From NCBI GenBank assembly GCA_015231955.1, contig JADGAN010000001.1, positions 124,001 to 188,000 on the forward strand: a stretch of DNA of 64,000 nt, in the 5' to 3' direction. Made by a program: the position numbers and the translations under genes. The stretch comes from Oligoflexia bacterium (GTDB taxonomy: Bacteria; Bdellovibrionota; Bacteriovoracia; Bacteriovoracales; Bacteriovoracaceae). Within the stretch, counting starts at the first letter, position 1; every line of letters begins with the position of its first letter. This document shows, one piece after another, positions 1-64,000 of this stretch. A model generated the notes under the pieces. It ran no database searches. It was not told where the DNA came from and saw nothing but the letters and a program-made list of their open reading frames with translations.

Positions 1-683
1 GATTTTTGAGGATCTTTCCATGGGTCAAGAAAGGTCAAAATCCTCTGCATGCGATAAGGGGCCATGAAAATTAAAAACGCTCCCGCCACTACCCCTGAAA
101 AAAGAAAGCTATACAAAATTTTTCGAGGAAAGGAACTCATTAAGCAGATAAAAGCAATCACCAAAAGACAGACAGCAAACATCCCAAAATCGGGCTGCAA
201 CGTCAAAATGCCTAAAGGTGCGGCCACTACCAACAAAAGGTTAACTCGTTCCGATAACTTCATGGAATAAAAATTTTCAAACAAATAAATTGTAGGAAAG
301 AGCAAAAGATATTTTGAAAACTCTCCTGGTTGCAAATTAAAACCACCAACTGAAAGCCAGCGGTGAGCACCCTTTACCTGCATTCCAACACCGGGGATAA
401 AGGTAAGCAACAGCAAAACAATGACAAAGATGCCGATCTTCATCCCATGCTTGTAGATAAAATTAAAACTAAGTTTGCTTGCCAGAAAGATTGCTAGTGG
501 CCCTAATAGAGCAAACAACAATTGCCGTACAAAAAAATACCTAGAGTTATTAAAGGCCTCTTTAGCATAGATGAAACTAGAGGAGTAGACCATCACTACA
601 CCAAAAAAGATCAGTAGCAACACTAAAATCACCAAATAGCGAATCGTCTTTTCCTCGGAAAGCTTATCACCTACTGTTGCCAT
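1..683 (-). CDS. ftsW: FtsW, septal peptidoglycan glycosyltransferase (C-terminal part outside window)
   Basis: SEDS-family polytopic membrane protein that polymerises lipid II at the division septum together with the class B PBP FtsI, encoded in the same operon. I translated the minus strand by hand from the ATG at 683: about 227 residues are visible before the window edge. The stretch GVVMVYSSSFIYA near residue 30 is the first-helix signature of FtsW/RodA. Several hydrophobic segments follow, and the loop motif GAHRWL then GEFSKY is typical of the family. It starts 8 bases after the murD stop, so it is almost certainly co-translated with murD. The position between murD and the presumed murG/murC favours FtsW over RodA. 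The 3' end lies left of the window. Confidence 0.93.
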   Translation of the reverse strand, partial: MATVGDKLSEEKTIRYLVILVLLLIFFGVVMVYSSSFIYAKEAFNNSRYFFVRQLLFALLGPLAIFLASKLSFNFIYKHGMKIGIFVIVLLLLTFIPGVGMQVKGAHRWLSVGGFNLQPGEFSKYLLLFPTIYLFENFYSMKLSERVNLLLVVAAPLGILTLQPDFGMFAVCLLVIAFICLMSSFPRKILYSFLFSGVVAGAFLIFMAPYRMQRILTFLDPWKDPQK

Positions 684-691
684 ACTTTCTC

Positions 692-2071
692 TTAAAGTTG
701 ATAGACCAACTTTTTAAAATAGTTTCCTCTCTCTTCGTAATCCCTAAAGATATCGGTACTGCGATTTCCTGGTGATAATAAAATTACATCCCCGGTACGC
801 GATTTTTGATAGGCAAGCAGCACCGACTCCTCAAAGGAACCTACCAAAAATGTTTGCGTAGCATCACCAATAGAGCGATTAATTCTCTCCTTGCTCTCAC
901 CCACTAACACCAATACTCTTGCCTTCTCTTTCAAAACATCGAAGAAAGGATCGTAAACTTGATCGGTCTCCTTCCCTCCTGCAATCAAGATCACCTCTCC
1001 TTTAAAAGCGTTGAGAGAAGTGGTCATCTCCTCCATGGTTTCTGATTTTGAATCATTATAAAAACAGACACCATTTTTCTCCATTACAAACTCTAAACGG
1101 TGAGGAATCCCTGGAAATTTTTCTATACACGTTTGAATAGCATTATCAGATATTTTAAGCGCCTTGCACGCAGAAATGGCCGCAAGCAAATTCTCTCGAT
1201 TATTCTCACCAACAATTCTCATCTTAGAAACAATAAACTCTGAATGGCAGTGAATGTTGGAATGAATTCTTCGATCATGAAAATGTGTCCCCTGAATTTG
1301 ATGAATTACTCCTTGATTGATAAATGATTTTCGAGAATACCAGTAAACTTGCGCTTGTAAATTACTAAAGAGGGAGTTGTTGTAGAGTTTATCAAAGTTG
1401 ACAATCAAGTATTCACTATCTCCGAGACCTTTTAGAATCGACAACTTAGTCTCCAGGTACTCATTAAAACTTTTAAATCGTCGTTCAGGATACCGTTCCC
1501 CAATATTAGTAAAGACCACCATCATGGGTTTTAGCGCAGAATATTGTTGCAGCTCTAGCGCAGAGACCTCGACCACTACATAGTCCACGCTCTTGTCTTG
1601 CCCTTGCGACCATAGATTGATAAAAGGATTATCCCCTGAACCGCCTACAAAAACATTTTTCCCTTCTAATCTTAAAGCATGTCCGATCATATGCGTGACC
1701 GTGGTTCGCCCAAAACTTCCACACACAACAATGGTGGGCTTATTACAAAGTTTATGCGCTAATTCCAATTGGCAATAAACCTCTTTTCCATGTTCTCTGG
1801 CCAATTCGAGTTGTGGGAGTTTGGGGTTTACAGAAGAGCTATAGACAACAACATCGGCATCAAGAAAATCTTCATCACGATGCTCACCAAACGTCATCTC
1901 AGGAACAGGCTTAAACTTCTTTAAACGTTTAATCCCCTTATTCAACTCAAAGATGGGCTTCACATCGGTAACCTTAACATCACACTCTAGTTGGTTGAAA
2001 AAATGTAAAAGGGCAAAACCCGTTCTTCCTATACCAACAATCAATACCTTTTTATGTTTAAAACGTTCCAC
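692..2071 (-). CDS. murD: UDP-N-acetylmuramoylalanine--D-glutamate ligase with divergent P-loop
   Basis: MurD adds D-glutamate to UDP-MurNAc-L-Ala in the cytoplasm. The 459-residue length is normal. The N-terminal Rossmann motif VLIVGIGRTG (residues 9-18) and the C-terminal motifs PHRLEFV, NDSKSE, LIAGGKETD and LLSPGNRSTD are clearly MurD. The central ATP-binding loop, normally GSNGKST, instead reads GSFGRTT at residues 118-124, so the invariant lysine is arginine and the asparagine is phenylalanine. The usual NxxEDHxDR segment is NIGERYPERR, losing its histidine. The lysine of TKLSIL, the position normally carbamylated, is kept. The gene sits between mraY and ftsW in the expected dcw position, and no second murD is visible here. 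It is either a functional ligase with altered nucleotide handling or a decayed copy. The family assignment is secure; the activity is not. Confidence 0.9.
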   Translation of the reverse strand: MERFKHKKVLIVGIGRTGFALLHFFNQLECDVKVTDVKPIFELNKGIKRLKKFKPVPEMTFGEHRDEDFLDADVVVYSSSVNPKLPQLELAREHGKEVYCQLELAHKLCNKPTIVVCGSFGRTTVTHMIGHALRLEGKNVFVGGSGDNPFINLWSQGQDKSVDYVVVEVSALELQQYSALKPMMVVFTNIGERYPERRFKSFNEYLETKLSILKGLGDSEYLIVNFDKLYNNSLFSNLQAQVYWYSRKSFINQGVIHQIQGTHFHDRRIHSNIHCHSEFIVSKMRIVGENNRENLLAAISACKALKISDNAIQTCIEKFPGIPHRLEFVMEKNGVCFYNDSKSETMEEMTTSLNAFKGEVILIAGGKETDQVYDPFFDVLKEKARVLVLVGESKERINRSIGDATQTFLVGSFEESVLLAYQKSRTGDVILLSPGNRSTDIFRDYEERGNYFKKLVYQL

Positions 2072-2092
2072 CAGATCTCCTCACAATTTTTA

Positions 2093-3169
2093 TTATCGAA
2101 TTTTAAGGGTAACCAAACTCATAATTGCCAAAGCAATGCTTACAATCCAAAATCGCACAATCAATTTCGACTCTGGAACTCCTAGGAGCTCGAAATGATG
2201 GTGAATGGGCGCCATCTTAAACACTCGTTTTCCTCTCGTCTTAAATGAGAGTACCTGAATAATCACCGACAACGCCTCTACAACAAAAACTCCCCCAATT
2301 AAAACGAATAGAAACTCATTCTTGGTAAAAACCGCCATGGCCCCCAAGATCCCACCTAGCGAAAGTGATCCTGCATCCCCCATAAAAATCTGTGCGGGAT
2401 GCGAATTAAACCACAAAAAACCAACTCCCGCTCCTACCATAGCTGATGCCAGCACCGCAAGTTCCCCTGCATGATCCACATAGGGAATGTAAAGGTAATT
2501 TGCAAGTTCACGGTGCCCAGAGACATAGGCCATAATCCCTAAAGTTGCAGCACTCGTAATCACAGAGCCTATGGCCAACCCATCTAGTCCATCAGTTAAA
2601 TTAACAGCATTGCTCGATCCTACAATCACAATCGAGCCAAAGAGCACATACCATAATCCAATATCCGCGACCCCACCCTTAATAAAGGGAATGAAGATTT
2701 GAGTGTTTAAAAAACCAAGCTTAATCACTACTAATAAAACAATCGCCGCTGTTACAAATTGCCAAAGAAGTTTCATCTTGGCAGAAACCCCTTTGCTATT
2801 CTTTTTCGATATCTTTAAAAAATCGTCCCAAAAACCCAAAGCAAAATAAGAGAGCATGATCACCGTTGTGGCCAATAAAGGCGGTGAAAAGAAATTTCCA
2901 GCAACCATCAGCCCTGCAAAAATACAGGCGACGATTAAAATTCCCCCGCAAGTTGGCGTTCCTGCTTTTTTTAAGTGCGCCAAGGGGCCATCATCCCTTA
3001 CCACTTGTCCAAACTGTTTGGCGCGGATCAGTTCAATAAACCATTTTCCTAAAAAGATAAACAAGAGTGCTACTAAAAGAAAAGCAACGAAGGAACGAAA
3101 GGTGATATATTTACAAATATTAAGAAAGGAGAGTGAACCCTTAAGGTGAAAAAGAATGTGATATAGCAT
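2093..3169 (-). CDS. mraY: Phospho-N-acetylmuramoyl-pentapeptide transferase
   Basis: MraY transfers phospho-MurNAc-pentapeptide from UDP to undecaprenyl phosphate, giving lipid I on the inner face of the membrane. The 358 residues and roughly ten hydrophobic segments match the family. Motifs seen are the N-terminal YITFRSF, the TPTCGGILI loop (about residues 72-80), the aspartate pair in FWDDFLK, the NAVNLTDGLDGLA motif near residue 190, and the C-terminal APIHHHFE. It lies 59 bases after murEF and 21 before murD. No convincing Shine-Dalgarno sequence precedes the ATG at 3169, and the murEF-mraY gap is very AT-rich with an imperfect direct repeat of TTAATTAAATTAC. Confidence 0.96.
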   Translation of the reverse strand: MLYHILFHLKGSLSFLNICKYITFRSFVAFLLVALLFIFLGKWFIELIRAKQFGQVVRDDGPLAHLKKAGTPTCGGILIVACIFAGLMVAGNFFSPPLLATTVIMLSYFALGFWDDFLKISKKNSKGVSAKMKLLWQFVTAAIVLLVVIKLGFLNTQIFIPFIKGGVADIGLWYVLFGSIVIVGSSNAVNLTDGLDGLAIGSVITSAATLGIMAYVSGHRELANYLYIPYVDHAGELAVLASAMVGAGVGFLWFNSHPAQIFMGDAGSLSLGGILGAMAVFTKNEFLFVLIGGVFVVEALSVIIQVLSFKTRGKRVFKMAPIHHHFELLGVPESKLIVRFWIVSIALAIMSLVTLKIR

Positions 3170-3228
3170 ATTTTAAAATCTTTAATTAAATTACAATTCT
3201 ATTAATTTAATTACACTAACATAAAAAA

Positions 3229-6189
3229 TCAAATTTCATCACTAATAAGTGTCTCTAAGGCCAAAGATCGGCTCCCCTTAATAAAAAAATAGCTAAACTT
3301 TGACTTCATTTGTGCCCAGTGAGTATTAACAAATTCATCCTTAGTTTGGCAAACAACACTTTGAAAAGAAGCACACTTTTTAAATCTTTTTCCCTCGTGA
3401 TACCCCTCTTGATAAGAAGAGGAGTAACGCCCAATGAACACAACGCGCCCTGCTCCTAGCTCTGCCAACCTCTGCCCAATCTCTTTATGCAGTGAAGCGG
3501 CAGCATCTCCAAGTTCATTCATATCTCCTAGAATGAAGAGCTGCTCCCCCTCTGAAACTTGATTGATCAAATAATACTCCACCACTGCCTCAATCGCCGC
3601 CCTCATCGAAGAGGGGTTGGCATTATACGCATCCAAAAAAAAGCTTTTGCCACTTTCGCGACCACAAATCCAAGAAGAGCGATTACTCATGGGATGAAAA
3701 TTCTCAGAGGCCCTCACCAAGCGGCCCTTCACCTTCTCCCCTCCGCCTAGAAGTGACAGCGCTAGCAAAAAGGTTGCTGCTAAATTTGAAAAATTGTGTT
3801 TTCCTATGATTTTGAGATTAGAAAACTCAACTACTCCGCTAGATAATCTAAGCTTTGTTTGTACTTTTGGTGGAATCTTGAGCAAAAGCTTTGAGGGTGA
3901 AGCCGTATATTCACAAACGACATTGTGATCTCCACTACCTGCTGCAAAGGAAAAAGCAATAACCTCCTCTCCTGTGGCCAAAAGTCTTGCTAAAAAAACA
4001 TCGTCTCCAGGAATAACAAAAACTCCTTTGCCTCCACTCCTTTTCATCACTGAATCAAAAAGGGTACGCTTCTCTTGAAATACTCCATCGCGCGACTTAA
4101 AAAACTCTAAATGGCTATCACCTACATTGGTGATCATCCCTGCTGTTGGCATGGCAATATCACAAAGCAGCTTGATTTCTCCTGGGTGATTGCTCCCCAT
4201 TTCCACCACCGCCATCTCGTGGTGCTCCTCGAGCATAAGTAGCGTTTTGGGAACGCCGATGTGATTATTAAAATTCTTATCAGTTGCTAGTAACTTATCT
4301 CCAAGCACCTCTTGTAGAAAGTGTGCCAGCATCTGCTTATTAGTGGTCTTGCCATTGGATCCCGTGATCCCAATCAACTGCTTTCCATTGCTCAACCATT
4401 GCTTAGCATGCTCTTTCGCAAGCTCTTGCAAATAGAGCAATGTATCCTCTGTCTTTACAAAAATGCTATCAGGATATTGCTGTTGTAATTTTTCAATTTT
4501 CTCATCGTCATCACTTCCAGCATAGACAACAAACCTGCACCCCTTCTCTAAAACATCTTTGATGAAATCAACCCCCTTAAATCGCTCTCCATCCAGTGCA
4601 ATAAACACCTCGGGTGCCTGATAGGTTCTCGAATCGGTCGATACCCTCTTTTTCATTTTCATCTTCATTTCCATTTCTGTTTCCATTTCTATTTCCTTTC
4701 TTCTCGCTTGCAGCAAGGCCTGATAATCACTATAAGGATATTTCACCTTTCCAATGATCTGATAATCCTCATGACCTTTGCCTGCAATTAACAAAACGGC
4801 ATGGCCTCCCATCTTATTATAAGCGTGTACAATCGCACTCTTGCGATCCACCATCGATTCATATGCTTTTGTTACTCCACTCTTAATCTCTGAGATAATC
4901 CCTTGAGGAGCTTCCGTCCTTGGGTTATCCGAGGTGATATAAATCTTATCGGCCACTTTGGAAGCAATCTCTCCCATGATCGGACGTTTACTACGATCAC
5001 GGTCTCCACCGCAACCAAAGAGTAGGTGTAACTCTCTTTTAGGATAGATCTCCTTGATCGCTAAGCAAGTTTTCTCTAGAGCATCGGGAGTATGAGCAAA
5101 ATCGATAATCACCACCTTCTCTCCAAAAATATAAGTGCTGAGTCGTCCCGGAGCTGGCACAAGTTTCAGGGGATCAACACGCAGATCTCCCCAGAGCAAG
5201 GCATTGATAGCAAGCGCAAGTTCTAAATTTCGCTGATTAAACGCTGTCAGTAAAAAAGGTGGAAGTGGCAACTGCCAAAACTGTTCTCTTGAGAAATATT
5301 TTTCACACTTATGCACATTCACTGTCACCTTCGCATCCCCATTGGTAAGCTGATGACTCTTTATTTTTTGAAAAAGCTCCTCCTCTTCCGTTGGCAGCAA
5401 TAAAACTCTCCCGCCCTTCTCGCGCAGGTAGTGCACAATCTGCAACTTTGTTTGAAAATAGTCATCCATATCTTGATGGAAATCCAAATGGTCTTGTCCA
5501 AAACTTGTCCAAGCAACAACATCAAAATAAAGTCCATAAACTCTTTGCAATGCTAGCGAGTGAGAACTCACCTCCATAAAACAGCAATCGTGCCCCTCTT
5601 GCTCCAACATCTGATACAAAATCTTATAGAGTTCCAAGAGTGGCGGTGTGGTCAGTCCACTCTCCGTAGGCGTAAATGCATCATCGTTATGTTTACTCAC
5701 TCCAAGTGTACCCAAACACGCCGCCCGTTTTCCCACCATCTTAGCAATCTGTTTACAAAGAAAAGTTACGGTAGTCTTGCCATTGGTACCCGTCACTCCG
5801 ATCAACTTTTTATTATCCCAGTTGATGGGATAACAGCGCTGGGCCAATCTTCGCTGGCCCTCCAAAAAGCCCTCCTCTTTTAAAACAATCACCCCTGTAA
5901 AAGTTGCCACTTGCTGCTTTATCACAGCACTCTCTTGTAATGGCAAATCATTAATCACAACTGCCACACCCTTGGCCATCCCCAAGTAGCGACTCTTAAA
6001 TTTATTCCACGACTCTTCATCACTTCGTAAATAGTAAAAGAGTGTATCTCCACTCTTGGCATGCTCCATCCGCCACTCAAGAGAAGAGAATGCAAAATCA
6101 AAACAATTTGCATTCGCATCACTTAATAAATCGGATAAAATTTTTAAAACTGAGTGCTCTGTCTGTTTATTCGTATTTAGGTGGGGCAT
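3229..6189 (-). CDS. murE-murF: MurE-MurF fusion: meso-DAP-adding and D-Ala-D-Ala-adding ligase
   Basis: One 986-residue reading frame encodes two successive cytoplasmic Mur ligases. Residues about 1-500 are MurE: P-loop GTNGKTT at 134-140, QDHLDFH near 232, and DNPR at 421-424, which in this family marks meso-diaminopimelate as substrate, then GKGHEDYQ. Residues about 515-986 are MurF: DSRTYQAPEVFIALDGERF, P-loop GSNGKTT at 610-616, NVGDSHLEFF, and LDAYNANPSSMRAA. The junction (residues 500-514) is a Met/Glu/Lys-rich stretch encoded by a hexanucleotide-like repeat near 4656-4698, which probably serves as a flexible linker. There is no stop or restart at the boundary. The start overlaps the end of ftsI by 23 bases. 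MurE-MurF fusions are known in a few lineages such as Bordetella. Confidence 0.95.
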   Translation of the reverse strand: MPHLNTNKQTEHSVLKILSDLLSDANANCFDFAFSSLEWRMEHAKSGDTLFYYLRSDEESWNKFKSRYLGMAKGVAVVINDLPLQESAVIKQQVATFTGVIVLKEEGFLEGQRRLAQRCYPINWDNKKLIGVTGTNGKTTVTFLCKQIAKMVGKRAACLGTLGVSKHNDDAFTPTESGLTTPPLLELYKILYQMLEQEGHDCCFMEVSSHSLALQRVYGLYFDVVAWTSFGQDHLDFHQDMDDYFQTKLQIVHYLREKGGRVLLLPTEEEELFQKIKSHQLTNGDAKVTVNVHKCEKYFSREQFWQLPLPPFLLTAFNQRNLELALAINALLWGDLRVDPLKLVPAPGRLSTYIFGEKVVIIDFAHTPDALEKTCLAIKEIYPKRELHLLFGCGGDRDRSKRPIMGEIASKVADKIYITSDNPRTEAPQGIISEIKSGVTKAYESMVDRKSAIVHAYNKMGGHAVLLIAGKGHEDYQIIGKVKYPYSDYQALLQARRKEIEMETEMEMKMKMKKRVSTDSRTYQAPEVFIALDGERFKGVDFIKDVLEKGCRFVVYAGSDDDEKIEKLQQQYPDSIFVKTEDTLLYLQELAKEHAKQWLSNGKQLIGITGSNGKTTNKQMLAHFLQEVLGDKLLATDKNFNNHIGVPKTLLMLEEHHEMAVVEMGSNHPGEIKLLCDIAMPTAGMITNVGDSHLEFFKSRDGVFQEKRTLFDSVMKRSGGKGVFVIPGDDVFLARLLATGEEVIAFSFAAGSGDHNVVCEYTASPSKLLLKIPPKVQTKLRLSSGVVEFSNLKIIGKHNFSNLAATFLLALSLLGGGEKVKGRLVRASENFHPMSNRSSWICGRESGKSFFLDAYNANPSSMRAAIEAVVEYYLINQVSEGEQLFILGDMNELGDAAASLHKEIGQRLAELGAGRVVFIGRYSSSYQEGYHEGKRFKKCASFQSVVCQTKDEFVNTHWAQMKSKFSYFFIKGSRSLALETLISDEI

Positions 6190-8173
6190 AGATTAATTCG
6201 ACCTTCTTTTCTTCTGCCATAGCTTTTTGGGAGACCACAATACCAATTCCCTTGCTATCAATGACAAGCCCTGCCTGCTTTGCCAAAATCGAGGCCGAGA
6301 TTTTGTCGAGTCCAATAAAATTGGGGATATTATTCTCCCCTTGTAATCTCGACTCTAACGACTTTTGTCCCTCTTCCTCTATCGCTTCATTGATCTTTGC
6401 TAAAGCATCGTTTTCACCATTTAGCTTCATGATCTTTGCTAACAGCGTATTATCATTATTTGCATTTTTATTTACACCATTTTCATCTGCTTTTGCTACC
6501 TTTAAAGGCGGCTTATTCTCATACAAAAGGTACTTCACCACATCTTTAAACACTGGGGCCGCCACCACATTCCCATAATAGTCTCCCCCTTTTGGTGCAT
6601 CAATATACACGAAGGCCACCACATCCCGCTTCGATTGAACTGTCATCCCTACAAAGCCAGCAAGGTAACCATCATACCCTCCATTTTTTCCCGGCCTTTG
6701 GGCAGTCGCCGTCTTGCCCGCAATTTTAAAGTGATCGATCCTTGCATTCTGACCAGTCCCTTTCTCTACCGCCGCTATCAGCATATTAGTCACATTTTTT
6801 GCAACATCCCCTCTCATCACTCGCACCTTGTGTACCTTTGATGCATCCTCAACTTTCATAATGGTCGGGCGAACGTAGTACCCTCCATTGGCAACCGCTG
6901 CATACGCCGCCAACATCTGAATCCCAGTTACCGCAATCCCTTGGCCAAAACTCACATTGCTAAAACTTAGTGGATCCAAATTCTCTTTTGTAGGAAAAAT
7001 ACCTCGCGACTCCCCAGGTACCTCAATCCCTGTTTTCTCTCCCATTAAAAACTGTTTTAGTGTCCTCCTCAAAATCGGATAGGTCACATCAAAAGCAAGT
7101 TTTGTGATCCCGACATTGGAACTCTTTTCCAAAATCTCACTTACTGTCAACCACTCAAAGGTTTCAAAGCTCTCTGCCTCACTAATAATATGATCCCCTA
7201 CTTTTAATTTTCCACGCTCGCAATAGTAAGCAGTATCGGACCTTGCAATCTTGTTCTCTAGGGCCGAGATCACTGTGAAAATCTTAAAACTCGATCCTGG
7301 TTCAAAAGGATCACTGACAAAAGAGGAGCGCTGAAAATCACCAACACCCGCACCCATAAAAGGGGTGTTGGGATCGAAGGAGGGGTAGTTGGCCATCGCT
7401 AAAATCTCTCCCGTATGCACATCCATAACTCCAATGCCACCCTTATGCGCTTTATGCTTAATCACCGCTTCCTTTAGATAACTCTCAGCAACCGCCTGTA
7501 AATCTTTTTCAATCGATAAGTTAAGATCAAAGGCCTGCTCCTCCTCCTTGTTAACCTCAAACTTAACGGGACGTCCCTTGGCATCCTTTAGATATTTAAT
7601 CACCCGAGCATTGCCCTTTAATAACTTATCATACCTAAACTCAATCCCAGAGAGTCCCGTATTATCAACGCCCACAAAGCCCAAGATTTGTGCTGCCAGT
7701 TCATGATTGGGATAAAAGCGGCTTGGCTCTGAAATAATATAAACATCTTCTAACGACTCAATGCGCTTGACCTGTTCCTCTGTCAACTTTATCTTCCGTG
7801 CAAGCCATGTGTATTTGGTTCGATGAGATACCCTCTTCTTGATTTCACTAAAATTAAGCTTAGGAACAATCTTTGCTAAGGCCCGATAATTTTCTAACTG
7901 TTCCTTCTTATTATCTGCACGAGGAATGGTAAAAATACTGTAGGTTTGAATATTGATGGCCAGTGGGCTTCCATTGCGATCAAAAATATTTCCACGCTTG
8001 GGATAAATCACATCCTCACGAATCAGTTGGTTATTGGCATACACCATAAGCTTTTTTTTTATCACAATTTGCACATAAAAGGCCTTACTCAGAACCATCA
8101 AAAAAAGAACAATGAAAACCACAAAGACAAAGCCAATCTTATCCCGATCTTTAATAATATTTTTCTTTACCAT
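6167..8173 (-). CDS. ftsI: FtsI/PBP3, septal class B penicillin-binding protein with PASTA domain
   Basis: Septal DD-transpeptidase that crosslinks new peptidoglycan with FtsW. The 668 residues show a short cytoplasmic tail and one membrane helix (about 13-37), a dimerisation domain with GNIFDRNG near 61-68, and a transpeptidase domain with active-site SSFK at 294-297, SSN at 351-353 and KTA at 487-489. A C-terminal PASTA-like domain begins near IPNFIGLDK. The third catalytic motif is KTAT rather than the usual KTGT, a small oddity. It starts 22 bases after ftsL and its 3' end overlaps murEF. PASTA domains on FtsI occur in several Gram-negative lineages and bind peptidoglycan or regulate the enzyme. 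Confidence 0.95.
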   Translation of the reverse strand: MVKKNIIKDRDKIGFVFVVFIVLFLMVLSKAFYVQIVIKKKLMVYANNQLIREDVIYPKRGNIFDRNGSPLAINIQTYSIFTIPRADNKKEQLENYRALAKIVPKLNFSEIKKRVSHRTKYTWLARKIKLTEEQVKRIESLEDVYIISEPSRFYPNHELAAQILGFVGVDNTGLSGIEFRYDKLLKGNARVIKYLKDAKGRPVKFEVNKEEEQAFDLNLSIEKDLQAVAESYLKEAVIKHKAHKGGIGVMDVHTGEILAMANYPSFDPNTPFMGAGVGDFQRSSFVSDPFEPGSSFKIFTVISALENKIARSDTAYYCERGKLKVGDHIISEAESFETFEWLTVSEILEKSSNVGITKLAFDVTYPILRRTLKQFLMGEKTGIEVPGESRGIFPTKENLDPLSFSNVSFGQGIAVTGIQMLAAYAAVANGGYYVRPTIMKVEDASKVHKVRVMRGDVAKNVTNMLIAAVEKGTGQNARIDHFKIAGKTATAQRPGKNGGYDGYLAGFVGMTVQSKRDVVAFVYIDAPKGGDYYGNVVAAPVFKDVVKYLLYENKPPLKVAKADENGVNKNANNDNTLLAKIMKLNGENDALAKINEAIEEEGQKSLESRLQGENNIPNFIGLDKISASILAKQAGLVIDSKGIGIVVSQKAMAEEKKVELIYAPPKYE

Positions 8174-8195
8174 CGTTTCCTTCGTTTTCGTTATC

Positions 8196-8534
8196 TTAGG
8201 GGATTAAAATAATCTGTTTCTCTCCCGGACGATTAAGATTATATTTTTGAGCAATTTGATTGAGTGATTTTATAGAAGTGATTTGTGCTTTCTGCGCTCC
8301 AAGTTCTTTATTTTCAAAAGTGTTACGAGAAATTTGCTGATTGATCTCCCCATACTTGTAATCAAGTTCAATTCTTTTCATTCTAAATAAAACCGTAAGC
8401 AGCAATAGCATGAAAACAGTTAAGGTGATGGGTAGTAATGTAGAATTTAAGCAAGTATGCGAGAGCACGCTGACCGAATGAAAGGCACGCTTTGATTGCT
8501 TAACAAGATTCTCCTTAATCCTAAAATTTCTCAT
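8196..8534 (-). CDS. ftsL: FtsL-like bitopic division protein
   Basis: Small protein of 112 residues with a basic N-terminus, one hydrophobic helix (about residues 34-55) and a heptad-like periplasmic segment ending in a short hydrophobic tail. Its placement between rsmH and ftsI is the standard location of ftsL, whose product links FtsQ/FtsB to FtsW/FtsI. FtsL sequences are poorly conserved, so the call depends mainly on topology and position. It is separated from rsmH by 79 bases and from ftsI by 22 bases. Confidence 0.82.
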   Translation of the reverse strand: MRNFRIKENLVKQSKRAFHSVSVLSHTCLNSTLLPITLTVFMLLLLTVLFRMKRIELDYKYGEINQQISRNTFENKELGAQKAQITSIKSLNQIAQKYNLNRPGEKQIILIP

Positions 8535-8613
8535 TCTCTTGATCCTCCATGATCAAAGTAAAAATTCCTCTCCTCTCATTCTATCTTTATTTTTGAAAGC
8601 TTTGAAAAAAAAT

Positions 8614-9600
8614 CTATAGGCGTTCGATTACTCGAAGCTTGGCGCTTCTTGCGCGCGGGTTTGCTGACTGCTCCTCTTCCGAGGGCACAAGTGGTTTTTT
8701 TGTAATGATGGAGTATTTTAGGCTTTCTTCCATCCTTCCTCCTGCTAACTCTTTAAAGCTATTTTTCACAATACGATCTTCCAGCGAGTGAAAACTAATA
8801 CAGGCCAAGCGCCCCTTCGGGGCCAATAGTGCACAAAGTTCTGGTAATACATTAGTAAGAAGATCAAGTTCCCGGTTTACTGCAATTCTTAGCGCCTGAA
8901 AAGTTCTCGTTGCTGGATGCGCGCCTCGGTGCCGATGTCGCAAATTAGCAGGATAACTGTGAAAAATAATATCCTCTAACTCCATGGTGGTCTTAATCGC
9001 AAATTCACTTCGCCTCTGCACAATCGCCCTGGCAATTCTCCGAGAAAAGCGCTCCTCTCCGTACTCAAAAATCAAATCGGCCAACTCCTCCTCTCGAAGC
9101 GAATTCACCAGATCTGCTGCGGTAGGAATAGTGTTGTCCTTGTAATTCATCCTCATGTCCAAAGGGGCATCTTGACGAAACGAAAAGCCTCTCTCCCCGC
9201 AATCAAACTGATGAGAGGAGACTCCTAGATCGATTAAAATGCCTTGAAATCCTCGCCACTCTTTGCGAGTGGCACACTCAGAAGCTGGTACAAATTCTGA
9301 AAATAATTGCTCAAATTGAGAGGGAAAATTGGAAAAATTTGACCACAGTAAATGCACGCGCTCTTTTAAACCCTGTTGTAAGATTAGCTCCTTGCCGTTA
9401 GCAATGGCATCGGGATCTTGGTCAACGGCCATCACGCGAAAGCGCTCATTGCAAGCAGCAAATGCCAATGTATGGCCACCACCACCAAAGGTCATATCTG
9501 CAAAGTAATGGCAATTCTGCTCAGCGCTAACCGTTGCAGTAAGCAGGGTAATAATTTCATCTTTTAAAACAGAAACATGCTCTCCGTAAAGATCAGCCAC
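8614..9600 (-). CDS. rsmH: 16S rRNA (cytosine-1402 N4)-methyltransferase
   Basis: RsmH (MraW) methylates C1402 of 16S rRNA using S-adenosylmethionine. The 328-residue protein begins with the family signature EHVSVLKDEI and has the SAM-binding motif DMTFGGGGHT near residues 35-44, LIDLGVSSHQFD, GFSFRQDAPLDMRM, and the C-terminal ISFHSLEDRIVK and RARSAKLRVIER. In most bacteria rsmH follows mraZ; here it directly follows methylthioadenosine phosphorylase with an 8-base overlap, and no mraZ is present in the window. Confidence 0.96.
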   Translation of the reverse strand: MADLYGEHVSVLKDEIITLLTATVSAEQNCHYFADMTFGGGGHTLAFAACNERFRVMAVDQDPDAIANGKELILQQGLKERVHLLWSNFSNFPSQFEQLFSEFVPASECATRKEWRGFQGILIDLGVSSHQFDCGERGFSFRQDAPLDMRMNYKDNTIPTAADLVNSLREEELADLIFEYGEERFSRRIARAIVQRRSEFAIKTTMELEDIIFHSYPANLRHRHRGAHPATRTFQALRIAVNRELDLLTNVLPELCALLAPKGRLACISFHSLEDRIVKNSFKELAGGRMEESLKYSIITKKPLVPSEEEQSANPRARSAKLRVIERL

Positions 9601-10450
9601 CGAGAATAACCTTCATGATCTCTTTATGAGTATCACTTAATTTGCTTTCATGGGTCATCACTGCATTGGTATTCTCAGGGGTAAACTCAAGGTTACTCTT
9701 GTTCAGGTCTGGAATCAGTTGTAACACAATTTTATGAACCGACTCCTTGTTGGCATCCATCACCTTCATAATTTCCTCTAAAGTACAATGCTCTTCCTTC
9801 CAACAGTCGTAATCAGTCACCATGGCAATGGTTGCATAATCAATCCCCGCCTCTTTTGCTAAGTATGCCTCTGGAACATTGGTCATACCAATCACTGTTG
9901 CCCCAAAGGAGCGATAAATATTAGACTCTGCTTTAGAGGAGAATTGTGGACCTTCAATACAAATATAGGTTCCACCCTGTAGGTAGGAGACCCCTACTTT
10001 TTCACAAACATGGCCAATTAAATTTTGTAACTTAGGCCCAATCGGGTTAGCAACAGAGACGTGTCCCACTACTCCCTCACCAAAAAAACTGCGCTTGCGC
10101 CCACCCTTCGTCCAATCGATAAATTGCGATGGCAGAACAAACATTTTTGGGGCAACACCTTCTTGCAGTGAACCTACGGCCGATACAGAGACTACATGCT
10201 GGACGCCCAACTTCTTTAATGCGAAAATATTGGCACGGTAGTTAATTTCAGAGGGAAGAATCGTGTGTCCTTCGCCGTGCCTCGAGATGAAATAGAAGTG
10301 GTGATCTCCGCTCGCATCAGAGATGCAGAACTCACTCACTTCAGAGCTTGGTGCTCCAAAAGGGGTCTCGACTCTATGCTTTGTTACAAGTTTTACCCCA
10401 TCAATCTTATAAATGCCGCTTCCGCCAATTAATGCAATTTTGCTTGCCAT
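9593..10450 (-). CDS. mtnP: S-methyl-5'-thioadenosine phosphorylase
   Basis: Cleaves methylthioadenosine, a by-product of polyamine synthesis, with phosphate to adenine and methylthioribose-1-phosphate. The 285-residue protein has the N-terminal phosphate-binding motif ALIGGSGIY, SRHGEGH, the purine-site stretch IEGPQFSSKAES, GMTNVPEAYLAKE and VTDYDCW. The aspartates in this last motif are the usual mark of MTA or adenosine specificity within the PNP/MTAP family. AGGAG lies a few bases before the ATG. It is the first gene of the dcw transcript and overlaps rsmH by 8 bases, which suggests translational coupling. A purine nucleoside phosphorylase role cannot be fully excluded. Confidence 0.9.
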   Translation of the reverse strand: MASKIALIGGSGIYKIDGVKLVTKHRVETPFGAPSSEVSEFCISDASGDHHFYFISRHGEGHTILPSEINYRANIFALKKLGVQHVVSVSAVGSLQEGVAPKMFVLPSQFIDWTKGGRKRSFFGEGVVGHVSVANPIGPKLQNLIGHVCEKVGVSYLQGGTYICIEGPQFSSKAESNIYRSFGATVIGMTNVPEAYLAKEAGIDYATIAMVTDYDCWKEEHCTLEEIMKVMDANKESVHKIVLQLIPDLNKSNLEFTPENTNAVMTHESKLSDTHKEIMKVILGG

Positions 10451-10530
10451 GAATTTTTTCTCCTCGTAAAAGGTAGTTGATCTTCCCCAAATTTAGCTCT
10501 AATCTTTCATACCTTTATTTAAAAAGTAAT

Positions 10531-10568
10531 TCAACAATCGTAGGCCCATTTTATTTATTGATTGTTGA
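10531..10568. promoter_or_regulatory. Inverted repeat in the mtnP/cupin divergent region
   Basis: TCAACAATC (10531-10539) and GATTGTTGA (10560-10568) are perfect inverted arms 20 bases apart, followed by an AT tract. The repeat sits between two divergently transcribed genes, so it may be an operator; no regulator can be named. The rest of the 194-base gap shows no gene. Confidence 0.4.
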
Positions 10569-10644
10569 CCACTTTTATATATATATTATGGCATTTGATA
10601 ACGGTAATTAGTTTTAACCAAATATTGGGAGAGGAGATCCCCTG

Positions 10645-10911
10645 ATGAAAATAAAAATCAACCATCCGTCGGAAGAGAGACTACAAGAACTTGATATAAA
10701 AACGTGGGACAAGTGGGAGTGCGCTCCTTCGACCTTTGAGTGGGAATACTCTCAAGAAGAGGTTGCATACGTCTTTAATGGGCGAGCAAAAATCAAATCA
10801 GAGTTTGAAGAAGTGGAGATCAAATCAGGCGATCTCGTTGTCTTCCCTAAAGGCCTAAAGTGCACTTGGATAATCATCGAGTCCATTAAAAAGGTCTACC
10901 GTTTCAATTAA
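10645..10911 (+). CDS. Small cupin-domain protein (DUF861/cupin_3-like)
   Basis: An 88-residue single-domain protein. The pattern WECAPSTFEWEY, then YVFNGRAKIKSE, then IKSGDLVVFPKGLKCTW matches the small cupin family once called DUF861, which is related to the EutQ C-terminal domain. These fold as a single beta-barrel and often bind a small acid or metal; the reaction is unknown. A strong Shine-Dalgarno GAGGAG lies about 9 bases before the ATG, within the loop of a weak GGGA/TCCC hairpin. It is transcribed alone, divergently from mtnP. Confidence 0.8.
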   Translation: MKIKINHPSEERLQELDIKTWDKWECAPSTFEWEYSQEEVAYVFNGRAKIKSEFEEVEIKSGDLVVFPKGLKCTWIIIESIKKVYRFN

Positions 10912-11000
10912 CAGGTTTTACTTGCCATTTTTTTTCATTCCTATCCTTTGAATATTATTAAAAAAGCACAAAATTCCTCCACCATATAAAACCATTTATC

Positions 11001-11027
11001 TAAAGTATTTCCTCGAATAAACGATGA
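11001..11027 (+). promoter_or_regulatory. Candidate sigma-28 (FliA) promoter for flagellin
   Basis: TAAA at 11001-11004 is followed by 15 bases and then AACGATGA at 11020-11027, against the flagellar sigma-28 consensus TAAA-N15-GCCGATAA. The CGAT core and spacing agree. Initiation would leave a leader of about 100 bases containing a small hairpin (CGTAG/CTACG, 11082-11097) before the AGGGAGGA ribosome site. Confidence 0.5.
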
Positions 11028-11136
11028 GTAAAATAGTCGGATATAGCAACATAAAAAAATCTGACGAAGTTTAATGATACCCGTAGGACCATCTACGCCA
11101 TTATAAAAAGCGTTTAAAGCAAAAAGGGAGGAAAGT

Positions 11137-11973
11137 ATGGGTCTAAGAATTCTAACAAACGTAGCATCGCAAGAAGTGCAAAGAAACTTGCGCGCAGTAT
11201 CCCAAAAAGCAGATACTGAGTTATCACGACTATCTTCTGGTAAAAGGATCACCAAATCGGCAGACGATGCTGCTGGTCTTGCGATCTCCACTAACTTGGA
11301 CGCACAAACCAGAGGTCTTCGGCAAGCAACGAGAAACGCCAACGACGGTATCTCTCTTGTACAAACCGCTGAAGGAGGTTTAAACGAAATTACCAACATT
11401 TTAGTGCGCTTAAGAGAGCTAACAGTCCAGGGTGCATCTGATACGGTTGGTGATGCAGAGCGCGGCCTTTTGAATTCTGAATTTCAAAGTTTGGTTCAAG
11501 AGGTTGATCGTATTTCTGAAGCAACCACTTTCAATGGAACCTCGCTTTTAAATGGAAACTCCGGAAAAGGAACACTGGAATTTCACGTGGGTGCTTTTGC
11601 TGGTGAACAAAACAAGATTATCTTCGATGCAGACGCCACCAACGCTTCTGCCGATAATATTGGGATCAGTGGTCTTACCATCGAAGCAAGAGAAGATGCC
11701 GCCGAAGCGATCAGCTCTCTCGATGGCGCTATCACCAATGTCAGCTCCCTGCGTGCTGGTCTTGGCGCAACTCAAAGCCGCTTGCAATCGACCGTCTCAA
11801 ACCTCGAGATCCAAACCATCAACCAAGATGGTGCAAGGTCGGTGATTCAAGATGTTGACGTTGCCCAAGCAACCGCCAACCTTGCCTCTGCCAACGTTCT
11901 TAAGGCAGCGGGTGTCTCAACCTTAGTGCAAGCAAACAATATCCCAACCGCTGCACTACGATTGATCGGATAA
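11137..11973 (+). CDS. fliC: Flagellin (short D0/D1 type)
   Basis: Filament subunit of the flagellum. The 278 residues contain the conserved N-terminal coiled-coil region (ILTNVASQEVQRNL, LSSGKRITKSADDAAGLAI) and the C-terminal one (DVAQATANLASANVL, QANNIPTAALRLIG). Only about 60 residues lie between them, so the exposed D2/D3 domains are essentially absent. The final residues are the usual export and assembly end. The gene is monocistronic, preceded by a good ribosome site, a candidate sigma-28 promoter and a structured leader. No other flagellar genes lie in the window, so this may be one of several scattered flagellin copies, as in Bdellovibrio-like genomes. Confidence 0.96.
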   Translation: MGLRILTNVASQEVQRNLRAVSQKADTELSRLSSGKRITKSADDAAGLAISTNLDAQTRGLRQATRNANDGISLVQTAEGGLNEITNILVRLRELTVQGASDTVGDAERGLLNSEFQSLVQEVDRISEATTFNGTSLLNGNSGKGTLEFHVGAFAGEQNKIIFDADATNASADNIGISGLTIEAREDAAEAISSLDGAITNVSSLRAGLGATQSRLQSTVSNLEIQTINQDGARSVIQDVDVAQATANLASANVLKAAGVSTLVQANNIPTAALRLIG

Positions 11974-11999
11974 GTATAGTAGCAAAATTTTCTTTACCC

Positions 12000-12036
12000 T
12001 TTACTCCTCAGCCACTAATCTCAAGCGAGGAGTAAA
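12000..12036 (+). promoter_or_regulatory. Hairpin enclosing the ribosome site of the ThiF-like gene
   Basis: TTTACTCCTC (12000-12009) pairs exactly with GAGGAGTAAA (12027-12036), a 10-bp stem with a 17-base loop. The right arm contains the Shine-Dalgarno sequence of the gene starting at 12039. There is no T-tract, so it is not a standard terminator. It could stabilise the 3' end of flagellin mRNA and block translation of the next gene on read-through transcripts. Confidence 0.6.
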
Positions 12037-12038
12037 AT

Positions 12039-12854
12039 ATGTCTCAGAATAGTAATAGCAGTAATCTAGAAAAATTTACGAAGGAAGAGGAACTTTTTTA
12101 TGACAAACACTTTGCCTTTCCTCGCTTTGGAAAAGATGGTCAGCAAAGTTTAAAAAAATCTTCAATCCTCGTTGTTGGCGCCGGGGGGCTAGGCTCTCCG
12201 GCGCTTTTTTATTTGGCCGGTGCAGGAGTTGGCAATATCACGATTGTGGACTCCGATTGTGTTGAGCTTGGAAATCTTCAACGACAAATTCTCTATGGCG
12301 TAAGCGACGTAGGAAAACCTAAAGCACAAGTGGCATTGGAGCGAATCCAAAAGCAAAATGCTTGGATCTCCGTCACCTCTCTTGTAGAACGCCTTGATGC
12401 TACTCGCACACGCGAGCTCATTGCCAATTATGATCTTATTGTTGATTGCACTGACAACTTAACCAGCAAATTTCTTCTTCATGATGAGTGCTACCGGCAG
12501 AAAAAAAATTTTATTACCGCCTCCATCTTCCACCTAAGTGGACAACTCCTCTCTTTTCATTACAAAACTTCTAGTGCAACTGTAGATCTTGCTTGCTGGC
12601 ACTGCCTCTGGAAGCAAACACCTAAAGACAATCCACCTGCAAATTCAATCATTGGAACCACTCCTGGCATCGTCGGAGTCTTGCAAGCTCAAGAAGTGAT
12701 CAAAGTTCTCTTACATTGGAAAAATCGTTTGCAACATCAAGAGATGCTAACCATCAACTTATCTGCATTGGAATTTTTAAAGATAAAATGGCATAAAAAT
12801 CCAACTTGTCATTTCTGTAGAATAAAAATCGAAAGCAAAGACAATCACAAATAA
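12039..12854 (+). CDS. ThiF/MoeB/HesA-family E1-like adenylyltransferase
   Basis: A 271-residue ubiquitin-activating-like enzyme that would adenylate the C-terminal glycine of a sulfur-carrier protein (ThiS or MoaD type). Visible are the nucleotide-binding motif VVGAGGLGSPALFYL near residues 45-59, DSDCVELGNLQRQ, the catalytic-type DCTDN segment, and two zinc-binding cysteine pairs, CWHC and CHFC. There is no C-terminal rhodanese domain, so it is of the short MoeB/ThiF form. No sulfur-carrier or cofactor gene lies nearby, so thiamine and molybdopterin roles cannot be told apart. Confidence 0.87.
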   Translation: MSQNSNSSNLEKFTKEEELFYDKHFAFPRFGKDGQQSLKKSSILVVGAGGLGSPALFYLAGAGVGNITIVDSDCVELGNLQRQILYGVSDVGKPKAQVALERIQKQNAWISVTSLVERLDATRTRELIANYDLIVDCTDNLTSKFLLHDECYRQKKNFITASIFHLSGQLLSFHYKTSSATVDLACWHCLWKQTPKDNPPANSIIGTTPGIVGVLQAQEVIKVLLHWKNRLQHQEMLTINLSALEFLKIKWHKNPTCHFCRIKIESKDNHK

Positions 12855-12886
12855 TTTTAATCAATTTTCACTGAAGGGGCCTGCAA

Positions 12887-14107
12887 ATGGACATCAAAGC
12901 AAAACTCACTGAACGATTTGTAAAATATGTAAAGATCGATACCACTTCTGATCCCGACTCTACCACCTACCCCAGCACCCACAAACAATTTGATCTTGCT
13001 AAACTCCTGGTGCAAGAACTACAAGACCTCGGTATTAAAGATGCTGCCGTAGATGGGCACTGCTACGTCACTGCTACCATTCCTTCTAATTTAAGTGGTG
13101 GTAAAAATGCTATTCCCACCATCGCCTTTATCGCTCATATGGACACCTCCAATGAAGTACCTGGAGAGCACGTCAAACCACAAATAATCTCTCCTTACAA
13201 AGGCGGGGACATTGCGCTTACTTTTGGCCCTGTCATAAAGATGAGTGAATCGCCTTCACTCGAAAAATGCATTGGCCACACTATTATCACCTCTGACGGG
13301 TCCACTCTTCTTGGCTCTGACGATAAAGCAGGAGTGGCAGCTATCATGACAGCAGCAGAGTACCTGCTTAAGCATTCCGAAATCAAACACGGTGATATCA
13401 AAATCGCTTTCACTCCCGACGAGGAGATTGGTCAAGGTGTGAAGTATTTTGATATTAAAAAATTTGGCGCCGATTTTGCTTATACCATTGATGGGGGCAT
13501 GTATATCAACAAAGAGACCTTCAGTGCCGATAGTGCCGTTATTGATATCGCCGGAAGAAACATCCACCCCGGGAAGGCCAAAAATATCATGGTTAACTCC
13601 ATCAAAATTGCTTCCGAAATTATCACTCGCCTTCCGATTCATATGGCGCCTGAAAAAACTTGTGACTATCAACCATTTATTCATCCCATCGATTTGAATG
13701 CAAACGTTGCTGCTGCAAAAATCAAATTCATCCTACGTGATTTTAATGATGAAGGTCTTGTTGTGCAAAAGAAAATTCTCGAAGATATTATCTCAACTGT
13801 TTCCAGAATCTATCCCGAGGCCGCTATCCATTTAAAAACCGCACCGAGCTATCGCAATATGCGAAAAAAACTTGAAGCAAATCCAACAATCCTTGAGCGT
13901 CTTGACTCTGCTGTTAAAAAAGCAGGTGTCAATCTTCCCTTTACTCCCATTCGTGGTGGTACCGATGGCTCTGCCCTTACCGAGATGGGTCTTCCTACTC
14001 CCAATATTTTTTACGGTGGCGAAAATGCTCACGCTCTCACCGAATGGCTCTCTATTGATATCCTAGAAAAAAGTGTCCTCACAATCATCAATATCGCTGA
14101 AAATTAA
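12887..14107 (+). CDS. pepT: Peptidase T (tripeptide aminopeptidase)
   Basis: Cytoplasmic zinc aminopeptidase of the M20 family that removes the N-terminal residue of tripeptides. The 406-residue length is typical. Seen are the metal-binding motifs FIAHMDTS, LLGSDDKAGVA, TPDEEIGQGVKYFD, YTIDGG, and near the end IRGGTDGSALTEMGLPTPNIFYGGENAHALTEW. A ribosome site GAAGGGGC precedes the ATG. It lies 32 bases after the ThiF-like gene and may be read with it. In a predator it would suit breakdown of peptides from prey, but it is also a general housekeeping enzyme. Confidence 0.95.
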   Translation: MDIKAKLTERFVKYVKIDTTSDPDSTTYPSTHKQFDLAKLLVQELQDLGIKDAAVDGHCYVTATIPSNLSGGKNAIPTIAFIAHMDTSNEVPGEHVKPQIISPYKGGDIALTFGPVIKMSESPSLEKCIGHTIITSDGSTLLGSDDKAGVAAIMTAAEYLLKHSEIKHGDIKIAFTPDEEIGQGVKYFDIKKFGADFAYTIDGGMYINKETFSADSAVIDIAGRNIHPGKAKNIMVNSIKIASEIITRLPIHMAPEKTCDYQPFIHPIDLNANVAAAKIKFILRDFNDEGLVVQKKILEDIISTVSRIYPEAAIHLKTAPSYRNMRKKLEANPTILERLDSAVKKAGVNLPFTPIRGGTDGSALTEMGLPTPNIFYGGENAHALTEWLSIDILEKSVLTIINIAEN

Positions 14108-14138
14108 TACTTGGAATTGTTGGATTTTTTATTTCCGC

Positions 14139-14165
14139 TTGCACTTTAATCTGCTTCACTATAAT
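14139..14165 (+). promoter_or_regulatory. Candidate sigma-70 promoter for the secreted protein gene
   Basis: TTGCAC at 14139-14144 and TATAAT at 14160-14165 with a 15-base spacer. The spacer is short, but the -10 box is perfect. A purine-rich ribosome site, AAGAGGGG, follows before the ATG at 14213. Confidence 0.45.
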
Positions 14166-14212
14166 TTGACCCTCTTTCTTGTTTTTTCATTTTTAAGAGG
14201 GGTATATTTTTT

Positions 14213-15769
14213 ATGAAAACAAAAATTTTTTTTTCAGTGGCCCTCCTTGGGATTTTTTCCCTTATGAGTGCCGATCGAGTTACTGCTATAGAGGAGGTTT
14301 CTACATATTTAAACCGCTTTCATGAGAATCCTAGTGCAGTAATGGATGAGGTTGTTCCAAAGTTTGATCTCTATGGAAATGCAATCCATCGAGATCTTAG
14401 CAAGCATGAGCAAGAGATAATTGCCAAGAGCAGAGATCATTTCCGCAAAAAAATTGTTGATAAAAAAATGCTCTTTCGATCATCAGAGGAAAAGTCTTCG
14501 TATGTTAGTGGTGATCGCGTACAAGAGTTGATTCCAGCATCGCTCATGAGAATTGAAAGAAATATCCACGCTCTTGATGCAAAAAGGCTTACCTCTGGAA
14601 AAGTAGCAACACAACCTTGGTCTGATGACTATTGGCCCGTATACAAAGGAGGTTTGGGATTTCGATATGCCGATAAGAAACTAGGAGAAATGGAACATAC
14701 TAAATGGAACAATTTTTTCAATTACGTAAAAACCTATCCAGCTGCAACTTTAATAGAACAAGGAAATAGTAGTCTCTTATCTCCTTCAGAAAAATATGAT
14801 TTGCTGATTGGTGCTAACATTAGTCCCTATGGCAATCAAGGATTAACGGCAAAAATGTGGAAAGAGGGTGATAACTACGCTAGAACGAGTGAAAATGGTG
14901 AAGTAGAAACGTGGTTTGGCATTTGTCATGGTTGGGCCGCTGCCAGTTATATGCTTCCTAGGGCCATTGGTCCTGTCATAGTACAAACAGCAGCAGGTGC
15001 CCTTACTTTTTACCCTGCCGATATCAAAGCACTCGCCTCTCTTTTTTGGGCCAACTTCCAATTTAAACAATCCTCTGTTGGTGGAAGGTGCAATGTAAAG
15101 CCTGAGAAACTAAACAAAGATCGCTCAAGTGGGAGAATCACTGATCAAGAGTGCTTTGACACCAATCCCGGAACCTGGCATTTGGCCGTTACTCACCTAC
15201 TTGGTATGGCAAAAAAAACTTTTATTATTGATGCTAACTTTGATTATGAAGTATGGAATCAACCCCTACTCACTTACCGGTACAATTACTTTAATCCTCA
15301 AACATTTAAAGAGTATGTAAAAGCAGAGAATGCCATGATCAAAATTAAAAACTATAAAAAAGATAAATTTAAAAATTTTCGCTCTGATGATACCTCCCAT
15401 GTTGTTGGGGTAAGGATGAAAATCGCCTACATGGTAGAAAATACCCCCGTACAAAGAGTTGTAGATCATCAACGTTACGATGCGATTAATACAGCTGAAT
15501 ATCTCTACGATTTAGAGTTGGATCAGCGTGGAAATATTATTGGCGGAGAATGGTACCACAACACTCATCCCGACTTCCTGTGGACCCCAGACTATAATTT
15601 GGAAAGTTTGAGTGCCTACGATCGGAGTGTTGAGGGGGAGTGGAACAGTAATAACGCCGCACTTCCCGATTCATGGGCCAAGGCCGCCAAGGCCTCTGCC
15701 ATCAACGCATCTCTCCCACTGGGTAAAATCATAAGCGAACTATTACGCCGTTCTACTGTGGTTGAGTAG
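14213..15769 (+). CDS. Secreted transglutaminase-like (TGase elicitor-type) protein
   Basis: A 518-residue protein with a signal peptide (charged MKTK, a hydrophobic stretch to about residue 20, then small residues near VTAIEE). The core carries WFGICHGWAAASYM (near 240-253) with a cysteine and histidine, then GTWHLAVTHLLG near 324-335 and EVWNQPLLTY near 353-362. This Cys-His-Asp layout and the EVWNQP element resemble the bacterial and oomycete transglutaminase-elicitor family, in which the cysteine is the nucleophile; that resemblance is from memory. The 3' end overlaps the convergent plsC by 27 bases. It is probably periplasmic or exported and could crosslink or cleave proteins at the cell surface; the function is unproven. 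Confidence 0.6.
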   Translation: MKTKIFFSVALLGIFSLMSADRVTAIEEVSTYLNRFHENPSAVMDEVVPKFDLYGNAIHRDLSKHEQEIIAKSRDHFRKKIVDKKMLFRSSEEKSSYVSGDRVQELIPASLMRIERNIHALDAKRLTSGKVATQPWSDDYWPVYKGGLGFRYADKKLGEMEHTKWNNFFNYVKTYPAATLIEQGNSSLLSPSEKYDLLIGANISPYGNQGLTAKMWKEGDNYARTSENGEVETWFGICHGWAAASYMLPRAIGPVIVQTAAGALTFYPADIKALASLFWANFQFKQSSVGGRCNVKPEKLNKDRSSGRITDQECFDTNPGTWHLAVTHLLGMAKKTFIIDANFDYEVWNQPLLTYRYNYFNPQTFKEYVKAENAMIKIKNYKKDKFKNFRSDDTSHVVGVRMKIAYMVENTPVQRVVDHQRYDAINTAEYLYDLELDQRGNIIGGEWYHNTHPDFLWTPDYNLESLSAYDRSVEGEWNSNNAALPDSWAKAAKASAINASLPLGKIISELLRRSTVVE

Positions 15770-16492
15770 GTTTTGATCCAATTCATTAATCTTATCTATA
15801 AATGTTCCTCTTATTGATGCAATAACATCGTCAACATCCTCTCTCTCTTTTGGAAGTTGAATATCTGGCAAAACATCTATCAGCACCTCCCCAGCATTCC
15901 ATCTTCCAATGTCGATATTCTTGTGGATAGAGCTAATAACCACGGATCGCAACGGCAATCCCGTCTCCATCGCCAAATGAAAAGCACCTTTTTTAAATTT
16001 TCCAAGACCATGTCCCCATGAACGAGTCCCCTCGGGAAAGATGAGAATAGAGATCTTTTTTTCAACAACAATCTTACCCACATACTTCATCGTCTTGATG
16101 GCCGATTTATGTTTCTTGCGTTCAATAAGAATGTTTCCGGCAATCCAATAAAGCATCCCAAAAAAAGGAATCATTAGTAGGCCTTTTTTTCCTAATGTCA
16201 CCGTCCCTTTAGGCAGAATACTTCCAATGATAAAGAGGTCAAAACTATGTTGATGATTGCAAACCACCACCGCTTGTATATTTGAATACAGGCCCCCTTT
16301 ATCACGAATTCTAATTTTTATCCCCAAAATCTTAAGCATCAAACCGCCAATGATGTTGCCAGCTATAGCGGTATTATGAGAATGGAATGGTCTTGCCATG
16401 AGGATCAAAGAAAAAAACAAACTCAGGAAGAAAAAAATTAACCCGCCGAACATGTACCTGTAAAATAAAATAACGACTCTTATTCCTTGCAT
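15743..16492 (-). CDS. plsC: 1-acyl-sn-glycerol-3-phosphate acyltransferase
   Basis: Membrane enzyme that acylates lysophosphatidic acid to phosphatidic acid. The 249 residues begin with hydrophobic helices, then the catalytic motif NHQHSFD (HX4D), LIERKK and FPEGTRSWG, the acceptor-binding motif. It follows radA by 27 bases on the same strand and is probably the last gene of a ligA-radA-plsC transcript. Other lysophospholipid acyltransferases share these motifs, so substrate choice is inferred. Confidence 0.9.
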   Translation of the reverse strand: MQGIRVVILFYRYMFGGLIFFFLSLFFSLILMARPFHSHNTAIAGNIIGGLMLKILGIKIRIRDKGGLYSNIQAVVVCNHQHSFDLFIIGSILPKGTVTLGKKGLLMIPFFGMLYWIAGNILIERKKHKSAIKTMKYVGKIVVEKKISILIFPEGTRSWGHGLGKFKKGAFHLAMETGLPLRSVVISSIHKNIDIGRWNAGEVLIDVLPDIQLPKEREDVDDVIASIRGTFIDKINELDQNLLNHSRTA

Positions 16493-16519
16493 TTTTTATT
16501 CACTTTTGTTGAATTTAAA

Positions 16520-17941
16520 TTACTCTTCACTAAATAAAATTGTCTGCAAATCACTAGCAGAAGCAATTCCAACCATCTCGATACTATTTCTTCCCGCATG
16601 CATCTCTTGCGCCTTCCGAGCAGTCACCACTCGCTTATAGTTCATCTGCTCAATCTCTTTAAGACGCATTTCCATCATTGGCACACTTCTCACCTCTCCC
16701 GTAAGCCCTACCTCTCCAATAAAAATAGTTCCACTATCCACGCAATGCGACCTTAGTGAGCTTAAAATAGACGCCATAATGGAAAGATCCGAATCCCTGC
16801 TAATTAGTTTTAATCCACCCACAACATTGATATAGATGTCATAAAATCCCAGGTTAATTCCTAAATATTTTTCAATCACTGCAACAAGCATTGCTAGACG
16901 ATTATTATCTATCCCTTGCGTAGTTCTTCGTCCATTTCCATACTTATTGTCAATAACCAAGGCCTGAATCTCTACAAAAAGGGTACGACTACCCTCGATG
17001 ATCGTCGTGAGTGATCTCCCATACGATTTTGCAAGCGATAAATCTAAAAAGTATTGCGAGGGATTTTTCACCTCTTGCAATCCTTGCTCACTCATCTCAA
17101 AAATCCCCACCTCATTAACATTGCCAAAGCGATTTTTAATCACCCTTAACATACGGTAATGTCCATACTGATCACCTTCAAAGTAGATCACTACATCCAC
17201 CATATGCTCTAAAATTTTGGGGCCTGCAATCATACCTTCCTTGGTAACATGGCCAATAATAAAACTGGTCATATTGTTGGCCTTAGCATAATTCACCACC
17301 TCATAGGTGACTTCTCTAATCTGAGAGACCGTCCCTGATGCCGACATCACCTCTGAGGAAACAGTGGTTTGGATGGAGTCCAAAATAAAAAAAGCAGGTC
17401 TAAGTTTTTTAATATGCTCAACAATCGTTTGCCAATTAGATTCATGAAAAACGTAAAAATTTTTCTCATCCAATCCTAGACGCTTAGAACGATCTGCAAG
17501 TTGTGACATCGACTCTTCACCACTCACATAAAAGACGATACTTCCTGGATCGAGTTTAGCAAGTTTAACCGACAACTCCATAAGTAGCGTGGATTTTCCA
17601 ATCCCCGGTTCCCCTCCAATCAGCACGACCGATCCCGGAACTAATCCTCCACCCACCACACGATCAAACTCTCCAATTCCCGTAATAAAGCGCGACTGTA
17701 TCTCTGCAGAAACCTCTCCAATAGGAATCGGCTTACTCTGTTTGCTATTTTGCTTATTATTTGCAAGCGTGAAAGAGTTCACCCCTTTACTCATGCCGCT
17801 CCCACCACTCGCACTCTCTTCATCATAGAGGTCTTCGAGCATAGTATTCCACTCATTGCAATCGGGACATCGGCCTAACCACTTTGACGATTTATGGCCA
17901 CACTTTTGGCAAATAAATGCCGTTGCTGCTTTCTTTCCCAT
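16520..17941 (-). CDS. radA: DNA repair protein RadA (Sms)
   Basis: RecA-like ATPase that helps process recombination intermediates by branch migration. The 473 residues show a four-cysteine zinc finger (FICQKCG and RCPDCNEW, residues 9-31), Walker A GGEPGIGKST near residue 110, Walker B FFILDS, the RadA-specific KNRFG motif, and a C-terminal Lon-protease-like domain (YINVVGGLKL, FIGEVGLTGEVR). It begins 2 bases after the ligA stop, so the two are co-translated. Confidence 0.97.
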   Translation of the reverse strand: MGKKAATAFICQKCGHKSSKWLGRCPDCNEWNTMLEDLYDEESASGGSGMSKGVNSFTLANNKQNSKQSKPIPIGEVSAEIQSRFITGIGEFDRVVGGGLVPGSVVLIGGEPGIGKSTLLMELSVKLAKLDPGSIVFYVSGEESMSQLADRSKRLGLDEKNFYVFHESNWQTIVEHIKKLRPAFFILDSIQTTVSSEVMSASGTVSQIREVTYEVVNYAKANNMTSFIIGHVTKEGMIAGPKILEHMVDVVIYFEGDQYGHYRMLRVIKNRFGNVNEVGIFEMSEQGLQEVKNPSQYFLDLSLAKSYGRSLTTIIEGSRTLFVEIQALVIDNKYGNGRRTTQGIDNNRLAMLVAVIEKYLGINLGFYDIYINVVGGLKLISRDSDLSIMASILSSLRSHCVDSGTIFIGEVGLTGEVRSVPMMEMRLKEIEQMNYKRVVTARKAQEMHAGRNSIEMVGIASASDLQTILFSEE

Positions 17942-17943
17942 AA

Positions 17944-19875
17944 CTACTGGCCCTCGCTCAAAAGCTTCATCAGTTGATCTTCGTTAATAATCGGAACCTC
18001 AAGCTCCATTGCCTTTTTAAATTTGCTCGATGAAGGCACCTCTTCATTGCTCACCAAAAAATCGGTATTTTTGGAGACAGAACTGGCAATCTCTCCTCCT
18101 CTGTCTCGAATCATCTGCTCCATCTCATTTCGAGGAAGAGAAAGCGCCCCGGTAATACAAAATTTTTTTCCAGTCACTTGTGTGCTCTGAACTTCAGTCC
18201 GATTGCTTTTATCTGCTAAAATCTCCACGCCCACTTCATAAAGTTGATTAATCAATTCCCGTTTAGAGTGCAGTGATGAGTAAAATTCCTGAGACGATTT
18301 CTCTGCAAATCCCTCTATCCCTTGTAGCTCTACTTCTGTCATCGCTAAAATTTTAGGAAGAGTATCGAATCCTGCTTTTACAATCTTCTCACACTTATTG
18401 TAGGCCCCACCAGAGAGTCCTAGTGCTGTAAGAAATGTAAGCAAACTACTCTGTTTACTCTTTTGAATAGAACTCCACAATTTATTTGCAAGCTTATCCT
18501 TTACTTTATCCAGGATCAATAAATCTTTCTTCTCTATCCGATACAAGTCGGGAATGTCCTTCACCAATCCCTTCTTCACCATCTCCTCCAGTCGCTTAAA
18601 GCTTAAATCATCAACTCCAATGTTTTTCACAAAATGCAAAATAGCTTCGAGGTTCTTTGCCGGGCACTGCTCATTTTCACACACAAGCCTAATCTCAAAC
18701 TCCCGGAGCTTACTGTTGCAACTAGGACATTGCGAAGGGACGGTAAATTTTTCCACCACATTTGCTTCCACCACCTCTAAAAACTTAGGAATCACCTCCC
18801 CTGAACGCACGATTCGAATCTTATCCCCTCGCTTTAACGAGTACTGCTTAACCATCCCATAATTGTGCAGGGTCACCCTTGTAATCTGTGCTCCCGCCAA
18901 AGAGGTTGCCTCCACAATCGCAACCGGAGTTACGGTTCCATTTCTCGATACCGACCACTCAATATCCACAATCGTCGTAACCTTTTCCTCTCCCTTAAAT
19001 TTAAACGCCATCTTATAGCGAGGATGGCCTGCTGTTGTTCCCAGCTTTTCATGCAACTCCAGATCATCGTAAGTAAAAACCATCCCATCAATTTGAAAAT
19101 CACCCTCCGATAAAAAATGTTGCGCTTTTTTTAAAATTGCTTCTACACTCTCCCAACTCTTATGCAGGTGAACCTCTGGGATCTCAAATCCAAGCACATC
19201 AAGCTTTGTGTACTTCTCCATCTCACGTGTATAGCGCTCTTCTCCCATAAGATCGAATGCCACAAAATCGAGATAGCGACAAAGCTCTAAATGATCTTTT
19301 CTTCCGATTAGACCAGAAACAATATTTCTCTGGCTCGTAGGTCTCCCTAGTCCGATCCTCTCCATCTCCTGAGACAGCAGTAAAAATTGTTCCTCTCTAC
19401 AAAAGACCTCTCCACGCACTTCAACGCTATTCCCATCCCCCATCAGTTCTTTAGGCACGCTCTTCATCCAATAAACCTTACTAGTTATATCCTCCCCAAG
19501 ACTCCCATCTCCTCTAGTCTTCGCTAACACCAGCATACCCTTCTCATAAACAAGCGAACAACTAACTCCATCAAACTTAAAAGTACTAACAACCTCATTC
19601 CCTCCAATCCACTTTTGAAGTACCGGCCATTCGGTCGTTTTTCCTAGCGACAACATTTTTTTCTTATGCGGCACTTTCCCCTGTTTTTCCTCCTCTCGAT
19701 AAATAAAACCTACCACTTTCAACGCATAATGATCAGGATCAATTCGCCTTAACTCATCCTCGAAGCAATCATACGCCTCATCACTAACCTCTGCTTGCCC
19801 TTGATAATAGCACCTCTTATGATAAAGGATTTTGTCGGCAAGCTCATCCGCCCTGCTCTTACTTTTACTTCTCAT
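17944..19875 (-). CDS. ligA: NAD-dependent DNA ligase
   Basis: Seals nicks in replication and repair using NAD. The 643-residue protein is slightly short for the family but has all parts: the N-terminal Ia domain with KRCYYQG and DEAYD, the adenylation lysine in KFDGVS near residue 100, the OB-fold SLKRGDKIRI, a four-cysteine zinc finger (CPSC and CENEQC), helix-hairpin-helix repeats including IEGFAEKS, and a C-terminal BRCT domain starting at TGKKFCITG. The start ATG at 19875 is followed by a basic stretch. It heads the ligA-radA-plsC group. Confidence 0.97.
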   Translation of the reverse strand: MRSKSKSRADELADKILYHKRCYYQGQAEVSDEAYDCFEDELRRIDPDHYALKVVGFIYREEEKQGKVPHKKKMLSLGKTTEWPVLQKWIGGNEVVSTFKFDGVSCSLVYEKGMLVLAKTRGDGSLGEDITSKVYWMKSVPKELMGDGNSVEVRGEVFCREEQFLLLSQEMERIGLGRPTSQRNIVSGLIGRKDHLELCRYLDFVAFDLMGEERYTREMEKYTKLDVLGFEIPEVHLHKSWESVEAILKKAQHFLSEGDFQIDGMVFTYDDLELHEKLGTTAGHPRYKMAFKFKGEEKVTTIVDIEWSVSRNGTVTPVAIVEATSLAGAQITRVTLHNYGMVKQYSLKRGDKIRIVRSGEVIPKFLEVVEANVVEKFTVPSQCPSCNSKLREFEIRLVCENEQCPAKNLEAILHFVKNIGVDDLSFKRLEEMVKKGLVKDIPDLYRIEKKDLLILDKVKDKLANKLWSSIQKSKQSSLLTFLTALGLSGGAYNKCEKIVKAGFDTLPKILAMTEVELQGIEGFAEKSSQEFYSSLHSKRELINQLYEVGVEILADKSNRTEVQSTQVTGKKFCITGALSLPRNEMEQMIRDRGGEIASSVSKNTDFLVSNEEVPSSSKFKKAMELEVPIINEDQLMKLLSEGQ

Positions 19876-20192
19876 GCTTAACGCCCTAGCTTACTTGATT
19901 GCTGCTAATAAGTAGAAATTTAGAAAATTATTCTCTTAATCGGGATGAAATGTCCATTTTCAAGCGGTGCGCTTCCCTGGGATTTTCATTTCTGAATTCG
20001 ATATTGCTCATAGCGCATCGAGCGTAGATAGTGGTCTCTGATCGAGATGAAACAACTGATCAATAAAACTCTGATTACTTATTTTTTTCCCATTCATTAT
20101 AATTAACTATAATGGGAAGAATTCAATTTAGGGAAAAATATGATTAAGCAAATTGCAAATAGGAGTACTTGCGCTGGAGGAGTTTCGGTTCC
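19876..20192. other. Intergenic stretch between ligA and the EamA gene
   Basis: About 317 bases with no convincing gene. It holds two similar phrases, ATCGGGATGAAA near 19940 and ATCGAGATGAAA near 20040, and an imperfect AT-rich dyad around 20090-20115 with CCCATT and AATGGG at its ends. A possible ribosome site and a 29-codon frame starting near 20141 run into the antisense of the EamA gene; I do not call it. Confidence 0.5.
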
Positions 20193-21110
20193 TCAAGAAA
20201 ATAATTTTCCCAAGAACGGAAGATTTTGAGTTCCTATAACGGAAAAAACTACTAAGCATATCCCGATAATTTGGAATGGACTCAAAGTTTGATTAAATAA
20301 GATCAATCCGAAGATGGCCGCAGCACATGGCTCTATGGTGGATATTACGGCAGCTTTAACAGGTCCGATCAACTTGATTCCTTGGAGTAGCGTAACTATT
20401 GGTAGTATCGTTGAAACAAGTATGATTCCCAGAAGGGGCAGGATTGCATCAGCAAAGTTTAGTGGGATAATATTTTCATGCTTGATTGCACTCAATATTG
20501 TAAAGGCCACCCCAGTACCAACCGTAATCCATGCACTAGACTTAACAGTAGAGACATTACAAAGATATTTTTCGTTTAAGATCAAGTAGAGAGAGTAGAC
20601 TAGACCTGAAATGATTCCCGCTAGCATGCCGATGTTGATTTTTCCGACAGAAGAAATAAAAGAAGTTGAACCACAAACTAAAACACACCCTGCGAACGAA
20701 ATCAGAGCGATGATGATGTCCTTCGGGCCAGGTAACCGTTTAAAAAGGAACCAGCGCAAAAGACAAGAGAATGTTGTATAGGTGTAAAGTAGTACTGTTG
20801 CACCGGCCATTCCGATATTTAGAATCGCAAACATAAAACAAAAGGATGCGACGGCATATCCGATTAGGCCTAAGAGGAATGCAATCATGCTCTCTTTTGC
20901 CCCCAGCGAAACATCTTTTTTAATAACTAATAGAGACCACAGAATAAAGCCCGCCCCTACAAATCGCCAAGCCAGGATAGAGTTAGCACTAAGCCCCAGG
21001 GAGAACATCTTATTGGCAAATACCCCCAAAGTAGCAAAGCTTATGGCAGAGATGATAACCATTAGAAGGCCAATAAGTTGATTTTTAAGGTTGTTTTGAG
21101 CATTTGGCAT
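20193..21110 (-). CDS. EamA/DMT-family permease
   Basis: A 305-residue membrane protein with about ten hydrophobic segments in two similar halves, the layout of the drug/metabolite transporter superfamily (two EamA domains). Typical pieces are ISFATLGVFANK at the first helix, the WRFVGAGFILW region, and GPVKAAVISTIEPCAAAIFG in the second half, where a proline after glutamate is common. Substrates vary and cannot be read from sequence; amino acids are frequent. It is divergent from the D-amino-acid aminotransferase gene and may share its control region. Confidence 0.85.
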   Translation of the reverse strand: MPNAQNNLKNQLIGLLMVIISAISFATLGVFANKMFSLGLSANSILAWRFVGAGFILWSLLVIKKDVSLGAKESMIAFLLGLIGYAVASFCFMFAILNIGMAGATVLLYTYTTFSCLLRWFLFKRLPGPKDIIIALISFAGCVLVCGSTSFISSVGKINIGMLAGIISGLVYSLYLILNEKYLCNVSTVKSSAWITVGTGVAFTILSAIKHENIIPLNFADAILPLLGIILVSTILPIVTLLQGIKLIGPVKAAVISTIEPCAAAIFGLILFNQTLSPFQIIGICLVVFSVIGTQNLPFLGKLFS

Positions 21111-21142
21111 AAAAAAATTCCATCAATGAAAAATTAGTTTGG

Positions 21143-21173
21143 TAGCGTAAAAAAATAGTTTACTTTAACGCTA
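21143..21173. promoter_or_regulatory. Inverted repeat in the divergent EamA/aminotransferase control region
   Basis: TAGCGT (21143-21148) and ACGCTA (21168-21173) are inverted with 19 bases between them, and a second pair of ACGT words follows near 21182-21204. The stretch lies between two divergent genes, so it is a possible operator. No regulator is identified. Confidence 0.3.
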
Positions 21174-21252
21174 GGGTTATGTACGTTACGGCGCGTCGTC
21201 TACGTGAGTCAATTAAAATTTTGCTTTGTTTCTTAAATTAATAGGACTGAAT

Positions 21253-22170
21253 ATGAGTGATAGAATTTTAGCAAACTGGAATGGGGCCACCCTGTACTTA
21301 GATGAAATAAAGATCTCTCCCCTCGATAGAGGCTTCATCTTTGGAGATGCGGTTTACGAAGTAATACGGATTTATCGTGGAAATATGTGGTTGGCCCAGG
21401 AACATTTTGATCGTCTAGAGAGAAGTCTAAGAAGCCTAGAGATCAATGCTGATTTGAATGCGATAAAATCCTCTCTGCTGGATGTATTTACCAAGTCTTC
21501 TGTAGTTGATGGTTTTATCTATCTTCAAGTATCAAGAGGAACTGCGCCTCGTACTCACTACTTTCCCGCTGAAAGTGTCTCTCCTAACTACATAATTTGG
21601 TGTCAAAAATATGATGACTCTTGGTTATACCCTTTTTGGGAGAATGGTATTTCGGTAATATCTACCCCGGATCTACGCTGGGCCAGACGAGATATTAAGA
21701 CAGTTAATTTGCTTGGTAACTGCTTGGCGATGGAAAAGGCGAAACAGGCAAATGCTAGCGAGGCAATTCTTATTGATAAAGACGGTACAGTCTCTGAAGC
21801 CACTTCCAACAATGTTTTTGGTGTAAAAGATGGTGTGATTTTCACGACACCTAACAGTCACAAGATTTTACCTGGGATCACGAGGGAATACACCCTTACA
21901 TTAGCAAAAGAAATGAACATACCCGTTATTGAAAAAACATTCACCTATGAAGAGTTACTCCATGCTGATGAACTGTTTATCACTGGTTCGATTATGGAAA
22001 TAATGCCAGTAACAAAGGTCGATCAATGCATGATAAGGCAAGGAGTTGTTGGAAGGATAACCAGAGAGCTAATGAAACAATTTTTTATAAATAAAAATAA
22101 GAACAATTTAAGCATTTATACCTTGAAGGTAAATGTAGAGGAACAGCTATGTCGGCCGAAATTCTTTTAA
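21253..22170 (+). CDS. dat: D-amino-acid aminotransferase (class IV PLP enzyme)
   Basis: PLP enzyme that swaps amino groups between D-amino acids and 2-oxo acids, typically D-Ala plus 2-oxoglutarate to pyruvate plus D-Glu. I prefer the ATG at 21253 (AGGA seven bases upstream) over an upstream TTG at 21226. Seen are PLDRGFIFGDAVYEVIR at the N-terminus, the cofactor lysine region RRDIKTVNLLGN, SEATSNNVFGV, and KILPGITR, all close to Bacillus D-alanine aminotransferase. Branched-chain aminotransferases share the fold, but the neighbours (D-Ala-D-Ala dipeptidase) favour D-amino acids. An extended C-terminal tail overlaps the next gene by 22 bases. Confidence 0.88.
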   Translation: MSDRILANWNGATLYLDEIKISPLDRGFIFGDAVYEVIRIYRGNMWLAQEHFDRLERSLRSLEINADLNAIKSSLLDVFTKSSVVDGFIYLQVSRGTAPRTHYFPAESVSPNYIIWCQKYDDSWLYPFWENGISVISTPDLRWARRDIKTVNLLGNCLAMEKAKQANASEAILIDKDGTVSEATSNNVFGVKDGVIFTTPNSHKILPGITREYTLTLAKEMNIPVIEKTFTYEELLHADELFITGSIMEIMPVTKVDQCMIRQGVVGRITRELMKQFFINKNKNNLSIYTLKVNVEEQLCRPKFF

Positions 22171-23261
22171 TTTTTATCTGTGTAGTGGGTGGATTTTCGC
22201 TTTTTCTGGAGCGAAATTTGACTTGGATGGCACACGTTAGCGGTGTCTGTTTAGTCATCATCATTGCGATGTTGCTCTCCAATCTAGGAATTATTCCGGC
22301 CAATCATCATCTTTATGATTTTTTCACTGGGATGCCTGTGTCAGTGGCATTGATTTTAATGGCCCTAGGACTCAATTTTAAAGATGTTTTAAAGCTTCCT
22401 CGTAAAGTTACTTATGTTTTTTTGATTGGCGCTCTTGGAACATCTGTCGGGGGTCTAATCGCTGCCATTTTAACCTACCCTCACCTAGGAGAAGATGCCC
22501 TTAAGATAGCGGCCCAACTCTCAGCAAGTTATGTTGGTGGAGGGGAAAATGCGGTCGCCATAAAAAATATTCTTCAAACTAAGAATGAGTTATTTGTTAC
22601 TGCTTTCGCCTTCGACAATATTATAACAACCGCCTGGTTCTTTGTGACCTTGGCCATTGCAAAACCTGCTCTGAATGAAGAGAAGCAATCTGATGATGGT
22701 AATGAGATTAATCGCTTCGACGGAGCACCACTTTTTCTAACAGACTTCTTGATCACACTTAGTATTGCGTTCATAACTAATTCGGTGTCTGAATATCTGT
22801 CTCCTATATTGGGAATCCATCGAATATTGTTGATGACTTCTTTGGCCCTTCTCATTGGACAAATACCTCAGCTAAAACGAAGAGTATCTCTGTCATATTT
22901 GATGGGTTCTATCTTGTTCGTCTTTTTCTTTTTCTCGATTGGGGCAATCTCTAACTTTAAAGAGATCAGTAATATCCCCTTGTCTATTATCATCATGCCA
23001 ATAGTTATTGTGTTTACTCACGCTATATTTATGTTATTGGCCAGTTGGATATTTAAAACCAATTCACTACAGAATGCTGTTTGCTCTCAGTCATTGATAG
23101 GAGGACCGGCAACTGCTGTCGCTGTTGCACAGGCAAAGAGATCGAAAGAAGGAATCACTCTAGGACTTATTCTAGGATTACTTGGGTATGGAATCGGAAC
23201 CTATTGTGGAATGTTGGTTTTTCATCTAGCTCTTCCAATTTGCAAATGGATATGGGGGTAA
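22149..23261 (+). CDS. DUF819-family membrane protein (putative transporter)
   Basis: A 370-residue protein with about ten to twelve hydrophobic segments in two similar halves. SASYVGGGENAVAI in the first half and SLIGGPATAVAVAQAK in the second are related glycine-rich loops; this duplicated pattern is typical of the DUF819 (YjcL-like) family. Its function is not established, but the inverted-repeat layout resembles secondary transporters. The start overlaps the aminotransferase and the end is 7 bases from the dipeptidase gene, so it is part of a tight operon. Uptake of a D-amino acid or peptidoglycan peptide is a reasonable guess only. Confidence 0.8.
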   Translation: MSAEILLIFICVVGGFSLFLERNLTWMAHVSGVCLVIIIAMLLSNLGIIPANHHLYDFFTGMPVSVALILMALGLNFKDVLKLPRKVTYVFLIGALGTSVGGLIAAILTYPHLGEDALKIAAQLSASYVGGGENAVAIKNILQTKNELFVTAFAFDNIITTAWFFVTLAIAKPALNEEKQSDDGNEINRFDGAPLFLTDFLITLSIAFITNSVSEYLSPILGIHRILLMTSLALLIGQIPQLKRRVSLSYLMGSILFVFFFFSIGAISNFKEISNIPLSIIIMPIVIVFTHAIFMLLASWIFKTNSLQNAVCSQSLIGGPATAVAVAQAKRSKEGITLGLILGLLGYGIGTYCGMLVFHLALPICKWIWG

Positions 23262-23268
23262 TAATTGT

Positions 23269-24072
23269 ATGTGCCTAAATTATAGCAATTCTCAATGTTA
23301 TTATGGTGATACTGTGAAGTTTAAAAAAATACCAATCAAAAAGGATTATTTGCCTCCGTCAGAAGAAGAACTCGATTTTTTAAACCATTACTCTCAAATG
23401 GTTGCGATAGATGACAGATATGCAAGTTTTATTCTAGAAAATTACTACATGATGAAAGGATATGCTGGTTCCAACATAAATATGTATGCAAGAGAGGCCC
23501 TCTTAAAAAAGCTAGAATTTGGACTGAAATTTTTAGAACCAAATTACACGCTAGTTCTTTTTGATGCCTTTCGCGGTAGAGCAACTCAGCTTTCTCTTTA
23601 TAATGATTTTTATTCGCAAATTAAGATACGAAATCCACATCTTTCCGATAAGCTTTTACATGAAGAGACTAAGAAATTTGTTGCTCATCCAGATGACAGA
23701 GGGCGGTTCCCTGTGGCCCCTCACAATAGTGGAGGTGCTATCGATCTTTCTATTAGATATGGAGAGCAAACACTAGATATGGGAACAGAGTTTGATGATC
23801 TGACTGATCTAGCTCAATCGAATTATTTTGAGCAAAATTTTATAGAGGGTATAGGCTTTACAAGAGAGCGTTGGTTGGAAGTTAGGGCCAACCGAAGACT
23901 TCTTTTTAATTTAATGAAGGTTTTGGGATTCACTAACTATGAGTACGAGTGGTGGCATTTTGATTTAGGAAATTGTTTGTGGGGGAGTGCCCTTAATACC
24001 CCTTGGATTTTTAAATCGGCCGAAGAGGAGGTCAAAAGATTATGCGCGGAATCTACAACTTTAGCACAATAA
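23269..24072 (+). CDS. ddpX: D-alanyl-D-alanine dipeptidase (VanX/DdpX family, M15D)
   Basis: Zinc dipeptidase that hydrolyses D-Ala-D-Ala. The 267 residues include the zinc-site pattern HNSGGAID (H152 and D159, the VanX HxxxxxxD spacing), EWWH (catalytic E227 and zinc ligand H230), and an arginine in FDAFRGRA matching the VanX transition-state arginine. No signal peptide is seen, so it acts in the cytoplasm. It is longer than VanX (about 200 residues) at the N-terminus; a GTG near 23302 is another possible start. It overlaps the following kinase gene by 31 bases. The absence of vanH/vanA-like genes speaks for peptidoglycan dipeptide use rather than vancomycin resistance. Confidence 0.88.
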   Translation: MCLNYSNSQCYYGDTVKFKKIPIKKDYLPPSEEELDFLNHYSQMVAIDDRYASFILENYYMMKGYAGSNINMYAREALLKKLEFGLKFLEPNYTLVLFDAFRGRATQLSLYNDFYSQIKIRNPHLSDKLLHEETKKFVAHPDDRGRFPVAPHNSGGAIDLSIRYGEQTLDMGTEFDDLTDLAQSNYFEQNFIEGIGFTRERWLEVRANRRLLFNLMKVLGFTNYEYEWWHFDLGNCLWGSALNTPWIFKSAEEEVKRLCAESTTLAQ

Positions 24073-25949
24073 GTTCTAGTACTGGTGCTCCACTGTTTAT
24101 AAAGATCGTTAAAACATTTTCTTTATGGCTGGTTCTTTTTTTTATTATTGGAGTGACACTATTTTCGATTTACATGAATAGATTTGACAACATCAACATG
24201 ACTCGTGATCTTGTGATGATTTTTGCTTCTATTGTCGGAGCATCCTTTCTTATTGCTGTTATAATCCTAACATTGCTTATAAAGAAATCTCTATTTCCTT
24301 TGTTGGAGTTGATTCACGGGATAAATATTTTGGATAAGTTCCGTTCAATGGAAGTTCCAGAAGATGCATCTGAAGAGATTGAAAAAATATATTCTATTGT
24401 TAACGAAAATATGAAGAGGTTAGAGCAAGTACAGGGTCAGCTTCTTCAAGTTGAAAAAGAGGCAGCGATAGGAAAGATGGCCAGACAGGTTAGTCACGAC
24501 ATCAGATCCCCACTTGCGGCCCTCAATATGATCGTCCGTCAAAATTTGCAGGAGCTGCCGGAGGATAAGCGAATTTCGATCAGGCAACAGATCGACAGGA
24601 TTCAGGATATAGCAAACAGTTTGCTCTCTAAAAACAAAGATCACGCTATAGCATCTGCAGAGGATAAAGCAGTCAGAATCGAATTGCTCTCAAGTATCGT
24701 AGAGGAGATCATAACTGAAAAACGCCTTAATTTCCGCTCTCATCTGGGTATTACAATAGAGGGAGATATTTACGATAATACCAGTTATGGACTTTTTGCG
24801 AAGATCACCCTTCGAGAAATGAAACGTTTGTTAAGTAACCTCATCAATAATGCGGTCGAAGCTTTACCTGAACATCAAGGCAACATCATTATTAAGCTAC
24901 AACCCCAGGAAAATAAAGATAGTGGCAAGAATCATGTACAAATCATTATTGAAGATAATGGGAAGGGAATTCCGCTAGAGATTTTAGCGAAACTTGGCCA
25001 AGAAGGTATCAGTCACGGAAAGGAGCAGAGCAAGGAATCTGGAAATGGATTAGGTCTCTATCATGCACGCACAACAGTTGAAGGATTGGGAGGAAAATTT
25101 GCTATTGAGTCTCAAGAGGGAGTAGGAACCAGAATGATAATCACTCTCCCAAGAGTCGATGCGCCCACTTGGTTTGTCCCCATGCTTTCTTTGACCTCCA
25201 AACAGGCCATTGTTATTCTTGACGATGACCAAGGAATTCATCAGACGTGGAATAATCGTTTTAAGGAGTATCATTTGGAAAGGCACAATATTGAGGTGAT
25301 ACACTTATCTACTCCCAATGCTCTTCGAGATTGGATTCATACCCATAGGAAAAAGTATCAAGAGGTTCTTTATCTTAGCGATTTTGAACTCCTCGGATTC
25401 AAGGAGACAGGACTTGATCTCATCGAAGAGGGCCAGTTAAAAAATGCTATTCTGGTGACCTCATATTATGAAAATGAAAAGATTCGTGATCGTTGTGGTA
25501 AGCTGGGAGTAAGGCTTATTCCTAAAATGCTTGCAGGATTTGTTCCGGTAGAGATCAAAGCTGCCGATGCCAATGCTGATACCGGTGCTAATAGGGAAAA
25601 ACAGGAACGCGGAGACCACTACGATTGTGTCTACGTGGATGATGATGAGTGGTTGAGAAGAGGTTGGGAAAAGGCAGCAAAGGTTAAAGGGATCAAATTG
25701 CTAACGCTTTCTACGACTAGAAATTTCACTCAGCATCAGCACAATATTTCAAAAGAGAAGACATTAATCTATCTGGACAGTAGTCTTGGTGAGAGTGAAA
25801 TGAGAGGTGAGGACTTTGCCGTCATTTTGCATCAAGAGGGTTATAAAAAACTTTATCTGGCCACCGGTTATGATGCCGATCAATTTACTCATCTTAATTG
25901 GCTGAATGTCATTGGAAAGGATTGTCCTTTTGAGGAAGAAAATTGTTGA
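24042..25949 (+). CDS. Hybrid histidine kinase with two C-terminal receiver-like domains
   Basis: A 635-residue membrane kinase. Two helices (about 19-45 and 57-80) leave only about eleven residues outside, so there is no real periplasmic sensor. A HAMP-like or linker coil is followed by the phospho-acceptor H152 in VSHDIRSPLAAL, then the ATPase domain with NLINNAVEAL, EDNGKGIP and GNGLGLYHA. Two receiver-like domains follow: the first has VILDDDQ, YLSDFELLG and IPKM, the second has VYVDDDEW, YLDSSLG, ATGYD and GKD. The start lies inside the dipeptidase gene, so it is translationally coupled. It probably controls or senses the D-amino-acid operon, but no DNA-binding partner is adjacent. Confidence 0.85.
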   Translation: MRGIYNFSTISSSTGAPLFIKIVKTFSLWLVLFFIIGVTLFSIYMNRFDNINMTRDLVMIFASIVGASFLIAVIILTLLIKKSLFPLLELIHGINILDKFRSMEVPEDASEEIEKIYSIVNENMKRLEQVQGQLLQVEKEAAIGKMARQVSHDIRSPLAALNMIVRQNLQELPEDKRISIRQQIDRIQDIANSLLSKNKDHAIASAEDKAVRIELLSSIVEEIITEKRLNFRSHLGITIEGDIYDNTSYGLFAKITLREMKRLLSNLINNAVEALPEHQGNIIIKLQPQENKDSGKNHVQIIIEDNGKGIPLEILAKLGQEGISHGKEQSKESGNGLGLYHARTTVEGLGGKFAIESQEGVGTRMIITLPRVDAPTWFVPMLSLTSKQAIVILDDDQGIHQTWNNRFKEYHLERHNIEVIHLSTPNALRDWIHTHRKKYQEVLYLSDFELLGFKETGLDLIEEGQLKNAILVTSYYENEKIRDRCGKLGVRLIPKMLAGFVPVEIKAADANADTGANREKQERGDHYDCVYVDDDEWLRRGWEKAAKVKGIKLLTLSTTRNFTQHQHNISKEKTLIYLDSSLGESEMRGEDFAVILHQEGYKKLYLATGYDADQFTHLNWLNVIGKDCPFEEENC

Positions 25950-25981
25950 TTTGACCTATTAAAAACTCACATACTTCGCGA

Positions 25982-25998
25982 ATGAAGATCCGCTTCAT
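25982..25998. terminator. Small hairpin between two convergent kinase genes
   Basis: ATGAAG (25982-25987) pairs with CTTCAT (25993-25998) around a 5-base loop in the 59-base gap between convergent genes. There is no T-tract on either side, so it is at most a weak bidirectional terminator. Confidence 0.25.
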
Positions 25999-26008
25999 CT
26001 ATGCATAT

Positions 26009-27232
26009 TTAAGCAGCAGCTTTGTAGTTGATCGCTTCTAGGTTTTCGAGCTTTTGGCCTATCTTGGGAACAACGATGGTAAAGGTGGTTCCTACATTGA
26101 GCTCGGAATCGATTTCAATGCGGCCATTCATCTTATCAACAATTTTTTTCACAATATCGAGACCCAGTCCTGTGCCTTTGCCCACCCCCTTGGTGGTCCA
26201 AAATTTCTGAAACACCTTTTGCATATTTTCTTTAGCAATGCCATGGCCCGTATCTTTAACTCCAATGTGAACTTCATCGTTTATGATTCTAGTTGTGATT
26301 AAAATCGATTTTTTCTTTACACTCTCCATGGCATCTTTTGCGTTGGAGAGGAGATTGATGATCACTTGCTGAAATTGCCCGACATTTCCCATAACCTCCA
26401 GTTCGCTCTCCCCAAAATCAGTAACAATTTCAATATTCTCTTTTTTGTAAAGAAAGGACATGAGATCAATAGATCCTTGAATGGTTTCATGTAATTTCAC
26501 AGGAACTGTTTGCTCCTCATCCATTCGGACATAAGTTTTAAGACCTAGTACAATTTTTCTAATGGCCTCCGATGCTTGTTCAATCCTTAAGTAAATTTTT
26601 TCGTAATGCCCTTTCTCTTTGGGAGAATCTAGATCTTTTTGCAGCATTTTGATGTACGCAAGAATCACTGTCAGCGGATTATTAATCTCATGGGCAATAC
26701 CCGAAATCAACATGCCAATGGATGCAAGCTTTTCTGTTTGCAACAACTGCTGGTGCGCCTCTTTTAACTCCGTAAATTTATTTTTTAGCTCCACATATTG
26801 ATTTACCACTTTTGTATTATCGTCGCGCAGTCGCTTGTCGTAAGTTTTTACAATATCATAAAGTGCGCCTGGAGACGATTTCACGTATTTTTCAAATACA
26901 TCTCCAGTCATCTCATACAACACCAATTGATCACTGGCCTTAACCGTTGCATTCCTTACTTTACTGCCATTAATCAGTGACATCTCTCCGAAATACTCTC
27001 CCTGTTTTAATTCTGCCAAGCACACGTCCTCTTTCAAGATAATCACATTGCCTCTCGCTAAAAAAAACATAGAGTTGGATTGATGACTTTCATTAATAAC
27101 CACTTCATCCTTATCAAACTGTTTTACAATAAGTTCTTGTGATAGTTCCTCTAGCTTATCGTCAGTAAATCCCCTAAAAAAACTTACTGTTTTTAAATCA
27201 TTTAAACTGATATTACCTTCATGCATTTTCAT
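26009..27232 (-). CDS. Cyclic-nucleotide-binding-domain sensor histidine kinase
   Basis: A 407-residue soluble kinase. Residues about 13-125 form a cyclic-nucleotide-binding (CAP-like) beta-roll: FFRGFTDDKLEEL, ARGNVIILKE, and the phosphate cassette region GEYFGEMSLINGSKVRNATV, where the usual arginine of PxRxA is an arginine at R93 in VRNATV. A coiled linker leads to the HisKA domain with H181 in GIAHEINNPLTV and the ATPase domain with NLLSNAKDAM, VKDTGHGI and GTGLGLDIV. No membrane helix is seen. It is the last of three genes on this strand, 25 bases after the outer-membrane-like gene. It may respond to cAMP, cGMP or another ligand; the ligand is not readable. Confidence 0.88.
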   Translation of the reverse strand: MKMHEGNISLNDLKTVSFFRGFTDDKLEELSQELIVKQFDKDEVVINESHQSNSMFFLARGNVIILKEDVCLAELKQGEYFGEMSLINGSKVRNATVKASDQLVLYEMTGDVFEKYVKSSPGALYDIVKTYDKRLRDDNTKVVNQYVELKNKFTELKEAHQQLLQTEKLASIGMLISGIAHEINNPLTVILAYIKMLQKDLDSPKEKGHYEKIYLRIEQASEAIRKIVLGLKTYVRMDEEQTVPVKLHETIQGSIDLMSFLYKKENIEIVTDFGESELEVMGNVGQFQQVIINLLSNAKDAMESVKKKSILITTRIINDEVHIGVKDTGHGIAKENMQKVFQKFWTTKGVGKGTGLGLDIVKKIVDKMNGRIEIDSELNVGTTFTIVVPKIGQKLENLEAINYKAAA

Positions 27233-27257
27233 AAGATTATCATCCTCGTTTTTTTCA

Positions 27258-28796
27258 TTAAAAATTAAAAATTATTCCTGCCTTAAGACTTGTCTCTTTA
27301 TAGCGGATTTTAGCATGGGGTTTTGAAAATTTTGCTTCTGATGAGTTCATTTGCAAAGAGGCATTGATCTTAATCACCATTCCTAAATTATAAGCACCAC
27401 CAATCTCTATCTCATAAGCATCTGCACGATCGGGATCACCATACATCGACATCTCCTCTGAAAATCCTGGCCGCAAGAAGAAATCCAATCTAAAAAATGT
27501 TCGTAAATCTTGATAAATGGGAACATCAACTTTAAGTCCTGTTAAAATCCCAAAAATACTATTTTCGCCAAAACCCTCATTGGTATTAATATCCAAACTA
27601 TGAGTATAGCGTGCATATCCCACATATCCGTCCGCCTGTGGGCCATTAAAAAAACCTAATACTAAATAACGATACCCGGCCTTACCTTTATACCTACTTA
27701 CGGCAACACTATTTTGTTCGCTAGAAATATTTCCCAATTTTTTTCCATAGTCCCCAATACTCTTTTCTACTTCTAATCCCGCAAAATAGTTTCTCGTGGC
27801 CCATAGCTCACCAGTGGCCTGAATTCCCAGTAAACTTCCTCCAATTTTTCGCGTTTGCCCTCCTTTAATCGTCGTACACTCCCCTTGGCCAATCACGATA
27901 TTTACACCAGCATTACCAATTTTTCCAAACTCATATCCTTTCGGAGTTGGAAATAAACTGTTCTCGCCCATTCGCTTGTTGTTTATTTCCATTTTAACAA
28001 TATCTCCTTTCTTCATCTTTCGCTTCTGCTGGTACTCTCTGACCACTCCTGTGGCCTGATGATCACTGGTTCCAACAATCTCTGCGTATCCAATAAGCTC
28101 GCTCTCCCATTCAATAATTTTCCGAAGCAGTGGGTGAGCTTTCTTTTTAGTAAATCTTCTAATCGCTACCTGATCACCAATCTTAACAATGCCATCGTTG
28201 TCATTATCAATCACAAATTGCTCCCCAAGCACCCCAGTAATCACCCCTTCATAGGGAATAATTTTTTCATACTCCTTAAGCCACGTGACCACTACATTAG
28301 CAAAAATGGGGATATCCTCTTTTACAATATGTGCTTCTTCTGAAAAATAGAGATCGTACCCATTGTTCCCGAAAATTTTAATAAAAATATCAAATTCACT
28401 TTTCCCTTGCGCTTGCACTATATCAACTTTAATCAGCGATCCTGCATCTGTTTTGTTAGCAATCATCTTCAGCACATCAGGTGTTTCTAATAACTTATTT
28501 AAATTTTCATTATAATTGTTTAGTACATTTAAAACTTCAGAGTTGGTGCGGTAAATACACCATTGACTCTCCTTTAAATACTCCTCTACTTTTTCAAAAA
28601 CTTTGTAGCCAAAAGAGCTGCCTGCTGTATCCCATATCGGCAACAAGACACACTTATGCATGTTATTGTGTATTGTTTCATCGATCTCAGCACTTTCTTG
28701 TTCCTCTGTTGATGCCAGCAATTGAACTGTCATTAACATCAAGTAGGATGCGAACACGATTAAACCAATCAATTTTACAATTGATCTCTCAGGCAT
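27258..28796 (-). CDS. Predicted outer-membrane protein, unknown function
   Basis: About 512 residues from the ATG at 28796, which has AAGGA seven bases upstream; an in-frame ATG at 28832 would add 12 residues and overlap the HTH gene. The N-terminus is a signal sequence (basic, then a hydrophobic run ending near LLAS). The first half looks like a mixed alpha/beta periplasmic domain with a small beta-barrel segment (EGVITGVLGEQFVI, KKGDIVKMEI). The second half has alternating beta-strands rich in Tyr, Gly and Phe, and ends in GIIFNF, a terminal aromatic typical of outer-membrane barrels. I do not recognise the family. Confidence 0.65.
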   Translation of the reverse strand: MPERSIVKLIGLIVFASYLMLMTVQLLASTEEQESAEIDETIHNNMHKCVLLPIWDTAGSSFGYKVFEKVEEYLKESQWCIYRTNSEVLNVLNNYNENLNKLLETPDVLKMIANKTDAGSLIKVDIVQAQGKSEFDIFIKIFGNNGYDLYFSEEAHIVKEDIPIFANVVVTWLKEYEKIIPYEGVITGVLGEQFVIDNDNDGIVKIGDQVAIRRFTKKKAHPLLRKIIEWESELIGYAEIVGTSDHQATGVVREYQQKRKMKKGDIVKMEINNKRMGENSLFPTPKGYEFGKIGNAGVNIVIGQGECTTIKGGQTRKIGGSLLGIQATGELWATRNYFAGLEVEKSIGDYGKKLGNISSEQNSVAVSRYKGKAGYRYLVLGFFNGPQADGYVGYARYTHSLDINTNEGFGENSIFGILTGLKVDVPIYQDLRTFFRLDFFLRPGFSEEMSMYGDPDRADAYEIEIGGAYNLGMVIKINASLQMNSSEAKFSKPHAKIRYKETSLKAGIIFNF

Positions 28797-28809
28797 CAAA
28801 TATCCTTGC

Positions 28810-29109
28810 TTACATTGTGATCTTTTTTTCATAAATCTTTACCAACATCTTCAACTCAATGTTATCCTCTTCCATGCGCTTGAACTCTTTTTTCAAGCGT
28901 GCATACTCGCTCAAGATTTGCTCATACTTTTCATCATTGTTCTCTTGTTCTTGTAAACCAGGTGGTAAACAAGAGTCGCTATGAATATAATATTTTCCAT
29001 TAATTTTTTTATATTTTACTTTGGAACTCTTGATCATCCTCCTAATAGTGGAGATAGATACTTTCTCCCTTGCTGCGTAATCCATTATCGATAAAAGATG
29101 CTCCTCCAT
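28810..29109 (-). CDS. Small HTH (MerR/excisionase-like) protein with coiled coil
   Basis: A 99-residue protein. The first 45 residues (SIMDYAAREKVSISTIRRMI, then KYKKINGKYYI) have the winged helix-turn-helix layout of excisionase or MerR-type DNA-binding domains. The rest is a charged coiled coil. A very strong ribosome site (AAGGAGGGAGG) precedes the ATG. It heads a three-gene operon with the outer-membrane-like protein and the cyclic-nucleotide kinase, which suggests an autoregulator rather than a phage excisionase; no integrase is near. Confidence 0.7.
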   Translation of the reverse strand: MEEHLLSIMDYAAREKVSISTIRRMIKSSKVKYKKINGKYYIHSDSCLPPGLQEQENNDEKYEQILSEYARLKKEFKRMEEDNIELKMLVKIYEKKITM

Positions 29110-29235
29110 AACCTCCCTCCTTTCTATGTTGCTTCATTGTCTTCCAATGCAGAAAATATTATTCTTAAATAAAAAATAGTTATTTAATATCCCATCCTTT
29201 AACCAGTATACTTCATTGCAAGCACTTTTTTGATT

Positions 29236-30408
29236 ATGGAAAAAATAGACACCACCCTTTTTGAAAATAAAAAAATTTCTTTTGTCCTCTCTGGAGGAGT
29301 CGTTAAAGCGGCCGCTTGGCACCTGGGAGTTGCCTTGGCCCTACAAGAGATTGGGCTTAATTTTCACCACAATAAAACCGAAGCAAATAAATTGGATATA
29401 AAGACCTTTATAGGATCAAGCGCAGGAGCATTTGTCTCAACCTTGCTTGCTTCTGGGTTTAGACCCGATGAGATCGTTCACTCCCTTTTAAAGACCAAAG
29501 ATGTCTCCTTCAAAAGTCTTACCTACAACGATATGATCTCCTTTCGGACTCCCATCAAAAGGCCCAGGAAGAGCAAGTTCTACGCCCCCTTTTCTGATTT
29601 TCCCTTCTACCTACGGCAACTTTTAAGGCCTTTGGCCAACATTTCTGGGGTGTTTTCAACGGTGGGTGTGGCCAACTATCTCAAGGAGAACATTGTTACC
29701 GTTCAATCCTTCGAGGATCTTGATGCTGATCTTTTTGTAGTCGCCTCTAATCTTGATAGCACTCAAAAGGTAATCTTTAGTAAGTACAACTACCCTGCAC
29801 CACCTAATAACCCCAACATTAGCTACTATACTAAAACTCCTATTGTGGAGGCAGTTGCCGCTAGCATGAGTGTGCCGCCACTGTACTCACCTTACCCCAT
29901 AAAGAATCACCACACCAAAAAAGTCGAGTATTTTATCGATGGCGATATTCGGGATACACTTTCCACTCACATTGCCTTTGATCACGGCTGTGATATTGCT
30001 ATTAGCTCCTGGACACACACTCCCTATCATTATCAAGAGGAGATTGGCTCCCTGATCAATTATGGCATCCCCGCCATCACTATTCAGGCCATCTATCTCA
30101 TGATCGAAAAAAAGATCTCCCAATCAAGAATTAATTTTAACCTTTATAAGGAATTAATCAAAAGCACTAACGACTATTTGAAATCGCAAAATATTCCTCT
30201 CGATATCAGGAAGAATCTTACCGCACTTATGGAAAAAAAATTAAATTTTAGAAGTAATACCTTGATGATCGATATCTATCCCGCCACCAGCGATTACCAA
30301 ATATTTTATTCTCGCTTTTTTTCACTCAACCCACAACTCTCATCTGAAATGGTTAAAAAAGGATATCAAAGAACGTTTGAAGTGTTACGACAATTGAACA
30401 GAGGTTGA
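29236..30408 (+). CDS. Patatin-like phospholipase
   Basis: A 390-residue serine acyl hydrolase. It has the oxyanion-type motif SGGVVKAAAWHLG near residues 20-32, the nucleophile elbow GSSAGA (Ser of GxSxG, about residue 71), and the dyad aspartate in IDGDIRD near residue 236. I prefer the ATG at 29236 over TTG at 29230; no clear ribosome site precedes either. No signal peptide is visible, so the enzyme is cytoplasmic unless exported by a secretion system that needs no cleavable signal. The glycine motif GGVVK departs from the common GGGxRG. It is divergent from the HTH operon and convergent with the large protein gene. Confidence 0.85.
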   Translation: MEKIDTTLFENKKISFVLSGGVVKAAAWHLGVALALQEIGLNFHHNKTEANKLDIKTFIGSSAGAFVSTLLASGFRPDEIVHSLLKTKDVSFKSLTYNDMISFRTPIKRPRKSKFYAPFSDFPFYLRQLLRPLANISGVFSTVGVANYLKENIVTVQSFEDLDADLFVVASNLDSTQKVIFSKYNYPAPPNNPNISYYTKTPIVEAVAASMSVPPLYSPYPIKNHHTKKVEYFIDGDIRDTLSTHIAFDHGCDIAISSWTHTPYHYQEEIGSLINYGIPAITIQAIYLMIEKKISQSRINFNLYKELIKSTNDYLKSQNIPLDIRKNLTALMEKKLNFRSNTLMIDIYPATSDYQIFYSRFFSLNPQLSSEMVKKGYQRTFEVLRQLNRG

Positions 30409-30414
30409 TAGTTG

Positions 30415-33400
30415 TTAGAGTTGCTCGACAAGATAACTGTCTTCAGAGCAAAAGGTTTGTAGGAAATCGGAAGTGCCATCATTGTAATCGACTTTAACGT
30501 TTACGACACCTGCAGAATCCCCCAGAATAAAGGCTTTCTCTGCATTAGGAGCAACTTCTCTTGTAAATTTTCCATCACGACCTAAATAAGTCACATCCAG
30601 AGTCATTCCTTCCAATGAAGATCCTTCAATTGCAATAGAGTCCACTCGCTTTGACATATTGACTTGAACCATACACCCAGAACGAATATCATCAACGCCT
30701 TTGCGTTTAAAGATGTTCTTAATATACTCATTTGATGGCAAATTAATGGAGTGAACATCAACCCCTCTTCCTGCATAAATAACATCATTTAAATGCTTAA
30801 ATTCCACATACTGCCTGGAACTCATGGAAAAAGGAGCGCGTCCTGATTCATAGCTATTTACTCCAATTTTTTTAATCTTTGTCTTTGTGGTAAAGACCTC
30901 AATATCACTGGCCCTGATGCTTAGTGGAGTTGATGACTTGCTAAAAACATCATTTTCATAAAGTGAAAATAGTGTGTTATCGATTTCAATAAAATTACTC
31001 ATATCATAATAAAGTTGATCTTCTTGCACAAAAATAATTTTTTTAGAAATCTTACCATCGGGGAAAACGTACGTGAGCACACGGTTTCCAGGATTTATTC
31101 CTAAAAGCAAAATGTACTTCGCTTGCTTACTTTCCTTCGCTGTAAGTGCCCGAAAGTTTCCATCCAAGAAAATTTTTGCCTCATAATGAACATCTAAATC
31201 CACTTCAAAATCAACATCACCAATTTCAACCAACACTAATCCACCTTGGGCCATCAAACGATTCCTACTCACAAAACGATCGATCGACTCGCTCTCAATA
31301 ACTGGAATCTCAATACTCTTACTTCCTTTTTCAAGAGCAATATCCACATAGGTAGGAATCTGTCCATTTTTAATAATGGTTCCACTTAAAACAGAGATAT
31401 TGGAGTTTAAATTATTAGAAAATAAAATTTTACCCGAACTCTTATCACTAATATGATCTTCGCTAGCATAGGCAGGCCTAAAATCAAAATCCACCAAGAG
31501 GCCTTCCACCTTCTTGCCCAGTGATACATTAAGTGCTTTTAGTGTAATGCTGGAGTTATGCTGTCTACTAACACTCCTATTACTATAAAGCCCCTTAGCA
31601 CTCTTATTGCTAGCAACACTACTTTCTGCTAATAATTCCCCACTTGGCATACCACTTGCTGTAACGACTTGCTCTGCATAGCTAACATCCCTTCCCCTTG
31701 CATTATTGGGATCAATAGAGCCAATCGCACTGTTGATAACTTTCTTTACTCGCGGAGAAACCGTTGCATCCGATTCAACAACTTTGTTCTTATTTAATGC
31801 CATCACGACTGATTCATTAATTAACGGGTTTTTGGAATTTTGAGCTTGCCCTTGGCGAGTAATTACCTCATCCTGATCAACATCATCAGCACTATCTCGA
31901 ATAGCAGCATTGGCCCAAAGTGCTTGCTGCTGTTCTTTCGCTTTAGTCTCTCTCTTTACAGAGTCACTGCTATTGTTTTGCTTCTCGTTTACTTTGATGT
32001 TCCCACTTGGTTTTTCTGCAGCAGGAACAATGTTCTTATTTTTGCCCTCATCCTCATTATTGCTATTTTTATTATATTCAAAAAAGGTCATCTCCTCGCT
32101 TGCATTTTGATTCTCACCAACCCCCTTATTATCCTTATTCTCTTTATTTGGTTCTGCAAACTTTAAGGAGGTCGCATTGCTCACACTCTGATCATCATTA
32201 TTATCATTATTATTATTACTCCATTGTTCATCGATGTTGGAGTTGGAATCCACTGGTGGCAATCTTGATGAATCCTCTTCTGTATAAGCGACACCTTCTT
32301 CCACTTGATTCTCTGTTAAAGCATCACTACCGATATCAATGTTCGCTGCTGCAAGACCAATTGCCTTTGTATTCATTTCCTCTACGGGAACATTTTCGGC
32401 CAACATTACTGGTGGTGCCGCTACAGTCATTCCTTTGGACATCACTGTAGTAATCGAGTCAGCATAACCTTCATCGCTCTGAACACCATTATTACTCTTA
32501 TTATTTGCTAAATCCAGTTTCTTTGCCAATCGAGGATCAACCGCTTGAATCTCTTCACTACCCTCAACATTAATTTTTGAAAGATACTCTTTCAACTCGG
32601 CCATCTGTTTTTTTGTATTACTTGCATTATCTTCAGGAGCTACGCGAACACCATTATTACTATTTTCATTTTGCACTGGAGTTAAAACTTTTTCCGAAAC
32701 GCTCTGTAATAATGACTGATCAATTCTTGCATCAACTTTTGATTGAATATCAAAGGTTGATTTTTCACTGACTACTCTATCACTCGCGGCAATTTCAAAT
32801 CCCTTGTTTTCCATTGCTGAATATTCATTCTGATTAATCGCTCTCACAGCAGCAGCAGCAACTTGAGTATCCATCTCTTGAGTATCCGCTTTTTGCATAT
32901 CCAGCATCTGAGTATTCACCTCTTTTGCGGCAGGTGCGCCTTGAATAGTCTCAGAGATTGCCTGTTTTTCTGCCTTTGCTATTTTTTCTATATTTTGACT
33001 ACTCAACTGAGCACTCACTTGGCCACTCACTGCTTGATTACTCACAGTCACTTCCTCCACCACTGGAGTAGGCCTGAAAGAGTATCCACCTTCAATATCA
33101 AGTTTGGAAATCAACTTCTCATTGGCCACTTTTGCACTTTGAGTATTCGCTGCATATTCAATTCTCTGTCGGCCCTCATTCTCAAGGCCAACCAGCTCCT
33201 CATTTTCATTTTTTGTAATTCGCTCAAGATAATCTCTTAAGTCAATCACTCGTTGATCTCGCGTTTGCATATTCATGTCAGCAGGAGCATTTTCAGCAAT
33301 CATGGTTTTGCTTTCATTCATACCACTCATGATTACCGTGCTCACTCTCTGTACTAAGACAGGATCAATTTCACTGTTAACTTTTGAAACGATTATAAAG

Positions 33401-33957
33401 CCATTATGTTCAATAATTTCGCTCACATTAATTTCTGAATTTTCAAGATCAATATCTTTATTCTTAAGTTTAACATCAGCAATAATTTTTTCTTGGGTGA
33501 TCGGAGTAACCTTATCAAGATCAACTGTTATCTGTGGAATCTCCATCTCAACTTTCTCATTATTCTCATTAACAACAACAGCGGGCGCAGAAGAAGAAGT
33601 AGCAGCTTTATTTTGATCGTGACGATTATTGTTGCCACCATTCTGATCACGGCCAATAGCAGTGCTACTATTTTTTGCGTTAACAATGACAGCACTCACT
33701 TTACTCACCTTGGCCACAACTTTGGATTTGAGTTTGTGATTTGCTTGCTCTACTTGTTTAACAATTTTTTTAAAATCAAATTTGGTGTTGATGCTATCTC
33801 TCATGCCTTTATAAGATGATGCTGCGGAAACGACGATTAGCAGGGCAAGAAGAACGAAGATAATTTGTGGGATGCTATTAGAGATAAAATTGCAAAGACT
33901 CTGCACACTGGCCAAGGCCACTCGACGAATGGAATATAGTCTTTGCATCATGCTCAT
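30415..33957 (-). CDS. Large single-pass membrane protein with low-complexity region and internal repeat
   Basis: About 1180 residues from the ATG at 33957 (GGAAG just upstream); an in-frame ATG at 34020 would add 21 residues. One membrane helix lies near residues 30-47, followed by some 700 residues rich in Asn, Ser, Glu, Lys and Val. Two related segments occur in that part about 214 residues apart: SKVNSEIDPVLVQRVS with LRDYLERITKNENEEL, and SKVDARIDQSLLQSVS with LKEYLSKINVEGSEEI. The last 350 residues look folded and beta-rich, with few repeats. The topology suggests a periplasm-spanning tether with a C-terminal binding domain. I know no family for it. It ends 6 bases from the convergent patatin gene. 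Confidence 0.75.
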   Translation of the reverse strand: MSMMQRLYSIRRVALASVQSLCNFISNSIPQIIFVLLALLIVVSAASSYKGMRDSINTKFDFKKIVKQVEQANHKLKSKVVAKVSKVSAVIVNAKNSSTAIGRDQNGGNNNRHDQNKAATSSSAPAVVVNENNEKVEMEIPQITVDLDKVTPITQEKIIADVKLKNKDIDLENSEINVSEIIEHNGFIIVSKVNSEIDPVLVQRVSTVIMSGMNESKTMIAENAPADMNMQTRDQRVIDLRDYLERITKNENEELVGLENEGRQRIEYAANTQSAKVANEKLISKLDIEGGYSFRPTPVVEEVTVSNQAVSGQVSAQLSSQNIEKIAKAEKQAISETIQGAPAAKEVNTQMLDMQKADTQEMDTQVAAAAVRAINQNEYSAMENKGFEIAASDRVVSEKSTFDIQSKVDARIDQSLLQSVSEKVLTPVQNENSNNGVRVAPEDNASNTKKQMAELKEYLSKINVEGSEEIQAVDPRLAKKLDLANNKSNNGVQSDEGYADSITTVMSKGMTVAAPPVMLAENVPVEEMNTKAIGLAAANIDIGSDALTENQVEEGVAYTEEDSSRLPPVDSNSNIDEQWSNNNNDNNDDQSVSNATSLKFAEPNKENKDNKGVGENQNASEEMTFFEYNKNSNNEDEGKNKNIVPAAEKPSGNIKVNEKQNNSSDSVKRETKAKEQQQALWANAAIRDSADDVDQDEVITRQGQAQNSKNPLINESVVMALNKNKVVESDATVSPRVKKVINSAIGSIDPNNARGRDVSYAEQVVTASGMPSGELLAESSVASNKSAKGLYSNRSVSRQHNSSITLKALNVSLGKKVEGLLVDFDFRPAYASEDHISDKSSGKILFSNNLNSNISVLSGTIIKNGQIPTYVDIALEKGSKSIEIPVIESESIDRFVSRNRLMAQGGLVLVEIGDVDFEVDLDVHYEAKIFLDGNFRALTAKESKQAKYILLLGINPGNRVLTYVFPDGKISKKIIFVQEDQLYYDMSNFIEIDNTLFSLYENDVFSKSSTPLSIRASDIEVFTTKTKIKKIGVNSYESGRAPFSMSSRQYVEFKHLNDVIYAGRGVDVHSINLPSNEYIKNIFKRKGVDDIRSGCMVQVNMSKRVDSIAIEGSSLEGMTLDVTYLGRDGKFTREVAPNAEKAFILGDSAGVVNVKVDYNDGTSDFLQTFCSEDSYLVEQL

Positions 33958-34143
33958 ACGATCTTCCGTGATCACACTACATGATTCAATTTTAAAATAG
34001 AAAGCCTGTACTTCACACATATGATAACTTTTGCCTTTAAAGAAAATCTATTTAGAAGAAATCCTCTCTCCACTCTCCATTTTCAAAATTTATACCACAT
34101 TATAATGAGGATGTTACGGACTACATAGATACTCTCAAAAAAT

Positions 34144-34425
34144 CTACTCTTCCAGCGTTTTCTCAGCAGATTTCACAAGAATATAGATGTTGTTTTCAAG
34201 CACTCGGCAAGTGCCGGCAGCAGTAGCAAAGTGATACTTTTTCTTCCCTTGCATGACAACAATGACCCCACTGACAAGCTTTGTCATCAATTGCACATGC
34301 CCAGGAAGGATTTGAATTTCACCATCTGCACTCTGTAATAGCAGCGAATCTGCTGCCAGACCCTGTGCCGCCACACTATCGGGAGTGTAGATGTCCACTG
34401 AAAATTGGGTTGCAGATGTTGACAT
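34144..34425 (-). CDS. atpC: ATP synthase epsilon subunit, lacking the C-terminal helical domain
   Basis: F1 stalk subunit. Only 93 residues, against about 130-140 usually. The beta-sandwich domain is present (FSVDIYTPDSVA, LLLQSADGEIQILPGHVQLMTKL, GTCRVLENNIYILVKSAE) but the helical hairpin that can inhibit ATP hydrolysis is missing. The gene ends cleanly in a stop at 34144 without a frameshift remnant. It is the last gene of the atp operon, 22 bases after atpD. Confidence 0.93.
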   Translation of the reverse strand: MSTSATQFSVDIYTPDSVAAQGLAADSLLLQSADGEIQILPGHVQLMTKLVSGVIVVMQGKKKYHFATAAGTCRVLENNIYILVKSAEKTLEE

Positions 34426-34447
34426 AGATTAAAACCCCTTTTCGCTC

Positions 34448-35905
<1,458 letters not shown>

Positions 35906-35920
35906 TCACTAAATTACTCT

Positions 35921-36802
35921 TTACCTTGCCTTCATGGTCTCAGCACCAGAAACAATCTCAATCAACTCCTTTGTAATTGAACCTTGCCTCATCTTATTCA
36001 TCTTGATCGTAAGCCTCTTAATCAGATCCTGGCAATTTTTCGAGGCATTCTCCATCGCCCACATTCTCGTACTATACTCAGCGGTAAGCGCACTTAACTG
36101 ACAATTAAAGAGTGAGGAAACATACAACTCGGGAATTAAATAATCGAGCATCTCCTCCACACTCACATCATACTTATAATCGGGAGGAAGTTCTTTACTC
36201 GCTAGTGCCTCCTTACGATGAGTCTCATACGATGTTAGTGGCAATACCTGCAAAACCGTTGGAGTAAAAGTCAGTGCCGATTGAAAGTGGTTATAGGCCA
36301 GAAAAACTTTTCCAACCTCTGAACGCTCAAAGATCGCACCTAATTCGTTGGCCACCCCTTCAATTTCTGCATAACTAGGCTCATTCTTAGCAAAAGTAAA
36401 CTTCTTTGCAATGGTATAGTCCTTGGCCATGATCTCACTGGCCTTCTTTCCAATACAGTAGATCTGATAATCGTACTGCTTATTCTGATTGATAAATTCA
36501 TGGATCTTCCGCACCAGCATCGAGTTGTAACTTCCACAAAGACCACGTTCAGAAGACATCACCAGCAAAGCAACTTTTTTCTTCTCCGACGACTCCAGTA
36601 AATACTTATGAGCGTAATCATAAGCAAAAACAGATGCTGTCTTTAATGTTTTTTCAAGTTCAGCATTGTATGGACGTGCACCCTTTACTCGTCCTTGAAC
36701 CTTCGCCAGCATCGAACCGGAGACAAGTTTCAAGGCCATCGTAATTTTTAGTGTTTGCTTCGCCCCGTTTATTCTTTTCTTAATATCGCGAATATTGGGC
36801 AT
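35921..36802 (-). CDS. atpG: ATP synthase gamma subunit
   Basis: Central rotor shaft of F1. The 293 residues have the typical coiled-coil ends: N-terminal IKKRINGAKQTLKITMALKL and C-terminal RMWAMENASKNCQDLI, then RQGSITKELIEIVSGAE. The middle carries SERGLCGSYNS. It lies 28 bases after atpA. Confidence 0.97.
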   Translation of the reverse strand: MPNIRDIKKRINGAKQTLKITMALKLVSGSMLAKVQGRVKGARPYNAELEKTLKTASVFAYDYAHKYLLESSEKKKVALLVMSSERGLCGSYNSMLVRKIHEFINQNKQYDYQIYCIGKKASEIMAKDYTIAKKFTFAKNEPSYAEIEGVANELGAIFERSEVGKVFLAYNHFQSALTFTPTVLQVLPLTSYETHRKEALASKELPPDYKYDVSVEEMLDYLIPELYVSSLFNCQLSALTAEYSTRMWAMENASKNCQDLIKRLTIKMNKMRQGSITKELIEIVSGAETMKAR

Positions 36803-36830
36803 ACGATTCTACCTTTACTTATTCAACTAC

Positions 36831-38351
36831 CTATTCAACATATTTTTTTGTTTGCAAGAACTTTTGAATACTCTCGATCAGCTGCTTTTCAATTTCCGCA
36901 GTCAACTCTTTCTTCTCACGAAAATCTTTCATTAAATTGGCACATTCAGTGTTCAAATACTTGATCAAATCTTTCTCTGCCTCTCTAATTCTCTTTACTG
37001 GAATACTATCAAAAATTCCTTTAGTAGCAGCAAAAATACCAATCACTTGTTCAATAACATCCACTGGGGCATACTGTTCCTGCTTTAACAACTCTACTAA
37101 GCGTTCTCCTCGCGCCAACTGTCTTCTTGCTGTTACATCAAGGTTAGAACCAAACTTTGCAAAGGCCTCAAGCTCACGGTATTGGGCCAAATCCAAGCGT
37201 AGTGATCCTGCAATTTTTTTCATCGCTTTAATTTGAGCAGAGCCACCTACCCTAGAAACCGATAAACCCACATTTACAGCAGGACGAATTCCTGCATTAA
37301 AAAGGTTTGATTCCAAATAAATCTGTCCGTCGGTAATGGAAATCACGTTAGTCGGGATGTAAGCAGATACGTCACCCTCTTGTGTCTCAATTATTGGAAG
37401 CGCCGTAAGCGATCCTCCTCCAAACTTATCAGACATCTTGGCCGCACGTTCAAGTAATCTCGAGTGGATATAAAACACATCCCCAGGAAAGGCCTCTCGC
37501 CCTGGAGGTCTTCGCAGTAAAAGCGACAACTGACGATATGCTTGTGCTTGTTTGGTTAAATCGTCATAAATAATCAAAGCGTGTTGTCCGCTATCACGAT
37601 AATATTCACCCATAGTACATCCACTGTAAGGGGCCAAAAATTGCAGTGGTGCTGGTTCCGAAGCTGTGGCGGCAACAATAATCGTGTAATCAAGCGCTCC
37701 CGAATCTTTTAAGCGTTGTTGAACCAAGCGAACAGTTGATTGCTTTTGTCCAATGGCCACATAAATACATTTACAATTTTTTCCTTTCTGATTGATGATC
37801 GTATCCACTGCCAGTGCAGTTTTACCTGTCTTTCTATCACCAATAATCAGCTCGCGCTGCCCACGTCCAATAGGAATCATGGAATCGATTGCTTTTAGGC
37901 CCGTTTGTAGCGGCTCCTTTACCGATTGCCTACTAATAATCCCAGGGGCCTTAACTTCCACTGCACGAAAATTTTTCGATTTAATTTCACCCAATCCATC
38001 AATGGGCTCCCCAAGAGGATTCACGACACGCCCAAGGAGCTCATCACCTACCTGCACGCTCACAATCGTGTTAGTCCTTTTGACTGTTGTTCCTTCTAAA
38101 ATCCCATCCTCTACTCCAAAGATGGCAATACCCACACTTTCTGCTTCGAGGTTTAGCACCATACCCTTTACCCCAGAAGCAAATTCTACCATCTCCCCCG
38201 CTTCAGCATTTTTTAAACCATAAACGCGAGCAACTCCATCACCGACAGATAAAACTATCCCAACTTCCTCAACCTGTAATCTCGTGTCAAAATTCTTAAT
38301 TCGCTCTCTAATAATTGACGAGATCTCTTCAGGTCTTACTGATAATTCCAT
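36831..38351 (-). CDS. atpA: ATP synthase alpha subunit
   Basis: Non-catalytic nucleotide-binding F1 subunit of 506 residues. Seen are the N-terminal [13 protein letters not shown], Walker [10 protein letters not shown], the [13 protein letters not shown] region, [15 protein letters not shown], and [12 protein letters not shown] with the arginine that completes the catalytic site at the beta interface. It lies 31 bases after atpH. Confidence 0.98.
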
Positions 38352-38382
38352 CCTTACACCTCTTTCATTCTATAATTTTTAG

Positions 38383-38940
38383 TTATATTTTTTTATACTC
38401 ATCCATTACAAATTCTTTAAAGCGATCCAACTGGTAGTCCAAAGTCGCATCCAATAGATAGTCATTCACAATAATTCGGTATCCAGCTACAATTTGTGCA
38501 TTTTCTTTGTAAGTAAGTATGACATTGGTCTTTAACTTGCTCTCAACAATCTTTTCAACCTCTTGCATTTCACTGATCCCTAACTTGGCCTCCGCGGCCC
38601 CGTAGATCACTCCTTTGACCATACCTTGGGCCAAACTCTCTTGAAGCATATACTCATGGTAAATCATCGGAAGAAACTCAATTCGTCTCTCTTCCACTAA
38701 GTAGAGGATGAAATTCTTTAACACTTGAGAAATTTGAATCTTCTGAAAAAGATCATTGATGACTACTCGCTTTTCAGAAGGAGAAAATACCTCTAAAAAA
38801 AAGACACGTTTTAAATCCTCATGCTCTTCCACTAAATTCATTATTGTTGAAAATTCAGTAGATAGATCAGATACCTTTTCCTCTTTTGCCATCACCCTCA
38901 AGGAACGCTCATAGATCTTTGCGACTAAGCTAACGTTCAT
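38383..38940 (-). CDS. atpH: ATP synthase delta subunit
   Basis: Peripheral stalk subunit that ties the b subunits to the top of F1. The 185 residues have the N-terminal helical bundle (KIYERSLRVMAKEE, FILYLVEERRIEFLPMIYHEY) and the C-terminal beta-alpha part ending in GYRIIVNDYLLDATLDYQLDR. It overlaps atpF by four bases (ATGA), so the two are translationally coupled. Confidence 0.95.
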   Translation of the reverse strand: MNVSLVAKIYERSLRVMAKEEKVSDLSTEFSTIMNLVEEHEDLKRVFFLEVFSPSEKRVVINDLFQKIQISQVLKNFILYLVEERRIEFLPMIYHEYMLQESLAQGMVKGVIYGAAEAKLGISEMQEVEKIVESKLKTNVILTYKENAQIVAGYRIIVNDYLLDATLDYQLDRFKEFVMDEYKKI

Positions 38941-39404
38941 TTTATTAACTCCAGCATCTTTTTGGTAATTTTTGTTCTATAGGTATCGTTTTTTCTAATC
39001 TCTTCTTTGGTTTGTAAGACTAGACTATCCAACAAATCTCGCTTCACTTCGGAAAGTTTAGTATGCTTTTCCGACTGCAGGTTTTCCTCGGCATCCTTCC
39101 CCATGCGTAGCAATTTTCGTTCAATCTCTGCCTTATACTCTTGCTCAAATATTTGTAGCTCTTTATCAGCATCTTTCCTAAGTTTTTGCTTATCCGCCTC
39201 TAAACCGGAGATCCTCTTTTCTGCATCCCCTAATTTTGCAGCAGCGGCCTTAAACTTCACATCAACCCTCTCTACCGCCTCTTGGATCGATTTACTCCGA
39301 TTTTCAAAAAAATCCCGAATCGGCTTTCTTGCCACATAAACCACAATACCCGCAAAAATTGCAAAGTTAATCGTTGGCGTGATCAAAGCACTAAAGTTGG
39401 CCAT
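38937..39404 (-). CDS. atpF: ATP synthase b subunit
   Basis: Peripheral stalk subunit of 155 residues: one N-terminal membrane helix (about 8-26), then a long charged helix beginning RKPIRDFFENRSKSIQEAV, the family's usual start of the stalk. It pairs with the b' subunit just upstream, as in lineages with a heterodimeric b/b' stalk. Confidence 0.94.
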   Translation of the reverse strand: MANFSALITPTINFAIFAGIVVYVARKPIRDFFENRSKSIQEAVERVDVKFKAAAAKLGDAEKRISGLEADKQKLRKDADKELQIFEQEYKAEIERKLLRMGKDAEENLQSEKHTKLSEVKRDLLDSLVLQTKEEIRKNDTYRTKITKKMLELIK

Positions 39405-39424
39405 ATATCATCCTCATCCTTACT

Positions 39425-39868
39425 TTACTTTGTCATTTTTTCCAAGAAAGAGTCCATTAAACCTTTGATCTCTCCCTTGTTTTGCTCTTTCATTGCTTGA
39501 ACTTTTTCTGAAAAAGTTGCCCGCTCTTTATCAATCTTTAATTTAATCTCTTCATCCGCTTTCTTAAGAATACTTTTTTGGCCAAAGGCAATCTCACGCC
39601 TTTTTTCATAAACCATCTTCTTAATTTCGCGATAAGTTTGATCAATACCTTCGTCGTATTGTTTTAAAAACTGCTCTGACTTAGCAAGCTTTTGATTAGC
39701 ATCGACCTCAAGTTTTACCGTTTTTTCCTCTCGCTGCCGAATCACTTTTAGTAACAAATCCAGTAGTAAGAACTTGCACGCTAAGAGCATGAAAAAAATA
39801 ATTGCTAACTGATAGTAGAATGATTGATCTACCCCAAGGCGCTGGAGAATATCTAAAACTTGTCCCAT
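39425..39868 (-). CDS. atpF': ATP synthase b' subunit
   Basis: A 147-residue b-like protein with an N-terminal membrane helix (about 18-40, FYYQLAIIFFMLLACKFLLL) and a long charged coil. It precedes atpF, giving the b'-b pair seen in cyanobacteria, alphaproteobacteria and many deltaproteobacteria. It is the first gene of the atp block; 89 bases separate it from the bactofilin gene, enough for an internal promoter. Confidence 0.92.
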   Translation of the reverse strand: MGQVLDILQRLGVDQSFYYQLAIIFFMLLACKFLLLDLLLKVIRQREEKTVKLEVDANQKLAKSEQFLKQYDEGIDQTYREIKKMVYEKRREIAFGQKSILKKADEEIKLKIDKERATFSEKVQAMKEQNKGEIKGLMDSFLEKMTK

Positions 39869-39957
39869 CTCTTAAGGCCCCCGCTTAATTTCACATCCCA
39901 TTTTTTCAGGATATCGCTAAAATAGCAACCAAAAGAACCCTATCTCTCTCTTTATTT

Positions 39958-40299
39958 TTAGCTAGATACCTCTCGCATCTTAGTGGTTCCATGAAAAATC
40001 ACTCCCTCTTCTACAATCAAACTTGGAGTGATAATCGTCCCTTCGAAGCTAGCAGGTCTACGGATCTCTACACGAGAAGTGGCCCTCACATTGCCCTTTA
40101 CAGTTCCCGATATAAAAACAATTCCTGCATTGATATCAGCATTAATGACCGCTCCCTCTGAAATAATAAGCGTATCATTGGAAAAAATTCTGCCACTTAA
40201 AGCTCCTGCAATTCGCACGATCCCTTTAAAGGAAAAATTGCCTTCAAATTTGCAACCTTCCTCAATCACAGCAGTAATTTTCTCTTTACTTCTAAACAT
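39958..40299 (-). CDS. bacM: Bactofilin
   Basis: Polymer-forming cytoskeletal protein of the bactofilin (DUF583) family. The 113 residues are a beta-helix of short repeats: FEGNFSFKGIVRIAGALSG, VINADINAGIVFISGTVKGNVRAT, RRPASFEGTIITPSLIVEEGVIFHG. In Myxococcus, bactofilins position the ParABS machinery, and here the gene directly follows parB by 21 bases, which supports a link with chromosome segregation. Confidence 0.94.
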   Translation of the reverse strand: MFRSKEKITAVIEEGCKFEGNFSFKGIVRIAGALSGRIFSNDTLIISEGAVINADINAGIVFISGTVKGNVRATSRVEIRRPASFEGTIITPSLIVEEGVIFHGTTKMREVSS

Positions 40300-40320
40300 A
40301 AAAATCCAAAATGCAAAATA

Positions 40321-41352
40321 TTATCTTCTTATGAGAAGATCATAAATTCTATTGAACTCATCCTTCCCATTATATTTAATCGTAATCGACCCAGGGGCAT
40401 TCACCCCTTTACTATTAATCATAACATGCAATCCAGTTTTTTTCTCAATATCTTGCCGTAGGAAATCTAGTTTCTCATCCACTTCCGGTGCTTTCCCTTT
40501 AGTCGGCTTCTCTCCGCCTCCTGCCTGCATCGCCTTTACAATACTCTCAAGCTCCCTAACTGAATACCCTTTACTGTAAATCTCATGGGCCAATTTCTCA
40601 ATTTTCTCACTATCCTTAAGCCCTGCCAAAATTTTTGCATGTCCAAAGCTAATAGAGTTTTGCTGTAGCAACTCTATTACTGCAGATGGGAGGTTGAGTA
40701 TTCGTAAAAAATTAGCAATAGAGGAGCGCTCCTTCCCCACCTTCTTTGCCACCTCTTCTTGTGTAAGATTAAAATCTTCCATCAGTTGGTAGTAGGCACA
40801 CGCTTCCTCAACACAGTTAAGATCGGAGCGCTGAACATTTTCAATAATCGCCATTGCCAGCTTATCTTTGTCAGTCACTCTCTTGATAATCACAGGCACT
40901 TTGCGTACGCCAATGAGTTTACAAGCACGCAGGCGTCTCTCGCCTGCAATCAATTCATACCCATCCTCTGTTCTTGTCACAATTAGTGGCTGAATCAATC
41001 CATTCTCACGAATGGAGTTCCCGAGCTCTTCTAACTCTCTTTCACTAAAATTTTTCCTTGGCTGATAACGATTAACTTTGAGGGTTGAGATATCAATTAA
41101 AATTGGCCCTCCCATCTCCTCAGCACTTCTTATATTTTGCCCACTACTGCTAGTGCTATTGCTATTGTTCATAAGCCCGGCCGCTGCCACTGCAAGCGCC
41201 CCATTTTTTGCAGCTAAAGAAGCTGCAGGCCCAGCGTTTGTCACATTTCCACTTCCTGCGACTTCTGTCCTATCATCGTCCAATGTTCTGCTAACAATAT
41301 CAGGCCCAATTAATGAAGCTAATCCCTTTCCTAGTGCGATCTTTTTTGTCAT
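40321..41352 (-). CDS. parB: Chromosome partitioning protein ParB
   Basis: Binds parS sites near the origin and spreads along DNA as a CTP-dependent clamp. The 343 residues begin LGKGLASLIG, then an Ala/Ser/Asn-rich linker (about 35-80), then the N-terminal domain with YQPRKNFSERELEELG and the CTP-site motif AGERRLRACKL, and the helix-turn-helix LTQEEVAKKVGKERSSIANFL. A C-terminal dimerisation domain follows. It lies 31 bases after parA. Confidence 0.97.
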   Translation of the reverse strand: MTKKIALGKGLASLIGPDIVSRTLDDDRTEVAGSGNVTNAGPAASLAAKNGALAVAAAGLMNNSNSTSSSGQNIRSAEEMGGPILIDISTLKVNRYQPRKNFSERELEELGNSIRENGLIQPLIVTRTEDGYELIAGERRLRACKLIGVRKVPVIIKRVTDKDKLAMAIIENVQRSDLNCVEEACAYYQLMEDFNLTQEEVAKKVGKERSSIANFLRILNLPSAVIELLQQNSISFGHAKILAGLKDSEKIEKLAHEIYSKGYSVRELESIVKAMQAGGGEKPTKGKAPEVDEKLDFLRQDIEKKTGLHVMINSKGVNAPGSITIKYNGKDEFNRIYDLLIRR

Positions 41353-41383
41353 ATCAGTAACCTCTTTTTTTTCATATTTTTTA

Positions 41384-42187
41384 TTATTGTTCGGCCATCT
41401 GATCTAACGATGCCCCAATGCTTTGACGACCAAAAATCACCTCGCGAGCAAGTGAAAAATAGGCCTCACTCCCTTTGGATTCAATATCATACAAAATCAC
41501 TGGACGCCCAAAGCTTGGGCACTCCGATAACTTCACATTTCTTGGAATAATTGTATTAAACACTTTTTCTCCAAAATGCTTTTTGATCTCTCCCGCAACT
41601 TGTTTATGTAAATTATTCCTCGCGTCAAACATTGTTAGTAGAATTCCCTGTAAATCCAAGCTGGGATTGAGTGACATTTTGATAAGCTTTACGGTATTGA
41701 GTAGTTGGGAAAGCCCCTCCATCGCAAAATACTCTGTCTGCATTGGAACAATATAGGTGAGGGCCGCATTCAAAGCATTTACCGTGAGTAGTCCCAGTGA
41801 TGGAGGACAATCGATGAGAATATATTCGTACTCTTCCTTAATACTATCGATGGCCATCTTTAACTTTGCCTCTCGAGAAAAGGCGCTCACTAATTCAATC
41901 TCAGCACCCACCAGGTTCTTATCTGCCGGGCAAATCGAAAGAAAGGGTAACTCCGTCTCATAAATGGCCTTTTTTATCTCTTGTAGACCAATAATTGCAT
42001 GATAGATATTGCTATTGGCATGCTTCTCCTTATCGAGTCCTACACCCACACTCGCATTTCCCTGGGGATCTAAGTCGATAAGTAACGTTTTCCTCTCTGC
42101 AACGGCAAGGCAGGCGCTTAAATTAATCGAAGTGGTGGTCTTACCCACACCACCTTTTTGATTCGCAATAGCAATGATCTGGGCCAT
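41384..42187 (-). CDS. parA: Chromosome partitioning ATPase ParA
   Basis: Deviant Walker ATPase that moves ParB-parS complexes. I choose the ATG at 42187 (AAGGAA eight bases upstream); an in-frame ATG at 42229 would add 14 hydrophobic residues that do not belong to the family. About 267 residues: NQKGGVGKTT (9-18), LIDLDPQGNASVG, LIDCPPSLGLLT, and MFDARNNLHKQV. ParA and ParB follow rsmG, the standard origin-proximal order. Confidence 0.97.
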   Translation of the reverse strand: MAQIIAIANQKGGVGKTTTSINLSACLAVAERKTLLIDLDPQGNASVGVGLDKEKHANSNIYHAIIGLQEIKKAIYETELPFLSICPADKNLVGAEIELVSAFSREAKLKMAIDSIKEEYEYILIDCPPSLGLLTVNALNAALTYIVPMQTEYFAMEGLSQLLNTVKLIKMSLNPSLDLQGILLTMFDARNNLHKQVAGEIKKHFGEKVFNTIIPRNVKLSECPSFGRPVILYDIESKGSEAYFSLAREVIFGRQSIGASLDQMAEQ

Positions 42188-42292
42188 AGAAAAATTCCTT
42201 TGAAAGAGGAAGAAGAGTAAAATAATCAACTTTTATTCAACCAAAGCAAACCTTAGCTAAACAATAAATTATTTTATAACTATCTTAAATTT

Positions 42293-42988
42293 TTAAAAAA
42301 AGTGGGAGAGGTTGACAAGCGTTTTATTGAGAAAAGGTTTCGATTTTATTTTTTTCGGGCGATAACCCACTAAGAATCTTTTTTCTGCATAGGAAGGAAT
42401 GGAGTATTCACACTCTTCAATCAGCTCAAAGCGTTTAGCAATCTTATTCGCATCTCTTCCCTCAAGCTCTTTAAAGTTTTGTCCTTTATAAAAATAGATC
42501 TCTACTTTAAGATTTTCATCTTTTAATTGCACGAAATCTAAGATATCGAGACACTTTCCAACTGCTTTTACTGTAATCGTGCAATCACAATCGATGACAA
42601 TATCTTCTAAACGCTTATGCGCACTCTTCACATGATCGAGTTTGAGTTCTCGGGCCATAAGCTCAACCGCTTCAACTTTTTTCCTTTTCGAATCGATGCC
42701 TAAAAAATGCGCTTCCCTCACCTCTGAAGCAAGCGGTAGCAGAGGGAATCCACCACCAGTTCCCACATCAACAAGCTTTAAGCTCCTCTCTATGGAAGTG
42801 CGAAAAGCATGGCCCACATATAATGGAGCAATTGAATCCAATATTTGCTTTGCAAAAAACTCCTCGATGGAGTCGTGCCCCACAAGATTAATCCCCGAAA
42901 GTGTTCCATGTAGAACGCCCCAGCATTTTTCGCATAACACCCTCTGTCTCTCGTAACATTCCCCTGTAATTTTTGAGATCCACTCCAT
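42293..42988 (-). CDS. rsmG: 16S rRNA (guanine-527 N7)-methyltransferase
   Basis: RsmG (GidB) methylates G527 of 16S rRNA. The 231 residues include the substrate-side phrase INLVGHDSIEEFFAKQILDS, the SAM-binding motif LVDVGTGGGFPLLPLA, and LGIDSKRKKVEAVE. The C-terminus carries a basic tail. It lies between mnmG and parA, as in most bacteria, with a palindrome in the short gap to mnmG. Confidence 0.93.
   Translation of the reverse strand: MEWISKITGECYERQRVLCEKCWGVLHGTLSGINLVGHDSIEEFFAKQILDSIAPLYVGHAFRTSIERSLKLVDVGTGGGFPLLPLASEVREAHFLGIDSKRKKVEAVELMARELKLDHVKSAHKRLEDIVIDCDCTITVKAVGKCLDILDFVQLKDENLKVEIYFYKGQNFKELEGRDANKIAKRFELIEECEYSIPSYAEKRFLVGYRPKKIKSKPFLNKTLVNLSHFF
42902..42917. promoter_or_regulatory. 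Weak parS-like sequence inside rsmG
   Basis: TGTTCCATGTAGAACG matches the parS form TGTTCCACGTGGAACA at 13 of 16 positions. It is coding sequence, so the match may be chance; it is listed because a better match lies 2 kb away. Confidence 0.25.
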
Positions 42989-43017
42989 CTTTTACCTATT
43001 TTTTGTTCCAAAAAGAG

Positions 43018-43033
43018 TGGTCCTATAGGACCA
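43018..43033. repeat. GGTCCTATAGGACC palindrome, intergenic copy
   Basis: The perfect 16-bp palindrome TGGTCCTATAGGACCA lies between the mnmG stop and the rsmG start. In RNA it would form a six-pair stem with a TATA loop. Two more copies lie inside mnmE. Confidence 0.85.
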
Positions 43034-43041
43034 TCCCCTGT

Positions 43042-44925
43042 TTAATACAACTTTCCAGCGGCCACTGCCAGTGTTGCGGCCCTTATTCCCTCAATCAATC
43101 GCAACTGTCCAAAGGTTTCAGGTCGAATTTTTTCAATCCGCAGGCGACACTCAAAAGAGACATTGGTTGAATCCGACAACAATTTCCAATCAATCCGTGT
43201 ATTATCCATGTTCATCATCTTGCGATTTTGCTCCGACATCATCGCCACATACCCTTCATAGCGTTTTTCTATAGAAACGCACCTTAAAATATCAAAATCA
43301 AACTCCACCCCAAAGTGAAGACACTCGCTTTCCAATGTTGTAACCGGATCGAGGTGTGATTGCCTCAAAAGATCTGCAAGTCGCATCGATTCGCCAGGAA
43401 TTGCACCGTATCCCGCACTGAGAAATCGCTCGTTTGCATACTTAGCAGAGTAGACTTGGCGATCACAAAGTTGTGCAAGCAATTCACACTCACTCACAAA
43501 GCGCTTTGAATACTCATCTATAAAAGAGTTAATCCCCAGTTGTTTCCGATAAGGGTACATCCGCAAAACCACATTATCCTCTCGCAGATAGAGACGATTT
43601 TCTGAGCGCGCTGTAAAAAGCCGATAAGGCTCATCACGATGATTGCTAATAATATCGTCAATCATCACTGCAATATAGGAATCGAAGCGACTTAAGAGTA
43701 GTGGCGCACGCTCAAACACCGCAAGCGCCGCATTTGCCCCTGCAACAACTCCTTGCCCGGCCGCCTCCTCATACCCAGAAGTTCCGTTAATCTGTCCCGC
43801 AAAATAGAGTCCTGGAATATCTTTTGACTCTAATGTCTGCCGCAACCTTGTCGCATCAAAAACATCGTACTCCACCGCATACCCAGGAATAGCAATCTCT
43901 GCGCGCTCAAATCCCTTAATCGTACGTAAGAATTGCTCTTGAACCTCAACAGGTAAGCTTGTTGAAAGCCCGTTCGGGTAAAAAGTCTCTAAGGAAAGTC
44001 CCTCGGGCTCTACAAAAACGTGGTGGTTATCGCGATCGGGATAACGATTTCCCTTATCTTCAATGCTAGGACAGTAGCGAGGGCCAATGGCCACAATATC
44101 ACCATTAAAGATAGGAGAACGGCCCTTATTTTCACGAATGATCCGCATTGTTTCACTGTTCGTCCATGTCATATAACACGACACCTGCGGCAGTTGTCGT
44201 GTAAAAGGGTGAGAACTACTACTAAAATTTCTAGTGAGTGAGTCAGAGGGCTGCTCCTCCATCAAACTTGTATCCACCGAAGAGCTTACTAGCCTTGCAG
44301 GCGTCCCAGTCTTAAAACGAAACGTCTTTAAGCTTGCTTTAGAAAAAATTTCTCCAAGGGAGTTCCCCTTAGGAGAAAAAACCCTTCCGCCCACCTCTTT
44401 TCGCGGCCCAAAGTGCAATTTTCCATCCAAAAAGGTTCCTGCAGTCACGACCACGCGCTTGCTGTAGTAATTCTTTCCCGTAACCGTTGTGAGTGTAAAC
44501 CCAGCATCATCTTCGAACAGCTTCAACACCTCAACCACATTATCACGAATAATGGTTATATTCTCTTTTTGCGATAACACTCTTGCTGCATTCTCAGAGT
44601 ATTTTTTCTTATCAATCTGCACCCTGGTTGACTGCACCGCCACCCCTCGTGAGGAGTTTAAGGTACGATACTGAATCCCTGCCATATCAGCAAGCTTTCC
44701 CATCAGTCCTCCCAGAGCATCGATCTCCCTCACCACTTGCCCTTTTGCAACCCCACCAACAGCTGGATTGCAAGGAGCAGAGGCGATCTCCACCCCTGGC
44801 AAAGTAATTACCGCGCACTTCGCACCAATCTCTGCGGCCATATTGGCCGCCTCAATCCCTGCATGCCCGGCCCCAATAACCACCACATCAAATTTCAGAT
44901 CATATTTTATTTGATTTTTGTTCAT
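43042..44925 (-). CDS. mnmG: tRNA uridine-5-carboxymethylaminomethyl modification protein MnmG
   Basis: FAD-binding partner of MnmE; together they modify the wobble uridine of several tRNAs. From the ATG at 44925 the protein has 627 residues, a normal length. An ORF start at 44985 would cover the parS-like site, which argues against it. Seen are DVVVIGAGHAGIEAA (FAD motif), PCNPAVGGVAKG, GTFLDGKLHFG, FKTGTPARL, GPRYCPSIEDK, and FAGQINGTSGYEEAAGQG. The C-terminal RIEKIRPETFGQL and the final helices are present. Confidence 0.97.
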   Translation of the reverse strand: MNKNQIKYDLKFDVVVIGAGHAGIEAANMAAEIGAKCAVITLPGVEIASAPCNPAVGGVAKGQVVREIDALGGLMGKLADMAGIQYRTLNSSRGVAVQSTRVQIDKKKYSENAARVLSQKENITIIRDNVVEVLKLFEDDAGFTLTTVTGKNYYSKRVVVTAGTFLDGKLHFGPRKEVGGRVFSPKGNSLGEIFSKASLKTFRFKTGTPARLVSSSVDTSLMEEQPSDSLTRNFSSSSHPFTRQLPQVSCYMTWTNSETMRIIRENKGRSPIFNGDIVAIGPRYCPSIEDKGNRYPDRDNHHVFVEPEGLSLETFYPNGLSTSLPVEVQEQFLRTIKGFERAEIAIPGYAVEYDVFDATRLRQTLESKDIPGLYFAGQINGTSGYEEAAGQGVVAGANAALAVFERAPLLLSRFDSYIAVMIDDIISNHRDEPYRLFTARSENRLYLREDNVVLRMYPYRKQLGINSFIDEYSKRFVSECELLAQLCDRQVYSAKYANERFLSAGYGAIPGESMRLADLLRQSHLDPVTTLESECLHFGVEFDFDILRCVSIEKRYEGYVAMMSEQNRKMMNMDNTRIDWKLLSDSTNVSFECRLRIEKIRPETFGQLRLIEGIRAATLAVAAGKLY

Positions 44926-44963
44926 ACGCTTATTCTTGTATTGCTCAATGAATAAATACACCG

Positions 44964-44979
44964 TGTTCCACATGGAACG
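44964..44979. promoter_or_regulatory. Candidate parS centromere site
   Basis: TGTTCCACATGGAACG matches 14 of 16 positions of the parS form TGTTCCACGTGGAACA and keeps the GTTCCA/TGGAAC arms. It lies in the mnmE-mnmG gap about 2.8 kb from parA and 6 kb from oriC, where chromosomal parS sites are common. ParB binding is inferred. Confidence 0.65.
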
Positions 44980-45008
44980 CAGCACCTATTGCATACATAA
45001 AAACTCAA

Positions 45009-46484
45009 CTATTTGCCAATACAGAAATTATCAAAGATTGATTTCAACACATGGTCAGGAGAGACAACACCAATAAGCTCAGAAATATCTTGACCAATTA
45101 AATCAACAATAGTGGCTGCAACTGCAAAATCAATGAACTCATCGACAGATTCCACACCTATAACACACAACTTTTGAAGCTCCAAGGTGTGTTTATGAAT
45201 TTTCCGTATAAGCTGCCGATGCCGCTCCAAAATGATAGGACTCTCTTTGGTAATAAGAGCGTATTTTGCAAGCAACAATTTCAAAAACTCCTCACTAAAC
45301 TCTGGTCCTATAGGACCAACAGAGACAGCAGTACCACCCATCGCCGGTCCTATAGGACCACACAATAATAATTCGTGAAATTTTATTTTAGAAAGGTACT
45401 CTTTAAACGATTGCTCAGAGGTCTTTTTTGTAAAATTTTCCTTATCATTGTGGGTGAGCACCAAAAGATCAAAGGTAATTCCAGCAAAATCCTTTCCGCT
45501 ATCACCGCCATTAGCTATATCAAAAGGATTTAGCACCAACACTTTAAAAAAAGCATTTGCCACCACATCTAGGCTTCGCTTAATTCCCTCTTGCTCAATC
45601 TCACCCGTTAAATGAGTAGCTCGAATACCAGCGGTATCGATCAAGCGAAAATGTTGCCCTCCCTCTACAAATAAAGATTCACTCACATAATCCCTAGTTG
45701 TGCCAGCAACAGGGGAAACAATCGAGCGATTCATTCGAAGTAAGCGATTAAATAAGGTACTTTTTCCTGCATTGGTTGGACCGACAAATACTACATCAGG
45801 GGAGTGTAGATAGTTGATTGGCGCTAGTGCTCTTTGGTAAAGCGATTTCATCGCTAGTGTAAATGCTAAGAAATTATTTTTAAAAATTTCCAACCCTTTT
45901 TCTTCACCCACATCCTCAACAAAATCGATATTGATCTCTATCGACACGCGTAGCTCTTTAAACCTTTTCTCTAACTCTAAGTAAGATCGATTAACCTCTC
46001 CTTGAAGGATCCCTTGACCTTGCTCTAATACATAGCTTGAGGTCGCATTCAATAAAAGATCTAATCCTTCAACTTGTGAAAGCGTTAACTTGCGATTTTT
46101 TAAAGCACGATAAGTAAATTCACCCGCGACTGCTGGTCGGATTTTTCCCTCTGAACAAAAGAGCTGCAAAACTCTTTGAACGTTGATGCGATTTCCATGA
46201 ATAGAAAGTTCTAAAATATTCTCTCCATTGTAACTGTGGGGGGCCTTGAAAAAAGTACCAAGAGCGCTATCAACCTCTTCACCCTTAGAAGAGTATTTTC
46301 CAAGTTTATCCACAATCATCGTGTAAAAAACTTTCCTCGGAATAATTTTTTCCACTGGACAAGAGAGAAATGGAACAAGTTCACTTAAATCGGCAAACCC
46401 CGATATTCTGACAACGGCGATTGCTGCTGAACTAGCAAGAGAAGAGCTACATGCAATAATAGGATCATCGCTAAAGAGGGCCAT
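45009..46484 (-). CDS. mnmE: tRNA modification GTPase MnmE with altered G4/G5 motifs
   Basis: GTPase partner of MnmG. The 491 residues have the N-terminal folate-binding domain (ARTPG-like start SSLASSAAIAVVRISG), a helical domain, the G domain with G1 VGPTNAGKST, G2 GTTRD and G3 DTAGIRA, and the catalytic C-terminal FCIGK. The NKxD motif expected for guanine specificity reads THND, and the SAK (G5) region reads VSVGPIGPEF, where a repeated 14-bp palindrome encodes GPIGP. Another copy of the palindrome encodes GPIGP 13 residues earlier. The first base overlaps the yidC stop (TAATG), so the two are coupled. Confidence 0.93.
   Translation of the reverse strand: MALFSDDPIIACSSSLASSAAIAVVRISGFADLSELVPFLSCPVEKIIPRKVFYTMIVDKLGKYSSKGEEVDSALGTFFKAPHSYNGENILELSIHGNRINVQRVLQLFCSEGKIRPAVAGEFTYRALKNRKLTLSQVEGLDLLLNATSSYVLEQGQGILQGEVNRSYLELEKRFKELRVSIEINIDFVEDVGEEKGLEIFKNNFLAFTLAMKSLYQRALAPINYLHSPDVVFVGPTNAGKSTLFNRLLRMNRSIVSPVAGTTRDYVSESLFVEGGQHFRLIDTAGIRATHLTGEIEQEGIKRSLDVVANAFFKVLVLNPFDIANGGDSGKDFAGITFDLLVLTHNDKENFTKKTSEQSFKEYLSKIKFHELLLCGPIGPAMGGTAVSVGPIGPEFSEEFLKLLLAKYALITKESPIILERHRQLIRKIHKHTLELQKLCVIGVESVDEFIDFAVAATIVDLIGQDISELIGVVSPDHVLKSIFDNFCIGK
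45303..45318. repeat. GGTCCTATAGGACC palindrome, copy 1 in mnmE
   Basis: The perfect 16-bp palindrome TGGTCCTATAGGACCA, identical to the copy at 43018-43033. It is read in mnmE as GPIGP within the G5 region. Confidence 0.85.
45346..45359. repeat. GGTCCTATAGGACC palindrome, copy 2 in mnmE
   Basis: The 14-bp core GGTCCTATAGGACC in the same frame as copy 1, again encoding GPIGP, 28 bases away from it. Confidence 0.85.
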
Positions 46485-48040
46485 TATTTTGTTCTATACA
46501 CCACGAGCTGCTGAATAATCCCAAGTACAGTGGAAACAAAAATATAAAGTGCCAATCCCGAGGGAAGATCCTTCATAATAAAACCAAACACCAATGGCAT
46601 AAACATCATCACCTTCTGTTGAGTTGCATCTAGCCCAGTTGCTGGTGTCATCTTTTGTTGAATATACATCGCTATCGTCATCAACACAGGTAAAATGTAA
46701 TAAGGATCTTTAGCACTCAAATCTTTCACCCACCAAAAGAAGGGTGCCTCAATAAGCTCCACAGCATTAAAAAGCACTTGATAAAAAGCGATGAAGATTG
46801 GAAGTTGTATAAGCAGAGGAAAACACCCACCAAAAGGATTTACCTTCTCTCGTTTAAAAAGTTCCATTGTCTCTTTCTGCATTCTTTGCGGGTCATCTTT
46901 AAATTTTTCTTTAACCTTCTCAATCTCTGGTCGAATATCTTGCATGCGCTTCATACTCTTGTAAGATTTGTTTTGAAGAGGAAAAGTAACAATCCTTAAT
47001 AGGAGTGTTAAAAATATAATCGCAATTCCATAGTTAGGAATAAATTTATAAAAGAACTGTAAGCACCTTAAAATAGGAACGGCCAATATGCCAAAGATCC
47101 CAAAATCCACCGCTAGTTTTAAATTATCTCCCATTGTTGCCAGATCATCATAATTTTTCTTAGCGTAAACAATGGTGCCTTCTATATCTGTATACGGCGA
47201 GTTGGTATAAATATCTAGCAGTCCATTCTTATCTGTAGCGTAGGTGACCGATTTCGGTTCACTAAAAACAACTGTGAACATATGAAAATCAAAATCAACA
47301 CCAAACCACTTAATTTGTTTTTCGCCTTTATCATCATCGCCAACATTGATTCTCTCTACACTTTGGTCGAGCAAAATAAATTGTCTTGCTCCTCGGCCTG
47401 CAATCTCACCACTTCTTGAACGAATTAAAAAGCGAAATTTCTTAGTGTTATTCGACTTAATCGCAAATTTTAGCCGACCATCATCAGTGATTTCTGCATT
47501 AAAAGCAATCCCCTGTTCGTTCACCGCAGATATAATTTTTCCACTATCAGCACCACTCTCTTTTAATAAATTAATGGGCACATATTTATCACCCTCTAAC
47601 ACTTGGATTGAAAAAGGCAATTCTCCTTCAGAAAGATTGGCCCCTCCTTCAAATCCAAATAACTTATCAAAGCTTACCTTCAAACCACTATTCTCCATCT
47701 TTTTCACACCAACAGGAGAAGTGATAGAATATTTTATAGAGTTATCCACACTTACATTTTTAGCATCTTTACCTGAAATTACTCTTGCAACATCAAAAGT
47801 TGTTCCCGCAACAACAGCAGCACCAGGTTTCCCACCTGCTTTTTCATTCACCAAACTACTCTCTCCACTTGTCGCCGCACTCTTATCAACAACCTTCACC
47901 TCGGAAGAGGTAGATACTGTGACATCTGGTGCTGGCATTGGTGCCATCTTCGGGGCAAAGAAATATTGATAACCAATCAACACAATTCCTGAAATCACTA
48001 CTGCCAATATGGCCCGCGTTTGTTCGCTTCCGATTCCCAT
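46484..48040 (-). CDS. yidC: Membrane protein insertase YidC
   Basis: Inserts and folds inner-membrane proteins, including F0 subunits a and c encoded nearby. The 518 residues have an N-terminal anchor (AILAVVISGIVLIGYQYFF), a large periplasmic domain (about 60-320) and five C-terminal helices with the conserved PNYGIAIIFLTLLLR, the cytoplasmic KYKSMKRMQDIRPE-type segment, and [20 protein letters not shown]. It starts 3 bases after yidD. Confidence 0.97.
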   Translation of the reverse strand: MGIGSEQTRAILAVVISGIVLIGYQYFFAPKMAPMPAPDVTVSTSSEVKVVDKSAATSGESSLVNEKAGGKPGAAVVAGTTFDVARVISGKDAKNVSVDNSIKYSITSPVGVKKMENSGLKVSFDKLFGFEGGANLSEGELPFSIQVLEGDKYVPINLLKESGADSGKIISAVNEQGIAFNAEITDDGRLKFAIKSNNTKKFRFLIRSRSGEIAGRGARQFILLDQSVERINVGDDDKGEKQIKWFGVDFDFHMFTVVFSEPKSVTYATDKNGLLDIYTNSPYTDIEGTIVYAKKNYDDLATMGDNLKLAVDFGIFGILAVPILRCLQFFYKFIPNYGIAIIFLTLLLRIVTFPLQNKSYKSMKRMQDIRPEIEKVKEKFKDDPQRMQKETMELFKREKVNPFGGCFPLLIQLPIFIAFYQVLFNAVELIEAPFFWWVKDLSAKDPYYILPVLMTIAMYIQQKMTPATGLDATQQKVMMFMPLVFGFIMKDLPSGLALYIFVSTVLGIIQQLVVYRTK

Positions 48041-48043
48041 TTT

Positions 48044-48298
48044 TTACTCCTTCATAGTTTCCGTTTGCATGGGGATTGGATCATATCCACCGTCAGAAAG
48101 AGGTGAACATCTCACCACCCTCCTTAACGTAAGATAGAATGCTAGATGCAAAGGAAAATGTTCAAAACACTGTTTTGCATAGGTTGAGCAAGATGGATAA
48201 AACCTACATCTTTTACCCAAAAAAGGAGACAAGACTATCTGATAAAGATTTATCATCCATATAAAGATAGAATTTGGCCCTAAATGCCCTTTATTCAT
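48044..48298 (-). CDS. yidD: YidD membrane protein insertion efficiency factor
   Basis: An 84-residue protein with the family core LYQIVLSPFLGKRCRFYPSC, STYAKQCFEHF, RCSPLSDGGYDPIP. YidD assists YidC-dependent insertion. It lies between rnpA and yidC in the universal origin-flank order, with gaps of 3 bases on each side. Confidence 0.97.
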   Translation of the reverse strand: MNKGHLGPNSIFIWMINLYQIVLSPFLGKRCRFYPSCSTYAKQCFEHFPLHLAFYLTLRRVVRCSPLSDGGYDPIPMQTETMKE

Positions 48299-48301
48299 AC
48301 A

Positions 48302-48697
48302 TTACAACTTCTCTTGCGGGATTCTCTTGATGAGGTAAGACGCATCTGAAAGGAGTTTGCAGAAATCATCTTTCAAAATTTTTTCAAGCTCTTCTTGGTT
48401 TAAAACTTTTTTTACAAAAGATGGATTAATAACAATAAGCCCATCAATCCCTATAAACTTCTGCGAGGATGCTCGGAATGTCTCCCGTAAAATCCTCTTA
48501 AACCTATTCCTCTTTACAGAACACCCAGTTTTCTTAGAAACAGCAAGTCCAACTCTAGTCTCACTTTGACCCAAGCGAGATCTCTTAAAGTATATGGCCA
48601 TGCTTGGTGTAAAACGCTTAAGCGAACCTTCCTTAAGATACATAAAATCATTTCGTGCTTTTAAACGAAAACGCTTTGAAAATTCATTCTTTCGCAT
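48302..48697 (-). CDS. rnpA: Ribonuclease P protein component
   Basis: Protein subunit of RNase P, which matures the 5' ends of tRNAs. The 131 residues hold the signature KRNRFKRILRETFR, preceded by RVGLAVSKKTGCSV. It follows rpmH by about 50 bases, the standard pairing. Confidence 0.96.
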   Translation of the reverse strand: MRKNEFSKRFRLKARNDFMYLKEGSLKRFTPSMAIYFKRSRLGQSETRVGLAVSKKTGCSVKRNRFKRILRETFRASSQKFIGIDGLIVINPSFVKKVLNQEELEKILKDDFCKLLSDASYLIKRIPQEKL

Positions 48698-48747
48698 ATA
48701 GCTTATGAAGGCCCGCTCTTAAGGGTTTTACTTGTTATTAGAGATTG

Positions 48748-48897
48748 TTACTTCTTTCCAATAACTGCGGCAAGTCTTTTACGTCCCTTGCTTCTTCTGT
48801 TCCTTAAAATGTTTCTCCCCCCTGGGGTTGACATTCTTTTTAAGAATCCATGAACTCTTAATCTCTTCTTTCTTTTAGGTTGCCATGTTCTTTTCAT
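48748..48897 (-). CDS. rpmH: 50S ribosomal protein L34
   Basis: Translated by hand from the ATG at 48897: 49 residues beginning [18 protein letters not shown], then [15 protein letters not shown] and SKGRKRLA, the full L34 pattern. It is the first gene of the leftward operon rpmH-rnpA-yidD-yidC-mnmE-mnmG. GGAG lies eleven bases before the ATG. Confidence 0.98.
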
Positions 48898-49016
48898 AAA
48901 ACATTACTCCAGCGCTGTGTCAAAAATTTTTAAAACTATTCTTTACCACTTCAAACATCACAAAGCATTAGCTATATAACAAAAAAATTTATGCTTAGAC
49001 AGTAATTAGGAAAAAT

Positions 49017-49045
49017 TATATAAGATTTTACTGTCGCTTTTTCAA
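49017..49045 (-). promoter_or_regulatory. Candidate promoter of the rpmH operon
   Basis: On the minus strand TTGAAA (49045-49040) is followed after 17 bases by TATATAAT (from 49022). Spacing and both boxes fit sigma-70. Transcription would begin near 49008, giving a leader of about 110 bases before rpmH. The 213-base rpmH-dnaA gap contains no gene or DnaA box that I can see. Confidence 0.6.
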
Positions 49046-49110
49046 ACAAAAACTAAATACTGAACACTTTATTATCATTTTTGTGCGTCATTCACACCAG
49101 ATTATAAGCT

Positions 49111-50562
49111 ATGGACGATAAAACCACCCACTCCAAAAATTTTCCCTTTACTCACTTTATGGATTTAAATGCTCCTCAAATTGAAGAGGAGTTGCTCATC
49201 ACCGCTAGCAAGAATCAAAAAGAGCGGCCACCCAAAACATCAATATCAACATCCCCACCACCCCCATCGCCAACACCAACACCGACCACACCTACTCCAC
49301 TCACACAGACGCCGACACTAAGTATAGTTACCCAAAACACCAACGATACAGCAGAGGCCGTCATAGCAACAGCTAAAAAAAGCAAAAAAGAGGCGCCATT
49401 TGGACGATTCAACTCTGTTAAAGAGGCCCGCTTTTCCATCGACCTCAATGGCCCTCCAACTCCCTTCCCCGGAATCAACACACCCACGGCAAAAGAACTG
49501 CTCTCACAAGTAGATTCAACTGTGATCACTAAACTCGAAAAATCTCATGAACGTCACCACCTTAATCCTGAGAAAAATTTTGATACCTTTGTGGTTGGAC
49601 CCTCTAATCGGGTTGCCTTTGCCACCTGCCAGAACTTTGCTAAAAATCCCACAAAATCCTACTCGCTACTCTATATTCACAGTCGCACAGGTCTTGGAAA
49701 AACTCACCTTATTCACTCCATCGCTAATTACCTAAAAGAGGCATATCCTCAATATAGAGTAATCATCGTCACCGCCCGCGACTTCATGAGAGAACTCGTG
49801 GATTATCGTGAGAAGATCCACGAGTTCAGAAAAAAATACATGAATCAAGTTGATATCCTTATGATTGAGGATATTCAAGAATTAAAAGATAGGCCTGGAA
49901 CTCAAGCAGAAATTTTTCACCTCATGAATGAGTTTCAAAGCAAAAATAAGCAGCTTATTTTGACCGCTGATCGCCCACCCAATGAAATCGTGGGTATTGG
50001 TGAAAATATAAAAAATCGTATTCTATGCGCCCTAGTGATAGACATTAAACCACCAGAATTAGAAACTCGATTAACTTACCTTAAAAACAAGACAGAGCAG
50101 GAAGATTTCTTCCTCCCTGACGATGTTATCAGAGAGGTTGCCAACAATTTCACTGGAAATATCCGTGAACTCGAAAGTGCACTCGTACGTCTTGGTGTTT
50201 TTTCTTCCGTTATGAAAGAAGATATCGATCTTAACATAGCAAAGGAGCAACTTAAAATTCAAATGGGTACTGCTAATACCAGCATCCTCACTATTGAAAA
50301 AATTGTTTTTGCAGTTTCCCGCTACTACAAAATACCCGTCGCTGATATTCGTTCTAAATCGAGAAGCAAAAAAAACATCGAGCCCAGGCATGTATCCATC
50401 TACCTCATCCACAAATTAATGCAGATAACCGTTACCCAGATTGCGCAGTTTTTCTACAGAGATCACACAACAGTAATCCACGCGTTACAAAAAATGGAAC
50501 ACCAAATCAAAGAAGATCGGGATTTATCGCAGACAGTTGGAATTATCGAAAAAACCATCTAA
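49111..50562 (+). CDS. dnaA: Replication initiator DnaA with unusual N-terminus
   Basis: Initiator ATPase that binds the boxes in the adjacent oriC. The 483 residues contain an AAA+ domain with Walker A TGLGKTH (193-199) and Walker B MIEDIQ (251-256), sensor-like NRILCALVIDIKPPELETRL, and the C-terminal DNA-binding domain with SRSKKNIEPRHVSIYL and RDHTTVIHALQ. The first 130 residues lack the usual domain I (Trp-rich helical fold) and instead hold a Pro/Thr-rich run near 48-70. No ribosome site precedes the ATG at 49111; a TATAAG box two bases before it suggests leaderless translation or that the true start is the ATG at 49159. Confidence 0.95.
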   Translation: MDDKTTHSKNFPFTHFMDLNAPQIEEELLITASKNQKERPPKTSISTSPPPPSPTPTPTTPTPLTQTPTLSIVTQNTNDTAEAVIATAKKSKKEAPFGRFNSVKEARFSIDLNGPPTPFPGINTPTAKELLSQVDSTVITKLEKSHERHHLNPEKNFDTFVVGPSNRVAFATCQNFAKNPTKSYSLLYIHSRTGLGKTHLIHSIANYLKEAYPQYRVIIVTARDFMRELVDYREKIHEFRKKYMNQVDILMIEDIQELKDRPGTQAEIFHLMNEFQSKNKQLILTADRPPNEIVGIGENIKNRILCALVIDIKPPELETRLTYLKNKTEQEDFFLPDDVIREVANNFTGNIRELESALVRLGVFSSVMKEDIDLNIAKEQLKIQMGTANTSILTIEKIVFAVSRYYKIPVADIRSKSRSKKNIEPRHVSIYLIHKLMQITVTQIAQFFYRDHTTVIHALQKMEHQIKEDRDLSQTVGIIEKTI

Positions 50563-50617
50563 CCCGTAGTATTATTTGACGCAAAATAACGGTCTTATTC
50601 ACATTGAAAGTCGATTT

Positions 50618-50637
50618 TGTATATACAATGATATACA
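50618..50637 (+). repeat. oriC 20-bp unit, copy 1
   Basis: TGTATATACAATGATATACA, directly followed by a DnaA box at 50639. The same unit recurs at 50739-50758, and in reverse orientation at 50719-50738 and 51126-51145. Confidence 0.9.
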
Positions 50638-50718
50638 ATGTGGATAACTCAAAAAAGTGTCATACATCAATAACTTACAGAGTTTTCCACAGGGTTTTCC
50701 ACAAAGTTATCCACATTT

Positions 50719-50758
50719 TGTATATCATTGTATATACATGTATATACAATGATATACA
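50719..50758. repeat. Perfect 40-bp palindrome in oriC
   Basis: Four adjoining 10-mers, TGTATATCAT, TGTATATACA, TGTATATACA and ATGATATACA, read identically on both strands over 40 bases with the centre between 50738 and 50739. A DnaA box ends 4 bases before it, and a further TGTATATACA begins one base after it at 50759. The 10-base period places each unit on the same face of the helix. Confidence 0.92.
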
Positions 50759-50794
50759 TGTATATACAAAATTCGATTCTTGTATATACAAAAT

Positions 50795-50898
50795 TGTGGA
50801 TAACTATGTGGATAACTATGTGGATAACTCAAAAATATACTAAGCTATGCTTCACCGCTTCCGAGTTATCCACATAGTTATCCACATAGTTATCCACA
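50795..50898. repeat. Inverted triplets of DnaA boxes (36-bp arms)
   Basis: Three minus-strand boxes at 12-base spacing (50795, 50807, 50819) face three plus-strand boxes at the same spacing (50866, 50878, 50890). The arms 50795-50830 and 50863-50898 are perfect reverse complements over 36 bases, with a 32-base centre. Single-stranded DNA here could fold into a long hairpin. Confidence 0.92.
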
Positions 50899-51074
50899 TT
50901 GATCTACGAATATTTATCACCAAGACACCCTCTACAATTGACAAAAAAGCACGGCATAAAAGTTATCCACAAAAACAACGCGACGTAATGTAGAAATCGT
51001 TTTTTTTGTATATACAAAATTTACCCCTCAAAGCTTGAGTTATCCCCAGCGCACAGCAAATGCGCGGCGCTCAT

Positions 51075-51095
51075 GCCTCTTTTGAGGCCTTTTTT
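51075..51095 (+). terminator. Rho-independent terminator inside oriC
   Basis: GCCTC (51075-51079), a TTTT loop, GAGGC (51084-51088), then C and six T. A second small stem, GCGCA/TGCGC (51049-51065), lies just before it. It would stop dnaA read-through or a short origin transcript. Confidence 0.7.
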
Positions 51096-51159
51096 GTATA
51101 TACAAGTTCATTTAACGCATGTGCTTGTATATCATTGTATATACAAGTGCATCTCTGTA

Positions 51160-51312
51160 TGTGGATAACTATGTGGAAAACTCTAAAAAATGTGGATAAC
51201 TCAAGAAATATCCGAATGAAAAAAAGTTATCCACAAAGTTATCCACATACAATTGTGGATAACTTTTGATTATAATCTATTGAAATGATTATACTTTCTT
51301 GAGTTATCCACA
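51160..51312. repeat. dnaN-proximal DnaA box cluster
   Basis: Six exact boxes at 51160(-), 51191(-), 51227(+), 51239(+), 51254(-) and 51304(+), plus near-match TGTGGAAAA at 51172. The last lies about 10 bases from the AT-rich stretch, the position expected of boxes that start melting. Confidence 0.85.
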
Positions 51313-51320
51313 TTTCCACA

Positions 51321-51371
51321 GAACATTATTATTAATAAAGAAATATATATATATTAAAAAAGAAAAAAAAA
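51321..51371. other. Candidate DNA unwinding element
   Basis: An almost pure A/T run including ATTATTATTAATAAAG and an alternating AT tract, next to the last DnaA box at 51304. The ATTATTATTA triplets could play the role of DnaA-trio-like elements. Location and composition fit a melting site; this is inference. Confidence 0.6.
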
Positions 51372-51451
51372 GAGATGCCTCCCCCTCTTACACAGATGAA
51401 AAAAAATTGGTAGAAACTTTTTTAGGCCCATCTAACTGGATAAGGATAAGT

Positions 51452-52576
51452 ATGCACATTGTTATAAACAGCTCCCACTTACGTGACAACTTTAGTAAAC
51501 TTTTATCCATCGTGGATAAAAAAGTACCCAGACCAATTCTTTCTTATTGCATGATAACCGCCTATCTTGAAGATAATACCATTGAAATGATCGGCTCGGA
51601 CTCGGATGTAAATGCCAAAATAAAAATTAAAGCAGAAGTTTATCGCACAGGAAGTTTTTGCATTCATGGAAGAAATTTCTCAGAAATCCTTAGAGAGATA
51701 CCATCTAATGTGCCCATTAACATGGAGATTACTGAACAAAACAATCTTTTAAAAATAAGTCACAACGATCTTCGCTATTCACTCCTTATTTTTAGTACAG
51801 AAGATTATCCTACGTTGCGCTTTGATTCGAGTGGAGACCATTTTGTAACCAAGACTCAAATTCTACAAAAAATTATCAACAAGATCTCCTATGCAGTTTC
51901 TCAAGACGATACGATGTCCTTTTTAAGTGGGATCTTCATTCAAAAAATAGGTAATAAACTTCGTTTTGTGGCCACTGATGGACATCGCTTAGTTTTAATC
52001 GATCACACGGATCCAGAAATCAAAGGGGAACTGTTAGAGGAAGGAATTATTATTCCTAAAAAAGGGTTGAATGAGATAAAAAAATTATCAGATTCTTCGC
52101 TTGGCGACTCTCTTGAAATTTTTGTGGATAACTCTTTTATTTATCTAAAAGTTCAAGACAGCTACCACTTAACCATTCGTTTAATGGCCAAACAATACCC
52201 ACGTTATCAAAATGTCATTCCCAGTAAGACCATTCAACGAATTGTCATTAATCGCCAACAATTTCTTACGGCCGCCAAGCGATTAAGGGTGCTTGCCAAT
52301 GAGGAAAACGATGGTATTAATTTTCAATTTGAAAATGACTCCATGACTTTCTTAGCTCAAAACCACTCTTTAGGTGCCGCTACCGAAAAGATACCAGTGC
52401 TCTACAAGGAAAATCCAATTGAGGTTTGTTTTAATATCCGCTATCTCATTGAAGCAGTCTCTGTTATCGATGATGAAGACTTCTTCTTGGAATTTAACAA
52501 TGAACTTGGACCTTTTGTAATTAAAATGCAAAGTATGCCTTATTTTTTAAGTATCATCATGCCCATTAAACGCTAA
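51452..52576 (+). CDS. dnaN: DNA polymerase III sliding clamp (beta subunit)
   Basis: Ring-shaped processivity clamp. The start is the ATG at 51452, with AAGGA five bases upstream; the reading frame is open further left through oriC but that part is not protein-like. The 374 residues have the three-domain clamp pattern: FSKLLSIVDKKVPRPILSYCMI, FSTEDYPTL, FVATDGHRLVL, and the C-terminal MPIKR resembling the usual MPMRL. Confidence 0.97.
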   Translation: MHIVINSSHLRDNFSKLLSIVDKKVPRPILSYCMITAYLEDNTIEMIGSDSDVNAKIKIKAEVYRTGSFCIHGRNFSEILREIPSNVPINMEITEQNNLLKISHNDLRYSLLIFSTEDYPTLRFDSSGDHFVTKTQILQKIINKISYAVSQDDTMSFLSGIFIQKIGNKLRFVATDGHRLVLIDHTDPEIKGELLEEGIIIPKKGLNEIKKLSDSSLGDSLEIFVDNSFIYLKVQDSYHLTIRLMAKQYPRYQNVIPSKTIQRIVINRQQFLTAAKRLRVLANEENDGINFQFENDSMTFLAQNHSLGAATEKIPVLYKENPIEVCFNIRYLIEAVSVIDDEDFFLEFNNELGPFVIKMQSMPYFLSIIMPIKR

Positions 52577-52590
52577 TTTAAATTCTCACT

Positions 52591-53709
52591 ATGAATTTTT
52601 TTAGAATTAGGAAATTTCAAGTTAATAATTTTAGAAACCTGCTAACCGGGCCACTAGATTTTTCAGAAAACTTGAACTGCTTTTTTGGCAATAATGGGAA
52701 TGGGAAAACTAATCTCTTGGAGGCGCTCTATATTTTTAGTAATAAGAAATCTTTTCGTAAAAATGTGAGTTTTCCACAAATATGCTCTTTTTCCCTTGTG
52801 GAAAATCCCCATATTTATTTTTTTGCCACCCTAGAAGATCACGCCTTTCAAAAACAGCACCAAATTTCAGGGAAAATAGGTCCTATAGAGAATGAGTGGT
52901 ATATCGATGGAAGCCGTTTGGGAAAAAAAAATCAATTTCCCAATTTTAAATCTATTATCATGACACCCTTTGATGCTCATCTCTTTTTTATCTCTTCTAA
53001 GAATAGAAGGGATTGGTTTGATCGGCACCTCTCAAAGGTGAACGATGAATATCGAAAATCGCTTCAGCGCTATGGAATGTTAATAAAACACAGAAATAAT
53101 TTACTAAAAATAAAATTTACTCTCGACCTCTTGCAAATTAAAGCAATCGATCGCGAGATCGCTCAGCATATGGAAATTTTGCTAAAGGCAAGGCACTCTT
53201 TTATTCAGTCACTCTCAGAAGTTCTTCCCTCTATATGTTTTGCAATCTTTGGGGAAACCGTGAATCTCAGTATAAAAATGTGCACAGAGGTCACGCTTTG
53301 GAACAATCTTGATATCTTTGAATGCTTACAACGCAATGTCGTTTTAGATCAAAAAAAGGGCCACACCACATATGGGGTGCACCTCGATGATTATGAGATG
53401 ATTTGGAATGGGCAGAGTGCAGAAAATTACGCCTCCACTGGGCAGCAAAAAGTGAGCTATTTTAGTTTACTGTTTGCTTATACGGAACTTTTTAGATACA
53501 ACTTTAAATCTTATCCCATCGTTTTAATTGACGATATCACCAGCGAACTCGATACTCTGCGCTGGAAAAAGTTGATTGATTATGTTCTTAGCAAAAATTA
53601 TCAGACGTTCATCTCAACTACGAGTGAAAGCGTATGGGAAGGCCTAGGAAACTTGAAAAATGCAAAAAAATTTTTGATTAAGAACGGAGAAGTGTCGTTA
53701 GTTATATAA
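52591..53709 (+). CDS. recF: DNA replication and repair protein RecF
   Basis: SMC-like ATPase that loads RecA at gaps. The 372 residues have Walker A GNNGNGKT (33-40), the signature ASTGQQKVSY, and Walker B VLIDDITSELD. It follows dnaN by 14 bases and ends 126 bases before gyrB. A partial relative of the GGTCCTATAGGACC palindrome occurs at 52879-52888. Confidence 0.95.
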   Translation: MNFFRIRKFQVNNFRNLLTGPLDFSENLNCFFGNNGNGKTNLLEALYIFSNKKSFRKNVSFPQICSFSLVENPHIYFFATLEDHAFQKQHQISGKIGPIENEWYIDGSRLGKKNQFPNFKSIIMTPFDAHLFFISSKNRRDWFDRHLSKVNDEYRKSLQRYGMLIKHRNNLLKIKFTLDLLQIKAIDREIAQHMEILLKARHSFIQSLSEVLPSICFAIFGETVNLSIKMCTEVTLWNNLDIFECLQRNVVLDQKKGHTTYGVHLDDYEMIWNGQSAENYASTGQQKVSYFSLLFAYTELFRYNFKSYPIVLIDDITSELDTLRWKKLIDYVLSKNYQTFISTTSESVWEGLGNLKNAKKFLIKNGEVSLVI

Positions 53710-53820
53710 AAATCTAATACAATAGCTATAAAAGTGATTTTTTTTTTCGATAAATCATAAGTAAATCCACTAGGATTAATTTCGTGGCAGTAAATGAGTA
53801 AATGTCTACTATATGGATAA

Positions 53821-56316
<2,496 letters not shown>

Positions 56317-56330
56317 TTTAAGGATTCTTT

Positions 56331-58979
56331 ATGAGCGACAACGATAACAATAATAGTGGCAACGAAACAACTCCTAACTCCTCTTTAGAGGGAGCAGGAG
56401 CTTCCGCAACGTCATGTCTTATCCAAGATGAGATGAAAAGTTGTTACTTAGATTATGCTTTATCGGTAATTATTGGTAGGGCCCTTCCAGATGTACGTGA
56501 TGGTTTAAAGCCTGCTCATAGAAGAGTGTTGTATGCCATGCATATGCAGAACAACTATCACAATCGACCCTTTATGAAATCGGCGAGGATTGTGGGAGAG
56601 GTGATTGGTAAGTATCACCCACACGGTGATGGCCCTGCTTATGGAACCATGGTGAGACTCGCTCAAGATTTTTCCATGCGCTACACGCTGATTGAAGGAC
56701 AAGGGAACTTTGGTTCTATCGATGGCGATAATGCAGCGGCGATGAGGTATACCGAGGTTCGTTTAGAGAAGATCACAGAAGAATTACTGGCGGATATTGA
56801 CAAAGAGACTATCGATTGGCGGCCGAACTACGACGGATCATTAGAGGAACCAGTTGTTTTACCTACGAGACTTCCTAATCTTATGATCAACGGTTCAACT
56901 GGAATTGCAGTGGGCATGGCCACCAACATTCCTCCCCACAACTTGCGCGAGGTGATGGATGCATTGATTGCACTGATTGATAATCCAGAAACTAAAATTC
57001 AAGATCTTATGAAATTTATTCCTGGGCCCGATTTTCCAACTGCGGGAACTATTCATGGCATTGCGGGAATAAGAAGTGCTTACTTAACAGGAAGAGGGGT
57101 TATTCAAGTTCGTGCGAAAACGGAAATTATTCCTCCTGATAAAACCTTTTCAAGAGAGAGAATTATTATTAGCGAATTACCTTATCAGGTGATTAAAGCA
57201 AGATTGATTGAAAAGATTGCTTATCAAGTAAATCATAAGGAGATTGATGGTATTTACGATATTAGAGATGAATCTAATCGACTCGGTATTCGCATTGTTA
57301 TTGATATCAAAAAAGGGAATGATGCTAATGTTGTGTTAAATCACTTGATGAAGCAGACGCAATTACAAATCTCTTTTGGAATTATTTTATTGGCCATTCA
57401 CAATAATCGTCCCAAGTTAATGAACTTAAAAGAGCTACTAGTCTCTTTTATTGATCATCGGCGCGAGGTGATTGTTCGCCGAACACGCTTTGATTTAAAG
57501 AAAGCAAAAGAGCGTGCTCATATTTTAGAAGGGCTTAAAATTGCAGTAAGCAATATGGATGCGGTTATTGCGCTGATCAAGCAATCCAAAAATCCTGCAG
57601 AGGCAAAAGAGGGATTGATTACCACCTACGCTTTAAGTGAAATTCAAGCTCAAGCTATCTTGGAAATGAGGCTGCAACGACTTACAGGACTTGAGCAAGA
57701 GAAGATCCTTAAAGATTATAACGAAGTAATGGCGGAGATTAAGCGTTTAGAAGAGATCCTTTCCTCTGAAGAGCTTATTAATAAGATTATTCGCAATGAT
57801 TTTGTGGAAATCCAAGAAAAATATAGTGATGAGAGAAGAACACAAATTATAGCTAATCTTGAAGAGATCAACGTTGAAGATTTAATTAAAAAAGAAGAGG
57901 TTTTTGTCACCATTACTAAAAATGGTTATATCAAGAGAATGTCATTGGACACCTATCGTGCGCAAAAGAGAGGTGGTGTTGGAGTAAAAGGAGCAGAGTT
58001 AGATGATGATTTTTATACCAGTATCTTGGTTATGAATACTCATGCTGATATTTTGTTTTTTACGGACAAGGGGAATGTGTTTACTATTAAGGTGTATGAT
58101 ATTCCAGAATATTCTAGGACAGTCAAAGGAAAAAATATCGTTAATATTATTCCAATTGTTAAAGGAGAAGCCATTAAGGCAGTGATCCCAACTCCAGAGG
58201 AGAAAAATTGGGAGAAATTTGGACTAATTATTGCAACTGCCAAAGGTGTTGTAAAAAATTCTGCCTTAAGTGATTATCAAAAAATTAAAAGTTCTGGAAT
58301 TAAGGCCTTGAAAATTTCTGGTGAAGATGTTGTAGTTGGAGTTAAAATTTTAAATCTGGAAAAAGAGCAAGACGTGCTGATGTTCTCTTCTTCAGGGAAG
58401 ATTATTCGTTTTAATGCAACAGAAGCAAGGCAGATGGGACGTGTCTCTCAGGGGGTAAGAGGCATGAGCGTTAGTGGCAATGATCGAGTTGTTGGCATGG
58501 AAGTGGTTGATGCCATTGATGATAAGGTAGAACTGCTATCGGTTACGGAGAAGGGATTTGGAAAGAGAACAAATACTAGTGAATATAGGAAACAATTGCG
58601 TGGAGGTAAGGGGATTCTCGCTGGAAGAATTACCGACAAGTCGGGTGATATTGTTAGTATTATGCAAGTGGCGGATCACGATGAGATTATGATCATAACA
58701 GATGCGGGACAAGTAATTCGCACTAGAGTTGGTGAGGTCTCTCTTCGAGGAAGGAATACTGGTGGTGTGATTTTAATTCGAGTGATTGAGGGAGAAAAAG
58801 TTGTCTCCATGGAAAAAATTGCGGAATCAGCAATAATGACTAACACGGAATTGCTTGATGATGAAGATAAAGTTGCAACTATTGCCGATATTGATGCTAG
58901 CAGTATCATTGAAACGGGAAACGAAAACGAACATGAAATCATTCATAATAGTGATGATAGTGGAGAAGACGAGAATTGA
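56331..58979 (+). CDS. gyrA: DNA gyrase subunit A
   Basis: DNA cleavage subunit, 882 residues, 14 bases after gyrB. The catalytic tyrosine is Y140 in [11 protein letters not shown]. The quinolone-determining region reads [15 protein letters not shown]: the serine and acidic residue that usually hold the drug (E. coli S83 and D87) are both glycine here (G101 and G105). The C-terminal beta-pinwheel carries a GyrA-box-like KRGGVGVKG and repeated GKNIVNI- and [17 protein letters not shown]-type blades, then an acidic tail. The last bases overlap the next gene. Confidence 0.97.
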
Positions 58980-59776
58980 TTAGAGTTGGATTAAAAAGTC
59001 TCTCTTTTTTGATTTCTTTTTTATTTTTGTTGTCATCCTGTGATTTTTCTTCAGAACTTCATCAAGATATCCTCTTTGCACAAAAGAGCGCTCGAGATAA
59101 AAATTATTCGGAATCGATCGCTCTCTATGAAGAGATACTAAAAAAAAATCCACCACTGGCCATTCGTGAAAAGATCTATTTTAGATTGGGAGAACTCTAT
59201 TCTCTTTATGCGGGGAACCCACGCAAAGGGATTAAATATTTCGAGGAGCTGCGTAAAGAAACTGAGGATCCAGGATGGCTTGTAAAGGTGGAAGAGCGTA
59301 TTGGGGACATCAGGTTTACACAACTCAAAGATTATGTAGGTGCGATCGAAAATTATGAAAAATTAGTGGGATTTTCTCCTAAGTTAGAAAAAAATGATTT
59401 TTATGAATTTAGGTTGGCTAGTTCTTTTTTGGAGAGCAGAAAATTTGAACGGGCCATTGATACTTTTTCAAAGATAAATCAAAATCAGCATCATGAGTAT
59501 AACAGTGATTCTGTCTATTATATTGGGCTTTGTTATTTTCAAAAGAACGATTTTGAGCGGACGCTTAAAATTTGGGGTGATTTTGTGACCAAGGGAAAAA
59601 GTAAAGAGAGAATTGTTGAGGTAAAATTTTTAATGGGCACGATCTATGAAACACAGGAAAAGTACGATTTGGCATATGAGTTTTATTATTCAATTCTAGG
59701 TGATTATCCCAATCCAGAGGTGGTTAAGGATCGTATTAAGTCGCTGCACTTGCGACGTTTACAAAGAAAACGGTAA
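58976..59776 (+). CDS. TPR-repeat lipoprotein
   Basis: A 266-residue protein starting at a TTG that overlaps the gyrA stop by four bases. The N-terminus is a lipoprotein signal (hydrophobic run ending LLSSC, lipobox), so it is anchored to a membrane. The rest is a set of about five tetratricopeptide-like repeats (ESIALYEEILKKNPP, KGIKYFEELRKE, GAIENYEKLVGFSP, YDLAYEFYYSILGDYP). It may scaffold a complex; its place in the gyrA-atp run suggests shared expression only. Confidence 0.8.
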   Translation: MIRVGLKSLSFLISFLFLLSSCDFSSELHQDILFAQKSARDKNYSESIALYEEILKKNPPLAIREKIYFRLGELYSLYAGNPRKGIKYFEELRKETEDPGWLVKVEERIGDIRFTQLKDYVGAIENYEKLVGFSPKLEKNDFYEFRLASSFLESRKFERAIDTFSKINQNQHHEYNSDSVYYIGLCYFQKNDFERTLKIWGDFVTKGKSKERIVEVKFLMGTIYETQEKYDLAYEFYYSILGDYPNPEVVKDRIKSLHLRRLQRKR

Positions 59777-59784
59777 CGGTAACA

Positions 59785-59979
59785 ATGAAGAGTAATTTGT
59801 TGCAAATATTATCCTTGGCATTGGCGCTGCCATCAGCAATTGCGGCCATTGGTTGGATCTGCTTTCAGTTATACGATCAAGGGATTTTATCAAAAAAGTG
59901 GATTTTAATCATATTGATTTTTGTTATGGCGGATTTTGTTTTTCTTATTCTTTATTATTTTAAAAAAAAGAAGGCCTAA
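59785..59979 (+). CDS. atpZ: AtpZ/AtpI-type small membrane protein
   Basis: A 64-residue protein with two membrane helices (about 7-30 and 40-58) and a basic end. Its position directly before a four-helix AtpI-like gene and atpB matches AtpZ, a magnesium/calcium transporter and F0 assembly factor. The sequence itself is weakly conserved, so the call leans on context. Confidence 0.6.
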   Translation: MKSNLLQILSLALALPSAIAAIGWICFQLYDQGILSKKWILIILIFVMADFVFLILYYFKKKKA

Positions 59980-59982
59980 AGT

Positions 59983-60426
59983 GTGAGATCTCTTGTATTA
60001 ATATTAAAACATATTAGACTATGCTGGTATTTGCTGCTATCAATTTCTCTGGTGGTGCTCATTTGCTGGTACTTCACAGATTGCAGTGTAAAGGTGATTG
60101 CAAGTGTTGCTTTGATTTACCTGGCCGTTCTTTTTAGTCAGGTTTTAATGTGTTGGAGCTACTCGCAAAAGTTGTTAAAGGCAAGTGTAGAACTCCATAA
60201 TTTAAAAAAAGAGGAATTGCTAAGCAACTGCAATGAATCTACAATAAATGTGATACACCTATTAAGGCCATTTGTGTTAATTTTATCGATGTGCCTAGGT
60301 TTCTATTTCCTTGGTAGACACGCCTTTGTTGGTGTTATGGTGTATCTTGTTCAGTTGTGTATATTTACGATTACGGTGAAAAAGGAATCGTTTGTCGGGG
60401 GTAAGAATGCGTATTCTATATCGTAG
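59983..60426 (+). CDS. atpI: ATP synthase assembly protein AtpI
   Basis: A 147-residue membrane protein with four hydrophobic segments, starting at GTG. AtpI-type proteins help assemble the c-ring. It starts 3 bases after atpZ and overlaps atpB by 20 bases. The sequence is divergent; topology and location support the call. Confidence 0.7.
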   Translation: MRSLVLILKHIRLCWYLLLSISLVVLICWYFTDCSVKVIASVALIYLAVLFSQVLMCWSYSQKLLKASVELHNLKKEELLSNCNESTINVIHLLRPFVLILSMCLGFYFLGRHAFVGVMVYLVQLCIFTITVKKESFVGGKNAYSIS

Positions 60427-61174
60427 TTTGTTGGCGACAACTCTCCTAGCAACTTCACTTGCTGCAAGTGCGAGTGATTTCTCTTTTTTTTCGCTCCTGG
60501 CGGAAGAGATTCATATTCCTGAGCATACAATAACATTTGCTTTTATTGCACTCTTGATTACCGTTGCAGCTATAGTCTATCGCTTGAAATTATCCAAAGT
60601 TCAAAATATTGCACTACCGGATAAGGGTGTTTCTTTTAGAAACTTGATAGAAGTCTATGGGGAATTTATCTATAGCAAATGTGTTTCCATTATTGGTGAA
60701 AAAGAGGGGCCGAAGCATTTCTGGTTCATTGCCGCCATTTTTTTAATCATTCTTTCTAGTAATTTGATTGGGTTGATTCCTGGATTTTTGCCTCCCACCG
60801 CTAACTTTAATACAACCTTTGCCTTGGGGCTTTTGGCCTTTTTTTATTATACTTTGTACGGCTGTAAAACCAAGGGGGTTATTGGCTACTTTAAGCACTT
60901 TATGGGACCTTTGTGGTATATGGCAATTTTGTTGTTTCCAATTGAGTTAGTATCCGATTTTATTAGACCACTGACATTGGCAGTCCGTCTTCGTGGCAAT
61001 ATGTTTGGTGATCACCTTGTGCTGGGGGTTTTTACAGAGCTAACTCACTATATTATTCCTGTAGTGTTTTTGTTCTTTGGGCTTTTAGTAAGCTTTGTTC
61101 AGGCGTTTGTATTTTGTATTTTAACAATGGTTTATATCTCGCTGGCCATCGGCCACGGTGAAAGTGAACATTAA
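60407..61174 (+). CDS. atpB: ATP synthase subunit a
   Basis: F0 stator subunit carrying the ion half-channels. From the ATG at 60407 (GGGGGTAAG upstream) it has 255 residues; a TTG at 60392 is also in frame. An N-terminal signal-like stretch ending SLAASAS precedes five or six helices. The essential arginine is in the RPLTLAVRLRGNMFGDH segment, and SNLIGLIPG is the standard second-helix motif. It lies with atpE about 12 kb right of oriC's left-flank F1 genes. Confidence 0.95.
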   Translation: MRILYRSLLATTLLATSLAASASDFSFFSLLAEEIHIPEHTITFAFIALLITVAAIVYRLKLSKVQNIALPDKGVSFRNLIEVYGEFIYSKCVSIIGEKEGPKHFWFIAAIFLIILSSNLIGLIPGFLPPTANFNTTFALGLLAFFYYTLYGCKTKGVIGYFKHFMGPLWYMAILLFPIELVSDFIRPLTLAVRLRGNMFGDHLVLGVFTELTHYIIPVVFLFFGLLVSFVQAFVFCILTMVYISLAIGHGESEH

Positions 61175-61195
61175 AAATTATTAGTGAGGTTTTGC

Positions 61196-61510
61196 ATGAA
61201 AAAAATTTCTTATGTTCTTTTTACAATGACAACTCTGCTTCTGGTTACTGCAGTGGCCTTTGCAAATGATGGAGCAACAGGAACAATCTTAAGCGACAAA
61301 GCAGTGCTTGGACTTGGTGGTGTATTGGGTGTGGGACTGGCCGCTGCTGGTGGTGGCATTGGTCAAGGTCTTATTGGCTCAAGAGCAATGGAAGGGATTG
61401 CTAGAAATCCAAGCGCCTTGGATAAAATTTTTACGCCGATGATTCTTACTATTGCTTTCGTTGAATCATTGGTTATTTTTACAATCGTTACTATCTTCCT
61501 TGTAAAATAG
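61196..61510 (+). CDS. atpE: ATP synthase subunit c with signal peptide
   Basis: Proteolipid of the F0 rotor ring, 104 residues from the ATG at 61196 (GTGAGG upstream). A cleavable-looking signal (about 25 residues, ending AVAFAND) precedes the usual two-helix hairpin. Helix 1 holds GGGIGQGLIG, the loop is ARNP, and the ion-binding glutamate lies in AFVESLVIF. The Gln in helix 1 and the Ser after Glu fit part of the sodium-binding signature. The end overlaps convergent uvrA by 20 bases. Confidence 0.95.
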   Translation: MKKISYVLFTMTTLLLVTAVAFANDGATGTILSDKAVLGLGGVLGVGLAAAGGGIGQGLIGSRAMEGIARNPSALDKIFTPMILTIAFVESLVIFTIVTIFLVK

Positions 61511-64000
61511 ATTGTGTAAATAATTTCTTTAAATAAGCTCCTGTGTGGGATTTGGGGTTATTAGCGATCTCTTTGGGTGTGCCAACAGCAACGATATTTC
61601 CCCCTTGATCTCCCCCTTCCGGTCCTAAATCAATGATATAATCGGCAGTCTTGATTACGTCTAAGTTATGTTCGATAATGAGCACAGAGTGGCCACGATC
61701 TACAAGCTTGTGGATCGATTCTAAAAGGATTTTTATGTCGGCAAAGTGTAGTCCGGTCGTGGGTTCATCTAAAACGTAGAGGCAATGTGCTTTGGTAGGA
61801 CGAGCAAGCTCACTTGCTAATTTTAGTCGTTGGGCCTCACCTCCAGAGAGGGTAGTGGCCGGTTGCCCTAGTCGCATATAGCCAAGGCCAACACTGATAA
61901 GAGTGGAGAGAATTTTGTTAATGTTGTTGTGGTTTTTAAAAAAGCTATAGGCCTCCTCTATCGTCATATTTAAAACATCATGGATATTTTTTCCACGGTA
62001 AAGCACGGAGAGTGTCTCTTGGTTATAGCGTTTGCCTGCACAAGCGTGGCAAGTAATAAAAACATCGGGCAAAAAGTGCATTTCTATTTTTTTTACTCCA
62101 TTGCCTTCGCAACTTTCACAGCGCCCGCCTTTTACATTAAAACTAAAGCGCCCTGGTTTATACCCTCGAACTTTAGACTCTACACTTTCTGCAAAGACAT
62201 TGCGGATATGATCAAAAACACCACTATAGGTTGCTGGATTGGATTTGGGTGTGCGTCCGATGGGTGTTTGATCGAGCTCGATAACAGTATCAATGGCATC
62301 ATTTCCGTCAATCGAAGAATAAGGGCGGTTGCCGCTCCCTCCATAGTAGTGTCCTTGTTTTAAAATTGCGGGAACTAAAATTTCATGCACAAGTGTGGAT
62401 TTACCAGAGCCACTGACACCAGTGATGCAGACAAAGGCGTTTAAGGGAAATTTAATATCGATCCCTAGTAAATTATTTCTTTTAGCGCCATAAAGGTTAA
62501 TGAATTTGGAGAAGCTACGTGTGTTTTCTGGAATGGGAATGCTCTCTTTTCCTGATAAAAATTTCCCTGTGGGAGAATTGGGGGTGGAGAGAATTACATG
62601 AAGTTCCCCTTGGGCCACTACTTCACCCCCGTGGATACCGGCACCAGGGCCCATATCGATAATGTGATCAGCAGTGCGAATAGTCTCCTCATCGTGTTCG
62701 ACTACTAATACTGTATTTCCAAGGTCGCGCAGAGAGATAAGGGTTTGAATAAGGCGAGTGTTATCACGCGGATGTAGACCGATACTAGGTTCATCTAAAA
62801 CGTAGATGACTCCACTAAGCGATGAACCAATTTGAGTTGCAAGACGAATCCGTTGCCCCTCACCACCCGCTAGAGTGTTGGCACTACGATTAAGCGTAAG
62901 GTAGGAGAGGCCTACGTTTAAAAGAAAACCTAGACGCTCTTTAATCTCTTTTAGAGGTTTAATTGCAATTTGTTGATCTTCACTCGAGAGATGGGGTCCA
63001 AGCTTGGAGATAAATTTAAAGCAATCGGCAACGGAGAGGTCGCAAATCTCCATAATAGAGTGATCTAAAATTTTAGTGGAGAGTGCAAAGGGATTTAAGC
63101 GATGACCTTTGCATGCTTTGCAACTTCGAGTGTTTAAATATTGTTGTAGTTCACTACGTACTTTTTCGGAAGCCGATTCAAAATAACGTTTGCGTAACCA
63201 AGCATGAATGCCTATAAAAGGGCGAGTGAAATTAAAAGTGGAATTGTCAGTGGTGAAAGAGAAAGTATAAATTTTTTTATTTCCATTCAAAATCGTATTC
63301 ATAAATTTTTTAGGAAGGTTTTTGATAGGCATATTGAGGTCGATATCCTCTTGTTCAGCAATACAAGCAATCATCTTATACAGAAAAACGTGGCGTTTGG
63401 TAAGCAGAGGAATGCCACCGTCATCGATAGAGCGTGAAGGATCGGTAATGATTAGATCATCTTGGAAATCTTCAACAAATCCTAGTCCATTGCATATAGA
63501 ACATGCTCCTAGCGGAGAGTTGAAAGAAAAAGAGTTGGGGGATAGTTCAGGAAAACCAATATCACATTTAAGACACATGTGATTTTCATTATAGAGAAAT
63601 TCACTGGCAGCACCTGAATCAGCATCTAGCAAAACCGTCAACATCCCTTTGCCTAGTTTTAATGCTTGTTCAACAGAATCGGTAAGACGTGATTTTACAC
63701 CATCTTTAAGCAAGATGCGATCAATGATCACTTCTAGGGTATGCGCCTTAGTTTTAGAGAGAGTGAAGTCACTATCTAGTGAAATGATTTCGCCATTTAA
63801 GCGTGCGCGAGAGAGGCCCATAGAAAGGAGGTTAGTGATTTCTTCTTTGTGTTCTCCCTTGCGATTACGAATGATAGGGGCAAGTAGCTGGACTTTGGTT
63901 CCTATCGGTTTTTTTAGGATAGAGTTGACTATTTGTTCGGCACTCTGTTTTTCAATAATTTCCCCACACTCTGGACAGTACGATTTTCCAATACGGGTAA
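61491..64000 (-). CDS. uvrA: Excinuclease ABC subunit A (5' end outside window)
   Basis: DNA-damage sensor of nucleotide excision repair. I read it open to the right edge; the first visible residues TRIGKSYCPECGEIIEKQS and LLAPIIRNRKGEH are normal UvrA sequence around residue 120, so the N-terminal Walker A is outside. Visible are the first zinc finger (CLKC and CSIC), the first signature LAGGEGQRIRLA, DEPSIGLHPRD, the second Walker A GVSGSGKSTLV, the second zinc finger (CESC, CHAC), and the second signature LSGGEAQRLKLA. About 836 residues are present. Confidence 0.97.
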   Translation of the reverse strand, partial: TRIGKSYCPECGEIIEKQSAEQIVNSILKKPIGTKVQLLAPIIRNRKGEHKEEITNLLSMGLSRARLNGEIISLDSDFTLSKTKAHTLEVIIDRILLKDGVKSRLTDSVEQALKLGKGMLTVLLDADSGAASEFLYNENHMCLKCDIGFPELSPNSFSFNSPLGACSICNGLGFVEDFQDDLIITDPSRSIDDGGIPLLTKRHVFLYKMIACIAEQEDIDLNMPIKNLPKKFMNTILNGNKKIYTFSFTTDNSTFNFTRPFIGIHAWLRKRYFESASEKVRSELQQYLNTRSCKACKGHRLNPFALSTKILDHSIMEICDLSVADCFKFISKLGPHLSSEDQQIAIKPLKEIKERLGFLLNVGLSYLTLNRSANTLAGGEGQRIRLATQIGSSLSGVIYVLDEPSIGLHPRDNTRLIQTLISLRDLGNTVLVVEHDEETIRTADHIIDMGPGAGIHGGEVVAQGELHVILSTPNSPTGKFLSGKESIPIPENTRSFSKFINLYGAKRNNLLGIDIKFPLNAFVCITGVSGSGKSTLVHEILVPAILKQGHYYGGSGNRPYSSIDGNDAIDTVIELDQTPIGRTPKSNPATYSGVFDHIRNVFAESVESKVRGYKPGRFSFNVKGGRCESCEGNGVKKIEMHFLPDVFITCHACAGKRYNQETLSVLYRGKNIHDVLNMTIEEAYSFFKNHNNINKILSTLISVGLGYMRLGQPATTLSGGEAQRLKLASELARPTKAHCLYVLDEPTTGLHFADIKILLESIHKLVDRGHSVLIIEHNLDVIKTADYIIDLGPEGGDQGGNIVAVGTPKEIANNPKSHTGAYLKKLFTQSILQGR

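Follow-up and report, generated by a model that had tools for sequence, protein, structure and literature searches.

A bacterial replication origin loaded with probable RHH antitoxin operators

Between dnaA and dnaN, the chromosome of an Oligoflexia bacterium carries DnaA boxes together with a second family of repeats built on the 10-bp palindrome TGTATATACA. The locus raises the question of which protein recognizes these repeats and whether that protein acts on replication initiation. We analyzed a 64,000-nucleotide stretch of the genome (hereafter, the window) and compared the repeats with the rest of the assembly and with other genomes of the phylum. The results bear on toxin-antitoxin systems, whose purpose on chromosomes is a matter of long-standing dispute.

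Repeat architecture of the origin

The genes dnaA and dnaN bracket the array-bearing interval (50563–51451). DnaA boxes in oriC number at least 18, and the second repeat family lies amid them; TTATCCACA boxes occur 15 times in the oriC region, versus 0.69 expected across the whole window. GC skew changes sign around 48–52 kb, which very probably marks the dnaA–dnaN interval as the working origin. Given its flanking genes, clustered TTATCCACA boxes, and GC skew, the interval is a credible oriC. Its elements, in window coordinates, are as follows.

49111–50562, forward strand: dnaA
50618–50637, forward strand: operator unit TGTATATACAATGATATACA, a full palindrome plus half-site in 10-bp register, ending 1 bp short of a DnaA box
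50683–50715, forward strand: DnaA-box triplet with 12-bp spacing, left of the central array
50719–50758, no strand: perfect 40-bp palindrome of two abutting 20-bp operator units, with core TTGTATATACATGTATATACAA
50759–50768, no strand: fifth contiguous 10-bp unit, TGTATATACA
50781–50790, no strand: TGTATATACA copy, 4 bp ahead of the next DnaA-box triplet
50795–50827, reverse strand: DnaA-box triplet with 12-bp spacing, right of the central array
50866–50898, forward strand: DnaA-box triplet; together with the one at 50795 it makes a perfect inverted repeat of 36 bp
51007–51016, no strand: isolated TGTATATACA (TTTTGTATATACAAAA)
51095–51104, no strand: TGTATATACA at the T-run of a terminator-like hairpin
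51126–51145, reverse strand: 20-bp operator unit in the opposite orientation (TGTATATCATTGTATATACA)
51160–51312, no strand: right-hand DnaA-box cluster, ahead of an AT-rich stretch (about 51320–51370) and dnaN
51452–52576, forward strand: dnaN, start set by eye

An earlier, sequence-only reading of the window had described this family, and its inventory proved accurate. All eight exact copies of TGTATATACA were found at the starts it gave (50618, 50729, 50739, 50759, 50781, 51007, 51095, and 51136), and the four variants with a TGATATACA half are located at 50629 and 50750 on the forward strand and at 50719 and 51126 on the reverse strand; TGATATACA has one further copy in the window, at 13500. 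The 20-bp unit occurs twice per orientation (50618–50637 and 50739–50758; as the reverse complement, 50719–50738 and 51126–51145), and the 40-bp palindrome is indeed perfect. Across 50719–50768, five 10-bp units follow one another head to tail without breaking the 10-bp register, and this central array is wedged between the DnaA-box triplets at 50683–50715 and 50795–50827.

Dinucleotide shuffles of the 64 kb give an expectation of 0.04 copies of TGTATATACA, versus the 8 seen, and a Markov model of oriC itself yields a mean of 0.008 copies with a maximum of 1. The whole 5.6-Mb genome holds 9 exact copies; at that genome-wide density, the dnaA–dnaN interval would be expected to contain 0.0014. 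The sequence-only reading would have counted equally dense clusters throughout the genome against itself; the confinement of eight of the nine exact copies to oriC favors that reading. Promoter-like sequences show no excess in oriC (4, versus 6.5 in shuffles), which argues that the oriC copies are not ordinary gene switches. Nor do they have a toxin-antitoxin gene of their own, unlike the ninth copy, on contig C36, which overlaps a plausible promoter of its operon.

The repeat as a probable antitoxin operator

The ninth TGTATATACA is followed, 23 bp downstream, by a gene for a BrnT toxin (Pfam BrnT, E = 1e-26). Behind brnT is a gene whose small product is of the BrnA/CopG_antitoxin type but falls below Pfam cut-offs. 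The AlphaFold model of this product has the helices of a ribbon-helix-helix (RHH) protein and is similar to Arc, CopG, and a number of RHH antitoxins, with Foldseek probabilities up to 0.99 yet weak E values (>0.05). The site is again a pair, TATATACAATGTATATACAA, with its units spaced by 11 rather than 10 bp, and the promoter that it overlaps is a plausible one. Further RHH genes were found on contigs C53, C48, C19, and C51, the one on C53 being unrelated and near a ParA-like gene. In the assembly, which lacks about 5% of the genome, no TGTATATACA was found upstream of the other brnT and RHH genes (C67, C19, C53, C48, and C51). Because the sole exact site at a promoter is that of C36 brnTA, this operon provides the first candidate for the binder.

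Related genomes link the site to the same gene family. Among 57 of them, six further brnT genes (two in G027 and one each in G056, G031, G040, and G023) are closely preceded by an exact TGTATATACA, making seven cases with C36 versus about 0.001 expected. Some brnT operators consist of TGTATATACA followed 10 bp on by a half-site (TGTATATACAATGGCATACAA, TGTATATACAATAGAATACAA), the same layout as the oriC unit TGTATATACAATGATATACAA, and the BrnTA operator TGTATATACAATGGCATACA of locus L092 matches the layout of the oriC unit at 50618–50637. The site also tracks the predicted DNA-contacting strand of the antitoxin: operators within one mismatch of TGTATATACA accompany 7 of 8 antitoxins with an I-S/N-I/L-R strand and 2 of 20 with other strands (Fisher P = 0.0002, which is indicative only because the brnT set consists of related sequences). 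Where the strand reads KTLRLD, QITIRL, or VGINL, the operator is a different one. The same holds for plasmid BrnTA systems of other phyla, which pair other strand residues with other operators (e.g., QITIRL with ACTACAATGTAGTTAC), indicating that TGTATATACA is not universal to BrnTA. Within the phylum, the pairing of TGTATATACA with an I-S-I/L-R strand aids in assigning regulators. Single exact copies of TGTATATACA away from brnT in relatives (most of L011–L039) were also considered; they are without a neighboring RHH gene and resemble chance hits or matches in coding sequence.

The doubled site TGTATATACATGTATATACA, which forms the center of the 40-bp palindrome in oriC, provides independent evidence. 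Among 368 other genomes of the phylum, nine contain it, each as one copy, and in all nine it precedes an RHH antitoxin gene of the same family. Eight of the nine have a gene for an AbiEii-like nucleotidyltransferase in between; in L127 the RHH gene stands alone, without a toxin gene. With an RHH gene behind every TGTATATACATGTATATACA, once unaccompanied, the RHH protein rather than the toxin is common to the sites. The oriC array holds both operator layouts, palindrome plus half-site and doubled site. Loci L122–L130 carry a compact toxin-antitoxin-like operon in which an AbiEii-like nucleotidyltransferase is joined with an RHH antitoxin of the CopG type and the doubled operator is invariant; L127 keeps only the RHH gene. 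No such pair was found in the host genome by a profile search whose profile included those antitoxins.

The matches at brnT and at RHH antitoxin genes imply that oriC carries an RHH-antitoxin operator array, in tandem 10-bp register and without promoters. The feature is real and unusual: an origin loaded with antitoxin operators.

Candidate binder and proposed effect on initiation

The sequence-only reading had envisaged cooperative binding by a dimeric protein at 10-bp intervals. This gains support from the match to operators of RHH antitoxins, which as a class occupy short tandem sites in dimeric form. The companion statement, that no origin-binding protein with this site is known, now narrows to a class and a candidate gene. 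Assignment of the predicted binder to the RHH antitoxin class is fairly secure. That it is specifically the C36 brnTA antitoxin is probable, with somewhat less assurance: its strand reads TAVYLRLD instead of the common TPISIRLD, and at the central position Y replaces the S or N of the other TGTATATACA-linked antitoxins, leaving the case good but not closed. Direct control of initiation by the array-binding protein is evenly balanced between true and false. The full reading that we favor, in which the second repeat family is a BrnA/CopG_antitoxin-type RHH operator array most likely bound by the BrnA-like antitoxin of C36 to modulate initiation, is about a toss-up as a whole.

One RHH dimer would occupy each TGTATATACA, and adjoining 10-bp units would be bound cooperatively, placing about a dozen dimers on each origin. 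By analogy with known RHH proteins, a BrnA-type protein could coat the five-unit center and the flanking pairs, beside the DnaA triplets. An antitoxin bound next to or between these triplets may shape or hinder DnaA assembly, hindrance being a simpler guess than help. The level of antitoxin and the toxin:antitoxin ratio would then feed into replication initiation. Several type II antitoxins change their operator affinity with this ratio (PMC4803016), so stress could reach the origin. It is possible, though less likely than not, that BrnTA senses stress and that BrnA on about twelve oriC units licenses or blocks DnaA, the antitoxin acting as a direct, built-in regulator of initiation. If true, an antitoxin with nearly all of its genomic sites in oriC would give one toxin-antitoxin system a concrete cell-cycle role that is simple to test, and a new protein class would join the short list of bacterial origin binders.

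Known systems share parts of this arrangement. The operators of BrnTA systems (PF04365/PF14384, PF12441) share the 10-mer palindrome, often with a half-site in 10-bp register; here, in contrast, the copies are many, lie in oriC, and lack promoters or toxin genes. In Brucella, the RHH antitoxin BrnA controls brnTA transcription (PMC11980606). The repressors CopG and Arc, which the predicted structure of the C36 antitoxin resembles, are RHH dimers on short operators but act on promoters (plasmid copy number and phage P22, respectively) and not directly on an origin. In Caulobacter, the cell-cycle regulator CtrA binds the origin at sites interleaved with DnaA boxes. The second site family described here is interleaved in the same manner, whereas CtrA belongs to the response regulators, recognizes a different site, and is neither an RHH nor a toxin-antitoxin protein. 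One study cites CtrA as a model for oriC control (PMC5124646).

Alternative explanations

An array of antitoxin operators might also serve as a sink. Each replication of oriC would soak up BrnA and de-repress brnTA, the influence then running from replication to the toxin-antitoxin system. An array without promoter excess suits this explanation, as does its size (about 12 units in oriC versus about two at the brnTA promoter), but a sink needs neither symmetric wedging between DnaA triplets nor contiguous register, and the layout seems to be built into the DnaA array; we consider titration unlikely. Rather less likely is recruitment of a different RHH protein, toxinless or with an unrecognized toxin, as a dedicated origin regulator sharing its operator with BrnA. 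The genome encodes several RHH proteins (C53, C48, and C19), a toxinless one with this operator exists in L127, and the strand residues of the C48 protein (Q-N-R) are like those of the TGTATATACA-linked antitoxin of L095. However, the exact upstream site is present at none of these genes and at brnTA only, which again points to the C36 antitoxin.

The array could alternatively be centromere-like, an RHH platform for segregating or anchoring the origin, as for omega at the heptad arrays of pSM19035. Omega, an RHH ParB, is likewise a dimeric regulator that binds contiguous short repeats cooperatively (binding at oriC being predicted here), and it acts at a toxin-antitoxin operon as well as in partition (PMC4803016, PMC9499535). 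A functional omega complex requires at least four contiguous repeats (PMC9499535), and the central array has five, at 50719–50768. Omega sites, though, are 7-bp non-palindromic heptads over promoters and support plasmid partition with a partner ParA, whereas the present sites lie in a chromosomal oriC with a separate ParAB: the chromosome has an ordinary ParA and an HTH-type ParB with its own likely parS, TGGTCCTATAGGACCA, and within the 3 kb examined around the C36 operon, no ParA gene was found beside brnTA. We consider a centromere-like role very improbable. Binding by DnaA, ParB, LexA, or YefM in place of an RHH antitoxin is the least credible option, for all that each is plausible near origins or on TGT...ACA-like palindromes. 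The array units are not TTATCCACA-like 9-mers, and separate consensus DnaA boxes are present; ParB needs a 16-bp site, to which tandem 10-bp units offer no fit. The sites of LexA (CTGT-N8-ACAG in Escherichia coli) and YefM differ from TGTATATACA. The core of the YefM site is TGTACA (PMC4803016). None of the four accounts for the association with brnT and nucleotidyltransferase-RHH operons.

Distribution and neighboring features

The sequence-only reading would have taken absence from the origins of close relatives as a refutation. Such an absence was indeed observed: of 29 dnaA loci examined in other genera of the family, none contains TGTATATACA, the intergenic end in relatives being set at 1300 bp after dnaA (the L050 locus ends 30 bp after dnaA). 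In the 368 other genomes of the phylum, all paired sites are RHH-antitoxin operators. So far a single genome is known to have the array, and the relatives compared all belong to other genera; its absence from their origins suggests a lineage-specific gain and not a general origin element, and conservation is unusable as a test of function. A plasmid or phage origin of the region was considered and set aside, as there was no meaningful DNA match and viral contigs lacked the tandem operator. Searches of open-access full texts brought up no account of antitoxin or RHH operators arrayed in the oriC of a bacterial chromosome, and among the matches listed for bare TGTATATACA there were only unrelated papers.

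ParB was an attractive candidate for the array because the genome has no canonical parS, but nearly the whole family lacks one too. The oriC regions of relatives do not contain TGTATATACA, the array units do not match the 16-bp parS palindrome TGTTTCACGTGAAACA or a derivative, and another palindrome, TGGTCCTATAGGACCA, fits better as parS. The chromosomal parA adjoins the gene for the HTH-type ParB, and TGGTCCTATAGGACCA occurs near both, at 43018–43033, 45303–45318, and 45345–45360 (two exact copies and one with one mismatch). These are the only perfect palindromes of at least 14 bp in the window outside oriC, and TGGTCCTATAGGACCA is likely a family-specific, diverged parS. In relatives, TGGTYCYATRGRACCA is found near dnaA in L048, with eight copies in L054.

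An Rfam search returned no match. At 51075–51098, a terminator-like hairpin with a T-run (0.3 expected) lies within oriC immediately before an operator copy and may terminate a transcript running into the origin. The DnaA boxes across 50683–50898 are arranged as head-to-tail triplets with 12-bp spacing, paired into 36-bp perfect inverted repeats. A comparable tandem arrangement, with the box altered to TTATCCACCAAG, is seen in the nearest relative (L041). In L048, the dnaA region of a genome from another genus (G012), TGACTAGTCA occurs three times shortly after dnaA and is perhaps another dimer-binding origin site.
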